A DNA stretch of 64,000 nucleotides from Thelephora terrestris (lineage: Eukaryota; Basidiomycota; Agaricomycetes; Thelephorales; Thelephoraceae): the NCBI GenBank assembly GCA_015956445.1, contig WIUZ02000001.1:2790001-2854000 (forward strand). Reading direction: 5' to 3'. Positions 1 to 64,000 of the stretch are shown piece after piece. The translations under genes and the position numbers were made by a program. The notes under the pieces are model-generated. The model was not told where the DNA came from. It made no database searches and saw only the letters and a program-made list of their open reading frames with translations. Each line of letters opens with the position of its first letter. The stretch's first letter is position 1.

Positions 1-1452
1 TCGATGCTGCTTGGTATACATACATTGCACTTATCTTCGTTATGTGATTTGAGCTGATTGCCATCACCAGGTATGTTCCGAACCCAAGTCCTGCCGTCTT
101 CAGGACGACCAAAAACAACCACAACATTCTCCAAGGTGTTGCGGATCCAGACCTTAGGTTGACTCCGGAGGCCAAGGCCGCTTTCGACGCTTGGATTCTC
201 AAGAACGGCCTCCGATGGACAGCTGAGGGTGGTCCTCTCGCCCCGGGAGGTGTCGATATCGCTTTCATCGGTGGGTCCCTTGCGTACAGATCAGAATAAG
301 CCTAAACTTTGCTGCAGACGACCCTCAGATGCCGGGCTTGATCCCTCTGATCAAGAAGATCCGTCCAGAGCTCCCCATCATCTACCGTTCTCACATCGAG
401 ATCCGTAGCGACCTCATCCACAAGAAGGGATCTCCCCAGGAGGAAGTCTGGGAATACCTCTGGAACAACATCAAGCACGCAGATGTCTTCATCAGTCATC
501 CTGTGCGCAACTTTGTTCCGGACGACGTCCCCGTCGAGACTCTTACTCTCCTGGGCGCTGCCACTGATTGGCTTGACGGTTTGAACAAGAAACTCGGCAT
601 CTGGGACTCTCAGTTCTACATGGGCGAGTTTAGGGGCATGTGTGTCAAGGAGAAGATGAACGAGCTTGGGTGGCCCGGCCGCAAATACATTGTCCAGGTC
701 GCCCGTTTCGATCCCTCCAAGGGTATCCCTCACGTCCTCGAGTCTTACGCCAAGTTCCGTAAACTCCTCACGGACAACGGAAGGACCGACGAATCCGAGA
801 TTCCCCAGCTCTTGGTTTGTGGACACGGCGCTGTCGACGATCCCGACGCTAGCATTATCTATGATCAAGTTCTCCACTTGATTGCCACCAAGTACGAGGA
901 GCTCACCAAGGATATCATCGTCATGAGGATTCCCCCCAGCGATCAGCGTAAGCCGAATAATCCTAAAGTTTTCAAAGTTATTGTCATTTTGATCTCCACA
1001 TATACGCAGTTTTGAACGCTCTCTTGGATAACGCCCACGTCGCCCTTCAGCTTTCCACTCGCGAAGGTTTCGAGGTGAAGGTTTCCGAGGCCCTCCACGC
1101 CGGTGTTCCCGTTATCGCCTCCAGAACTGGTGGTATTCCTCTCCAGATTGTTGATGGCAAGAGTGGATACCTCTGCGCCCCCGGTGATAACGACAAGGTC
1201 GCCCAGCATCTCTATGACCTATTCACCAACCCAAGCCTCCGCAAGGAGGTGAGCGAATACGCGAGGACACACGTCAGCGACGAGGTTGGAACCGTTGGAA
1301 ACGCCGCGGCCTGGTTGTACCTCGCTTTGATGTACTGCTGCCGTGGGGAGAAGTTGAAGCCCAACGGTGCCTGGTTGAACGATCTGCTTAGGACCGAATG
1401 CGGGGAGCCATACAAGCCTGACGAACCCAGGCTCCCGCGTAATCTCAAGTAA
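1..1452 (+). CDS. Trehalose phosphorylase (GT4 family), 3' part
   Basis: Retaining glycosyltransferase-type trehalose phosphorylase, which in fungi interconverts trehalose plus phosphate with glucose plus glucose 1-phosphate in the cytosol. The gene runs off the left edge, so the N-terminal half is absent. Exons read 1-13, 71-270, 318-947 and 1010-1452, joined by GT-AG introns of 47-62 nt; the first junction restores a W-Y-V-P-N-P run. The C-terminal Rossmann half shows KYIVQVARFDPSKG and the GT4 E-x7-E signature in STREGFEVKVSEALHAGVPV, followed by SRTGGIPLQI, which fits nucleotide-sugar or phosphate binding. The protein ends RLPRNLK. Family members are typically about 700-750 residues, so roughly 420 C-terminal residues are seen here. 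The family assignment is firm; the reaction direction in vivo is not visible from sequence. The large ORF on the opposite strand (302-877) is a shadow of this exon. Confidence 0.9.
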
Positions 1453-1716
1453 TCTCAAGCCTTGAGCTCCCATTCCATTTTGTTACCCAAGTAACTCTGC
1501 TTGAAATTTGACAAGTTAGTACGTTTGTGGCATTTATCTTCAATCCAATAGAATGTAGTATTACCAAGGAAACCGGAATCAGATGACCCCTTTTTGTACA
1601 CCCTCCTTGGGAATCTTCATACGGGAACACCGCTATAATCGCACGTTTGGGCAAGCATCCCGAGGAGCGGTTTACTAGTGCCCGGCTTATCCGCGCAGTG
1701 ATCGCGATCAGAAAAT

Positions 1717-3093
1717 ATGTCTCCGGATAAGATCCCTCCTTTCCCTCAGGGATCCTTCACCGATGCTGTACGCGAGTCTTCCAGGCTCCTGACTGAGCAG
1801 GTCAAAATAACCGTCAGCCTTCATCGTCGCTTCCATATTGACTGTCATGATCACTCATCGTCTTTCCCGCTTAGATCAATCAAAATGCAGCGGAGAAACT
1901 CTTGTTATCCCCCGCCTTCACCTCCTCGTTCGAACGTCTCAAGGCGAACCATGGTCAGCTCTTACCGTTGAAATACCCCTCCATCGTGACGGAACTGAAC
2001 GTCATGTCCGTCCTGACGGTGCTCAACATGGCCTCGGGGTACCGCGTACCGTTGCATAAGGTAACCGGCCGAGGTGCATACGACAATATCAAGATGCTCG
2101 TGATGGGGCTGTACCTTTCCTCAACCGTAGAAATTGATTATATATCTGCCAGGGGGATGGCCGCCCTGGATCACCAGAAGGTCGCGGACCTCATGGGCGT
2201 GCTTAAGCATATCCATGTTGAGGCACCCCATAAATCTTTACCCGGTGTCATTGTGGGGGAGCTGGGGGGACCGATTTTCGAGTTGGTCCGATTGATCACC
2301 AGGATCTTGAACGAGACAGGCGAGGCGTTGCAAAGTGGGGGATATCCGAATCTGGGCACATTTCTCTTGGAGGCGTTGAAAAAGGCAAAGGGAGACCCGG
2401 ACGTTGTGCTACAACAGGTACGTGTGCTTTGGTTGGGTAGTAACGCCACCAGAGGTTGACTTTGGTACAGCTGGTGCGTGGCATCCCGACGTTTCGGGAT
2501 ATGACCATCATGGATGGACAGGGTTTGTTGCTTATTTCGGGTCAACTTTTGAGTTTGCCCGATCTGCAATCTGACTGTTGGTCTTGCTCACAGCCATATA
2601 CGTCTTCAAAAAGGCGTTGCTGATGATCCACCTCGTCAACCTACGCTTCTCGTCGTCACCTCACGACTTTGTTGTCCCGGATACATCTCAGTTGCCAGTG
2701 TTCTCCGACAATGTTGTACCCACGATTCTCGTACACCTGGGGATCATTGACTTGTCCTCCGCGACACTCGGATTGGGCGAGCTGTTCCCAGATGTCGACG
2801 TAGATGCGTTGTTGCAGCCAGCTACATCCGTGGAGAAGACCGCGCAGGGCGTCCCGAAAGAAGGACCGCTGCTTACGTCCGAGCAGTCCTACGCCCTCCG
2901 CGCAGCGGCAATATATGCTTGTGATGTGGTCGTAAGTACTGCACGGAGCTTGACTATCACCGATCAGAAATTGTTGTGGGTCAGCTCAATAACCCTGCCA
3001 GAGCTAGGCGGTTGGCTGTGGGCAGGAGCGAAGGACAGGACGGACTACAGGCGATTGGGACGGTTCTCACTGATGGGCACCGAGTTCTTTTGA
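1717..3093 (+). CDS. Queuosine salvage protein (DUF2419 / Q-nucleotide N-glycosylase family)
   Basis: Likely queuosine 5'-phosphate N-glycosylase, the eukaryotic salvage enzyme that frees queuine base for tRNA modification. Exons 1717-1812, 1875-2417, 2471-2522 and 2594-3093 give 396 residues. Family features in order: an N-terminal VRESSRLLTEQ helix, a LPLKYPSIVTELN segment, SGYRVPLHKVTGRGAYDNI, the ELGGPIFELVRLITRILNETG segment, the LVRGIPTFRDMT motif, then IYVFKKALLMIHLVNLRF, PVFSDNVVPTILVHLGI, and a C-terminal WLWAGAKDRTDYRRLGRF. The length suits the fungal branch, which carries a longer N terminus than the human protein. One possible 36-nt intron-like stretch near 2935 stays in frame and may simply be coding. 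The gene lies alone on + between trehalose phosphorylase and NAD kinase. The family call rests on remembered conserved motifs; substrate is inferred from the family. Confidence 0.8.
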
Positions 3094-3315
3094 GAGAGCT
3101 CAACGGACTCAAGGGGGAATCTGATTGTTACCTGTATTACGAACGACATAAACGACTGTTGGCAATGCCACGGTGATGCCGAAAGGCGATCGGTACAAGC
3201 CAACAGATGGTACTTAAGATGACAACCCAACCCTGGATGTGTAAACAACAAAGGCTTCTAAGCTTCGACGAGTTCACGCACGTTCCTTTACATCAACATT
3301 ACCTCCACCTTCGCA

Positions 3316-5966
3316 ATGGCATCCCCAGATGTCGAAACTTTCTCCACACCGCCTACGACCCCGATGCTTCCAGAGATCCTGATCAAGCCATCGCTGTCCA
3401 GGAGAAATAGCCGACCGTCAGGCCTACGCATCTCGAGTAACAGTACAGAATGGACTTCTGACATCGTTCTCGACCCCCATGCCTCTCCAGAGTATGGGCG
3501 AGAGCCGACCCCCACCACCCGCACCCGCCGCTCCAACAGCTCACCGATCGTCAACTTCGGCGGGGAGCACCGCCCAGCGGACTCTCGTACACAAATAACT
3601 TCATCGCATGTCCCACCACCCATGGAGCAACCGACAAGATCACCCTGTTTCATTCATTCCCATCTTAATAACAGTGCTTCCCTGACGGATTGGCTCAGGG
3701 CGAAGCGCCTGCAGGAGGCCGCTGGAAAGAAGAAACTTCCACATCGATTGAGTTTGGACGATACAGTTGAAAGTGACGAGGAGGAAGAAGAGTATGTTGG
3801 AAGTTTAACTGCCCAGTTGGCCGAAACTGCAGTAAGCGTGCGGGAGATGAGCAAGCAGCTCGGTACGTCCGCTTCATCCCTCCGCTTCCCCCCCAAACTT
3901 CCGCTTATCGTGGTATCTTGTTCCTTCCCCCTGACCACTGCGAACAGGACGCGCGAGAGTCCTTTCGAGCATCCAACATGTCCTGATTGTCACAAAAGCC
4001 CGTGATAACAGGCTCATCAAACTGACTCGAGAACTTGCCCTTTATCTGATGCGCAAGCCTCGCCAGGGTGGCCGTGGCCTGGTGGTCTATGTAGATGCCC
4101 AGCTCCAGACATCAAGGAGGTTCGACGCTGCTGGCATCGAACGTGACCACCCAGAGTTATTCAGACCCTTCCCACACCGAAGAAGCTCCTCCAGCGCTAC
4201 GTCCTCAAATGGAAAGGAAGACAACGGTGATCAAAATGAACAAGGCCAGCTGCGATACTGGACCGCCGAAATGTGCGGTGTCACCCCACACCTTTTCGAC
4301 TTTGTCGTGACACTCGGAGGCGATGGAACGGTTCTCTTCACTTCGTGGCTCTTCCAACGTATCGTTCCCCCTGTTTTACCATTCGCTTTGGGCTCCTTGG
4401 GCTTCCTCACAAATTTCGATTTCGCCCATCACCAGGCCGTTGTGGATTCCGTCGTAGAATCCGGGATCCGGGTCAACTTGCGAATGCGCTTCACGTGTAC
4501 CGTGTACCGTGCTGTGAAGCAGGAGGAAGGAGGAAATCGGAAGGCGATCAAAAGGGCAGAGACGGGCGAGCTCTTGATGAAAGGTCTTGGAAGGTCGGGC
4601 TGGGAAGCTATTGAGTGTGGTTGGGCACAGGGCGCGGAGACGTTGAATGGCAAAGAGAAGCAAATCATGTGTTTCACCACGAGGCCCGTTGAGAGCTTTG
4701 AAGTCCTCAATGACCTGGTGGTGGACCGTGGCCCTAGTCCTTATGTCAGCTTGCTGGAATTGTTCGGTACGTTTTCGCCTTGCAAATCGTCGCAACTGCA
4801 CGCTCACCATAAATTCATAGCTGACGACGACCATCTAACCACGGTCCAGGCAGACGGCCTGTGTATTTCTACTCCGACAGGATCCACGGCATATTCCCTT
4901 TCCGCAGGGGGGTCTTTGGTTCACCCAGAAATCCCTTCGATGCTCATCACACCCCTCTGCCCGCATACCCTCTCATTCCGCCCAATGCTCCTACCAGATA
5001 GCATGGAGTTGCGTATCTGCGTTCCGTTCAACTCGAGGAGTACAGCATGGGCTTCCTTCGATGGACGTGGTCGCATTGAGCTCAAACGTGAGAGTGAAAT
5101 ACTTCGTCGGTGTCAATTTATTGATCTGCTGAATAGAGGGCGACCACATCACCGTCACCGCTTCAAAATACCCATTCCCCACCGTATGTGCGGACAAGCA
5201 GTCTACGGATTGGTTTTCCGCCATCTCCAGGACATTGAATTGGAACCAGCGGGAGAGGCAGAAGTCTTTCGTCATGGTCGAGGAGTCTGCGAAGAAAAAA
5301 CCATCGAGGCGACGCTCCATTACGCCTAAGAAGAGCGAGGCTGTCAGGAAAGCGGCGGAGGATGAAGAAGTGGACGAGGAAGGAGAAGAAGACGAGGAAG
5401 AAGATGACAAGTTCGACATTGATGATCTCTCAGGGACAGATACTGAGACAAAGGCTGAGCGCATATCGCATCAGCGTATCCCAAAGGCCGAGAGGGATTG
5501 GGAACAGCACAACGCCGAAGTAGCGGCGGAGGCTCTGAGCAGAGGAAACATATTTCCCAGCCGACTTGCGCTCTCCAAATCTGGGACCGAGTCCGGGGTA
5601 GATTCACCAAGTCGGTTCATGGGTCCTCCCCCTCGTCCGCCCAAAATGTCCGCCCGCCACGTCCAATGGACAAACGGAGGATCCACTGATCTGGGTAGCA
5701 ACGGCGACAGTGAACCTGGCTCCGCTACTTTGCGACCGTCTCATCCGCAGCTCCGGGAGAGGCCGGCCAGGAACGGGGTGGAACCTGGGGACGGGGCGAG
5801 ACTGCCGACGCTGCACGGTCACTCTGGGCGAGGCACTGTCGTGGGTGACCACCGGGGTCGGTCGGGGTCGAAAGATTCTCAAGATGTCGGACGAAGAGCG
5901 TTCGCAGTTTGGGGTCATGATGAGAGCGATTCGAACGCTAGCGATAACGACACAAGCTCAAGTTGA
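3316..5966 (+). CDS. NAD kinase (ATP-NAD kinase, Utr1/Pos5 family)
   Basis: Phosphorylates NAD+ (or NADH) to NADP(H). Exons 3316-3862, 3948-4766, 4821-5087 and 5137-5966 sum to 820 residues. The first ~170 residues are Ser/Pro-rich and low complexity, with an acidic patch near residue 155. The catalytic core then shows [18 protein letters not shown], the glycine-rich [16 protein letters not shown] motif, [31 protein letters not shown], and the hallmark [21 protein letters not shown], followed by [13 protein letters not shown] and [10 protein letters not shown]. After the core, [11 protein letters not shown] leads into about 220 residues of basic, then acidic, then Ser/Gly-rich tail. Such tails occur in fungal Utr1-like enzymes, but this one is long. 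No mitochondrial presequence is evident, so a cytosolic form is more likely. Both the motif order and splice phases are clear. Confidence 0.92.
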
Positions 5967-6305
5967 TTTCAACTTCCTTCCCTTTTTATCGCTGTAATGC
6001 GGGGTGGTCAACTTATATGGGGCAAAGAAGATTGTAAAAATTAAGATGTATGCGATTACCTGTACGATGTGCAACACATGTAGATTTGCAGAACATTTTA
6101 AATAGACTGGTTAAAGTCCTTACGTACGCATGTACTACAGGCATGGGCGCTGGTGCGGACTTGATTTGATGGGCTGTCCTGTCCGAACGCCGAACACTCA
6201 GCCTCTCCCACTACCACCGCCCTCACCTTTCCTCCCCCCTTTCCCCTCCCCCCGCTGTCAGGTGTATCCAACGCTGAAGAGGGCGGAAACTTTAGATAGC
6301 CCGAA
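5967..6305. other. Intergenic: NAD kinase 3' UTR and pyrimidine-rich promoter
   Basis: No gene seen. The stretch 6195-6262 on + is almost entirely C and T with CCCC/TTCC runs, as is common just upstream of fungal transcription starts. It probably belongs to the promoter of the gene starting at 6306. Confidence 0.4.
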
Positions 6306-8278
6306 ATGTCGTCCGAGTGAGTCCATCGTCCTGGGTTTGTGAAAACGAATAGCTCACAGCCTTCCTTGCGCGCCCAGTGAATGGTCCCTGACAGGTAAGA
6401 TACACTATGTCACTATATCCGGGTATTTGATTGACTTGATCCAGTGCTCCGTTTAAATGGACTCAGATTCCTTCGACCTGAAAAGTCCTGGAGACCGATT
6501 GTCACTTGCAATGTCGATCGCCACCCCGAGCAAGAGACGGTCCTCGGTTGTGATGGTCAGAACGTTAACCTCAAAAGCCCTTTCCTCTTGTACGCTTCTC
6601 ACTTTTTCACCTGTGGGCCAGGCAGCTGACTTTCAGGGCACGGATTCAGTAAGAACCTCGGTGTTACCTCAAAACTCGAGATCAAGGTCTGGAAGAGGTC
6701 CGAGAGCAAAAGGAAGGGCAAGAAGCGCCATTTAGCCGCTTCTACATCTATAACTTTTATGGAGCTGTTGGACAAAGTCTCCTCATCTCCTCGTGAGATT
6801 CCGCGCGATTTTAATTCGAACTTGCAAGCTGATTGAAGCAGCAGGCGTGGAATTGAAACTCGGTTGCCTCGACGGAAAGGGTAAGCGAATACCCAAAGGC
6901 CAAGCACAAAAATTCGCAACTATCGCACTCCGTCTCCGTGCTCCTGATTCTCATCCGTTCGCGCCTTCCACTGCCTCGGACGTAACAATCGAAGACTTGA
7001 GTGGCCATTTAAGTGGATGTATGTGCAAATCTCTCTCGATCGATTTTCTCTTTACATGCAGCCCTAACCTCTTCGCTTAGACGATACCATGCCGGAATCA
7101 TACACGTCGCATTTATCGGAACACGAAATATCAGAATACCAACCCGTTTCGCAGCTACGACAACGGCGGCCGAGGGTCAAGGGTTATTCTCTAGATACGG
7201 ACGAGAGCGACCTTTCGATGTCCGACGAGGAAACGCCTGTTTGCGAAGAGGACGACAGCACCTTCTGCGATGTCTCGCCGTCGGAAACGACTTGGGTCGC
7301 AGAAGAGGAGGAAGAAATAAGGCCGGTAATTATGGGATCCGTCTCCTGGTTCGCGGCGCAGGTCCTCCCACGTTTCCACGATCAAGAGGCAATCGTCGCC
7401 GTCCCACTTAACGTGTTCGAGAATGTAATCAACCGCGTATCTCCATACGCAGAGTTAAAGGGCGCTGTTTGTGATGCCGATTTCCAGAGGGTGTTGGACC
7501 AAGTTCGAACCGAGTGGAGGTGGGGAATGAATATCGTGTGTTCATTACCAGAGTGCTTCTCTCAGAAATGCTGACCGCGTATCCTTGTAGCTCATGGGAC
7601 TCTGCGGGTATGATAACTTGCTGAAGATTGCGCATTATCCGCTAACGCTTAAACACAGGCTAAATGCTACTGTATTTGGCTTCTCTCCTGACCCCATTTT
7701 CTCCGTCGACTCTGCTGCTAAGAAAGCCATCGCCATTAGCGGTGTGGCTTCCGCAATTGGGCTCGTCCTGAGCTTCTGGTACCAGTTCCTCTATAGTGCA
7801 GCAACCCCCGCAAAATTCAAGGTTTGTTCTCCTCTCAATCCCCCGTTATTCATCTGGAAACTTAATCGTTCCTTCCGCACATTAGGTCCAAGCCCTCGAT
7901 ACTTTCGGGGGTTACTTTTTCTTCTGCCTTTGCTGTCGACTACCAAGTTTCTTCATGCTGATATCCTCGATCGCGCTCCTCGCCTTTATGTTTTTCGTTT
8001 CCTTCACGGTGTGGCCACAGGCAGTCCTGGCTGCCTGCTTCATCGCTGGGGTGTTGATCACACTGCAATACCTCCTGTTTGGCGCCCATCGTATCGTGCT
8101 TGGTATACGTTGGGTCTTCCGGAGAATCAGCGCATGGCTCTCTCGGTTGTTCTCACGGAGTAAAGATGCAGAACCCGTTGAGGGGGAGAAAGATGGCGAT
8201 ATACCAAAACCCACTAACGATATCGACAAAGAGAACGCTGTTTGGAGTGGAAAAAGTGAAAGCGAAAAAGACGCATAG
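6306..8278 (+). CDS. Unrecognised protein: C2-like N terminus, acidic linker, C-terminal membrane segments
   Basis: I do not recognise this family. Exons 6306-6316, 6378-6394, 6445-6589, 6650-6792, 6845-7018, 7081-7535, 7591-7821 and 7886-8278 give 522 residues; a further optional intron may start at 7610. The start codon sits on an 11-nt first exon followed by a 17-nt exon. Residues ~5-160 look like a C2-type beta-sandwich: SLTVLRLNGLRFLRPEKSW, LGCDGQNVNLKSPFLF, LGVTSKLEIKVWKRS. Next comes a linker rich in Ser, Asp and Glu (residues ~180-260), and a middle domain with GSVSWFAAQVLPRFHDQEAI. Two hydrophobic stretches follow: one near AIAISGVASAIGLVLSFWYQ, and a strong pair spanning FFMLISSIALLAFMFFVSFTV and VLAACFIAGVLITLQYLLFG. 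The tail is Arg-rich then acidic. The layout suggests a membrane-anchored C2 protein, possibly lipid-binding at ER contacts, but that is inference. Confidence 0.6.
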
Positions 8279-10289
8279 GAACGCCTTCATAGAAGTGTAC
8301 TACCAACGCATGACTGTAGTTTAACATATGTTATCATACCACTGGGATTATAATAATGAGGTGGAATCATGGAAAGGATCGCAGGAGGCTACGATCCAAT
8401 TCGACGATGGAGTTCGCAGGTCGGTATTCTATCATGAATGAGACTTACCATCATCCTTCATTCCAATATATAGATTGAAAGGGCTCAGGAAGATAGGTAA
8501 TCTATGTGCAGCTCATTCGACTATATCTTACCGCCGTGCCCTGACACCCTAAGCCAAATGGAAACCACGCCGGCCCTTCGAGCACTTGGCACTCTGCGAG
8601 TGGGAACTTTCATGGATGAATCATCCGTCAGATTATTCAGAAGGGCTGTGGACCTCGGTGTTCGATATGGAGCCCACCGATCATCTCTATCAAGCTCCCA
8701 AGCTCAAGCCCGTCGTCCCGATGAATGGAGCAATGACCCCAGTTCGAGCTAAAGGAACCTAAACCATTCTACGTGCCCCCCGTTAGCCAACTTTATGCTG
8801 GGGAGAGGGGGCGTAGAGTAAGGTCATGAAGGGTCGCAAGACTGTCCCGTACTCACTGATGCCTCTGCGAGTTCGAGGCTTCCGCCGGAATCCTTTGGTG
8901 AGCGCACCATCACCAGAGGATTCCGCGAAACGTATCTCACGCCGAAGTTCTGGCAATTCAAGGTATGCGTTATTCGATATGCGAAAGATTGGAAGTGATT
9001 GGGTGAGGTTGTGCACGATCTAGGCGTTTGTGGGTCACTCACTATGCATTCAGCAAGCAAAGGGACAAGCAAGGGACAAGTTATGAAGGCCCATAGAAAA
9101 TGACAAATTAAAACGCCCATTGCGCAGTCCGCAGATAAATCAAAATGTCCCGCCGCCTTGACGATGGCGGGGAGAGTTTGCATCTAGATTAACTTCGTAA
9201 GGACTCGTGGCTTCAAGGGTTTTAAGTAAAGTAAGGACCGCACAATTTACTCGCTCGGGGTGTACAGATCGAACTTTCTTGCACTGGAGGTCATTGCCAT
9301 GTAATCGATGACTGTTGTGTCTGAGCTGTTGTTTACCGACGCGACTGTATTGCGCCAGCCTCGAACACGTCATTTACGAGGGGGGTAGGCTTGGTTTGTG
9401 GGAGAATCTATGCGGTCTTTGAAGCAGCCAAAGCCAACCGCTTTCCACATAACACGTGGGCCGTTGTCCTCCCGAACCACGAAGAATCTAAGTGGACCTT
9501 GTGAGTGACACACGATAAAGCACGACGCCACAGAAGACCCCACCTCGGTCATAGTGGCGATGTTTTCTTAGAGAATTTGTGTTCCTCGCTTGTCACCTCA
9601 AGCACGCGCTTTAACTCTCCGTGAGGCCAGAAGTGTACCGTGCCGCACTTGTTATATGACGGTCACCTAGATGGTGCGCAATGGAAACGATAGCTGATCA
9701 TAGGCGCCTGACAAAGCTCAGGATTTATTTGAATATTCGCACAGTGTACGCCATCATCCTAGGCTACACTCACAATTTGCTGTCGCCTATGAAGTTTTCC
9801 GTGAGGTGTAGGAAGCATTGACGACCCAGCAAACTTCAATCCCAACTGCGACCGAGGCGGTTCGGACAAATACCTTGTCGGACGATCCGATCGACTGTTT
9901 CTCCGGCGCACTGCTAGTTCTCACCTTCCCTTAACCTACGCTGGAGTCAAACTCAGAAGCTTTCTAGTTCTCAATGTGGAATGCCGCACTCTTGAGGTTT
10001 CTCATCATTCGCGGCTATCCTACGGAATCACAACTCTCGTAGATCCAGAATGAGAAACTGGCATGACTATATGCCAGGATATTCATACGAATCAGAGGTT
10101 CAGACAATGGATTTACAGGCCGCAAGACGTGATGTCCTCCGAGCCTAGATTCCGTGACCTTCTCTGTTCTGACAACGTCGGAACGATGTCCGCTTCCTTG
10201 GCATACCCCCTATCGGCGCAATACTTCAAGCTTCATCTTCCGAGTTCCGCATCTCCTGTTTGAAGTCAAACGCCACTCCGCCTTTCCCT
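8279..10289. other. Gene-poor 2-kb stretch with possible exon remnants
   Basis: No complete gene can be built. Two short stretches have coding-like composition on +: about 8550-8750 (reading LSQMETTPALRALGTL in one frame, PTDHLYQAPKLKPVVPMNG in another) and about 8857-8970 (reading ASSRLPPESFGERTITR and onward to FWQFK before a GT). They lie in different frames with stops between them. This could be the remains of a decayed gene or unrelated noise. The rest, 9000-10289, shows no ORF worth keeping and serves in part as the promoter of the protease at 10290. Confidence 0.35.
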
Positions 10290-12056
10290 ATGATCTTTTT
10301 GATTTACTTGTCCTGCCTCTTGTCTGCTAGCCAGGCTATCGGGATTCCGCGGGTTCCTTCTGACAACGATCTTGGGCGAGACCTGAACAGATCGACGTTG
10401 GTGCAGGCACCAGCGCCGTCAGGGGTCATCCCTCGAGGGTATAGGACCCCCTTCCCGTTTGATGAGGATGTCTTCGACCCAACCCATGTGGTGAGTACCT
10501 CCTCATAGGACTGCGTTCGGCAGGCTCGTTCGAACACGATTCTTTCCGCTCGGAATGGCCTAACCCATCGACCTTTTAGTCCAACGAAATTAACCACGTC
10601 CTTTCAAAGTACGAAGACGCAGCAGACCACCTTGCCGGGATCACACTGGGTACTTCGACCGTTCCCACTCCGAATATCACAATACCAATTCCAGACGTTC
10701 TGAGGGGCAACGTTATGCCCCTGAATGGCCACTTCGAGCGAAACCTAGACCTCTTGTACTACGGGGAGATCAAGGTTGGAACTCCAGCGCAAAGTCTCAC
10801 CGTGCAAGTCGATACCGGATCAGCAGACCTTTGGATCCCAGTAAATTGTCCAAAGTGTGCCGGGAATCAGTTCAAGCCCGGACAGAGCCACACATATTAA
10901 AACAGGGAGGGCACCTTTGAAGAATCCTATGTCCGCTCTTTTGGTCCCTTACCACAGCTTAGTCTTCTAACCAGGTTTTAGGGACGCGGACACGTCTCGG
11001 GCACTGTAGCCAGCGATGTCGTCTCCATTGCTGGACTTTCTGTAAAGGACCAAGTTTTTGGAGCCGCGACCGAGAAATCGGAAGAGTTCTCCCGGGACCC
11101 AAATAACGGGCTCCTTGGGCTCGCGTTCCAGGACATTGCGCAGACGGGTCAGCCTACATTCTTCGAGAACCTCGTCGAGAAGAGAAGGATCCCTCCGTTG
11201 TTCTCTGTCCATCTGACAAGGAGGAAGAAGGATGGGTCTGAGTTATGTTTCGGATGTAGCGATGAAACGAAGACAATTGGAGACCGTATATGGGTTCCGC
11301 TTCTCTCCAGGGTGCGTGAAGAGTTCACAAATAGGTTTCTTACTGACACCTCTCAAAGTCTTATTGGACTGTCTTTATGGATGGGATTTCAGTGGATGAG
11401 TCTAGGACTGTCAACACGTCCTTGATAGCTGTGGGTTTCCGCCCCGAGCGCTATTATTTAGCTCCTAATCTTTTTCCACAGGCGATTGATACGGGAACGT
11501 CACTCATATACGTGCCAGACTCCGTAGCTGACGATTTCTACGCACAGGTGTGTATGATCATCCATCGAATGTGGATGCTCACAACGAATCATCTGCTTAG
11601 ATACCGGGTTCCCGCAAGGTCACCCAGTTTGGGCCGAGTATGGATTCGCTCCAAGCTTCTACTTGCAGGGATTTACACCTTATACAGATTTCCACAGTTA
11701 TCCGTGCACCTCAAAAATCGCACCATCGTTGACTTTCAACGATCGTCGATTCACGTTAGACCTCAGGGACTTCAATCTCGGAAGGACGGGCTATGGGTCA
11801 CCGTGAGCTCCGCGTTTAGGACTGTAGTCCTCACAATTGATCGAAACCCGTAGGGATTGCGTCGGAGGAGTCATGGCGCTGGGAGATTTGGGAGACAACC
11901 TGGCAATCATCGGTGCGGAGTTCATCAAATCTTGTATGTGCCCCGCTAGCATTGCCGGAGCCAGGATTGAACTGATGCATATCAGGGTACACAACGTTCG
12001 ACTACGCTGAGACTGGGAGAATAGGGTTCTCTCCTAGTATCAACCAAGGGAGATAA
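10290..12056 (+). CDS. Secreted pepsin-type aspartic protease (A1), with one in-frame stop
   Basis: Extracellular or vacuolar acid endopeptidase of the A1 family. The start at 10290 opens a signal peptide (MIFLIYLSCLLSASQA). Exons 10290-10490, 10580-10930, 10982-11311, 11359-11430, 11482-11551, 11601-11802, 11854-11933 and 11986-12056 sum to 458 codons plus the terminator. The first catalytic motif is VQVDTGSADLWIPV, the second AAIDTGTSLIYVPDSVADDF, and YGRGHVSGTV covers the flap-proximal strand. Conserved cysteines and the terminal IIGAEFIKSWYTTFDY segment are intact. The oddity is TAA at 10898-10900 (codon 174), inside the conserved exon right after KPGQSHTY, with the frame open again beyond it. 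A 49-nt intron from GTGTGC (about 10856) to AACAG at 10905 could remove it, but would also remove conserved residues. It may be a recent pseudogene, an allele, or a base error. The stop alone does not show that the rest has decayed. Confidence 0.8.
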
Positions 12057-12132
12057 GTGATTCGGAGGGGTCGGTGGATAGGTCGGATGCCTAGATGTCC
12101 CATGACGTGTAGCAAATGAGAAACGCGAACGA

Positions 12133-13475
12133 TCACTCGACCTTCTTCCGCCTGGCCTTCTTTGTCTTCGTCTCCTGGGCGATTGTTTCCTCTGCTGGCG
12201 GTTTCTTTTCCTTTTTCTTCTTCTTCTTCGCGGCTTTGGCTGCTGCCGCTGCCGCTTCAGCCTCCTGCCTCGCCTTCAGCTCCGCTCGTTTAGCCTCATC
12301 TGCCATCTTTCCGAGTCGCCGAAATGTATCGTTCTCCTCGTCAGAGTCTTCGACGAGGTCATCTTCTGCGGCTGGTTCAGTCACCAACTGATTTAAGACC
12401 TCGTCCGCTTCTTCAGATTCAGGCGAGACTGGTGCTGCCTTCTTCGGGACATGCTCTGGAGAGAAGGGATCCGGCTGAATTGAACCGATGACAGACAGCA
12501 TCTGGTTTGCCATCGTAAGTCTACGGTGGCTCCATTAGTAAAGTGCGAAGTGAAGCCCGGAGACTCAAGTAGGAGCCTACCCAATGACGGTGAACACGAC
12601 ATAGCCAGATTTTCCTCCGATCTTGTCGCCAGTCAAGCTATGAACCCACCTGCCACCACTCGAGGTCGATGCCTCGGAGTGATCCTGTTCGTGCGGGATT
12701 TGTTCCGTCCCCTCTGTCATCTTCACATCCCCTTCCGTCAAACTCTCCTTGGCTATCGATTCCTCAGTAGCATATTCCGGGTCGTTTTCCGCCGGCCCAT
12801 ATTCAAATTCCCAACTTTCCGACGGTATATGATGCCGGGGTATCGAGGCGTTGAATACGTTATGGATGAGGAGTGATACGTGATCGGGCGAACAGAGATT
12901 GACCTTCCCCGCTGTGGTTGATAGGAGTAAAGAACGCGTTAGTTTGACGAGTGTTATCGAAGGCCAGAAGCACGAACAAAGTTTCATTCCTATCTGTGGT
13001 GACCAGACGGTAGTGTCAAACGAAACATGGCAATTGGAAAATGGACAATCGGCCTTGATGGTTGCAACGGTTCCCAAGAAGTCAACATTTGTGTGAGCCA
13101 CCACGACGCCGTTAAGTGTAGGGACATATCTATGGGGGATTAAAAATCGGACTTGTGGGTTTGCGAATCACTTTACCAGACTTCGTACCTCATGAGCATT
13201 CCATCCAGCATTTCCTGAACACCTCTTCGCGGTTCCATCGCATATATCGGGGGAATGGAGACCTTGAGGGTAGATGTGATCGTTTGGAAGTCTCCCTTGG
13301 AGCCAGTATTCGTCCCGTGTCCGGTCGAGGGTCCGGCCTTGGACTTATCTTTCTTTGGCTTCTTCTCTGACGAATATTTCGACTTTTTCAGCGCCGGTTC
13401 AATGTCCTCCCCTTCTGCCTCTGTGACCGCAGCCTGCTTGCGTTTCTTGGAATGAGACTGAGATGGCAGAGACAT
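12133..13475 (-). CDS. RPA43: RNA polymerase I stalk subunit RPA43
   Basis: Subunit of the Pol I stalk that contacts initiation factor Rrn3 and makes rRNA in the nucleolus. Read on -, exons are 13475-13189, 13129-12978, 12911-12581 and 12520-12133, giving 385 residues. A basic N-terminal tail (KKRKQ, KKSKYSSEKKPKKDKSK) precedes the Rpb7-type N domain with LKVSIPPIYAMEPRRGVQEM and LDGMLMRY. The OB-fold follows: LNGVVVAHTNVDFLGT, CHVSFDTTVWSPQIGMKL, KVNLCSPDHVSLLIHNVFNA, and after an acidic insert FTVIGLTMANQMLSVIGSI. The C terminus is acidic, then Ala/Lys-rich with a run of six lysines, usual for a nucleolar protein. The gene is divergent from PAM16, with 156 nt between start codons, so the two probably share a promoter. 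Confidence 0.85.
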
Positions 13476-13631
13476 GATTTCCTAATAAATGAGAGCGGCT
13501 CGGAGGTCAGGCGGAAGAACGGAGGTGGGGACGTTTTTTTTGATCGAGAGGGAGGATCACGTGCTCACGGAACGGCTCTTCCCTCCTCGTCACCGTCGCC
13601 GGAACCCACATACTACACAACTGGGAGGTCA
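13476..13631. promoter_or_regulatory. Shared divergent promoter RPA43 / PAM16
   Basis: Only 156 nt separate the two start codons, so both transcripts must start within or close to this stretch. It holds a T7 run near 13537 and no clear TATA box. Inference from spacing only. Confidence 0.5.
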
Positions 13632-14281
13632 ATGGTTCGTGTCTACCAGTCAATCCTTCTTCTTTGGTCTCAGAGAGCGTATTTCAGTCTGCTCCGAGGG
13701 CCATCATCCAGATCCTCATCACAGGGACTCAGATATTTGGCAAGGCATTGTATGCTGCCGGGACGCAAGCTGTAAAAAGTGTCTTATGTCTGACCTCGCC
13801 TGCGACGAGATTACTCACGTGCGATGCGTAGACGCGAAACAGCGACCCGAAGCACTCGGCGCAGATGTCGCAGGCGTAGGCAAAGCCACATCGGGCTCTG
13901 TAACGGACAAGCTCACCCGGGAACACCGGCTGACCTTAGACGAGGCTCATTTGATTCTAAACACGAAAAAAGAGGACCAACTGGAACGAGTTCTCACTGT
14001 GAGTGTAAAATTTCCGTCACACTTCCGATAGTTCGCTGATGAGTAATGGCCCCGCTCCAAAGAATTACGAACATTTGTTCAAACAGAATTCACCCCCAGA
14101 AACGACAACTCCCGCAAAACCAGTAGCTGGGAAGCGTGCTCAGGCGAAGTATCACTCACACTACCTTCAATCGAAGGTTGTCCGGGCGAGGGAGCGCATC
14201 GAAGCCGAACACAAACTGCAGAGCACGATATCGGAACAGGGACCCTCATCAACGCTAGAATCCGCACCGCCAAACCCATAA
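13632..14281 (+). CDS. PAM16: Mitochondrial import motor subunit PAM16/TIM16 (Magmas)
   Basis: J-like protein that pairs with Pam18 at the TIM23 channel and tunes mtHsp70 during import into the matrix. Exons: 13632-13634 (the ATG alone), 13688-13771, 13843-13998 and 14063-14281; total 153 residues. The protein starts M-SAPRAIIQILITGTQIFGKAL, the family N terminus. The J-like domain follows: LTREHRLTLDEAHLILN, EDQLERVLTNYEHLFKQNSP, with the HPD of true J proteins absent as expected. A conserved SHYLQSKVVRARERIEAE helix closes it. The splice after the bare start codon (ATG|GTTCGT ... TTTCAG|TCT) is needed to reach the conserved N terminus. The third exon joins QA to RPEALGADVAG; an alternative acceptor a few bases upstream is possible. 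Confidence 0.85.
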
Positions 14282-14737
14282 CACAGCATCCCCACTCATT
14301 ATGTCACATAGATGAAAACGTGTATACCATATCTCTACTCTAATAGCAATAATGGCTGACATTCGTGTGAGGGATCCGATGCGGATTCGATGTATCACAT
14401 ACAACCCAAGGTACCCGTCCTGCATCCCGCTTGGTACGTATGCGCTGGACACTCTGTCCGGGAGGAAGCTGTCAAAATAGGTGGTTTCAACCGGGGGGTG
14501 TTCTCGAGCAACAGGCATTCAGCGAAGCAAACCAACAAATAAGGTTGTACAGATATGCTACCTAAGGGAGAGAAGAGTCTGTACGGAAAGATATGCGACT
14601 ATGCAAGAAGAGGAAGATAGATAATAGGTGGATGAATAGTTGTGGGCGACATTCCATACCCTACGAGATAAAGATAGAATTGAAGGGAAAATAGGTGAAG
14701 ATGTAAAGTGAGTTGAACCAAGAGAAAATACTCAAGT
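14282..14737. other. Convergent 3' ends of PAM16 and RAD21
   Basis: No gene seen. Holds the 3' UTRs of PAM16 (+) and RAD21 (-). The RAD21 ORF frame remains open beyond its stop only by frame accident of an unspliced reading. Confidence 0.4.
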
Positions 14738-17074
14738 TCACACCTGACTTTGGCTCCCGCTTCCGCCGATGGACAATGCTGGTGCGACAGATAAGCCCCG
14801 CTGGTCCGCCCACAACTTGTCTTTCGCACGAATCTCGATATTTTCGAACGGCGCTTCTTGGGTAATCCTGATACAATCCTTGGTGCCCAGAACCAGGAGT
14901 TCGAAGAAGAAAGCCGACGCAGCCCGCCTCGAAGCCTAAAAGGGTGTATGAGCAAACGGACAGTTCCCCAATGGTTTTGAAGCACATTTACCTTATTTGC
15001 CATTTCGTTGAAACTCATTACTCCCTCAGCACCCCCCTCCTCTACCTGCAGTTCTCCTCTGATGAGGCCCAGGGCTTTGATAGTGTTCCTGCTATAACCC
15101 TTGCCATCACGTTGGGTCTCTGCTTCGGACGGCGCTTGCGATAGCGCACCCCTTTCGTCAAACATCGCAATTGGGCAGGTTGAATCGGCATAGGTTGGCT
15201 CGTTTTCGTCGAAGGGAGGGTTCTCCAACGCTGGAGTAGACATCCGGCTGCGGTGTGAGGGTGCAATGGATGCAGACCTTCCCCGGGGTATCTCTTCTTG
15301 TTCAACGGAAACATCCGGCATTGGTACGTCTTCCCCTACAGGCATCTGGAAATCCTCGATGGGAGCACTTGTTTCGAACTCAAGTCCAGGCTCTAGACTC
15401 ATGCGCCCGAGGGCTTCAGAAGGCACGCCGATGCTCTCTGGGACATGGGCCCTCTTTCTCACCCTCTCCATTTCTTCGTCATCCCCTTCAGATTCTCTAC
15501 CGGACACCTTGCGCTTCTTGCCAGTGGAGGAAGGCTTCGGTTGTTTCTTTCCAGGTGTGGGGAGGGCTGGTCGCATGAACATCTCCGCAAGCTCCCCTGA
15601 AAGCCCAGGAGGTCCAGCATAGATAAATGTACCCTGAGGAGTGACCTTAGTCGGCATGAAATAGGCTAGAGGGTCATTCCTGATTTCCATTAGTTGCATG
15701 ACAAGGGTGGACCGCGGGAGGTATTGGTGTTGAGTTAGGATGTCGCTGATATCTCGGTCATTTCGGGCGAACACTCCAGCGCCACGTCCGGTACGGGCAC
15801 CAGGCATCTCAGTTTCCTCATCAACGATAGCTCTCTTCTCCTTGACTCTCCGCTTGGCTTTCTCTACAGGCTGTGGGGTGGCTTGGATATCGGGGGGAGT
15901 TTGAGGCGGTTCTGTGAGGGGAGAGGCTGGAAATATGTCAGCCGTGCGATACAAGGACATGGCGAACTGAACCGACATGCACGTGTCGTTTGTCCCGGGG
16001 TCTTTTCGCGATCACTGATCACAGGGACAACGACATCATCAAACGTGAGACCTTCAATTGTCAGGTCGCCAGCGCCTAGACCAAAGTCATCGAAGGGTTG
16101 CTCGGAAACGGCTCTGCTGACAGCTGAGAGAATGTCTGCTTCATCGCGGCCTTGACCAAGAAGTCGGGAATCAATGGATTCTCTCGGAGCACGTGGAGGG
16201 GCGGCTTCTCGTCCGACTTCGATGCTCATGGTCTCATCTTCGGCACCTGGAGCTTCAGACCCCTCGATGGATTCTTCCTCCCCAGGTTGAGGACCGAAGT
16301 CTAAGGGAAGGACATAGTCTTGGGAGCCAATGCCGTCGTCTGGACCAAGGTCGTCATAATACCCAGAGTAATCCATTTGGAAGTCGTCGAAAGCAGCAAG
16401 AGTGACATCTGCCCTTCGAGCTATGTGTTGGCCCTGTGAAGGCGTAGGGCGGTATCGGAAGTCTTGGTCCCTGTTGGAGCCGGCGTTCAGCGTCTTCGTT
16501 GACAATGAGATGTGAGATACTTGTACCAGTCAAGATCTGGAAGAAGGATGTCCAGGTCATTCCCTTGGAGGGTGATGGCATTCTTATTGACAGCTAGTTG
16601 TTCCTCGGTCATATCGACGATACCGGGTTTAAAAGCCTGCACAAAAAAACGCGGTAATTTATGTCGGAATCCAACAAATGGAGACATGAGGGGAGCAAAC
16701 CATTTTGATTCTGAGTAGAGCATCGTTGCAGTCATCCAAGAGATATTTTGCCTTCCGGCTGTAGATCCTAACGACACCCAAGAGGAGCTGTCCACTGAGA
16801 CGGAGAGCCATGACTTCCACCTCCTGTCCGACGATAGCATCTAAAGTGGCACACTAAGCGTCTGTCAGGCTACACTCAACGCGCAAACCTTACCGACGGA
16901 TTTCTCGATATCGGTCTGAAGGGTCTGCGTCTTGGATAGCTTTCGTTCCATATGTGCCGCAAGCCATACTTTGGCCAGCGGTCCACGCCTAGACAAGATA
17001 GCCTCCGAATAAAACTGAACAACAAATTGTAGTCAGAAGAGTTTGGGAGAGGATAAAGATGTCTCGGTTACCAT
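14738..17074 (-). CDS. RAD21: Cohesin kleisin subunit RAD21/SCC1
   Basis: Kleisin that bridges the Smc1 and Smc3 heads of cohesin; cleaved by separase at anaphase. On -, exons are 17074-17072 (ATG only), 17014-16894, 16840-16701, 16636-16527, 16470-15983, 15926-14992 and 14935-14738, giving 664 residues. The N-terminal kleisin domain is textbook: [20 protein letters not shown], then [56 protein letters not shown] long acidic, Ser-rich middle follows with plausible separase-type ExxR stretches that I cannot assign. The C-terminal winged helix reads [39 protein letters not shown] and ends near [10 protein letters not shown]. Divergent from the PPR gene with 147 nt between start codons. The separated start codon mirrors that in PAM16. 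Confidence 0.9.
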
Positions 17075-17221
17075 AGTGTGTGGTCTCGACGAGACGCGGT
17101 TGTGGCAGGAGGTGGGCCGAGTGGTTGAACAAATCAGGGTAAGTCAGCAGCACGTGACGTGTGACCGCTCTGTGACTCCCCTCACCCGACCCGCTTCCGC
17201 TCGCTCCGTTGTGGCAGGACT
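17075..17221. promoter_or_regulatory. Shared divergent promoter RAD21 / PPR gene
   Basis: 147 nt between the start codons of two divergent genes. No TATA box seen; contains AGCACGTGACGTGTGACC around 17150, a palindromic CACGTG E-box plus an overlapping ACGTCA-like element on the reverse strand. Function inferred from position. Confidence 0.5.
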
Positions 17222-19120
17222 ATGGCTGCGTCTCTGTCGAAACATGCCTTCAGCTTGACAAGGTCGAAAGCAACCAACCCCCTTCGGGCCTTGGCTGTGC
17301 CAAGCGCATCCGCAAGTATATACCCTTCCTCGGTCTCGCTGTAATGACGTTGACGATACGGCTGTAGACAAATTGGTGTATCACGAAAGACGTGGTACCT
17401 CGGTGCGGACGCTTTCGACCAACGTAGTCCAGTCAAGTCCCCGATTCGATGTTCGTTCGTTTCCTTCCTATCCTGTGGTCGGAGGCACCACCGTTTCGCG
17501 AACCGGGTCGATCGGCCGGTATAACCTCGCGCTAGGTCACCTTGCAGACAAAGGAGAGCTAGTCCACTGTCTCAAATTAGCGGCGCAGATGAAGGTTCAA
17601 AGTGTCAAACCTGACATACTCACATTCAACTGCTTGATTCGCGCATGCGAGAGAGACGCCCTTTCGAGGCATGCCACCGCTATCTTTGAGGACATGCTTG
17701 CCGTTGGCCTGCATCCGGAGAGAGAGACATACCATTTGCTTTTCAAGGTAATAGTTTTACGGTCTGCATCGGTCTTTAGCTGTTTTCTCACTTTGTAATA
17801 GGCCCATTGGCGAGAAAACTCGAGAACAGTGTTTTCATTGTGGAATAAAATGTTGGAGGCTGAAATCATCCCAAATGCCACCAGCTACGAAATTCTCATC
17901 GCACACCTTACGAAAGAGAAGAACCTTGAAATGGCACTCGCGATCCTTACTGAAATGGAGAAACGGGATCTCTCGCCGTCTACGGAAACAGCAGAGGGTG
18001 TCGTCGATCTCGCCGCTAAACAAGGGAACCCTCGACTGGCACTTGACCTCGCTACCTCATACGAAGCTGCATCAGTCCTACCGCTGTCAACTGCGACTTG
18101 GGTCAACGTCCTCGCTTCATGTGCAGAGTATATGTTTGTAAGTCAAACAGGTGAATGATTTTGAGGTGGCATTGATCGGTTGTTTAGGCAGAAGGTGTCG
18201 GCGTTGCGTGGAACAAAGTCGTCAAAGACCTCAACGTTATCCCAGACGAGGGGGTTTGTCTCGATGTTCTGCACACGTGTGGTCGCCACGGCATGCCCAC
18301 TCTTGCGAGCGGAGTCCTCTCGCTTCTCACAGACCAGAATATATCTCTCCGGGAACACCACTTTAGCCCACTGATCGAGGCCATGTGTCACCGAGCCCAG
18401 ATCAAGGAAGCACTCCAAGTCATCATGCGGATGGATAATGCCGGTATTACGCCAACAACGGAGACCACATATCCGATCTTCAAGTATATCATTGAAGACG
18501 CAGAGCGACTCGACACGTCATGCGACCACTTGGAGGACCTTCAACAGGAGGTCGAAGTACCCTTCCCTGTGGCTGCGTTCAATTGTATCATCCAGGCTTC
18601 TATCAGCTTGGGTGATCTGCAACGGGCGATTGGCTTGTACAACTCCTTTGCTGAGTTCAAAGTTAAGCCAAACGTGGATACCTACAACCTCCTACTCGGA
18701 GGTTGTGTCGCAAGCGCTCACAGGGAACTCGGAGACAAGTTGCTGCTGGATATGAAGAAAGCCCGGGTCCTTCCTGATGCTCGAACCTACGAACGGCTCG
18801 TTGTGTTGTGCCTGACGCAGAACAACTACGAAGACGCGTTCTTCTATCTGGAGGAGATGAAGGAGCAGAAGATGGTCCCCAGCCTCAACATTTACGAGTC
18901 TCTGATTCGTAAGTGCGTCGCGATGGGAGATACGCGGTACAAGTTAGCAGTGGAGGAGTTACAGGAGTGCGGTTACAGGGTTGACAAGTCACTGCAGGCC
19001 TTCATCGACACAGGAGGCCAGAGTGAGCTCACTCCAATCGCCGACAAAAACCCGACAAAAGGCTATCGGGATGGTGTAAATCGGTACAAACGATCCCAAT
19101 TCGTTAACAGCAAAATTTAG
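17222..19120 (+). CDS. Mitochondrial pentatricopeptide-repeat protein
   Basis: Organelle RNA-binding helical-repeat protein, probably acting on mitochondrial mRNA processing, stability or translation. Exons 17222-17315, 17368-17747, 17802-18137 and 18188-19120 give 580 residues. The N terminus (MAASLSKHAFSLTRSKATNP) is basic, Ser/Leu-rich and free of acidic residues, fitting a matrix presequence. Repeats visible in order include VKPDILTFNCLIRACERD, LHPERETYHLLFKAHWREN, IIPNATSYEILIAHLTKEKN, LSPSTETAEGVVDLAAKQG, ITPTTETTYPIFKYIIED, VKPNVDTYNLLLGGCV, VLPDARTYERLVVLCLTQN and MVPSLNIYESLIRKCVAMG, each about 35 residues apart with the usual P-D/N-x-x-T-Y start. Long fungal PPR proteins diverge fast, so I do not assign a specific orthologue. 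Confidence 0.85.
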
Positions 19121-19234
19121 ACATACCCTCTATTCCTATTACGTAATATACTTTAATCACGTGGCTAGTTGGTTGAACATTTCCATTTTGGGCCCGCGAA
19201 CCTCAGTTCGACTACTGTTTGATTTCCCCTCAGG

Positions 19235-21577
19235 ATGTTTCCAAGAGGAGCGCGATTCCCACCAGCCAAAGGTGTGATCGACTTCGTTCAATCATTTTTG
19301 GTTTCTGAGCTAGTACATACCCGCAGCTCCGGACGTACCAGGTCCCAACTCCTATAACGTCGACCCAGGTCTGCACCTTGAATCATCTGATGTTAGGCGT
19401 TATGCAAAATGTTCCATTATAGACCCTCAGCTTGACTCGTATAAGCATGGCGCCTTTCTCGAGAAAGCGGACCGCTTCACGGAAGCCAAATTATCTGATG
19501 TACCCGGTGAGCCACACCGCTCATTCACGACGATTGTTAGTCCCTGACGCCCTCTTGAAGGACCGGGCTCGTACCTGCAGACTGATCATGGAGCCACCGA
19601 TAAACCACCCGCGAAGCGCGTTGCAAGTGCTACCAACGAGCGATACGCTGCCCTTCAACGCCAACTTGAGGAGCTTGAGCGTATGCATGCTGAAAGTCGC
19701 AAAAACGTACGTTCCTCTTCGAAGTCAACCCCTTTCGACTTTCTTACTTGTACCAAAGCACAAATCAGAGGTAGAACGCCTCAAGCAAGCATTATCACGC
19801 GCTCAGAAACTCAACTCCGAGCACACATCCCAAATCGACAAACTCAAGAAACAGAATGATTCACTCGACGCCAAGCTACAGGAAACCCGGAAACAAACCC
19901 TCGTAGATCAAGCGGAAATTAAGGAGCTCCGAGCTAAACTCCGGGTGTCCGAGAACGAGCGAGGACATTTGGCCTTGAGGACCGAAGAGAGTGGCGATGC
20001 GAAGAAGTCGCTTGCTGCCCTTGAAACAAAGAGAAACGAAGAAGTCCGGGAACGCGACAAGCGTATCGCCGAGCTCGAGAGGTCCGTCGCAAACGAGCAG
20101 AAGCGAAACGAAGCGCTGGAGGGCAAACTCCTCGAGTCGAAAGGAACATCTCAGCAGGCACTCAACGAAGCTCGGCGAACGATCTCCACTCTCCAGGGCA
20201 TGGTTGCGAGCGCGAAAGAAGACGTAGCCTCAGCACAAACTGGGGCCGGTCAGCGCGAGGAAGAGCTCATCGTACAGTTGGAATCCGCCCGCGTTATGAT
20301 CCAGCAAGTTGCCCAGGAGTACGGAAGGCTTGCCTCTACGACCATCCCCAAAGCCAGCTATGACGTCCTCAATCAGGAGAACCGTGACCTGCAGCTTAGC
20401 ATCAACAGGCTCCAGAGGAAGTTTGAAATTGCGGATTCCGAAGTTAACGAGATGGAAGACCTCCTCAAAATTTCCCGGGGCCATAATCATGCCCTGGATC
20501 ACATCATCAAGGGAGTATGGGAAGACCTTGACTCACAAACCAATACTTTGAAGGGACTTGTCGTGGCCGACGACCCATCAAATAACGACTACGCCGAAAT
20601 CGAAACCGACCTCGCCAGGATCGCTTTGGATGAATCCACCCGCCGCAACGAGGCCACCTCCGCCCATTTGTCAAGCATCAAACTGTTCGTTCAGTGGTAC
20701 AAAACTCTCGGACGAACGCTGCTTCATGACTACTCCCTGGCATGCACCGAACTCTCCGCTGCTGCTGAAGAAAACCAAACTCACCAAAATGCCATAACTG
20801 TGGCGACAGTGCACGCCTCCACCCTCTCCACCCAACTTGAAGCCGTCAAAATTCAAACAGACTCAGTTCAGCGTCAAGCAGTCGAGTTATCGGAGAAACT
20901 GGAAGCAGCCAATGCTAGGGAGGCTTCTTTGAAGGATGAGATGGCCAAACGTGAGAAAGACGTCAAGGCGGAGAGACAAACGGCAAAAGAAAGGTTGGAA
21001 AGAGAAAGAGAAATGGTTAAGCATCTTCAGGCGTCGATGGAGAAACAGAGGTTTGCGGAAGATGAAATGAGGAACGAAGTATCTGCGTAGGTCATTTCAG
21101 CGTCTGCCTCGCTCCCTGATAGCCGTTGACAAGGTGCATCTAGGTTATCAAAGGCCCTCGCGGAATCAGAGGATTATGCGCACGCGTATCAGACTCTTGT
21201 TGACGAAGTGAACGCATTGGTCGACAGAAACGCGTTAGCTGAAGAAGAGGCTCAGCAGTTGAGTAAATTCAACGCGCAACTGCTCAGCCACAGGAACCCA
21301 GCACAGAAGATCATGTACGTCGACAGAATACGGCAAGAGCTTGCGGACACGAAACAGGTAAGCTTGCCGCCAGATGATCCAGGACTTGAATGTTGACCGT
21401 CGGGCTGTCTAGCAACTCTTGCTCGTGGCGAGAGAACGAGACAATGCCTTGTCGTCAAATGAGACTTTACAGAAGGAGCTGGGGATGTACACGGCAGTGA
21501 CAATCTCCACACGAGAAAAACCGCGGACGACGATGACCCGTGTAACTCGCCTGCCGCTCTCAAGCATTCATCCATAG
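19235..21577 (+). CDS. HMMR/RHAMM-like coiled-coil protein
   Basis: Long coiled-coil protein resembling hyaluronan-mediated motility receptor, a spindle and centrosome-associated factor in animals. Small 5' exons (from 19235; acceptors near 19327, 19434, 19555) splice to an HMMR-type N terminus: MFPRGARFPPAKAPDVPGPN then SYNV, DSYKHGAFLEKADRF, and a second PGPGSYLQTD. Such P-G-P-x-S-Y repeats are a feature of the HMMR N-terminal domain. Almost all the rest, from ALQRQLEELERMHAES to EDEMRNEVSALSKALAESED, is heptad-rich coiled coil. The C terminus carries LLSHRNPAQKIMYVDRIRQE, similar to the N-x-x-Q-K-I motif of HMMR C-terminal domains. About 640 residues in total. Hyaluronan binding should not be assumed in a fungus; a microtubule or spindle-pole role is the reasonable inference. 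Confidence 0.7.
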
Positions 21578-21882
21578 ACCAGTTCCCTGTGGGATGTCTC
21601 GTCGTTCTTTGCTCAAACATATACCCTTGTATACATGGATCTGCCCCTTTTTATATACTGCTCGAAGCTTGATATTTTGTATTGCCGAGCGATGTTCTAC
21701 TGCATAGTTGTCAGATGAGGTGGTTAGGCGACATCTGATCTCAGACCTGGAGTCAAGCTGATTACGATCGGCCCCGAGCCTGATCCGCTGAGCCTCCCTC
21801 TTAAAGTCCGCCTCCTGCAACGAACGGCTTTTCCATTTGAGCCTCATCGAACACCTTTGGACCTCCTACGCACACCAACGTT

Positions 21883-23300
21883 ATGGCTTCTGTAATCTCT
21901 GATGGTACATCGGGAGCGAGCGAGCAGCCTGTCGCCAACACGGGCCCAATCCCGATGTCGTTCCCGGCCATCCTTCGCGCCCCGAAGCTCGCAGATAGAT
22001 TCGCCCATCTGAGGTTGGCAAGCGCCTCGGATAATCCCATTTCGGACTCTACCAGGCTTGCGGCTAAGAAGAACAAGAGGGAGGACCGAGAAGGGAAGCG
22101 GTGGATTAGACGAAAGGAGAACTGTATGTCTTGCCGGTTCAACGCGAGAGCCCACTGAGAGGCACACTGACGGTGCCTCGTTAGCACATTTTGTGGGCAA
22201 TCCTCACGTTGTGGCTGCGACCAAGAATGACTACCAAGTCCTTCCTCCCGACGTCAAATCCACGTTTCCAGAGCCCCTGCCAGCTTATCTCTCTCGGAAC
22301 GCCTCTCTTTCCACCTTAACCCCGGCGCACAAACCAGATCGGAACTCGTCCAGCGCAGGAATGTTCTCATTGAGCGTCAAGGGCACGCGAAAGGAGCTGC
22401 GAAGGGCCGGTGTTAGGGCTCAACATCTAGTCGAGGACGTTGAATCTGAGATCGTCAGTTGGTTGCGTGACGGAACGGTGTTCCTTTCACCGGACGAGAA
22501 GGATCCCAACGATTTTGAGTTCCCGGGCAAACCTTTAGGAGGATCAGGTGCCATTCGCGAAGTAGCGAGGACGCCCCTGCAACTCGTGTGGGCGATCTCG
22601 GAAGACGGGTTCGCTAGATACGTGGTGCATTGCTGCGCCAGGTACCATGGCATCGTTAGTTTCAGTGAGTGTCTCATCTATACCGTAGCCATAGGGTATG
22701 TAACTGTTTCCAGGTAAGGACACATCGGGGCAACGTCTCACCTACCTCCTGCGACCGAACGTCCACCGTCCGAGCCATGAAGCCTCAAGCCTGGACACGC
22801 CCCCTGCAACAGATTTCGGTTACTCTTCTCATGGAGATCTCGAGGACGAGTCTGATATCATTCTATCCGACCACGAACTGGCTGGCTCGATTGGCTTGCT
22901 CGCTCCTCCTCCTGGTCTCTCAGCTGAACCAGAGATCCAAACTACAGCTCGATTCCGGCCAGCCCACACCACCGGCTCAGATGATGATTGGTCGCTCGTT
23001 GGGGATGATCTGGAGGCGGATGCAGAACTTTCCGGGAACGAAGGTGGTAGGAGAGGAAGTGGGTCCGCCGTGGATACAATTCCAGAAGAATTTGGTCCAG
23101 AAAACCCGACCACGGATAATTCTCGGTTCGTCAGAAGGGTTCCATTGTCAAGAGTATGGGATCCGCGACCACGGAATAGCTCGTCCCCGTCAAGATCGCC
23201 AGGGCGTCGCTCGTGTAGTAGGAGGGCTGCGATAAAACACGAACCTCCTCGAGATCGTACGGTCAAATCGTTCTACATGTACCTCTTTGGAGATCAGTGA
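21883..23300 (+). CDS. R3H-associated N-terminal-domain-like protein
   Basis: Probable nucleic-acid-related protein with an R3H-associated N-terminal region; the assignment is tentative. Exons 21883-22123, 22185-22664 and 22714-23300 give 435 residues. The segment GKRWIRRKENSHFVGNPHVV with the following KNDYQVLPPDV, and later GTRKELRRAGVRAQHLVEDV, form the conserved-looking core. EVARTPLQLVWAISEDGFARY and VVHCCARYHGIVSFS suggest a folded R3H-like module ending near residue 260. The rest is disordered, rich in Ser, Pro and acidic residues, and ends in an Arg/Ser-rich stretch with DRTVKSFYMYLFGDQ. The N-terminal ~60 residues are also low complexity. No signal peptide or membrane segment is seen. 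Confidence 0.5.
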
Positions 23301-23964
23301 AGGAGTTGTGCGGATTGCAGCTGTTTACGTTTGTATAGAAGTATAACACATACTCGTCTTTGTGTGGAGGTAGGTTTCCTGGAGCTCGGCTCTCCGTCTG
23401 TTACTAGAATGATGCCGCAGCTGAATACCGTGTCACCCGTACTCACCGTCCCGCCTCCCGTCCCCCGTTCGAGCCGATTCGAAGCGATATTAAATTGACC
23501 TTTGATAACCTGAAACAATCCATTTCCGTTTCCTCCCGGTTTTCCGCCATCTCCGATGGGAATCCTGGCTTCTAAATACTCAAAAGGAGTCCCACACGGC
23601 GAGGCCGACTAGCAGCGTACGACGTTTCCTCGGGTGTTATAGGCTCCGATAAATCACCCGTTGTCACAGACAGAGAAGCGCGATCGATCACTGGTACCAG
23701 TGGGTGTCTTTTCCTAGACGCCCATCTGACAGGCTTCGAATCCAATCCTCACGTAACGCACACAAAGAATGAGTTGGCGGTCACTTGGCTCTTCACCAGC
23801 TCTTCCTTGGTCTGCCTCTCCTTCTGTAATTCGAGCTTTGGTTTTCCTCTCGACCACCACCTGTCTTTACTTCCACTCGCGCTCCGCGATAACCTACACT
23901 CCTTTGCTGTTCATACCCTACGAACCACACAACAGGTGATCATCCCTATACCAGCACACTTGAC
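23301..23964. other. Intergenic: promoter of the GH16 gene
   Basis: No gene seen. Includes the 3' UTR of the upstream gene and a CT-rich stretch at 23780-23900 leading into the glucanase start. Confidence 0.4.
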
Positions 23965-25236
23965 ATGCGATCCTTGAGCCGTCTCTCCTTTTCTTTCTTA
24001 ACCCTCGCTCTTTCTCTCTCACATGTCGCGAGCAGCACATCCACGTGCTATAAGCGCGAACTCTCCATTGTGGGCTCCGACTTTTTCGAACAATTCGACT
24101 GGGATACGGAGGACGACCCTACCCATGGAAGGGTCAACTACCTGAGTTTGCAGGAATCGAAAGCGAAGAACCTTACTTATGGTTCGTCGTCCTTGAGGGT
24201 TGATTGGATAACGCAATGACGCTCGCAAACAGCTACCGAGGACAAATTCTTCATGTTCCCAGATTCCAAGAACGTCGTCGCCACCGGGGCTCGTGGGAGA
24301 GATAGCAACAGGATTAGCTCTAAGCAGGCATTCGATGAATCCGTCGTCATCATTGACCTCCAGCATATGCCTTATGGGTGTGCCACCTGGCCAGCATTTT
24401 GGTCTCTTTCTCAGAAGGGTCCCTGGCCAACTGGTGGAGAGATTGACATCATCGAGGTAACACGCCCGCCTTGACTAGCCAAATTTTGACGAGTTGAAAA
24501 CATGTGTTGCAGGGCGTGAACGAAGCTACAGAAAACCTGATTTCGTTGCATACCCTTCCAAACTGTACCATGCCACAGACGAGGCTCCAAACTGGGTGAG
24601 AAGCCCTTTTGCCGGTCGGCTGAGCAGATAGCTTACCGGAGTGTTTGTAGAACGACCGTCTCGACGAACTGTGATGTCGCGTACAACTATAATCAAGGCT
24701 GTGGAACCCAAGTTCCCCAGCCGATCTCCTATGGTAAAGGTTTCAACTCGATTGGAGGCGGATTCTATGCCCTCGCACGTAGCAAAGAATCTGGCATCAA
24801 GGTTTGGTTCTGGCCGAGATTTTCGTTCGTTCCGCTCGACGTTCAATGGAACGAGGATACCGTCAACCCAGACTTGTGGGGTCCCCCTACGGCATACTTC
24901 CCGACCGGAGATAATTGTGGCTATGCGCAACATTTCAACGCTCATATGCTTGTCTTCGATTTGACGTTCTGCGTACGTGGGATTCCTGTCGTGGGCTTGT
25001 TAAATACTCATGTTCTGGTGTTCAGGGTGACTGGGCCGGTTCGCCTTCGGTTTGGGGGGCAAGCGGTTGCTCTTCCATGATTTGCAGCGATTGTGAGTCG
25101 CGATTGTGTTGGTATTATGAATGCGATTACTAACGGAAAAATGATCACACTAGTCGTTGATAAGAATCCTCAGGCATTCGCAGATGCCTACTGGGAAGTC
25201 AACTCGCTACGTGTTTACACCCCTGAAACCAATTGA
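23965..25236 (+). CDS. Secreted GH16 endo-1,3(4)-beta-glucanase (Lam16A-like)
   Basis: Cleaves beta-1,3 linkages in mixed or branched beta-glucans such as laminarin, in the cell wall or medium. Exons 23965-24181, 24233-24456, 24513-24595, 24651-24972, 25026-25092 and 25154-25236 encode 331 residues. A signal peptide (MRSLSRLSFSFLTLALSLSH...) is followed by DFFEQFDWDTEDDPTHGRVNY. The catalytic E-x-D-x-x-E sits in GGEIDIIEGVNEATENLISL, nucleophile and acid/base both present; an intron splits it right after the second Glu. Downstream NCDVAYNYNQGCG, SIGGGFYALARS, IKVWFWPRFSFVPLDVQ and FCGDWAGSPSVWGASGC match basidiomycete Lam16A enzymes such as that of Phanerochaete. No carbohydrate-binding module or GPI signal. 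Possible roles are self wall remodelling or use of plant and fungal glucan. Confidence 0.9.
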
Positions 25237-25392
25237 TGCATTGGACCCTCGTTTTCACCTGCCCATCGTGCACCTTCTCGCCCTCGGGCTATGGGTATCC
25301 TCTCGCCTTGTTACCCAGCTGTTTATAGACAGGTAGACAATTACACTCGTTTGATCCTCATCTGGATGGACCGTCGGCCACAAACGAAAATA

Positions 25393-26293
25393 TTACCACC
25401 CGACGTCCCCTCCGGTGTACGGTTCCACGGTGATCCCTGTCTCTCCCTTGACCTTTCTGATGACGTGTCGCTCGAGAACGTATGCCTCAAAGGATGCTGC
25501 GGCAAGTCGAGCGGCGACGATGTGGTTAGGACGAGAGTTTGCAGCAATGGCATGTCGTCGGGATTGCCAGATGCAGGTGGCGAGGTTGTTGCCCTCAGAG
25601 TCTGGTATACCATACCAGTACATGATGAGCTAACCAGGAAAAATGAGCGTTAACATCATGCGGTTGTGCAAGAAGGGCGAGAAGATTACTTACCCCACCA
25701 TTCTGAACGGCCTCTTCGTGAGCTCTGCGATCAGCCTCGTACAAAGCTAAATGATAAGCGGACAGACAGCTCGGTCAGCGAACACACTAAGCCCGATCTG
25801 GAGTAGAGTTGTACTCACATCCACTGTCACTTTCAGGTCTCCTCCTACTCCTGAATGCGACAACGTACCACTCCCGCTCGTCGTCCTCGGGTAGCTTCAA
25901 CGAGTCCCAGTTGAAACTCTCTGCGTATAGCTGAGTCGCATAGTAAGGGTTTACGGGAGAGAAGTAGTGCAACGCCTTGTGAAGTGACAATGAAGCTGGG
26001 TCGATATTGGGGAGGTGGGTTTCGGTCGTGAGAGGCGGTTGGTCGGGCGATGGGGCAGGTGTGTGGGAGAGGCCGTGAGGAAGGGAGGAGAGGAGAGGTG
26101 GGAGAAAGAGGACGGGAGAGGTGTGAGGGTTTGAGTCCGAAAAGTCGGGCAGGTCATGAGGGTCCCGGTGTGAATTGGAGTGATTTTGAGCGTCGAAACT
26201 GGCCGATGCCTCAGCAGCTTGCCTCGCGCTGTAGCCAGCATCGAGAGTAGGACGATCGATGAAGGTCTCAGAAGGTCTGGCGACTAGCAACAT
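25393..26293 (-). CDS. UPF0643-like protein of unknown function
   Basis: Resembles the fungal UPF0643 family (S. pombe PB2B2.08), whose role is not known. The start at 26293 (MLLVARPSETFIDRPTLDAG) leads a long exon to about 25817. Two further introns (donors GTGAGT and GTAAGT on the minus strand) join SGSLYEADRRAHEEAVQNGG to LIMYWYGIPDSEGNNLATCI. The conserved signature is the stretch EREWYVVAFRSRR, the YWYGxPD segment, NLATCIWQSRRHA and the closing YVLERHVIRKVKGETGITVE. The region between residues ~45 and 100 is Pro/Ser/His-rich and likely disordered. No signal peptide. Convergent with the GH16 gene, 156 nt from its stop. The family assignment relies on remembered motifs. Confidence 0.65.
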
Positions 26294-26371
26294 TTCGTTG
26301 GTTTCCTCGACAAGTCAGGAGGGTAGAAGCGGGGAGGTTTGTGTTTTTACCAAACAACGAGACCGTCGTGG

Positions 26372-26380
26372 CTTATATAC
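26372..26380 (-). promoter_or_regulatory. Candidate TATA box of the UPF0643-like gene
   Basis: The minus strand reads GTATATAAG here, about 80 nt upstream of the start codon at 26293, a normal distance for a fungal TATA element with a short leader. Confidence 0.4.
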
Positions 26381-27517
26381 CGCAGCCATGAGTCGCACAA
26401 GGGGCCCTTCTCATCTCGCGAGATTGCGTGAGCAGAGCCGAAAGGGCACACAAGAAGACATACCTGATGATTCGTGAGGATTGCGTCATAGACGCTTGTT
26501 CGAGAGGGAGAACCATAGTCCATACGTATGCTCAGCAAGTGTCATGTTACACGGAATCAAAGGCGTAGCGAGGGAGGCCGGAAGTTTCAGCTCGGGGACC
26601 GTCCGCATATATGAAAGTAGGGTAGAAGTTGTTGAGTCGCCATTGGACGGGAGGGTTTCATGAGATTTGCGTCGATGCGAGGTTATTGCTTTATCAGTAG
26701 GTATTCATGCAATGACGGACAATACTGAATACCGCATTGCCTCATAGTCATTCAGTGACCCTCCTGACTTCCGATCGTCGCGCCAAACGATCCTTTGGCA
26801 AGAGCTCGAAGTGGGTCAATCCGAGCTCGATAGCAGGCCCGTCCTAGGTTTCCTCCTTTTTTAACTCAAGATTCGTTCAATGTACCCCATGGCACAGGCA
26901 CGCCAACGAAGGACTCGTCGTTTTTCCATTCCTCTCGGTCCTACACGGTGATCATCGAGCAACTTAGGCTAGCAGCTGTGATTACAAACACTCAGGCTCG
27001 GGCGTTGATCTTACGTGTAGCTCACGGCTTGCGCTTTGTCATGGAGGGTCTTACTCATGTAACAACAATTCTTTCCTACCCACTGAGACTTGAAGCTTGT
27101 AGAACTACCGCAGCAAACGATCATAGTGACAATGGTAAGGCAATCAAATGCCCACACGATCGTCGTGTCTCTAGATCGGTCTTAGGGCTCGGCCCAAGGC
27201 TGCCCCATTTGCGAAGACATCTTGAAAAGGTTCCCCAAGATCATCGATTCATCGGCCAACCTTTAGGCTGCTGAAGTACTGAAGACCCCAGCACTTCTGA
27301 TTCTGTTCGGGAAGTCAGCGAGACAATGGAAGGCGCCACAAGGACCGCAAGTGCTTTTGTCAAGCTCCGTCTCTAGCGAAATAACGAGGGACAGTCTGGC
27401 CGTTGGGGTCCCGTCAGCGCTGAGAGTATAAGAAAAACGGTTGAACCGTATGAGGCCTTGTCGGAAGTCTTGAGATCTCGAAAGTGTCATGAGTCTCAGG
27501 CACTCATGGGGCGGATT
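26381..27517. other. Intergenic stretch without recognisable gene
   Basis: Only scattered short ORFs without conserved-looking sequence. No repeat or RNA gene recognised. Confidence 0.4.
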
Positions 27518-27724
27518 CTACCAGAAATCATTCGGTGCGGGTATTTTTTGGAGTAGTGAGACGCTGGGAGAGGCCCGAATGGCGTTATAACCGGGTGATA
27601 TGGATCCTGGTGAGGGGTTAGCTGCGTAAGCGGGCGCGAGGTATCCATGTACTCCAATCAGGCCCATTTGTCGTAGCGCGCCAAGGTGCATAAACGCCCG
27701 AGCGCTGGATCGAATGACGATCAC
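27518..27724 (-). CDS. Possible small protein divergent from complex I gene
   Basis: A 68-codon ORF on - starts with a true ATG, 63 nt from the divergent start codon of the complex I subunit. The N terminus (MIVIRSSARAFMHLGALRQM) has Arg and hydroxylated residues and no acidic residue, as a mitochondrial presequence would. The rest is Pro/Ala/Ser-rich and ends NDFW. I do not recognise it. It may be a real small mitochondrial protein or chance. Confidence 0.3.
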   Translation of the reverse strand: MIVIRSSARAFMHLGALRQMGLIGVHGYLAPAYAANPSPGSISPGYNAIRASPSVSLLQKIPAPNDFW

Positions 27725-27787
27725 CTTCCAGAACAGGCAAGTCAGTCTAGAGGCGCCACGTGATCCACACTACCTTGCCAGTCGAAA

Positions 27788-28519
27788 ATGGCGTCCAAGA
27801 AGTTGGCCGATTCAACCCTGTACCATGTCTCACCGAAGGGATTCTGGAAGAAGTTCCGTACGTGTTGTCTTATTTTCTTGGAAACTCGCTTGAGAACCGA
27901 AACCCGTCTTTTGAAGGCGACGCGACGGTCGTCAACCCCGAAATCTCAAGCGGTCTCCCGATTCCTTCCTTGAACAGGTATCCTCAGCCAGCTTCTAGGC
28001 CGGAACATTACAGCACACCTGCTACCAAAGGTCTGTGCTTCATAAGCTAGACTCTCAGTGGTTTGTGGCTAATGTTTTGTTGCGTGCATCGCAGCCTCCG
28101 ATCCTGCCCAGAACCCCTACTGGAAACGAGACGTCCGGAGGGCGTTCCCCAAGCTTTCAGTTGTCACTCAGACCGAACTCTCGGCTTTCCTTTTACAAAC
28201 CCCAGAGGAACCCGCGTACGTATTCCTGCCAAACCTCTTAAAACCTCACACCCGTCCTCACGCAGAACCGTTTTGGTTCAGTCAAATCCCCGGGCCAGGT
28301 TCGAAGGCTGCAGATACTTCCATCACACCTGCTTCCGAACTCCCAGAAGCCGTTTCACTTACACAGGCCATTTCGACCGTTGCCTCCCGCGGCAAGATCT
28401 TCTCCGAGTCCTCCCTTCCTCCGAAACTCCCCACGCCTTACCCTCGTTGGACTCCGACTTATTCAGAAGATGCCCCTCATGACCCTGACTCGTATTTCCC
28501 GATGAAGTTGGTTCATTGA
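27788..28519 (+). CDS. Complex I fungal accessory subunit, 21.3 kDa (Nuo21.3 type)
   Basis: Accessory subunit of mitochondrial NADH:ubiquinone oxidoreductase, known from Neurospora as the 21.3 kDa subunit. Exons 27788-27857, 27917-28030, 28095-28215 and 28282-28519 encode 180 residues. Family features: TLYHVSPKGFWKKFRDA near the N terminus, VNPEISSGLPIPSLNRYPQP, EHYSTPATKASDPAQNPYWK then RDVRRAFPKLSVVTQTELSA, and a C terminus ending DPDSYFPMKLVH. The third intron is best read to the acceptor GGTTCAG at 28281; the nearer CGCAG would break the frame. No predicted transmembrane helix. Single-copy nuclear gene with no linked complex I genes in view. Confidence 0.8.
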
Positions 28520-28753
28520 AATCTTTAGGTAGATTCCTTGCGGGGTAATGTTCTAACCCACAACGCGATTAGAGAAGATCGTAATACATTTTCATCGTTC
28601 AGACGGACTTCCAGCATCCTACAGTGCAGGTCCGGAGGCTGAGTGTCGAGTATGTGTCAGAGGTAGAATAGCTTTGAGTCTTCATGCCAACCCATTCAGT
28701 GGCGGCTTTTCGCGGCACTTTCACATAAACACTTCCCAGAGGGGACTCGACCG

Positions 28754-30294
28754 ATGGCAGATTACGCCCTTCCGGTTACCTCCTCCTCGTCGACCATAAC
28801 CACGAGCGAGCTGTCCTTCCCCCAGGATCCGCGCGCTTTTTACAACAAAGAGACCGGCACTTGGCGCCTCGAAGATGACGACGGAAATGAATTCGAGTAC
28901 GATCAGATAAAGGGTGCCTGGGTCCCTCTGGTCCGTAACCTTTTTCTCTCAGATCTGCACCGTGTCCTTCGTGTGCAAAGTGCGGAAGGGGAGAGTTCTG
29001 ACACGATCTGGTTCAGCTCTCGGAGGACCTGTTGAAATCTCAACAAGCTGCGTACTCTGTCGCAGGTGTTGATGAGGAGGTGCGTTACCATACACCCACC
29101 TGACTTCACAGAACCTCACGGATTCACCCAAATCCATAGGCTCCTGCCGTACCCGTGCTCGCCCGCGAGAAGAAGAAAAGAAAACGCAAAGATGAATACG
29201 AACCTCCCTCAGCCACGATCTCGATAAAACGAGGCAAAGGTGCAAACAACGACAACCCCAAACCCAATGACACCTCCAAACCCCTAAAATCTAAAAACAC
29301 CGCAGTCTACGTGACGAATCTACCATATGATACGAAGATCGACGAGCTCGTTGAGCGGTTCGGTAAGTGCGGGGTGATAGAGGAAGACGATCAAGGCGAA
29401 CCCAAGATCAAGATGTACGCTCGAGACGACGGAACGTTTAGTGGAGAAGCTCTCGTCGTCTTCTTCAAGGAGGACTCTGTCACGCTTGCGGTGAACCTGA
29501 TGGATGAGGGTGAACTTCGATTGGGCGACGCATCCACAACGATGAAGGTTCAGAAGGCTGAATTTGGGCATAAACACCAGCAAGCCACGGGGGAACAAGC
29601 CACAGAGAGGAAGGTCGTGAATAGGAAGAAGGCGACGAAGAGGATCGGTAAAATGCAAAGGTGTGTTTCCTGGAGATCTCCACTAAGCGGACCTCATGGG
29701 GCATTCAGGAAATTGGAAGATTGGGACTCGGATGACGAGTTTGGCCCGACGCTTACAGCGGCGGATAGGTTCAGCGATAAGAACGGTAGAGTCGTCGTCC
29801 TCAAGCACATGTTCACTCTGGGGGAACTAGAAGAGGACCCCTCGTTACTCTTGGACCTCAAGGAAGACGTGAGAGAGGAGTGTGCGACGCTAGGGGATGT
29901 CACGAATGTTGTGTTGTACGATGTGAGAGGGTTCCTTGTCCTTACCACCCTGGTAGGTCGCTCATCCTTCCATTTCTTCGTTCGTCTCTGTAGGAAGAGC
30001 CAGAGGGTATCATGACGGTCAAGTTCCGTGACCCTATCAGCGCTAAAGCGTGCATAATCGTAAGCCATCGCCACTCTTATCTTGTCCTCTCATCTCACTT
30101 GTGCTCCCGACCGCTAGAAAATGCAAGGAAGGTTCTTCGCCGGCCGTCGAGTGGAGGCCCACCTCTACACAGGCCAACAGCGGTTCAAACGTTCAAAAGG
30201 CGAAGGCGATGACGCGCTAGGAGACGAAGCAGATTCGGAAAGACAGCGCCTTGACGATTTCGCCCAGTGGTTGATGAACGAAGGCGAAGAATGA
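28754..30294 (+). CDS. CUS2: Tat-SF1/Cus2-type U2 snRNP splicing factor
   Basis: Helps load and remodel the U2 snRNP with SF3b during prespliceosome assembly. Exons 28754-28930, 29017-29079, 29140-29660, 29709-29922, 29994-30059 and 30118-30294 give 405 residues. The N terminus has a short aromatic repeat region (FYNKETGTWRLEDDDGNEFE, then YDQIKGAWVPL) as in HTATSF1. RRM1 shows RNP2 TAVYVTNLPYDTKI and an RNP1-like FSGEALVVFFKEDSVTLAVN. Then come a basic linker, the conserved KLEDWDSDDE, and a UHM-type second RRM: GRVVVLKHMFTLGELEEDP, LGDVTNVVLYD, GIMTVKFRDPISAKACI, MQGRFFAGRRVEAHLY. An acidic tail with DFAQWLMNEGEE ends it. UHM domains bind ULM tryptophan motifs, as in SF3B1. Confidence 0.85.
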
Positions 30295-30942
30295 GGGGAA
30301 AATTCTTTTTATCTGTATGTCCCTCTTTGTATCTCATTCGACGTTCAGCCCTGGATGAATGGAATCACAGCTAATTCGTGTATCTGTATATTATCGTAAC
30401 ATATCAACCCATCGCCCTGGGATTGCCCGTGAAGACCCCGCGGGGTCGTCTGATCTGTTGTGTCTTAGAGATCCGAAAGAATTGGGTATAGACGATTTTG
30501 ATTCGCTCGACACGAAATAATGGATGGACTTCATCTCACTGACCGAGGACTGAATGGAGGCAATGTACCTTTCACCACCACTCGCCCCGGACTTCATCTC
30601 GAAGCTCCTCTGACACGCAGCGCCATTGTGTCCCTCGAATTTACATGTAGGGGGACAAGATCAATCCTTGTTAATTTCTATGTTCTTCACCTCCTTCCAA
30701 GCACGACCATGGGAGGTACTGGTCGCCTGCCATAAACTCTGGTCACTCTACGACACCTCTTGCTTGGAGTCCATCAGACCGTATTTGTTATTGGCTGGGT
30801 TTTAAAAACCCCAGCACTGATTTCGCCCAGTTGCCATCACGGGCAAGGGAGGATCCCGCTTAGACGGTAACAATACAACAGAATCGGTTACAGGTGGGTC
30901 CTAAGACAAGGTCTTAGTAAAGAAAAGGAAGGTGAAAAATGT
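30295..30942. other. Convergent 3' region of CUS2-like and NACHT-WD genes
   Basis: No gene seen. One ORF at 30520-30735 has no recognisable sequence. Probably 3' UTRs of the two converging genes. Confidence 0.4.
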
Positions 30943-33900
30943 TCAGAAATCTGGATCTTTGAAGGTCAACCTCCTCACAACACCATCACTCCCGAGCATG
31001 ACAAGCGACAGACCGCTCCAAAAATGACCACCGTCCCCCCTCCGTATATTCTCCGGCGAGATCCAGCAGATCTTCCTGGACTCTGCGTCGAGGACCCATT
31101 CGCAGTTCGCATCGAGAGTGTACGGCGGTGTTTTCCGGGGTTCCAATAGAGGGACCGGGTCCCCCCGTTCTACCGTGCACGGATACCGCCCCGACGGCGA
31201 TGCTGGTTTTATGTCGTAAGGAATTTGAGTGTGTTGCATCGGACCGTCTACCCTGAGGTAGAACCTCGTTTCCGAATCAAAGGCGAGGTGGTACACAACC
31301 CCAGTCTCAGAATTGGCATCTTCGAGGGGTAGATCCGCGATGACCGTCCCGTGAACCATTTCCCTAACGCGAAGCCTCCGCTGAGGTAGATCACAGACTG
31401 TGGCGATCCGGGCGTAGTTTGATGACAGTCCGCCAAATAGCGTACGGTCCTCGGCTGCCTCTGTCCACCTGGGGGGTGCGATATACAGCCGCATTGGCGG
31501 CGTGGCCACTGTGACTTCGGACTCCTCTGTCCGTCTGGTGGGTGGGAACCACGGCCGCCTGGGCATAACCACCGGGGCTAAGGTCTCTTCGAGGGACTCA
31601 AGGCTATCCGCGGGGGATGGATAATCTGTCTGCGTGCGCGGCCTTTCGAATACCGCAGGATGAATTGATTGCAGGGTCTCGAGTTCGAGTATGACCGGAC
31701 ACCCGTCTTGCTGGATGCAGACGACATACTCTTCGCCCAGGGGGTAGATGTAGATGCGAGGCGAAAGAACGTAATGTTGCGTGTCACCGCTCGTCAGAAC
31801 TTCAACGGGAAACACTTGAACAGAATCTTCCGTCTGCACCGCAAGGTTTCTGTTTAGTGACACAGCCACGGATTTCGCCGCGTCCAGGAGTGAGGGCCTC
31901 TTGATCCAACCGGTGTCCTTGTCGAGCGCCTGTACTCCGTTCGGTGGGGTTATACACACGATGTTGTTGCCGACAAGCGTGGGGCGTGTCAGGTGGCCCG
32001 GATGCGTCGATTCTGGCCATTGCTTGGGCGCTCGATAACTAGTCTTCGTCCCGTACTGATACTGTAGCATCGCGTATTGATGTTTTGGCTCCTCGTCGTC
32101 CGACTCTTCCGCTTCTTGAACTTCCTTGCCTTTAACTCCCCCGCCTTTAACAGTTCTGCGATGTTCCCTCAAGCGCCCCAGTTGGTGCTCGATGGTTCTG
32201 AAAGAACACTGCTCTTGCCCCCCCTCTGCATCCCGCTTCGAAGTTCCCACCAGCATCGCATCGTCGCTCAAAATAACCGTCCCCCACACGGGATCAGGGA
32301 TATAAAAGTTGTCCGAGGTTTCACCGGTGGCGACGTCGACAACGTAGACTGAACCCTGGGTCACGACCGCGAGTTTCGCAGCCGAAAGCCAACGGATGGC
32401 TACAAGCGAGTGACTGTTGCCAAAACCCCCCTCTTTCATGGTGCGGATATTCCAGAATGCGACAGAGCCGTCGGACAAGCCGCATGCGATGTGGTCTCCC
32501 GTCGGGGAAACCACCATATCGGTGATCTCGGATTGCGTGGTGAAGGTATCGATGAACCCGCCCGTCTGACTATCCCACGAAGTCACGGAGTGAGAATGTG
32601 CAAAATATAGAATGGACCCGTCCCCGGACTCTTGTAACTTTGTGACCGAGTGAGGAGCGCGTAGGGACTGTTCGAGGATGAAGGTGACTGCGTCATAGAT
32701 GTTTACGATGTCTCCACAAGCGGCGACGATTTTCTGAGCGAACGTTGCGATGCATGTGAGCTGCCTCGGCCTGACATCGATTGTGGTTAAGAGTAACCCC
32801 CAACGATGAGGAGCTCCAAGGAATGAATCTACGTGGCATATCTGGTCGTGCGCGATCCTCCGCCTGTGGACTGGGTGTAGTTGCGACGACACTGGTGATA
32901 GAGGCAGGGCAGTGTGATAGATGTGTTGCGCACACTGTTGGATGGGGTGGAAGAAGTACATCGTCAAACGGAGGTAGTCTGTCGCCAGCGAATGCAGCAA
33001 TTCATCTCCATCTAACATCTTTTGAACGAAGAGTTGTCAACAAACAAACCCTTCCACGTAGAAAAAACTTACTCACATCGTCTAGCCAGTCCAGTAAGCT
33101 ATACATGGAGTGGATTACATCCCCCAGACGGTTTTCAAGGCTCATCACCTCGATCCACGGGGTGGCACCTTTGAGCATCTTGGTGATCGAATTGATGGTA
33201 GGGCGGTTGTCAGGTAGCCAAGATAGCTTGAGATGCCTGGCCCAATAAGAGCATGCGTATCGCACGGCGCCACCCAATCTCTTTTCCAGGAGCTGCGGGA
33301 GGTCGCGCACGTCTTGATTCATCGTGAAGGGCGGCAGGCCGCAATGATTTACCTTGAGCTTCTTCACCAAGTCCAAACAGTTGAGTGCCATGGTGCTATG
33401 GTAGGTCGTGGGAGTAATGCGAAACTTGAGATCAGTGCATCGAAGACGATCTTGCAGGAAATCCGGGAACGACTTGTGAAACACACGAATTTTCTCAGTC
33501 TCGTCAGTGGGTACCAGTATGACGGAGTGAAGATGGCGTAAGGTTTTCGATATGATGGACGTGGGGACACCAAGAATTGTTGAGATTTCCTTTCGAGTCA
33601 ACGGGTTGAACGCGAGTACGATCGCTCCCAAGACGCGCTTGATGTCGACGAATACCTCCGACTCTCGGACGTCTGAGAAAGCGTGCAACAAGATCTCGTT
33701 GTATAGGGAATCGACGCCGGCGCCCCCTTCATGCATCGTGCCGCCCGTTTTGGAAAGGACCAGTTGAAGACGTTCATCCGGTTCGTGGTGTTCCGATTCT
33801 ATGAACCTGATGATGGTGGAAGCAAAAATGAACAACCCCGAAGATTTTTTAGCGAGGGCTATGATTTCGTTTTCACGGGGCCACGGATTTGGAAGGTCGA

Positions 33901-35565
33901 CATCACTTCTTCGCTTTGCGATCGCGGTTAATCTCTGTGTCAAATACAACCGAATGTCCTTGTCAACGTGGGCCGATTTCACTTCGTGGAGCAAGAAAAC
34001 CTGGGTCAAAGGTTCGAGAAGGGGAAGGCGAAACCCGGTGCGGATCCGTGGTTCGGGCCGGCCTGTGATGAAGAACTTTACCAGTGGCAGGTTCTTGATG
34101 AATCGACCCAAGACGGAAAGAATCGCCGAGGCTGGCTGATCATCGATGCATTCGTCTAACGCATCGATAACAACGACGCATGAGACACTCGTCTCGGAGA
34201 GAGGCCCCACAAGGAGGTTCTCGAGCTGGGAGATGAGGGAGGTGTGGGCTATGGTGGGGTCCTTCTTGATTGTCCTGATGATGCGCTTTCGAAAGTGAGG
34301 ATAATGGCAGGCGAGTTGATATGCGAGGGTCGGAAAAATGTGTTTGAGGAGCCTCCTGTCGAGAAAATCTCGGGAACAGTAAAAGCTAGCGCCGAGGGAG
34401 CCGTCGTGAGCGAGTGCCTCTGAGATTGACTGAGCTATCGTCGATTTGCCGGTGCCCGCTAATCCGTTCAACCAAAACACATTTTGTTCCTGTGGGGTTT
34501 GAGCCCAGAACATGATGTCATTAAGCACGGATTCTCGGGTCCCTGGAAGGCATTTGTCGTGATGACCGCCCTGGTACCCGGCGTTGCGTACAGGCTCTAA
34601 TTTTTCCAAAATTTCGAGCTCTGCAACTTCCTACCATAAGGTTAGGTCATCAGCACCTTACAGACCATTGGCAGACAGTGAACCGCCTTACCAGGATGTT
34701 CTTGGTATCATCTTGGATATTCCTGGTGTCACTGAGAACATTCCTAGTATCCTCAGAAATAATCTTGGTCGCATCGCGGATGTTCCCTGCTCTCTCGTAT
34801 ATTCCTTGTTGGATCGAAACCTGAATGGGCGTTAATTGAGAATAGTAGGGCAGACGGCACGTACTTGATAATCTGTGATCGCATCGGCTAGCTCTTGAAC
34901 GAGTCCGGGCAAGGTTTTGGCGTCGTCGGCGTTGCGCAGGAACTTGAGTAGTGCATGTTGCTCGGATAGTGGCTCAAGTTTCGCGATGACTACCTCTAGC
35001 TTCCTGAAGGAGGGATAAGCAGATGTGCACACATCTGTACGAAAACAGACCTCCGAAGCTCCACTCTCCTCCCCTTCTCTGCATAATCATCCTCGTTCAC
35101 AGGAGGGGCAAGCACGCCGGATAGCAAATGCACCCGCCGTTCTATATCATTTACAGCCTCTCCGTTATCCGTTGTTTGCTAGGGCGGCAACAAGGGTAGG
35201 TTGAGGGGATAACCAGTTCGCGGGCGGAACACACTCACATCGCAATTACGCATCAAGACGGACACAGCACCCAATACCGCTTTAAGTGGAAGGAACATAT
35301 CAGAGGATTCCTTGGCGATTTCAATGGCCATCTTGGCTGCGGAATAAGCTGTTCGCCAACCTGCCCCCTCTTCCTGACCAGTAGGGTAACCATCGGACTT
35401 GCCATGGGTATTACTGAACGCGGAGCCGATGGAGAGAGCGATGGAGGCCGACGAGACAGCGAGCGCCTTTGACTTCTTACGAGACGTGAGCTTTCGCATC
35501 AGTTCTGCCGGGAATGAGAGAGTTGAGGCCGGGAAATCCTCTGGCGACCTGGAATCGCGGGGCAT
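30943..35565 (-). CDS. NLR-like STAND protein: helical N domain, NACHT, WD-like C domain
   Basis: Probable fungal signal-transducing NTPase of the NLR-like group, roughly 1,450 residues, candidate for heterokaryon-incompatibility or innate-immune-like sensing. The start at 35565 (MPRDSRSPEDFPAST...) leads a helical N domain over five exons with the segments MFLPLKAVLGAVSVLMRNCD, KLEVVIAKLEPLSEQHALLK, FLRNADDAKTLPGLVQELAD and TKIISEDTRNVLSDTRNI, typical of basidiomycete NLRs. The NACHT exon (34630-33077) shows Walker A GLAGTGKSTIAQS, Walker B VVVIDALDECID, the FFITGRPEPRI sensor and a winged-helix ILGVPTSIISKTLRHLHSVI. The large last exon (33018-30943, 692 codons) begins with a helical stretch, then a beta-propeller-like region: ITDMVVSPTGDHIACGLSDG, SVAFWNIRT, WLSAAKLAVVTQGSVYVVDV. 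These WD-like blades are degenerate, not the near-identical tandem type. Divergent from FKS1. Confidence 0.85.
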
Positions 35566-36204
35566 AACGAGGGCGAAGGGCAGGTTTGACCTCGAGGCTC
35601 ATAAGTGGCAACGTGACCGCGTATTGAATTGCAATTTTCACCTGAGCTCGCAGAGCTCTAACTGCGCATAGGAGCGCTTCGTGGGATAGGGAATGGTTGG
35701 CTACGGTGCAGGAAACGAAACGCGTATGTTTTGGGTACAGGTATGGATCTGGTAGAGGTTAAGTCGCGAGTTATTGTGCAGCTCAATTCAAAGGCGTCGC
35801 CCCCTAGGTACCGTCCCCTCGCAAACCGTTCCTCCTCCGCCTCTGAATTCGAAGCTGGATTCCAGCCTATTGTGCGGCCGCCCTTCGCGAGCCGCCCACT
35901 TCGATCAAGTTCGGAGTCCACTTTGCAATCACCTGAGTCGGATGCACTGTGCCACCAAGCGTCAAGCTTCAAGAGTGGCCTTCCTGACCCCCCTTGACCG
36001 AACCGTGGGTGCCAAGGTCAAGTGATGGGATATCTGGGAGTTGAAGGCACCAACACATTGGATCTAGGTCAAGGCATGAGGCCTTGACAGCTGCTGGAAG
36101 CTTGAGGCCTAGGCCCATATCATGGGGTTTGGTTGGCCCTGATTCGCTTATCTGGTTCTGCCTTAGCGGCCGACCAAATTTTAGCCTATATCCCTACGAC
36201 GGCG
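35566..36204. promoter_or_regulatory. Divergent intergenic region NACHT-WD / FKS1
   Basis: 639 nt between start codons, holding both promoters. I see no convincing TATA box. 36060-36115 carries repeats of AAGGCATGAGGCCTTGACA and TTGAGGCCTAGGCCC, a small GGCCT-rich inverted-repeat cluster of unknown meaning. Confidence 0.4.
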
Positions 36205-39200
36205 ATGGCTTCCTCAGAGTATAGCATTGAAGATGATCATGTTTTCCTCCCTCCTCCCTTCGAGCCCCATGAACCCTTCGGCCCCCAACAGAGCGACCAA
36301 CAATACTCTTATGGCCTCCAAGACCCCCTCCGCCGTGACACCTACGCTACGGTTGGCAGTACACAGACCTGGCAAGACGAAGAACCCGGTTACGGTCAAC
36401 GTAACTACGACCCTTACAGTGCGTTCCCCTCATCGCTCAAAAGCCTCCCAACTAACACCCCTCGAATGTTAAATAGACACCGATTCAGAGAGTGGTACCC
36501 ACGAACTCTCCCAAATGGAACCCCCCGCATCGACACGTACTCGCGCTCGGGATCCGTATCCCGCCTGGTCCACGGAACGACAGATCCCGCTATCCAGGGA
36601 AGAAATTGAGGACATCTTTGTGGATCTTACCCAAAGGCTCGGCTTTCAGAGGGATTCGATGAGGAACATGGTAAGTGTCGTTCACGGTGGCGCCAAATTC
36701 AAGTCGTTCAACGCCGTTCTTTCCTCATCCATTAGCTTGATTTTACCATGCAACTCCTCGACTCTCGGGCGTCCCGAATGCCTCCAAATCAAGCGCTCCT
36801 TACACTCCATGCGGACTACATCGGTGGACAAAATGCCAACTATCGCAAATGGTACTTCGCCGCCCAATTAAACCTTGACGACACACTCGGCCAGATTCAA
36901 AACCCAGGCCTTCGACGGTTAGGCCCTACAAGATCCAACAAGAACATCAAGATGGGATCTTCTGTCCACAATGATTCTACCGAGCGATGGAAACAAGCTA
37001 TGGACGAAATGAGTGACTATGAAAGGATGCGACAGATTGCGCTGTACTTGCTTTGCTGGGGAGAAGCCGCCCAGGTCCGCTTTATACCCGAATGCCTGTG
37101 CTTCATCTTCAAGTGCGCAGACGACTACTATAGATCCTCCGAGTGCCAAAACCGCGTCCAACCAGTGAAAGAAGGCCTTTACCTACAGAATGTCATCAAA
37201 CCACTCTACCGCTTTGTTCGTGATCAGGGGTACGAAATTATTAACGGAAAATTCGCTCGCAAAGAGAAGGACCACTCCGAAATTATTGGTTACGATGATC
37301 TCAATCAAACGTTCTGGTACCCTGAGGGTATTGCACGGATCGTGCTGAACGATAATGCAAGTTCTCCCTAATCGCACTGACTACACACTAACTTGGCCTC
37401 TCAACAGACTCGTCTCGTAGATATCCCCCCAGCTCAAAGGTTCATGAAGTTCGACAGGATCCAATGGGGCCGGGTGTTCTCAAAGACTTACTATGAGAGA
37501 CGGTCACTCGGACAATGGCTAGTCAACTTCAACCGCATATGGGTTATTCACATCGCTATCTACTGGTTCTACACCGCCTACAACTCCCCAAGTGTGTTTA
37601 ATGGCGCTCGTTCGACACCCATGCGATGGTCGACAACTGCTCTTGGTGGTGCAGTAGCCACTTTAATCATGATCGCCGCCACTTTCGCAGAGTTTTCTCA
37701 TCTACCTACCTCCTGGAGCAACATCTCCTATCTCACCCGCCGTCTGCTCTGCCTCCTAGTTATACTCGCCTTCACGGCTGGTCCAACCTTTTACATAGCG
37801 AAGACGGAAAGCCGGACGCCAAACCAGAGGATACCCCTCATCCTCGGAATCGTTCAATTCACTGTGTCCGTGGCTGCAACCCTCATTTTTTCCGTCACGC
37901 CATCCGGTCTAATGTTCGGAGGCCGTGTCGTAGGCAGGTTGAGAAAGTCTCCCGCCGGTCAAACTTTCACGGCCAGCTATCCCTCCATGACAACTAAGCA
38001 GCGACTATCCTCCGTTTTTCTCTGGTTCCTCGTCTTCGGTTGCAAATTTGCAGGGTCGTACTTCTTCTTGACACTCTCCTTCCGACAATCTATCAACGCC
38101 ATGGTCGGTCTGAAAGTCAAGGCCTGCACTGACAAGTATTTTGGTGACGCCTTGTGCGCAAACCAGGTTATTTTCACTTTAACCATCATGTATATCGTGG
38201 ATCTTGTGCTCTTCTTTTTGGATACCTTTCTGTGGTGGATCATCTGGAACGCCATCTTCTCCATTGTGCGTTCTTTTTACCTGGGAGTCTCCACCTGGAC
38301 GTCTTGGCGCGCGATGCATAACAAATTGCCCACGAGGATCTACTCTCAAATCCTTGCAACTTCATACCTGGACATTGAGCACAAACCTGAGGTTAGTGTT
38401 TCCTTGGCAGTTTGACATCCATTAATTACCGATATCTTGGTATTACAGATCCTTGTATCACAGATCTGGAATGCTGTGATCACTTCTATGTATCGCGATC
38501 ACCTCTTGTCCATCGATCACGTCCAAAAGCTTCTGTACACTCGGATCGTCACCAAGGACGGCCAACCTAGGTGGAGGGCGCCACATTTCCTCAACCCCCA
38601 GTCGGAAAATGGGATCAAGGGCTCCCCGGAGCCCTTCCCAAGTGATGGCGAGGCTGAACGTCGAATCTCCTATTTTTCTCGATCTCTTGCCACTCCGATT
38701 CCCGCGTCAATTCCCATTGACGCCATGCCAACGTTTACTGTCCTTACCCCTCACTATAGTGAAAAGGTGAATGGCACCTTTCGTTGATCACGAACATTTT
38801 CTAATGCCATGGTAGATCCTGTTGTCCTTGAGAGAAGTCATTCGCGAGGAGGACCAGACCTCAAGGATTACGCTTCTCGAGTATCTCAAGCAGCTCCACC
38901 CCGTTGAATGGGACAACTTCGTCCTGGAATCGAAAACCCTCGCACAAGAAGCGGGGTCAGACAATAGGTTCCCCATCCCCGTCAACAGTACGGACGATCT
39001 CCCCCTCAACAGCGTGGGTTTCAGGAGTTCCGCTCCAGAATTCACGCTGCGCACCCGATTTTGGTCATCGCTTCGAGCCCAGACGCTTTACCGAACTGTT
39101 TCCGGCATGATGAATTACGCGCAAGCCATCAAACTCCTATACCGTGTCGAAAACCCCCAAGTAGTTCAGCCTTTTCAGGGGAACACAGAAACACTTGAAC

Positions 39201-42200
39201 GCGAACTAGAATGGATGGCGCGGCGAAAGTTCAAGTTTGTCGTTTCTATGCAACGATTCGTAAAGTTCAACAGAGAAGAGCTGGAAAACGTCGAGCTCCT
39301 ACTCCGTGCATACCCAGATCTTCAGATCGCATACCTTGAGGAGGAACCAGCCAAGAAGGAAGGTGGGGACCCTAGATTATTTTCAGCCCTTATCGACGGT
39401 TATTCCAAGTACGACGTTCAGACGGGAAAGAGGCTGCCAAAATACCGGATCGGACTTCCTGGTAGCCCCATCCTTGGGGACGGAAAGTCAGATAACCAGA
39501 ACCACGCTATTATCTTCTACCGAGGCGAATACCTTCAGTTGGTCGACGCGAACCAGGACAATTATCTGGAGGAGTGTCTCAAGATCCGCAACGTCCTCGG
39601 AGAATTCGAGGAGTACGAGGTGGCTAGTCAAAGTCCTTACGCCCATTCGGGCCAAAACGTTTCCAGAAAGTCACCAGTTGCCATCGTTGGAGGTCGCGAA
39701 TACACTTTCTCTGAGGGTGTCGGCGTTTTAGGGGACCTGAACGCCGGGAAGCAACAAACGTTTGGCACCCTCACTGCTCGCACCCTATCGTGGCTTGGCG
39801 GGAAGCTTCACTATGGTCACTCCGATTTCCTCAATGGGCTCTACATGACGACGCGAGGTGGGGTCTCCAAGGCGCAAAAGGGACTTCATCTCAACGAGGA
39901 TGCCTATGCCGGTATGAACGCTTTCGGGCGTGGAGGACGCATCAAGCATGTAGAGTACTTCCGATGCGGCAAGGGGCGAGACCTCGGCTTCGGGACGATC
40001 CTGAACTTCATGACCAAGATGGCTACTGGTATGAGCGAACAGATGTTGAGCAGAGAGTACTATTATCTCGGCACGCAACTACCCCTCGACCGTTTCCTAA
40101 CCTTCTACTACGCCCACCCCGGATTCCAGATCAACAACGTCTTGATGATCTTGTCAACCCAGGTCCTGGTCGTGGCAAGTGAGTGGCGGTTCCGTTTTCT
40201 TCTATCCTGAGTTGACCTCCTATGATTGCAGTGGTCTTCATGGGAACATTGAACTCGTCTCTCGCCTGCAAATCCAATACAAATGACCAGTTGTTGAACA
40301 GGGTGGATAATTGCCACTTCCTCATTCCAGCCAAGGGCTGGATAACGCGTTGCATCATCACCGTCTTCTTGGTATTCATGATTGGCTTCATTCCGCCGTT
40401 CCTTCAAGGTAAGCTGGAGCAAGCGTCAAGGTCGTATCTTCCGGCCTAACTCTCTCTCAGAACTCATGGACAGAGGCGCCAGGATGGCACTGCTGCGATT
40501 GGGAAAACAAATCCTGTCGTTTTCGCCTGCATTCGAGGTCTCCGCCATCCGTATCTCGTCGAACGCCGTAACAACCAATTTAGTCTTCGGTGGAGCCCGT
40601 TACATCGCCACAGGTCGAGGATTTGCTACATCCAGGACCCCCTTCGGCCTCCTCTTCTCTCGGTTTGCTGGCCCGAGCATCTATTTTGGCGTGAGGGTCC
40701 TCATCATGCTTCTCTATGTGACCATCACCTTGTGGACCCCATGGATCGTATACCTCTGGGTGTGGACTCTGGCCCTTTGTATTTCTCCGTTCCTGTTCAA
40801 CCCCCATCAATTCGTATTTGTGGATTTTTTCATCGACTACCGGTAAGATCCCGTGCTTACGTCGCCGACTTATTAGCTAAAGATTTCCAAGTGAATTCTT
40901 GAGATGGATGTCACGGGGAAACTCCAACCACCACTATAATTCCTGGATCGGATACCGTCGCCTGTCAAGGACAATGATCACTGGATTGAAGAAGATAACG
41001 TCAAGGGATTCATCCGCGAGGTTCCTCGGCGATATTCCTCGTGCAACCTGGAGGGCAGTTTTATTCCCGGAGGTTATCTGGCCCGTTTTAACTGCTGTGA
41101 TTTTCATGATTGCATACATGTTCGTCAAAGCATTTCCCGATCGTAACGGCAACCGACCACCCAACGGTCCTCTCGTCCGCATTGTAGTGATTTCGGTCGG
41201 GCCGCTCGTCTGGAACGCAGGCGTGCTGGCTATCCAGTTCCTCATCTCCCTACTCTTGGGCCATCTGTTTTACCCCTCGTTCCCCCGGTCTGGTTCCACC
41301 GTGGCTTTGATTGCTCATGCACTCGGATTGATTGGGACGGTCGGGTTCTTCGAGTTTTTTGTATGCCTCTGAACTCCTCCCATATTCATGCACTCTGACT
41401 GGGGTTTTCATCTCTAGTGGTTCTTGGAACTCTGGGATGCCTCGCACGCTGCCCTCGGCCTCGTCGTCATAATTTCAATTCAGCGTGCCATATGCAAGAC
41501 TGTCTGGGTGCTTTTGACCCGTGAGTTCGCACACGACCAAGTCAATAGAGCTTGGTGGACCGGAAAATGGTACGGAAGGGACCCTGGCGTTTACGCCGTG
41601 TCACAAGCAGCCCGAGAATTTATCATCAAGGTCATTGAACTCTCGCTTTGGAGCTCGGATTTCTTGATTGGACACGCTCTACTTTTCGTGCTGGCGCCAC
41701 CTATTTTGATCCCCTACTTTGACAAGTTACACACTACATTGCTTTGTGAGTGATTGATGTAGGTCCCTCTGCCATCTTGCAGCTGATTCCTTCCTCAGTC
41801 TGGCTGCGGCCCTCCAACCAAATTCGTGCTCCGATCTTCACGATCAGGCAACAAAGACAACGACGCTGGATTGTGAGTGCCTTTCCGCGTTCCGCATAAG
41901 TAAAACCGGTCTGAAGCATGGATACAGGTGAAAAAATACGGCATCGTATTCGTGCTGGCTGCAGGAGTATTTGTTGTTTTGCTTGCGGTGCCGTTGACCT
42001 TGCCTAAGGCCACAAACTTTGACTGCAGTCTCTGTCGCATGTTGTAAAGTTGCAACTGGGCACACTTGTCGTGTTTGCACATATCTACCACGGCATTGCC
42101 AATGGAATGTCAGTTAACCTACACATATGTTATTATATACAGGCCGTCCCGTTACTCTAGGGGCACGAGCTGAATTGAGAAGTTGGCGCGTGCGCGAAGA

Positions 42201-42288
42201 CGTTGTGCCGGAGAGGTTTGATAATGCGATGAACTCGAGGCTCGAAGGACTGAACATTCGAAGGGGCTCCATTCGCAAAAACGAATGA
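36205..42288 (+). CDS. FKS1: 1,3-beta-glucan synthase catalytic subunit (GT48, FKS1)
   Basis: Plasma-membrane enzyme that polymerises UDP-glucose into wall 1,3-beta-glucan. Twelve exons: 36205-36418, 36477-36670, 36736-37356, 37408-38391, 38449-38766, 38816-40178, 40232-40408, 40461-40842, 40892-41360, 41418-41745, 41799-41872 and 41928-42047, giving 1,747 residues. A disordered N terminus leads to [20 protein letters not shown], the FKS N domain ([20 protein letters not shown]), the first membrane block, a large cytosolic catalytic region ([55 protein letters not shown]) and the C-terminal membrane block to [20 protein letters not shown]. Intron 3 begins GCAAGT, a GC-AG intron. The hot-spot 1 region reads [14 protein letters not shown]. 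The first stop is at 42045-42047; an alternative last exon may extend to 42288 (see findings), so the C terminus is uncertain. Confidence 0.93.
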
Positions 42289-42942
42289 TCAATACCCCTT
42301 CCCCCAAGTGGTGTTATTCAAGTGGTGTTATCCAGTCTCTCTCACGGGGTGGGACGGCGGTACACCAAATCTAGTTTACTGGCACCAAACAAAGAGAGCA
42401 AATTTCAAGCATCACGAGCCCTGACCCCAAGCCTAGTTGGCACCGGATTTAATGGCGTTGACCTCTCCCGGTATCATTTTCTTTTCGTATCCAGCTGTGG
42501 TGTCGAGATGACAGACTGGCGTGTGCGTGGCATGGAACCGCGCACGATCGTTACCGTGGATAATCGCAGCTTCAGAAGATGCAAAGTGGTGGTCCTTTTG
42601 GGGGACGGAACAGATGTAGAACATTTCTGTATTAACTCCTCAATATTCAATAGCTATTCGCCGACGGCCTTTCCATCTCTATCCTCGTACGTTCGTCTTG
42701 AAATACAACCTTGGATGAACAGATCTGCAAAAAGAAATCGCGTCTACGTCCGACATTCAAACAAGGGGTTGTCCGTAATTTGGGAAAAATGCAACTGAGA
42801 TATTAAAGTCTATATATGCGTGAAGACGAACGTGTGGCGGAGGTAAGTTGGTTACGATGCGTGCCAATGGAGTACGGATAAGTACGCGTGGCCAAGAACC
42901 TCCTCCTGATGCCCATGTATATCGAAAATTCGTGGACTAGTT
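42289..42942. other. Convergent 3' region of FKS1 and LSB6
   Basis: No gene I can support. A 158-codon ORF at 42322-42798 on + has no recognisable sequence and overlaps expected 3' UTRs. Confidence 0.4.
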
Positions 42943-45900
42943 TCACCAAGAAAAGAGCGGTTTAGCATCCACAGTTTCAATTCGCTGCAACAAAGTCAAA
43001 GTGATTAGCCCCTGATTCTACCCCTCGGAAGGGAGGCAGAGTGAACGTCCTACCTCGACAATAACCATCTTCGGCGTTGGTCTCTCCTCCTCATCTATGA
43101 TCCAATCCAGTCTGGGTCTACCCCCATCCTGACTCATCCACCTGGAATGGAGCGGCCGTCCAGCATCCATATACGACATGGACTTCGACATCTGCGCTAA
43201 ATCTTCATCTCCCACCTCGGATCCATTCGAAGAAGGCGCTTCGACTACCGCCGGTAGTCCATCCGAAATCCCTCCCGAAGAAAAAGCTCCGGAGAACGAA
43301 GCGGTCATCATCGGTGGCACGGCGTCGCTATCGCTGTAAGTGTAAGTTTGTGAAGACGACGACCGGGAGGCCCTCCCAGGCGCCGGGGTGGATCCTGGCA
43401 GTCCGGTCCTGGTACTTGTACGGGTCGGCGTTTCCGTCACGTCCACTTCGCGGTCGCCGCTCCCAGAACCTTCTCTGCCAACACCGCCACCTAGTTTCTT
43501 CAAGCTCGCCTCGACTGCATCTAACCTTTCCATTTGTTCCAAAACTGCAACTCCCGTCGTGCCTGGATGAACCTTCGAATACGTCGTAGCGAATGACACT
43601 GGTCGAGTGTATTTGAGGAAATCTGCTGACCGCCTTGGAGGACCCGAGATAAACCTCTTTGGTCCTGGCCTTGCAAAGCTGAGTCGGGTTGGGGGAGTGG
43701 GGAGCGGCATGGTGTTGATGGATGCGTGGGGAGATGAAGGGCGATCCTCTTGATCTTCAAAGGGGTCTTCGCTATCGTGGCGGTCTTCACCTTCAGGTCG
43801 GAACATTTCATGGGTAGATTCAAATTCCTCGTCCCACACCAAAACCTTTTGTCGCCGGGTTAATTCTAGAGGGCCTTCGTCCTGGAGAACGGTGAGCCCC
43901 TCCTTTGGCTATAACATAGAAAGGACAGGGTACCTGGTGTTTCAACGACTGAATGATATTCCATGCCTGCCCCTTGATAACGGCGAGTTGTTTCTGAGCG
44001 AGCCAAATCTATTAACCATAGCGGGGTATTTCCTGGCACAGGGATAACATACCCCAAACATCTTCGGATGGAAATCTGGATCCAAAGCAAAAAGTTGCCT
44101 GAGCTGCCATGAAGTCTCCTCCCACCATATCTTTGACGTCAACAGTGGCAAGAAGTGATTCCTCGTCCCTTCACTAAACGGACGTCCGATGATGCTGACA
44201 GGGAGGTATAGCCAACCATAGGTAAACGACCTCCAGCCACGTGGATGTTCGTGAGGGAACGACAAGGAGTTATCGATGGCTGCAATATGGATATGGGACT
44301 GTCGCCGGCTCGGAGTGGATGTCCCCGAATTCTTGGCGCCAAGCGCGGACATTGAAGGCGTGGCTGTTGGAGGTACAACAACGCCACTGGTTGCAGGACC
44401 TGGTTTCCGGACCTCGCTCATTTGAGGCGTGTCGACACGCAGGGTGTTCACAGGAGGGTTGTCAGTGGAACCCTTCTCGTGGTCAATGTCGCAGCACTTG
44501 ATCATGAAGTTGTCCAAACCGCGATCTGTGTTCAACATCAGGTAGTCCAAAATCACGAGCCTGAAGAGGCGTATAAGAAAAGGAATGGTAAATCGCGGGG
44601 AGGACAACGTACTTCTCGAGTTCCTCCCTGAAGCTATCCTGTAGTGACGCAGTCCAATAGAATGGTCTATTCCCCAAACCTTCACTAACGTCGAAAAGAC
44701 GGTGGTCGTGTTCATTTTCTTCGTCGTAAAAGTCTTCATCGTCTCCCGTCCTCCCACAACAAATACGAAGGACGTTCATAAGCCGCTTAGCTTTCGTCTT
44801 ATGCCGGTGCGGATCATCGGCGTAAGTTTCAGCGATGGCACGCCCGGGGAAGGGGTTCTTTCGTAAGAAATCGGAAGCATCTACCGTCCGAGGGGCTCAA
44901 AGACAACACTAAAGCAGCGGCAAGGGAACACGTACCGGTAAACCCGTTGAGGAAGCATTGCAGGCTACCAATCTTGTCCGGAAGGGGTTTTCCCTTCTTA
45001 AAGGCGGTTCTATCTATCCAGTCGTAGAAGAAAGCCTGATATGTTTTAGATTCCCAGTCTCTCGTCGGGGAAGACAGCAGGACGCACTTGGCTGGACAGG
45101 GAAACGAGACCTGTCCTGGGAACGATAAACAATTCGAGTCTTCGGTCCAGCAACGAAGCAGCAGCCTCAGAGATGTAACTAAAAGTTGATTATAATTCTT
45201 CTCCCTATTACGAACGGCAACTCATACCTCAGGTTTGGGATAAGGCAAGCCCGACCGAAGGGGATGATCCATTTGAACTGTGGGGAGTGGTGAGTTTGCG
45301 TTCGAAAGGACGTGATAATTTCCATACCTGTCTGTGTAGCCACTTGGTCGTCTATTTGAGTGATGGGAATCCTCAGCGGAATGCCAAAGACATGAGCAAT
45401 TGACGAAGGAATACCTTTGGGTTGAGGCGACCATACGGTTCTTCATCCTTTGGCTTGAATACCCTATGGGGTACATGGGGTAAGGAACGTGCCTCAAGCG
45501 CAAACGTGCGAAACGTGCCCAACGGTTTGCACCCTCCCATCCACCCTCGATCGAGCAAAGTACGAGCCTGAAGACCCTTTTGCAATCATCTTTGGATGTA
45601 CACCGTCCATAATAGCCTCTTTAACACCCTGTATCAACCTGTGGATAATGAGTGGCGGAATTTCCAAGAGTTGAACCCACTGACGTATCGAATTCTGTTT
45701 GGGACATTGGAGGCCGGTGATCCAGAGTTTTGGTCTGCGCCGAATGGTAAGTAAGGTGAAGAGTCCCGAAGTAGGATAGCAGCTTACATATCCCAAGTCA
45801 CCATGCGTCGGCGGGATATACGGTTCGAATACGCTCCTCCAGATCTCCTTTCGAGCGTTCAAGTCCTCTGTCTTCTTCTTTCTCTTCATCTTCTGGGCAA

Positions 45901-46122
45901 TAGATTCGGTCCATCTGTGGCCTAAGGTCAGAACACACCTCGAGAGGTGATCCAGAGCACGTACCGCTTGAAGGCATTGTCCAACTTACCCAAATCTATC
46001 TTCTTGGAAATAGACGAACTGCGTTGTCGACTGGCAGAGGAGGAAGGAACGGGTTCAGTAACGTCCACCTCCTCCTCGTCGACAGATTGGGAGATTGGTT
46101 GGTACTCGGTACGGTTTATCAT
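42943..46122 (-). CDS. LSB6: Type II phosphatidylinositol 4-kinase (LSB6/PI4K2)
   Basis: Makes PI4P on vacuolar, endosomal and plasma membranes. I place the start at 46122 (MINRTEYQPISQSVDEEEVD); an in-frame TTG upstream is less likely. Segments in order on -: LGKLDNAFKRWTESIAQKMK, the PPMSQTEFDTSGVKEAIMDG segment, the nucleotide-binding VHPKMIAKGSSGSYFARSR, KPKDEEPYGRLNPK, SYISEAAASLLDRRLELFIV, PRTGLVSLSS, AFFYDWIDRTAFKKGKPLPD, KIGSLQCFLNGFTDASDFL, then the catalytic LVILDYLMLNTDRGLDNFMI and the activation segment IAAIDNSLSFPHEHPRGWRS with YGWLYLPVSIIGRPFS. A long Ser/Pro-rich insert and tail follow. The last small exon (42984-42943) encodes RIETVDAKPLFSW, matching the family end. About ten introns; not all inner splice sites are settled, notably around 45500-45730. 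Confidence 0.85.
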
Positions 46123-47842
46123 CGTTGAGAAAGCGGGTGAGTCGACGCCGCGAGGAGACGCTGAGGACGCTACGCGTAGGCTGTGGCCATGAACCCCGCA
46201 CTTGGAGCTGATGGTAATACCCAAATCGGGATTGAGTACACGTTGTTCCTCTCCCTCAAAATCACGCTAAAATTCGTGCCCGCCGCCCGGCTTGACCTCG
46301 AAAAAGAAACCTGTACTGTTCTGCGGTCTCGTTCTCAGACTCAAGTGGCCTTCGGCTGACCAGGCAATGTGCGGGGGTCCGCCTATCTTTCTGGCTGAAT
46401 TCGTTCCTCTTTCCTCCGCGTCCCGACTCCCTCAGATGTCCGTAGTGTATTGCGTGTACGCTATCAAGGATCTCTACGACGAATGCTTGAAACCAATTGC
46501 AAGGACCATCGGTTCCACTTTTGTCTGCGCATCGGCCCACTTGTTACGCGAGCTTAGGACCGTCCCATGAACTAGATTCTAAACCCGCGACCTCAGCCCC
46601 TGGAGGGGAAGGCTCAAAGAAGTTGCGCTCGTTACTTATGAGAGATCTCTCGGAGTTCTCCTGATGCATCGAGCTTGACCTACACGAAGCCCCTGCAGTT
46701 CATTTTGACAGGTGCTAAATTGATCAAATAAGACCAGGTAGCCTGGATCAACCTGCGTTTTCGCGTTGACGGCTCGGTCTTGAACGATACAGCGCATTTA
46801 TAACCGATGTGAGCACCTTTCACCCTTCTACCAGCTAGCTGTTCTAGGGGTCCTGATGTATTCAACACAGCCCAAAGTGTTTCTACCATCATTTGATCTG
46901 ACTAGGAACTACACCACTGCAGAGTTCGGCGAGACAAGGTTGATCGCCAATCCGGGAGAAAAAAACACCACCGCCGCTGCATTTACTGAATGTGGTGTGA
47001 CATGTGGGTTGTTGTGTTGCTCCCTATTGCTCCACGCAGTTTACAACCGACCTTGCGGCTGCGTACTCAGAAGGAGATCCAAATTAAGAGGTGGTGGGAA
47101 ACATCGTATCGGACATCACTATACCAAGAACACCAGGTGGGGAGGTGAGTGCCTGCCACACGCCGCCATCGCCGTGAGTTATCACTTCGTTTGCATCTGA
47201 AGGGGTTGATGTCATGTAGATTACCGATCCGGCCGAGCATAATTGAAATTTTTTATCTGATAAGATGAGCGCGCTACGAATTTCTCCGCTTGGAAATTGC
47301 GTGCTACGTTTGGGAGTTATAAGAGTCCCCTTTGGCTACCCCCTTCCGTTCCCTTTCAAAACCTCACCCAGAACTAGAGTACGGACAGGGCCAGGTCGTT
47401 CCCGTTCTTCGTCTTTCTCTCCCCGTTGTACCTATTCCACCCCAAGTCGCGTTTGGCTCGCGAACTGCCGTTAAAACTTAATGAGGACAAGGATGAACTC
47501 CCCTTCATCGAGTCCAAACCGTACGCGGTTAGGTTGATTGCTGGAGCGAGGCTGTTAGCCGCGCAACATGCTCATCGCTGACGATGATCGTTGGGTTTGT
47601 AGGGAGGACGTAGCGGATACCTCGGCTAATTGCGGGACCCAGCCGTCTCCTCAGACTGGATCGTTAAGCATTGGTGGCCAAACACTTGATGGTAGAGCGG
47701 TTGGGGAGTATGATGGGTTCCTTTAAAGACATAGTTCCACCGTGGTCGCCTCGGACTCCCATTAGTACACACAATTTCGTACGCAGCTCAATAATCTCCA
47801 GTACCCTAGACATATAGAAACTGCTTGCTCACATATGAAGTA
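46123..47842. other. Intergenic stretch without recognisable gene
   Basis: 1.7 kb with no gene I can support. A short open stretch near 47323-47477 on + (reading PFRSLSKPHPELEYGQGQ) is isolated and unrecognised. The 46123-46400 part is the LSB6 promoter side. Confidence 0.35.
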
Positions 47843-48548
47843 CTATGACTTCGGTCTGGCGGCGGACTCGATCTCCCTCAGACCCTCTAACGCTATTTCG
47901 GTTTGTTCCTCCGTCGAGGGTTCAAGCGGTACAACCACCACGCCCGGTTCACCTTCTGGAGGTTCTAAAGCCTCAAACTGGCCGTCCAGCATCCCGGCTT
48001 TGAAAAAATGCCCTTGCCTCTTGAGCATCCGATCCCTCAACATCTCCTTATCTCCCTTGATCCATACGAAATACGTCGGAGGTATCGTCGTCTGCTGATC
48101 CAACTCCCGAACCTCATACGTGGTTTCTCCAGGTCGCACCTCGGGCGCTCGTTCGACTTTGAGCTCCCCCCTGAGGATCTGGCGGTAGAGCGCTTTCAGC
48201 GACGAACACGCCAACACGACGCCCACATCCTCATTTCCGCTCCTACGGCAGACCTCCTCCTCGAGCTTGCGAACGCCGACTTCGCGCAGATGACCAAGCC
48301 AAGGCAACCGATCTTGGTCATCGAGCGCCTCCCCTCGGCTCATCTTTTCAACGTTGCTTTTCGGGTGGTAGTCGTCCCCGTCCATGAGTGGGAACCCGAG
48401 GCGATCGGCGAGGCTCCTCGCCAGGGTCGATTTGCCGGTCCCTGATACACCCTGAGAGGCGCCACGCACCACGATGGGAGGTTAGGCTTTGATTTGCGAA
48501 CCGAACAGAGGGGAACTGTACCATGACAATTATGAGTTTCGCAGCCAT
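47843..48548 (-). CDS. Gluconokinase (GntK family)
   Basis: Phosphorylates D-gluconate to 6-phosphogluconate, feeding the pentose phosphate pathway. On -, exon 48548-48522 (MAAKLIIVM) splices over a 70-nt intron to 48451-47843, giving 211 residues. The splice completes the P-loop: LIIVM|GVSGTGKSTLARSLADR. Family motifs follow: FPLMDGDDYHPKSNVEKMSRG, ALDDQDRLPWLGHL, VLACSSLKALYRQILRGEL, YFVWIKGDKEMLRDRMLKRQ, GHFFKAGMLDGQFEALEPPE. The length is close to the usual ~200 residues. The unspliced reading lacks a proper P-loop start, which supports the short first exon. Cytosolic, no targeting signal. Confidence 0.9.
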
Positions 48549-49777
48549 ACTAGTTTCCTCTTTTCCCTGCCCTCTTTTCGCTTAGCGGGATTTGGAAAAC
48601 CCCAGAACTACGACCAGCGAAAAGTATGCTTTGCAAGTGAGATCACACGGTCTCTATCAGATGAGCCGCAAAGAGGAATCCAGGAACACATCTCCCATAC
48701 CTCTCTAGTTCTCCAGACAGAAACCAAGGAAAGCCTGCAGCCACGTGTATCAATCATCTCGCCGATACAAGCGGATCGGGATTGGGAACAGGTACCGATT
48801 ACATCATCATCACATCTTTGGGTCTAGAGACCGGCGGGTCCATGGCCAACCAGGCCCGACTCGCGGCAAGGCCGCAAGCCCTGAGCAGCGTTGTGATCGT
48901 TCTGTGTGGGGCGAAGGAGTGGACTGAGTTGGGGCGTCTCTGAGGAGATAAGGTGTAGACAGGTGACCACCTCTCCGCTCGCGGAAGTAATTGAGGACGT
49001 TCGTCCAATTCGACGCGTGATGGAATGATGCCCATCGTCGACCAGTTGGGGTGTCTGTGTGCGTATCCGTATTGCACATGTATACAGTACACAAAGCTAG
49101 AAAACCGAAAGAATGGAGGAAAGTATCCGGACGGAACTCGGCTTTGCCCAATTCAGTTTCGATAAGAAAAACCGTGAGAATCAGGAGGATGGTGAGATCT
49201 TGAAGAATGTACAATGCTCAGGGACGAGGGAAAGAATAACAAAAGCGCCTGCGGGCCAGATGAGGGCTTTGAATGAATGTAACTACTTATGTCAGGGAAG
49301 TCGAAGGCTCAGCCCTAGGACAGAAAGATGGAAAAGGAACGTGGGGTTCCACATGCTCCGAACTGTCATGCGGCGAGCCCGTAATATGGTGGTATGCGCG
49401 CCATCTCGTACGAGTCCAGCGAAGAGATTGGCAAACGACTGAAGAAAAAAAGGTAAGATGCGTAGAGGCCCAGATGTGCGTTATAAAAGTGAAGAAATAT
49501 GGTGTATGCGTCTAAGATACTTTCGAGCTGTCGAAGGGGTAAGTACACGGACGAGGAGGCCCGGATGATCAATCAACCAGTCAAATCAGTGTAGATTATA
49601 GGAACGAAGTGAAACCAGGGCAAAGGGGAGGAGGGGAAGGGGAAATGATGGAGGAAGAAGCAAAAGCCAAGAAGGCATGGAGATAAGTGTGCAGGGTAGA
49701 TTAGGCGGCATAGCCAAGCAATTGAGCAAGCTCAAAAAACACGACGGTAAGCAATGCGGAAGGTGAACTTGGACATG
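48549..49777. other. Intergenic stretch without recognisable gene
   Basis: No gene I can support. Holds the gluconokinase promoter and the 3' UTR of the DUF6593 gene. Several overlapping short ORFs on both strands lack conserved-looking sequence. Confidence 0.35.
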
Positions 49778-51606
49778 TCATGAGATCTGTTCTGGGGGCA
49801 GCCTCGAATTCACCGAGAAAGACTGGTAACCACTAGCACCGAGCACCGGCGGGCGGGGTAACGAGAAATCGATAGCATCGTACGCGGGAGGTGGCATCTC
49901 GTACACCGATGCCCGCATCGCTGCGTGGTTGTCCGGTTCGCTGAACCTTCGATGAAATTCCTGTGGTTGACCGACCCCCAGACCCCCAGCGCTGTCAGCT
50001 CCCGTGTGAAGTGACGAACCGGGCTCTCCCACTTGCCCGGGTGTTTCACTTGTAGACGATAGTATCACATCTGAGGAGGCCGCGGACGGTGAAATCGACC
50101 TCGCGATATCATCTCTAAGTTTTGGTGGTATTGGAATCGGCAAATGTGGAGGCTGCCTTTGTGGGGGTAGTTGTCTCCGACTGATGGATATTAACGAACG
50201 CGAGACATCACTCCTTTGTCGTGAATGCTGCTGGTGTCGGAAGTGTTGTGGGCTATTCGGGAGAGGGGGAGGGAAACCCGTATCTGGCGAATCTGCGCGT
50301 AACGTAAGGTCGGGCGTCGAGTACGCGCCGGCGAGACTCCAAATCTGTTCCGTTCGGGTAGGGGTTATCGGGGTCGCATGTCCTGGCGGCAGAGGAAGCC
50401 TTCTCCGAACTGTGGGAAGCCTTCCGAGCGATGGTAAGGGCGGGAGCGTGGACGAGCGTGGGGGTATAGGAGGTACTGATGCTTGGTGCTCCTGCGGAAC
50501 CTCTGGCACAGGTGGCACGTCAGGATCCTGAACCGCCAGATGGAAAGACGAATAAGGGTGGTGTTGGGATATCGTCGAAGACGGCGTCGAAGGCACTTCC
50601 GAGTTGAGACTCCGTGAGTCGTCGGTCGAGTTAGAGTTGTTGACGAACGAAGACACGTTCTCGCTCGAATTCCTCGGACTGCGCGAGTCTGTGGACGCAT
50701 ACGACCCCCTTCCACCACCTCTGTTCCTCAAACTGGGCGGAAGGAAGGCTTCCATGGCCGACCTTGCCACGCCGACATCCTCTTGAGGTCGGTGCAAGTA
50801 TTCTTCCGTGTCGGTCACCAGGAGTAAGGACGTCGCAACAAGATAGTCTAGTACCACGTGTGGGACTCCACCATAGTTGGGTTGATTGCGGATCGTATCA
50901 TCCTCTCGTAGAAGCGACGAAAACACTCGTAGACGTGGGGGCGCTGATGGATCCGCGGCTTGAAGGATCGCAAGTGGGCCCTTGATGGACGAGCAGGTGC
51001 ACTGAATAAACCAGAAGGAGGAATAGTAGGCTTAGTGAGGAATGAACAGCGAGCGGAATGAACTTGAAACGAACTGTGTAGGACCCCCCGCTTCGTTTCC
51101 ACTTCAGGCTGTGAGGGTGATGCGGGATTTGAAACTTGCGGGAACTAGGAAGAGATGGATACTGTGAGGTATATGCGAAGGGGAAGGGACGATACGTACG
51201 TGAACAAAGAACCAAACTTCATAAATTCTTCTGCGGGTTTCCACCTGCCACCATGCATCTGGATAGAAATGCCGGAGAGGGCAATAGCGTTTGCTGAAAT
51301 TATCTTGGACCGCGATGGCCATTGTACTTTTATGACACTGGCGATGTTCTCGGTCTCACAGCGAAAGATACTCGTGCGATCCCGGTGGGTTTCGATGATG
51401 TAGAGTGGGCTGTCTGAGAACTCGTCTTTGACAACGGCGTCGAGGAAGGAAGGGGCAGATAGATTTAACGTGAGTAGTGGTGATTCGTGAGATTGGTCCA
51501 TGGGAAGATCTAGCTTGCGGAGAGTGGGAAAGATGGCCGAGGTGGAGGGTTGCGGTTCGGGGGTTGCGGAAGGGCGGGAACCGACGATACCTCGGAGGGC
51601 TTTCAT
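49778..51606 (-). CDS. DUF6593-domain protein with long Pro/Ser-rich tail
   Basis: Member of a basidiomycete family (DUF6593) of unknown function. I start at 51606 (MKALRGIVGSRPSATPEPQP). The domain spans roughly residues 35-210: PLLTLNLSAPSFLDAVVKDE, SPLYIIETHRDRTSIFRCET, SVIKVQWPSRSKIISANAIA, then after an intron FQIPHHPHSLKWKRSGGSYT and, after another, GPLAILQAADPSAPPRLRVF, the SLLREDDTIRNQPNYGGVP segment and VVLDYLVATSLLLVTDTEEY. This beta-rich core is typical of the family. The remaining ~360 residues are disordered, rich in Ser, Pro and Arg with repeated PPPLP and RRxLP motifs that could bind SH3 domains, and a terminal MPPPAYDAIDFSLP with a PPxY motif. The tail is unusually long and suggests a scaffold or arrestin-like adaptor role, which is inference. 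Confidence 0.7.
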
Positions 51607-52169
51607 CGGGGTTGATGTAGGATGGGATAGGCGGAAGATGTGGATGAGGTATAACAGGGTGGGTAACGAGGCGCGGCACTCAAAACCAGCCACCTTCCTA
51701 AAGTTGTCCGTGGGTACTTTCGACTGCTCCCGAAGGCCGATCCGAGTCTTGCCTCCGGAGTCCGAGCATTACTACAACAACACTCCCGGTACTCATCATA
51801 GTAAACTGCGTCACTAGAACTGTGCCGAAAGAGATCCATGTTATATTCCATCTCAAAAAAGCGAAAGGGCACACTTCAAAACCTACAAATCGTATCGAGC
51901 GCTCTCTAATCCTACTGTACACTTGCAATTCATCAAACCCAGCTGGGGAGAAATGCGAAACGACAACAGAAAAAGGTGCTGCATCAAGACGGCAATAGAT
52001 CCGAAGTCTACCAATCCGCTCCATGATCAGAGATTCACGGCAGATCTTCCAACGTTTGATGGTGCGAAATCACCATGACCCACAACATAAAGAGAAGAGT
52101 GAGATAAAATAGACGGAGAGAACTAGGTCAATAAAGAGATGAAGTAAACGGGAGCGACGAATCGACGTG
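51607..52169. other. Intergenic: DUF6593 promoter and bZIP 3' UTR
   Basis: No gene seen. The region upstream of the DUF6593 start and downstream of the bZIP stop; several overlapping minus-strand ORFs continue the exon frames without family similarity. Confidence 0.4.
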
Positions 52170-53230
52170 TCAAAAAACTGACTCGGCCAAATCCCAACCG
52201 GACAAAGGGAGATCCAGGCTGGGGGAAAAATCGAATTGTTCCTGGTCAAATTGAACATCAGGAATCATGCTCAACAGTCTCCGTAAATCTTCTCCGTCCA
52301 GTGCGTTACCGGGCATCACCGCCGCCGAGAAGGATGTCGGCGGGATTTCTGTAACTTTGGAATCTGGGGAGAAAACTTCGAAATGGAGAGACGTAGTTGG
52401 TGATGAAGGTGAGGGGGCAATGATCTCCCGCAATAATTCCTCCATGGCGCTATCGCTGACCGGTTTCGATGTCGAGTCGTCGGCGGCAGTCGTCGCCGCT
52501 GGAGATGATGGAGTGGTGTTGAGTTCGGTGGTATGATGATTCGCTGCGAGTCCACCCGCTGCTGGGACGTCGGGGTGAGTTGGGCACCTGATTCGACGGT
52601 CGCCACCCGTGCTAGGTGGCAAGTGGACTCGAACTCCTCAAAAATATTCGAACTCGGGAGTGATGAGGTTGAAGTAGCTGGAGAAATGGGGTAGGCGGCT
52701 GGGAGTGGGGGTACGATGGTAGGAAGAGAGCCAGCGCATGAGGTGGATGGGGGAGCAGGGGAGTCAGTGGAGACACAAGGCGGGACTTGGATGTTAAGTG
52801 GGAGGCCAGAAGCCTGTAAAGCCTTGATGACGGCCGTCCATCCACTCTCCAGACTCTTGATCCTATCCCTGAGCTCTCTGTTCTCGCGAGCCTGTACAGA
52901 TTCTCTCTCGAGGCTGACGGATTTGTTGTCGGCGGAGGTAAATTGGGAGAGACTCATGCCTGCTCGCAGTAGGTGGTTTTCTTGCTCCAACTCTGCCACG
53001 CGCTTCTCCAGGTGAGCGAAATGGGCTTTGCGCTTGTCGCGGGAGTTTTGGGCCGCGATCCGGTTACGGTGAGCCCTGGCGTCTCGTCGCTGTTCAGGAG
53101 TGAGATCAGTCCTGGCCCGTTTACGTGGAGGTTCTACGATAGCAGAATCATCTCGGGTAGATGTTGGACGGACTGCGGCAGACGATGATTCGGAAGGAGA
53201 AGGTGAAGAGAAGGCTGAGGTGGAAGACAT
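52170..53230 (-). CDS. HAC1: HAC1/XBP1/CIB1-like bZIP unfolded-protein-response factor
   Basis: Probable master regulator of the ER unfolded protein response. The start at 53230 opens MSSTSAFSSPSPSESSSAAV; the basic region is RDARAHRNRIAAQNSRDKRK and the zipper AHFAHLEKRVAELEQENHLL, with the N-R-x-A-A-Q-x-S-R-D signature of XBP1/HAC1 proteins. Unspliced, the frame runs to a stop at 52316 (304 residues, basic tail). Removal of 50 nt (52611-52562) joins CHLA to AGGLAANHHTTELNTTPSSP in another frame and gives 336 residues ending SLDLPLSGWDLAESVF, an acidic, hydrophobic-patterned activation-like region. The 50-nt segment lacks GT-AG ends but is flanked by IRE1-type hairpins, described separately. 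I therefore give the span to the spliced stop. Lineage peers are Ustilago cib1 and Cryptococcus HXL1, which carry short unconventional introns. Confidence 0.8.
52562..52611 (-). promoter_or_regulatory. Candidate 50-nt unconventional (IRE1-type) intron
   Basis: On the minus strand the 5' hairpin is GCCACC-[TAGCACG]-GGTGGC (52620-52602), six Watson-Crick pairs around a 7-nt loop. The 3' hairpin is CGTCC-[CAGCAGC]-GGGTG (52569-52553), five pairs including two G-U, again with a 7-nt loop. Cutting both loops after position 3 (TAG^CACG and CAG^CAGC) removes exactly 50 nt, and 50 leaves remainder 2 on division by 3, the shift needed to enter the long alternative frame. The 3' loop fits the CNG^NNGN consensus; the 5' loop departs from it at positions 1 and 6. 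No spliceosomal GT-AG pair explains the same frame change. Confidence 0.6.
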
Positions 53231-54503
53231 GATGTGGTTGCGTGGAATCGTATCCTGTGAGATTGGGAGAGCCGTCTGGAACCAAAAAACAAGCTACTTT
53301 TGTAAGGAGGATGATGGATGTGTTGGTCAAAGGAGCGTTGGCCACGCCATCAGCAAACGTGGAACATTTCCCCCCACAGGACATACCAAATATAGCCAAA
53401 CAACCGAAATAGCTGCTGCGGCCACGTCGCACATCAAATAAAGACCAGTCCTACAAGGGCCAAAACCCATCAGCAGGCTCCGATATGCATGACTGAGTGC
53501 GTAACCACCGCCGTTCTGAAACGCTGGAATGATACTGGATCTGGTTAAGTATGACACTGTTGGTATCTTTGATCGGCCACTAACAACAACTCCATGGCCA
53601 TGGCCCTTGGCGAACAGTCGTCGAATTCACTGGCGCATGATGCATGAAAGTCGAGGCAGCGCGCCAGGAACGACTTGATACTAATGTCGGGCGCTGGACA
53701 TATATTTATCTTTGAAGATTAGGCCTTGGTTGCGCCTTTATCTCGCAAGCGACCAGAAAAACATCACCCGCCTATTGCTGTCCTGCAGTGTTTGCAGTGT
53801 TCACTAGCAGTTTCCTAGCGCTCTAGCTCGTCGGCCACTCTGACTCCCGCTGAAAAGTGGTTGAAATCTTTTTCTTGTTGACGAGTAGCAACCTTACTCG
53901 GTGAAGGAGTTGCTCTCTACGTCTTAATAGTCGGAAACGAGCCCGGAGTTTCGGAGCATTCTGGGAAGAGATTCCACTCTCATCTACCAATGGCCCATTT
54001 TCTGTCATCCGACGGGTATTGCGCCTGCATGGACGTCCGTATTTCGATGCAACAATTCACCATGCAATTCGAGACAAACTGCATCGGCGTGCCGCCCCGC
54101 TAGAAACGTCTACTATCTCATCCGATAAACGCTGCAGTGGAAGGCTTCCGAAGGGAGGAATATCATTCTCTCTGATTTATTATAAGACGAGTAGGGTTAA
54201 GTCCCGACCCGTTCTCTGCCACCGTACGGCGAAAAGATACGTCAGGCTGAAACCCCGCTTTGAGTTCGGAGGAGGGAGGGTCTCCGGAATCAGAAACTGC
54301 ATGTGGGTGAACGCCCCTAATCGACAGGAGCTCGATTATAATAAGTTACTTGGCATGGGGGAAAATACCGAGGAGCAATAGATACCGGAAAAAAAAAGAA
54401 ACTTATCCGTTTACCAACACGAGAGAAAACCGGACCACAGTCCGGAGATCCTGAGATGTTCGGCAGGGTCGTCGAATTCCAATGGTAAAAACGGGTGAAC
54501 TTG
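53231..54503. other. Intergenic: bZIP promoter side
   Basis: No gene I can support. An AT-rich TATATTTAT-like element lies near 53700. An ORF at 54019-54381 (+) has no recognisable sequence. Confidence 0.35.
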
Positions 54504-55815
54504 TCACAGTGAAACTTCTTCGATAGCAACCCCAGGCTCAGCCTCGACACCAGACCCGTCAGGGATTTCCTCCTCCGAACCCAACGAATTTGCTGGATGC
54601 CCAACAGAGAGAGTCGTCTCCTGTTGGCTCTTGAAACGAATTGGACCGATGTTCCCGGAAGTAACAGCGTTGCTCGTCAATGCTCTCCGATCGGCGACTC
54701 GTAGAATGATAAGAAACGGAGCGATGACCTGTTTGTCACCATGATCAGATGACGATGTCCTTGCATTGGCGCGCATCAGGAAAATCGAAAACAGAGCGAA
54801 CCTGGATCTGGACGAGGGGCGGGAAGAAGATAGGGTCGGCGTAGTTCGCGGAACCCCACGTTCCAATAAATAACAGGAAACTAATGGTGTAGAGGGCAGA
54901 AGACTCGATGAGCACCGCGATGATAGTCTTGTACAATGCGGTAGTCCCGGTGGCCTGATCCCCCATCGCATTTCGGATGTTCCTACTGTGCATGACGAGT
55001 CGCACGACGATCATGGATGTGAGGATAACGTTGATCGCAAGGGAAATCGAATAGTACGGAAGGCCGAAGTCGACTGTGATGGTGTTCCAGAAACTATCGT
55101 GTGGTTGTGCGGTTTGGCCGATGACCATGATACCCATAGCTGTGTCCGTGATGTTAGCCGAGAGTATCGCTGTCAGAAGACTCGGTACATACCCAAACAA
55201 GCGAGGTATATTAAGCAGGGGAAGGCTATGATACAGTAGTCCATGGAGTAAATAACATAGCAACGATAGAGCTGGAAGAGCGACCTACGTTAGACATCAG
55301 GCTGGCTGCCAAAAACAGAACTTACCAAAAGGCCGTCGGCTAGCAATTGATTCATGATGAACATAAGGTTGGGAACAACGTTGATGGCCTTGGAGTAGAC
55401 AAGGAGTTGGTATCCTACAGGTCCAGGAGCCGAGTCCCTGTGTAAAGCAGGAAAATCTCGGTCTTCAATGTAGGAAACGGATTGAAGGTCGAGGCCCAGC
55501 CCGACGGCTACTGTCGCAAACGAGAACATGATCGAAGTGTGGGCCACAAGTCCCCACCTGATCCCTCCTTTCGTGTGAGTGACGGGAGAAAGCAACGCCC
55601 TCATACAGTGTAAGAAGAGGATGGCAACAATCCCTAGAAAGATGGATCGGGTAGGCAAGGTGGGCATAAAACGACGGAAGTGTGGTCGGCGTACCATAAG
55701 ATATTGCGCCAAGGAGAACTCCGGCAAAATTGGACTTCTCTGCAAGGTACATCAAGCTTGTGATCTTCGGAGCATTGAGGTTACCAGACCGAGGCTGTTC
55801 CGAAGAGGTGGCCAT
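54504..55815 (-). CDS. Basidiomycete seven-helix membrane protein, unnamed family
   Basis: Integral membrane protein of a family common in agaricomycetes, without established function; GPCR-like topology is suspected, not shown. The start at 55815 (MATSSEQPRSGNLNAPKITS) precedes an extracellular N terminus. Hydrophobic segments follow: FAGVLLGAISYGIVAILFLH, GLVAHTSIMFSFATVAVGLG, YSKAINVVPNLMFIMNQLLA then DGLLLYRCYVIY, YSISLAINVILTSMIVVRLV, ALYKTIIAVLIESSALYTIS with FLLFIGTW, and VIAPFLIILRVADRRALTS. The conserved D-G-L-L-L-Y-R-C segment and the M-x-x-S-R-N-I-R cytosolic loop are family hallmarks I recall. The soluble tail is short, Ser/Glu-rich, ending VEAEPGVAIEEVSL. About five introns; splice phases at 54740-54790 and 55260-55330 are clear. 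Confidence 0.75.
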
Positions 55816-56565
55816 GATTCAGGCGCATGCGACCGTAGAATGGGTGGGGGGAGGGGATCCGGAGTGAGGAAAAGACTTCAAGCTTCATGGGGCAAGCGGG
55901 TTATAAACGTCAAACGTTTGAGGGTTCAGTACTTCAGTTGGAAGTGCGCGATGTGACGAACGGAAGAGTGAGAGGATTCTCGCCTTATTCCCCCTCCATC
56001 ATCACAATCGCTCCACAAATAACGCCAACTGCCAGACGGGTGGCAGCCAATAGAGATTCATCATCTTGGCTGGGCATCGGGCCAGATCCGTCCCTCAACC
56101 CTGTGCTAGCCATCAGCCCTCTCCTTTTTGCAGTGGCATGCCTTTGATCCGAAGCCGACCGTTGGTACAGAGCTCAGGCTTTCACTGTGATGCGCCCATC
56201 AAACTGCTCCCGATATTTTTCTGATCAGATTTCGAGAGGCTGATGTTGATGCATATCCACCATGAAGCGCAGAATCAAGATACTTGTGAGGGTTCCAAAC
56301 ACCTTCCCAAGGTTCCTGGTCTATATTGGAAGATAGCGCTTCTTCGCTCTATACGAGGAGGTCACGTAGACTCCTTCTCCTATGATAAACATTGTCACTC
56401 GTCGAAGCCAGTGATTTATTGATACCTGGAAGGGCGTGTTGCGATTGTGGAGGGCGACTGTGGCAGAGAAATCGTGCAGTGTTGAGATTATATTTGTTTA
56501 CTCGCTGACGAGACGAGGGGACGAACCTTTCGGGCTATCGGTGGGCGAACTATGGAACGATACAA
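55816..56565. other. Intergenic: 7-TM promoter side and RraA 3' UTR
   Basis: No gene seen. Includes CT- and AT-rich patches but no recognisable element. Confidence 0.4.
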
Positions 56566-57313
56566 TCAACCTCTATGGGTTTTGAATGTGGCCCGGACAC
56601 TTTTACCCGCCTTGATGTCCTCCATGCAACGCTCATCAATCTCTTTTCCTTTTCTTGCAGTGTCGACGACCCTCTGGATGTCTTCTTGGGGAATGCAGAC
56701 GACGCCATCTACGTCAGCAACGATATAATCCCCCGGACGAACCGTCACAGGGGGAAAGTTGTCTTCGGCACCTTCCGTATGGATTTCGAGGGAGATATCT
56801 ACTGCAGATGGGCGAGTGAACGGAGATTGACCCAGAGTCGAACGGCCTCTCGAAAAAACAGGATATCCAAGGGAATTGAGTTCTCGGGTGTCCCGACAAC
56901 GACCGGAGATGACTACTCCGATTGTTTTGCGAGTTTGTGCACCAGCAGACATAAGTCCACCCCAAACCGCGTTCTTCGCAGCTGCGAGGCATGGCTTGTC
57001 AACTGTAAGATCTCGTTCCGAAAGCCAAAGGTACTGAACTCGGTGGAGCGTTGATCACAATAACCGTCCCGGCCGGTGCGGTATCGATAAAGTGTGAAGA
57101 AAGCTTTGGAGCGCTTGTGTCCGAAGTGAATGCCATCTGTACCGTATAGGCCGGGCCGCAGATCGTCTGACTAGATGCTGAGGACGAAACCAGATGGATA
57201 TCCGGAATGTGACCGCCGTTGGGAGAACCCAGTTTGATTAAAGCATCAGATATTTCGCAGGCGGAGAATGCTGAGAGTTGTTGGACGAGGGATTCGGAAG
57301 GGTTTGAGGACAT
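56566..57313 (-). CDS. RraA-like protein (HMG/CHA aldolase or oxaloacetate decarboxylase family)
   Basis: Member of the RraA-like fold, which in fungi (yeast YER010C) is linked to 4-hydroxy-4-methyl-2-oxoglutarate aldolase or oxaloacetate decarboxylase activity rather than RNase inhibition. The start at 57313 opens MSSNPSESLVQQLSAFSACE; the ACEISDALIKLGSPNGG turn and CGPAYTVQMA follow. A short intron of about 39 nt (donor GTTCAG, acceptor CTTACAG) joins INAPP to DKPCLAAAKNAVWGGLMSAG. The active-site block GVVISGRCRDTRELNSLGYP holds the metal/oxyanion Arg and Asp, with the binding loop RPGDYIVADVDGVVCIPQED near the end. About 235 residues. The metal-binding residues appear intact, so the enzyme is likely active. 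Confidence 0.8.
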
Positions 57314-57740
57314 AATAGTCCGCAGTTGTTAATTGAGGAGCGAGGACGTACTTGGGGTACGTGCAACGCGTACCAGTACTGTAGGCGAACGGTCTCCCAA
57401 GTTTAGAGATCAGAGGGATTGGCGGCTCAAATTTGTGACGGACGCGCAAGACCAAGTTCCGTTCGTACAGATGCCTCGCTAGGTCCTATGAGAGCCCGGA
57501 GTCGGCCGACAGGATGCCGAGGTTGGCGACGTCATAGTATCACGACCCACGTTGATCTCTGCCACTGGACACCATTACCTCCGCCGTACTCCGCCGTATC
57601 CCCCACTTCCTTGTGAGCTCACGCGCACTTTCATGGTGAATTCGTTTGCTAGTCGGACGTGCAAGAATGTGCAACGATATCTGCGCAAGGCCAAGAAGGC
57701 CGTGATGCGCTCCCACCACTTTCGGATACCAATCTACGAC
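57314..57740. promoter_or_regulatory. Divergent intergenic region RraA-like / VanZ-like
   Basis: 427 nt between divergent start codons. No gene seen and no TATA box recognised. Confidence 0.35.
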
Positions 57741-58560
57741 ATGCCAATTCGTCTACGACCGGTCAGACACTCGCCGCCTTCTCGCTCTCCCTGACCCTGA
57801 ACGGATTCTTCACAGTGGTTTATTGTATTCACGTTTATCGTCATGCTGGTCCTGGCGTTCCTCGGGTTCACGAACATCTCCCACTCCCTGCCGCTCAACG
57901 ACAAACTGCTGCATTTCATGTGCCTCGGAATCGCAACCGGCATATTTTATTTCATCTTTGACGTGGAAGAGTGCGCATCTCCCTCACCCCGTTCGCGTAT
58001 CGACCCTCACCATCAACCAGCGACGCGCGGAGGATATGGTTCTGGCGCCATTCTCCGCTCATCTTCACCGGAATTGTCTGTTTCTTCGCAGGGGGGTTTA
58101 TCAGTGAAGTCGTGCAATCTACGCTCCCCGTGCGTGCGCCGTGTCTAGATTTTGACTTATCCTAGCTCACCTGGGCGCCACAGTATAAGGAGTTTCAAAT
58201 CGGGGATGTGGTGGCGAATCTTTTCGGGTCCTCCGTCGGACTTTTCATATCATACCACCTAGAAAAGTACTACCGGCATCGGAGAGAGGTACCAGTACCG
58301 TATCTCTCGACCAAGGACGCGCAGCTGATCGGTTTTAGATCTCTCAGTTGTATCGACCCCTCGACACAGAGTACTTATCAAATGGTGAAGATGAAGATGA
58401 CCTCGAATCAGGCGGTGTTCAGTTACAAGCTACCTCACAACACCAACACAAATCCTCTTCGAACAACAAGATTCCTGAGACGGGAGCCATCCGACTGGGA
58501 GACGTGTGGGATGAACGAGAGGAATTGTTCGGCGTGGGCGGAGATAGCGACGAAGACTGA
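57741..58560 (+). CDS. VanZ-like membrane protein
   Basis: Small multipass protein with a VanZ-like domain; no biochemical role is established for the fungal members. Exons 57741-57761, 57816-57970, 58021-58129, 58184-58288 and 58339-58560 encode 203 residues. The first exon (MPIRLRP) is followed by a helix in WFIVFTFIVMLVLAFLGFTN, then the signature LPLNDKLLHFMCLGIATGIF, FWRHSPLIFTGIVCFFAGGF then ISEVVQSTLPYKEFQIGDVV, and NLFGSSVGLFISYHLEKYYR. The conserved D-K-x-x-H and E-x-x-Q residues of VanZ-like domains are present. The C-terminal ~70 residues are hydrophilic and acidic, cytosolic by the positive-inside rule. Confidence 0.8.
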
Positions 58561-59581
58561 CCACGCGGATATTAGTACTTGCTATGACTGTATTTTTTGA
58601 GGCAGTTTTGAGGCGAACCTGAACATCGCAGCAATGTGCCGCGGCAGGCTGGGACTCGGCTACTGATTTTGGCCACGGTGATCCGCACTTGTGACGCCGC
58701 CAAATCTTCCTGTATACCGTATGAAGCCTTGGGTCGTCTCTTGCTACTTACCCCCTTCTCTCCTGTGGTTTCCTAGCTTGTGCCCTAGGAGTACGAAGAA
58801 TTTTGCTGCTCTCAAACATTGTGCGCTCATTGGGTCTGCTGAATATGGAAATCTCCCAAGTTGAGACGAGCTGCTACACGTCAGGCTTCGGGGCGCAGGG
58901 TCCCTACAACAGTAAGTCCAAACCCTGAGGTAACCCCGACCTAGCTGAATAATCACATTTGTAGGTTCCGAGATCTCGCGCCTGTAGACGCTGCCAGATA
59001 CTGTTTTTTGCTTCACCTCACCCTCGGAGATCGGGATTCAGATACTCGCTGCTTTAGTCTCTTGCGAGAAATAATGCGTTACAAGTTCGGACTGGAAAAT
59101 ATGCCGTGGATGAGCTGGGTCTAGGTCACTGATTCTTTGGAACTCAAATGCTCGGCGCCGCGGAATAAGGCCAGGTCACTCACCCTGGATTTCCAAGTGG
59201 CTTAGAAACCCCGCAGACAAGTACCGTCGTGCTTGGTTGAAGCTCTTCGCAGAACGGTGGAGTCTGTCATCTTGTCAGATGATACGGCGCTTGTACCCTG
59301 GATCAATCTGTGTGGCTGCAGATCGCTTGAATCACGACCACATCGAAAACTCTGACCGGCCGTTTCTGCTTGACCTCAGTGCTCGTATGAGTGCTGGGCG
59401 TGACCGCGGAGGAGGAAGGGTGACCAGCGGCACATAACTCACGGGAAAAACCGAGGGTGGGTGGCCAGGCATGTGACCTGGTCCACCCACAGTGTTTGAA
59501 AGGAAGACACGATCAGTTCCCCCCCCCCAGACATCCACTTCCACTTCCACAGCCTATCCCCTTCTGACCCCCCTTACAAAA
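58561..59581. other. Intergenic stretch; C11 homopolymer near the end
   Basis: No gene I can support. A run of at least ten C at about 59519-59528 lies just before the start of the next gene. Confidence 0.35.
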
Positions 59582-60628
59582 ATGCGCTTCCACGACCTGA
59601 CAAACGTCTCAATTTCATTACTAGAGGCCTGTGTGGAACAGGTCCGAAATTCCACCATTCTGCCTTTCCACATGGCTAAGCCACCCACAGGTGTTCCCGA
59701 TCTCGTTAACCGCTTGGACACCAGAAATTATACAACAAGAGGACGTTCCAGCTTCCTTCGAGCTCTTCGTTTCCTACTCCACTGAATACAAGGCACTGCG
59801 ATTTCTGGGTGACAACTCGTACGAGTACTGTGGCCCTTTGGATTTCGACGAGGATGCCGTGAATGCCGCCACGAAATGGGATATTGTTCAGTATCGCCGA
59901 TTTGTGAGTAAAGGCAACCCTTGGTCTAACGCCACAGCGGACGGCTGACCGCGACGTAGATTATACCAGACTGGGCCCTACCGGTCAAAGAACCATGGGT
60001 GTACGAAAACAGGAACTCGTGGGTTTCCCCTCTCCACTTCTACCAGTGGAAAATCAGCACCTACTCCCGGGCCCACTCGTACTCCATCCACCACAATTTT
60101 GTTACAGAGGATGACCCAGCGCGGACTGATTCTGGGGACGTGTATCCGAAATACGGGGTTTGGTTCTACCTTCGGGGATTCACCTCGACTTTCCCACTCG
60201 TAATTCCGGTCTCCCCCGCGGGCCTGCCTGTCGATTTCTGCCCAGCAAATTTCGAGGACAACACCATCGTGGCGTACTGTATTCTCCCGAATTTCGTCCA
60301 TTACCTGTCCAGCTTCCTGAGACGAGGGAGGAAAAGCTCGGTGGACGACCTCTCGGCCTTCATCCGATACTACGCCAAAATGCAGCCCGCATACATCGCC
60401 CCCGCAGGAACGGATTTCACCAGGACGTACGTCGAGTGCGGGGAGTATTCCTGCGTGGTCGAGGGCTTTTTTGCCCAGACCCGCGGGAACGGCCTAGCTC
60501 CCATTGCGGGTGACCCCAGGATCCCGCTGGAATACATGGCCCCAGATGTGTTAAAGCTGCCAGGGATCAAGTGGGCCATTGAGTGCGTCTACGAGCAGAC
60601 AATGGCGAAGTGGTTCTTTCACCATTGA
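59582..60628 (+). CDS. Orphan protein, unrecognised
   Basis: I do not recognise this protein. Exons 59582-59690, 59740-59903 and 59960-60628 sum to 313 residues with canonical splice sites (GTGTTC...ACAAG, GTGAGT...CGTAG). The N terminus MRFHDLTNVSISLLEACVEQ is amphipathic. The body is aromatic-rich, with EYKALRFLGDNSYEYCGPLD, DWALPVKEPWVYENRNSWVS, FHFYQ-like repeats of W and Y, YGVWFYLRGFTSTFPLVIPV and a terminal PGIKWAIECVYEQTMAKWFF. Composition and lack of low complexity suggest a folded soluble protein. No signal peptide, membrane helix or catalytic motif is evident. It may be a lineage-restricted basidiomycete family. Confidence 0.55.
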
Positions 60629-61736
60629 CGATCTCGTTTTGTATTATTTAGTCGATTTATTTATTTGTTTACTTTATTCCTTAGCTATCGCTCACGCTTT
60701 CGTCGCACAATCACGTTGATTTCTTTCACTATCTGTAGCTTTAATAAGTGGATTTTTTGTTGCGAAATAGAAAACTGATGTTTGTATCGACAACCGAGGC
60801 TTTATTGGTGGATTGTGGGACGACTTTCCAGTTTGCGGGCGATGTTCCTGATGTTGTGAAACCGAGTCTCGCAGGGCCTCGTCCGGGGAGTGGAGATGAT
60901 TGGGGGTACATGAGTTATCGAGTAGGTATACGAAAGTTTGGTATCCAACTATAGACAGTACAAAAGTCCGCACACCATCAAAACACCTCACTCGACTGCT
61001 CCGACAGGATGATCCCTGTCCTGCGACGAAGTCCCCGCCATTTCGCTCCCAAGATTCCGCTCGTCGTCCCACGAACTGCATCCTACCAACTGGATCGACT
61101 CCCCTTGGCTCGTTTCCCCTCGACTCGATTCCCCGGGAGAAGTCGCGAACGAGATACCAACGGACATCGCCGTTGTAGCGTTCGTCGGCGCCGCGGCTTG
61201 TTTGATGTTTAGCAAGATTCGACAGCATATGATGCTGTGGAACACGCGAGTGGCGGTGTTGACGAGAGCACCGTACTGAGACTACACACAGGGAAGGGTG
61301 TCCATCAATGATGTCGGGGTGTTGCAGAAGCCGTGCTCACTGGTGCTAACGCGACGACGAAAATTGTGGAAACGGCTAAAGCTAAATTTATCGTTTAGCA
61401 TAAAGTTCACAGATAGACGGACCGCTTACCGAACAAAACAAGAAAGAAGGAGACACCTGGCAGCAGGTTTTGTCAATGCGTCCTTGGCGAGAGAGTGCTG
61501 GTGAACAGGCGTACTGTCCCGATAGACCACCCTCATCAGCGGAGTACCTGTCCTAACTGTAGTAGCTCCTGAGCTTCATGGTCAAAAGAGAAGCGTGTGG
61601 AGACATACAGTCGCGGAACCCTTTTCTAACTGTCAAGACTAAAACTACTGTTGTCGAATTCGGTGAGTATGCATGGCAACGGAACGGAGGGCAAGCTTAT
61701 GGCTAACCAAATTCGAATACAAGGAGCAGCAAAGGA
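60629..61736. other. Intergenic, holding the left copy of a diverged repeat
   Basis: No gene I can support. The part at about 60899-60990 is related to 63792-63872 (see the repeat entries). A minus-strand ORF (60692-61228) spans it but shows no recognisable family. Confidence 0.4.
60899..60990 (+). repeat. Diverged direct repeat, left copy
   Basis: Shares with 63792-63872 an ordered series of words: GGGGTACATGAG versus GGGGTGTATAGG, GTAGGTATACG in both, TTGGTAT in both, GTACAAAAGTCCGCAC versus GTACAAAAGCCCGCAC, then CATCA. About two thirds identical by eye. On the minus strand both copies read similar peptides ending VYLxNxxxTP. Confidence 0.55.
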
Positions 61737-62860
61737 TCAAAGAAGATTATCGCGCCCTGCTGCGTTAGGTAACACCCCTTGAACAGGGGGCTGGGGGGTG
61801 GGCCGACTGATTTCATTCCGTCGCGTGAGTATGTATCGACCGCTCGAACTTGAAAATGGCTCACAGCTTATCGTGCGGAGATAAATATAAGTAATTGTGA
61901 GCCCGGCCACCACCAACACCTGGAAACACGGTGAACCTCAGAAGTCCCCGACTAGAAAGTTCGGGAGGCTCACCGTATAGAGGATCGAGAGAGGAATGGT
62001 TACCCGCCTCGATCCGGAGTATAACGCATGGGTTCTCAGAAGAAGGATGGCTAGAAACGGCCTAGGATAAGTGCTGAGGACAACAAATGAGACTCCATCG
62101 CTGACATTCTGAGATGCATACACCGAAAACGGTGCCCCCTGTGCCAATAAGTGAGTACGACTTGGCTTCAGTGGTAGTTTTGTTCTCTTACAGGTGCTGA
62201 TTTTGTAGATGGCGCTACATGTCTGTGGTGTTTCCGTTGGTCAACACGCAGTAAACACAAGGAACACACCCACATCGTAACTTAGCGTGCCGTATGGCGC
62301 GGTCTGTACTGCAAAGAACAAAACAGAATCCTTGTCAGCATTCCATCAGTGGGCTTAAGAATTGAGTCCGACTCACAGACGAGTATCATTGGTATATCAA
62401 GAAGCGTTCCATACCGCGATATGATATAGAGCACCTTGCCAATACTCCACTTGCGCCGCCAGACGTGCTCAACTTCGCGATCGAAAACGAGCAACCAGTC
62501 GTACACCTTCAAGGGATCGGGCGGCCGTGCCGTTAAGTTGGGCGATCGTGATTGCAGTTAGCGAAGCGTCTCCTAACGCCACCAGTGCAGCGGAACAGAC
62601 GGACTTACCATGAGCGTCAGCAAGGACACTTGAGGAATGAAGATTTTGCCGATCAAAAGATGAGAATTTTGGATGGGTTTCGAAGCGACTTACTGTGGGC
62701 GTCCTGCAGGATCGAGTAGGCGTTTAGCAAAGGTCGTCGGAAGACGTTCCTTAGAGCTCCGGACGATAAATCATAGCGGAAACGGAACACTCACAGCGAT
62801 GTCCTGCAACTGTAAAGCGACAGAGATCATAACCTCGAGACCCGCGGCAGTACTCGCCAT
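61737..62860 (-). CDS. DUF6533-type membrane protein (exons partly unresolved)
   Basis: Member of a large agaricomycete membrane-protein family with a DUF6533 N domain; function unknown. The start at 62860 (MASTAAGLEVMISVALQLQD) is followed by a micro-exon (DAH), then SLLTLMVYDWLLVFDREVEH and VWRRKWSIGKVLYIISRYGT, the DUF6533 core, ending DIPMIL. Two downstream exons join cleanly: FLAILLLRTHALYSGSRRVT then IPLSILYTVLVVAGLTITYI, with a tail to 61737 (NAAGRDNLL). Between about 62150 and 62370 I could not find an uninterrupted exon carrying the expected helices, so one exon is misread by me or the gene is damaged there. It is flanked by the diverged repeat pair. Confidence 0.6.
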
Positions 62861-64000
62861 CCCGTCCAAATCCAATCGAACTCTCCGGTCACGGAAGAAA
62901 ACAGGGCGGGAGCAACTCCTATCCACGGCGAGGCGCAAACGCGAAGTGTCGGTACAGAGGTGCAGCTGTTGCTGTCGGGCGCGGCGGGATCCAAAAATTA
63001 GGCACTGACGAAACAGCTCCCGCTGACACCTCTTCAAGCGTTTGTACAGGTTTGAACGAAGACCGCCGGCGAGTCACCGTGTCTCAGGGGAGGTGGAGGG
63101 TCCAGGGCAGAGAGGGTCCCAGTCGCTGTCGAGCGCAGCGTTACTTATATCCTTTTTTGCACTTTCGTCCCGTTGGCCGCTTAAATATACCCCCCCATTC
63201 AACTCCCATTCAGATATTAAACATAATCCCGGCGGCATCAGAAAAACTGCACTTTTGTTTCCGTGCCTCTCATGCTTGATTGGTGGGAAGGCAGGAAAGG
63301 CACCTCCTCGAAAGCACCATCGAAATCGAGACGCAAGCACCAGAAAGCTGGCAGGGCATCCGGGCACTGGCGCTGAACACGCACGAGAAAGATGCCGGAA
63401 TAGCCGACTTGGCGCCGGCAGAAACCTTGCTTGCCCAAATCAATGCGGTCAGCCCAACCACATTCGCACTTTCCAAGTGTACATAACACTAATAACTCGC
63501 TGAAATCCGCGGCACCTCCCCACCTCCCCTTCGGACTCCTCGGAGGATACCTTACGGTGAAGAGGGGATGGAAATGTTACACGTAATGTAGGTGATCACG
63601 GAATCATTAGTCATCCGCTGCTTGGTTTGGTCGGACTGAAAGATCCAAGATAAATCGTCGGTAGTGGCAGCGATTTCTTGTCCGGGAGCCGACCTTCTCT
63701 GCAGGATTTTCGAAGCTCGCGATGGTACGGTGCACCCGTCTCGGTCAATTTCGACCATACGTTCTTTCAACCGGTCAGGAAAGTCCATAGATGGGGTGTA
63801 TAGGTTATTGGGTAGGTATACGTGCATTGGTATATCCATCGTTGGACGGTACAAAAGCCCGCACGCTATCATAACCGGAAGCTACCGTGAGGTAGCGACA
63901 CTCAAGCGACGAGATCAGAAATAAAGGGAAAACTCTTGGGGGTTTCGATAAATATTGAAAGGGAAAAGACTGGAAAGACTGATGACTCTGCGGTCCTCTC
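62861..64000. other. Upstream region of the DUF6533 gene and window edge
   Basis: No gene I can support. The minus strand reads GTATATTTAA at 63190-63181, a weak TATA-like element about 320 nt before the DUF6533 start. Contains the right repeat copy. Confidence 0.35.
63792..63872 (+). repeat. Diverged direct repeat, right copy
   Basis: Partner of 60899-60990, same orientation, about 2.9 kb away, on the other side of the DUF6533 gene. No target-site duplication or terminal inverted repeat is seen at either copy. Confidence 0.55.

Follow-up and report, generated by a model that had tools for sequence, protein, structure and literature searches.

The locus raises two linked questions: whether the mRNA of a bZIP gene in the basidiomycete Thelephora terrestris carries an intron of the type removed by the RNase IRE1, and how IRE1 would recognize such an intron when one of its two border loops departs from the published rule. 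The window analysed here is a 64,000-nt stretch of contig WIUZ02000001.1 (assembly GCA_015956445.1, positions 2,790,001 to 2,854,000), and the gene lies on its minus strand; coordinates are those of the window. As described for S. cerevisiae, Ire1 requires CNG|(C/A)NGN in a 7-nt loop (PMC8104961; PMC6037481), and the bases at three positions of each loop are described as invariant across organisms from yeast to mammals (PMC4891664). The gene is very probably a HAC1 with an IRE1-type intron of 50 nt, in which both loops would be cut and the exons ligated under ER stress, exchanging a basic tail for a conserved acidic activation tail, and in which the 5′ loop falls outside the rule.

The HAC1 gene and its two frames

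According to the ORF list and its translation, a minus-strand ORF at 53230–52316 encodes the unspliced form of 304 residues. When positions 52611–52562 are taken out, translation of the same strand yields a form of 336 residues that ends at 52170. Exon 1, comprising the start codon and the bZIP domain up to the 5′ cut (53230–52612, 619 nt), and exon 2 (52561–52170, 392 nt) add up to 1011 nt, or 336 codons plus a stop, and the coordinates, lengths and frames given in a preliminary description of the locus proved exact. With the register AG|CA assumed at both ends, the 50-nt segment begins with CACGG and ends with CCCAG, and therefore lacks GT–AG, as had been claimed. The ORF is without any conventional intron.

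Removal of the segment reverses the charge of the C-terminus, in agreement with the earlier statement of an acidic spliced and a basic unspliced form. Beyond the junction, the tail encoded by exon 2 in the spliced frame has a net charge of −15 and is a probable activation domain, while the tail read through the intron and exon 2 to the unspliced stop (52611–52316) has a net charge of +18.

A Pfam bZIP domain was found at residues 45–90, upstream of the intron, and relatives carry the name X-box-binding protein 1 in UniRef, although only as a name. Among the matches listed, the top named relative came from Thelephora ganbajun (Agaricomycetes, Thelephorales), whose protein shows 72% identity over 95% of the spliced form. 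The domain and the agaricomycete relatives support the proposed assignment of the gene, from its sequence, as a HAC1/XBP1-type bZIP of an agaricomycete. A search of the PDB with the HAC1 protein returned no matches, and the three matches in an Rfam scan with E up to 10 all fell far under their own gathering scores. The presumed leader, on the minus strand upstream of the HAC1 start codon (window 53231–53500), contains six ATGs, and a search for UPRE-like motifs in the 970 bases upstream of HAC1 yielded just two loose cores, ACGTG or CACGT.

Conservation of the unspliced peptide, the junction and the spliced tail

Three protein searches gave 434, 5 and 546 matches above thresholds; the best 120 or fewer of each were listed, resulting in 158 distinct proteins. 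The unspliced frame continued through the 5′ site in 137 of these, including the window's own entry (P0003), with the motif T-[RCH]-[HQ]-[LSP]-A-R, mostly T-R-H-L-A-R. The predicted junction, HLA|AG or QLA|AG, was present exactly in 8 of the 158, and the motif was absent from 13. Many of the homologues are closely related, so these counts do not represent independent events. The unspliced peptide occurs in named species of the Thelephorales, Polyporales, Hymenochaetales, Gloeophyllales, Russulales, Agaricales and Atheliales.

Three of the junction proteins come from JGI contigs: P0001 (1398 bases), P0028 (1192 bases) and P0077 (1557 bases). A junction-spanning protein on so short a contig would most simply be a spliced cDNA. 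The other five are gene models, from Trametes elegans, Trametes maxima, Cristinia sonorae, Gelatoporia subvermispora and Mycena floridula. The closest unspliced-frame relatives of the eight (three each) all have [HQ]LAR at that position. Intron lengths could be measured in 88 homologues in the unspliced frame and ranged from 35 to 53 nt, with 47 nt in 37 cases, 50 nt in 33, 44 nt in 12 and other lengths in 6. These lengths were counted as codons plus two, so the fact that they are multiples of three plus two is no separate evidence.

The frame switch could in principle be made by a spliceosomal intron with unusual ends, or by a nearby GT–AG intron. Many public gene models do use other junctions at the site, such as HLARVATTDAPPGG or HLARLELN, as expected of gene finders that seek GT–AG. 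However, the exact junction offers no GT–AG in any of its four registers, eight proteins use precisely the predicted junction, and the site lies within conserved loop and stem peptides; we therefore consider a spliceosomal origin very improbable. Other junctions, with intron residues inside, were also seen in the public agaricomycete HAC1 gene models P0002, P0033, P0042, P0043 and others. P0002 was considered as a representative of the spliced form and rejected, because it retains intron residues.

At E ≤ 1e-3, with the low-complexity filter and the composition correction off, the spliced tail was similar to 62 of 157 listed homologues, and several orders are represented among the named species. 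Certain C-terminal stretches recur in these tails, for example LDLELxGWDL and a final VF. The unspliced tail matched 50 of the 157, and its post-intron part 46; none of the 157 matched both the spliced and the unspliced tail. Just 8 of the 62 spliced-tail proteins have the exact junction, the others being gene models with different junctions or reads of the second frame.

If there were no splicing, the second frame would be a conserved overlapping ORF, or would be reached by frameshifting or internal initiation. This frame is in fact open on its own from 52622, and the 82 codons to the unspliced stop were open by chance in 11% of synonymous shuffles. Nevertheless, fusions exactly at HLA|AG exist among the listed proteins, homologues matching the spliced tail come from several orders, and activation by splicing is described as established for this gene family in Cryptococcus (PMC3154848), making the absence of splicing very improbable as well. 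The comparison among agaricomycete orthologues, which the preliminary description had proposed as a check, thus found the loop and stem peptides, the frame switch and the junction conserved, with the hairpins followed through loop letters deduced from peptides.

The border hairpins and the loop rule

Each border had been described as a hairpin with a 7-nt loop, cut after loop position 3. Both loops and stems are present in the predicted structure, as in IRE1-spliced HAC1/XBP1 mRNAs, with a strong 5′ and a weak 3′ stem-loop, but two independent 7-nt hairpins proved too simple a picture. The 5′ hairpin (52600–52622) has arms of eight pairs at 52615–52622 and 52600–52607 around the loop TAGCACG (52608–52614), with the cut between 52612 and 52611; it is the sole 7-nt loop with at least six pairs in the 915-nt ORF. 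The 3′ hairpin (52553–52569) has arms at 52565–52569 and 52553–52557, with five pairs, two of them G–U, and the loop CAGCAGC (52558–52564), cut between 52562 and 52561. In the predicted fold, these hairpins and others within the intron lie inside a junction closed by a helix between exons 1 and 2, in which GAGUCCAC (52630–52623) is paired with GUGGACUC (52555–52548). The exon-1 arm, GAGTCCAC (52623–52630), and the exon-2 arm, GTGGACTC (52548–52555), would bring the two exons together. The 3′ hairpin and the outer helix partly compete, because positions 52553–52555 serve both. The ensemble gave a probability of about 0.97 for the inner 5′ pairs and of about 0.10 for the pairs that close the 3′ hairpin in the 7-nt register. 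A cut after position 3 does give the exact frame switch, but AGCA is common to both loops, so that four cut registers lead to one product and the cut is ambiguous over these letters.

Among 2000 synonymous shuffles that kept the unspliced protein, a 5′ stem of this length occurred in 0.7% and a 3′ stem of this length in 1.7%. An equally stable fold was found in 0.8% of 500 synonymous shuffles for a 121-nt stretch and in 4.6% of 500 for a 91-nt stretch. When the 91-nt stretch was shuffled by dinucleotides, its stability was ordinary (z −0.09), with 89 of 200 shuffles folding at least as well, so that fold stability alone proves nothing. The dinucleotide shuffles, the weak 3′ hairpin and the lack, in the 5′ loop, of two bases described as required in yeast (PMC8104961) count against the reading as an IRE1 intron, and we regard the case for it as carried by the comparative evidence.

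There is modest support for the structure beyond its energy. The fourth pair of the outer helix was compatible in 81 of 95 sequences, with a permutation mean of 71.6 and a maximum of 78 in 5000; in this comparison letters were inferred from residues, serine was allowed T or A, and kinship was ignored. The exceptions included P-D (5), T-D (4) and three others without a pair. In all three unspliced-frame sequences with Q for H, L replaces V, which fits a kept pair in the 5′ stem and is perhaps one event.

On contig C17, two near-identical, inverted and decayed HAC1 copies are separated by about 7 kb, near 432074–432571 (+) and 439049–440014 (−). They are 75–79% identical to the gene and have upstream flanks in common. 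Both miss nine bases at the 5′ loop, resulting in the palindrome CGCCACGTGGCG, and in both the end pair of the outer helix is changed on both sides, from G–C to A–T; as the two copies are nearly one sequence, the pair change counts as one event. The copies keep a 3′ loop CTGCAGC, which, in these pseudogenes and in relatives, we take to be the same as the XBP1 3′ loop. The XBP1 5′ loop follows CNG|(C/A)NGN.

In the window, the 3′ loop, CAG|CAGC, fits the rule, as had been stated, and the 5′ loop, UAG|CACG, departs from it. Viral contigs and prokaryote genomes yielded no DNA of the relatives, whose loop letters were deduced from peptides, assuming the register of the window. The peptide alone is decisive here, because letters 1, 3, 4, 6 and 7 of the 5′ loop are fixed by the residues L/S/P, A and R. 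Of the 137 unspliced-frame sequences, 127 have U at position 1, the nine with Ser have C or G there, and the one with Pro has C; at position 6 every sequence has C or A. A canonical 5′ loop is consequently possible in none of the 137, and at the level of the peptide this upholds the proposal that the 5′ loop widens the sequence rules accepted by IRE1. A canonical 3′ loop is possible in 105 of 106 relatives. In Abortiporus biennis (Polyporales), proteins from two frames or annotations, if they belong to one gene, give the letters U-N-G-C-A-C-G followed by GGUGGCG. These deduced letters indicate that the odd 5′ loop is real and common to relatives.

With the 5′ loop outside the rule, the IRE1 of this lineage would either accept C or A at position 6 or mainly read the strong stem and G|C. 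The loop rule was derived from budding yeast and is no absolute requirement in every lineage, S. pombe being an exception (PMC6037481, PMC8104961). The failure of the 5′ loop to follow it would thus weaken the generality of the published rule rather than the HAC1-like working of the gene. We lean towards a reading in which IRE1, throughout the Agaricomycetes, would cut an asymmetric pair of sites. The 3′ loop would be canonical and the 5′ loop would have a derived form, [U/C]NG|CN[C/A]G, which the budding-yeast enzyme would be expected to refuse, so that mushroom IRE1 would have a recognition rule of its own. The derived loop would be locked in by the peptide, because the same letters encode the nearly invariant H-L-A-R-V-A of the unspliced protein.

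It is also conceivable, if rather unlikely, that IRE1 splicing is correct and the 5′ site is read in another way, either as a 5-nt AGCAC loop closed by U–G or with another cut within AGCA, leaving the 7-nt rule unchanged. In the ensemble, the U1–G7 pair of the 5′ loop is mostly formed (U1 and G7 unpaired in only 0.08 and 0.07), so the modelled fold may leave just AGCAC unpaired; the four registers give the same product, and S. pombe Ire1 is described as accepting loops of 3 to 9 (PMC6037481). On the other hand, shifting the register within AGCA never satisfies the known motif at the 5′ and 3′ sites alike, and both sites retain G|C after position 3. Moreover, the first letter of the loop is not U in the nine Ser variants and the Pro variant, where the U–G pair would therefore be lost. 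The asymmetric pair of 7-nt loops accordingly remains the reading that we favor.

IRE1, tRNA ligase and comparison with known systems

A domain search of the genome (40.6 Mb in 60 contigs) identified an IRE1 RNase domain (PF06479) and a fungal tRNA-ligase domain (PF08302), both over cut-off and both on contig C34. A second, frame-broken copy of the IRE1 gene was found on the small contig C28. Positions 1–9000 of C28 repeat the IRE1 region and a neighbour gene of C34 (798500–806500) with many frame breaks, and C28 resembles an allelic assembly contig with many errors rather than a source of a second IRE1. When the genome was searched for the exact hairpin sequence with at most two mismatches, it occurred once, in HAC1 itself, and no further target of this kind came to light.

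When the RNase domain was aligned to yeast IRE1 in the PDB, the host IRE1 had A at yeast position 988, D at 992 and K at 1059. Positions were numbered by counting from the catalytic histidine; as a check, yeast E988, K992 and Y1059 fell on E, K and Y. The A/D/K pattern, which is like that of S. pombe and human, was present in 175 of 230 IRE1s, the human protein included. Such a pattern has been linked to looser specificity, and a yeast double mutant is described as still requiring C at position 1 and G at position 6 (PMC8104961). To judge from these residues, the odd 5′ loop would be compatible with the host IRE1, but is not predicted by it.

We infer that ER stress would activate the transmembrane RNase IRE1, which would then cut the cytoplasmic HAC1 mRNA in the two loops after G3. 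The outer helix between exons 1 and 2 would keep both loops and exons near each other while the tRNA ligase joined the exons, and the loss of 50 nt would swap the basic tail for the conserved acidic tail, presumably an activation domain.

The closest known parallel in kind comes from other basidiomycetes. HXL1 of Cryptococcus neoformans is likewise a bZIP gene, with an unconventional intron after the bZIP domain (56 nt, compared with 50 nt here), border stem-loops and a changed C-terminus, the splicing being Ire1-dependent in HXL1 (PMC3154848). In contrast to the 5′ loop here, G|CAC, its borders are described as CAG at both ends, and HXL1 also has a conventional intron, whereas the ORF here has none (PMC3154848). 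In Ustilago maydis, cib1 is described as a Hac1-like regulator of the same kind, activated when Ire1 removes an unconventional intron (PMC6918084).

S. cerevisiae HAC1 is similar in having two Ire1-cut loops, joining by tRNA ligase and a new C-terminal tail, but both of its loops follow CNG|(C/A)NGN, compared with the 3′ loop only here (PMC8104961, PMC6037481). Its 252-nt intron is reported to pair with the leader and to block translation (PMC6116095), whereas in the present gene the longest leader–intron duplex was 8, which was matched by 93% of shuffled introns and is not above chance. Metazoan XBP1 also has a short intron and a frame shift to an activation domain, but RTCB, instead of a fungal-type ligase, joins its exons (PMC4891664, PMC6037481). 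The decay sites of S. pombe Ire1 are comparable in their relaxed loop recognition, and the host IRE1 shares the A, D, K pattern; S. pombe Ire1 is, however, described as needing UG|C and acting in decay, compared with AG|C and splicing here (PMC6037481, PMC8104961).

Since IRE1-spliced HAC1 was already known in basidiomycetes from HXL1 and cib1, the intron itself is not novel; what is new is that one loop, in this gene and in its relatives, departs from the rule. No paper on an agaricomycete HAC1 intron was found in the literature searched, the scope of which excluded the 2011 survey by Hooks and Griffiths-Jones, so that an earlier report is possible. A conserved loop rule that is broken at one site and can be kept at the other would amount to a naturally occurring test of how IRE1 reads its RNA, whether by sequence, stem strength or loop closure.

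The exact junction also allows mushroom HAC1 gene models to be corrected. In one white-rot genome paper, no clear HAC1 is described as found (PMC4101180). The matches listed here include a HAC1 orthologue, P0095, from Trametes cinnabarina. We take this name to be equivalent to Pycnoporus cinnabarinus, the species of that white-rot genome paper.
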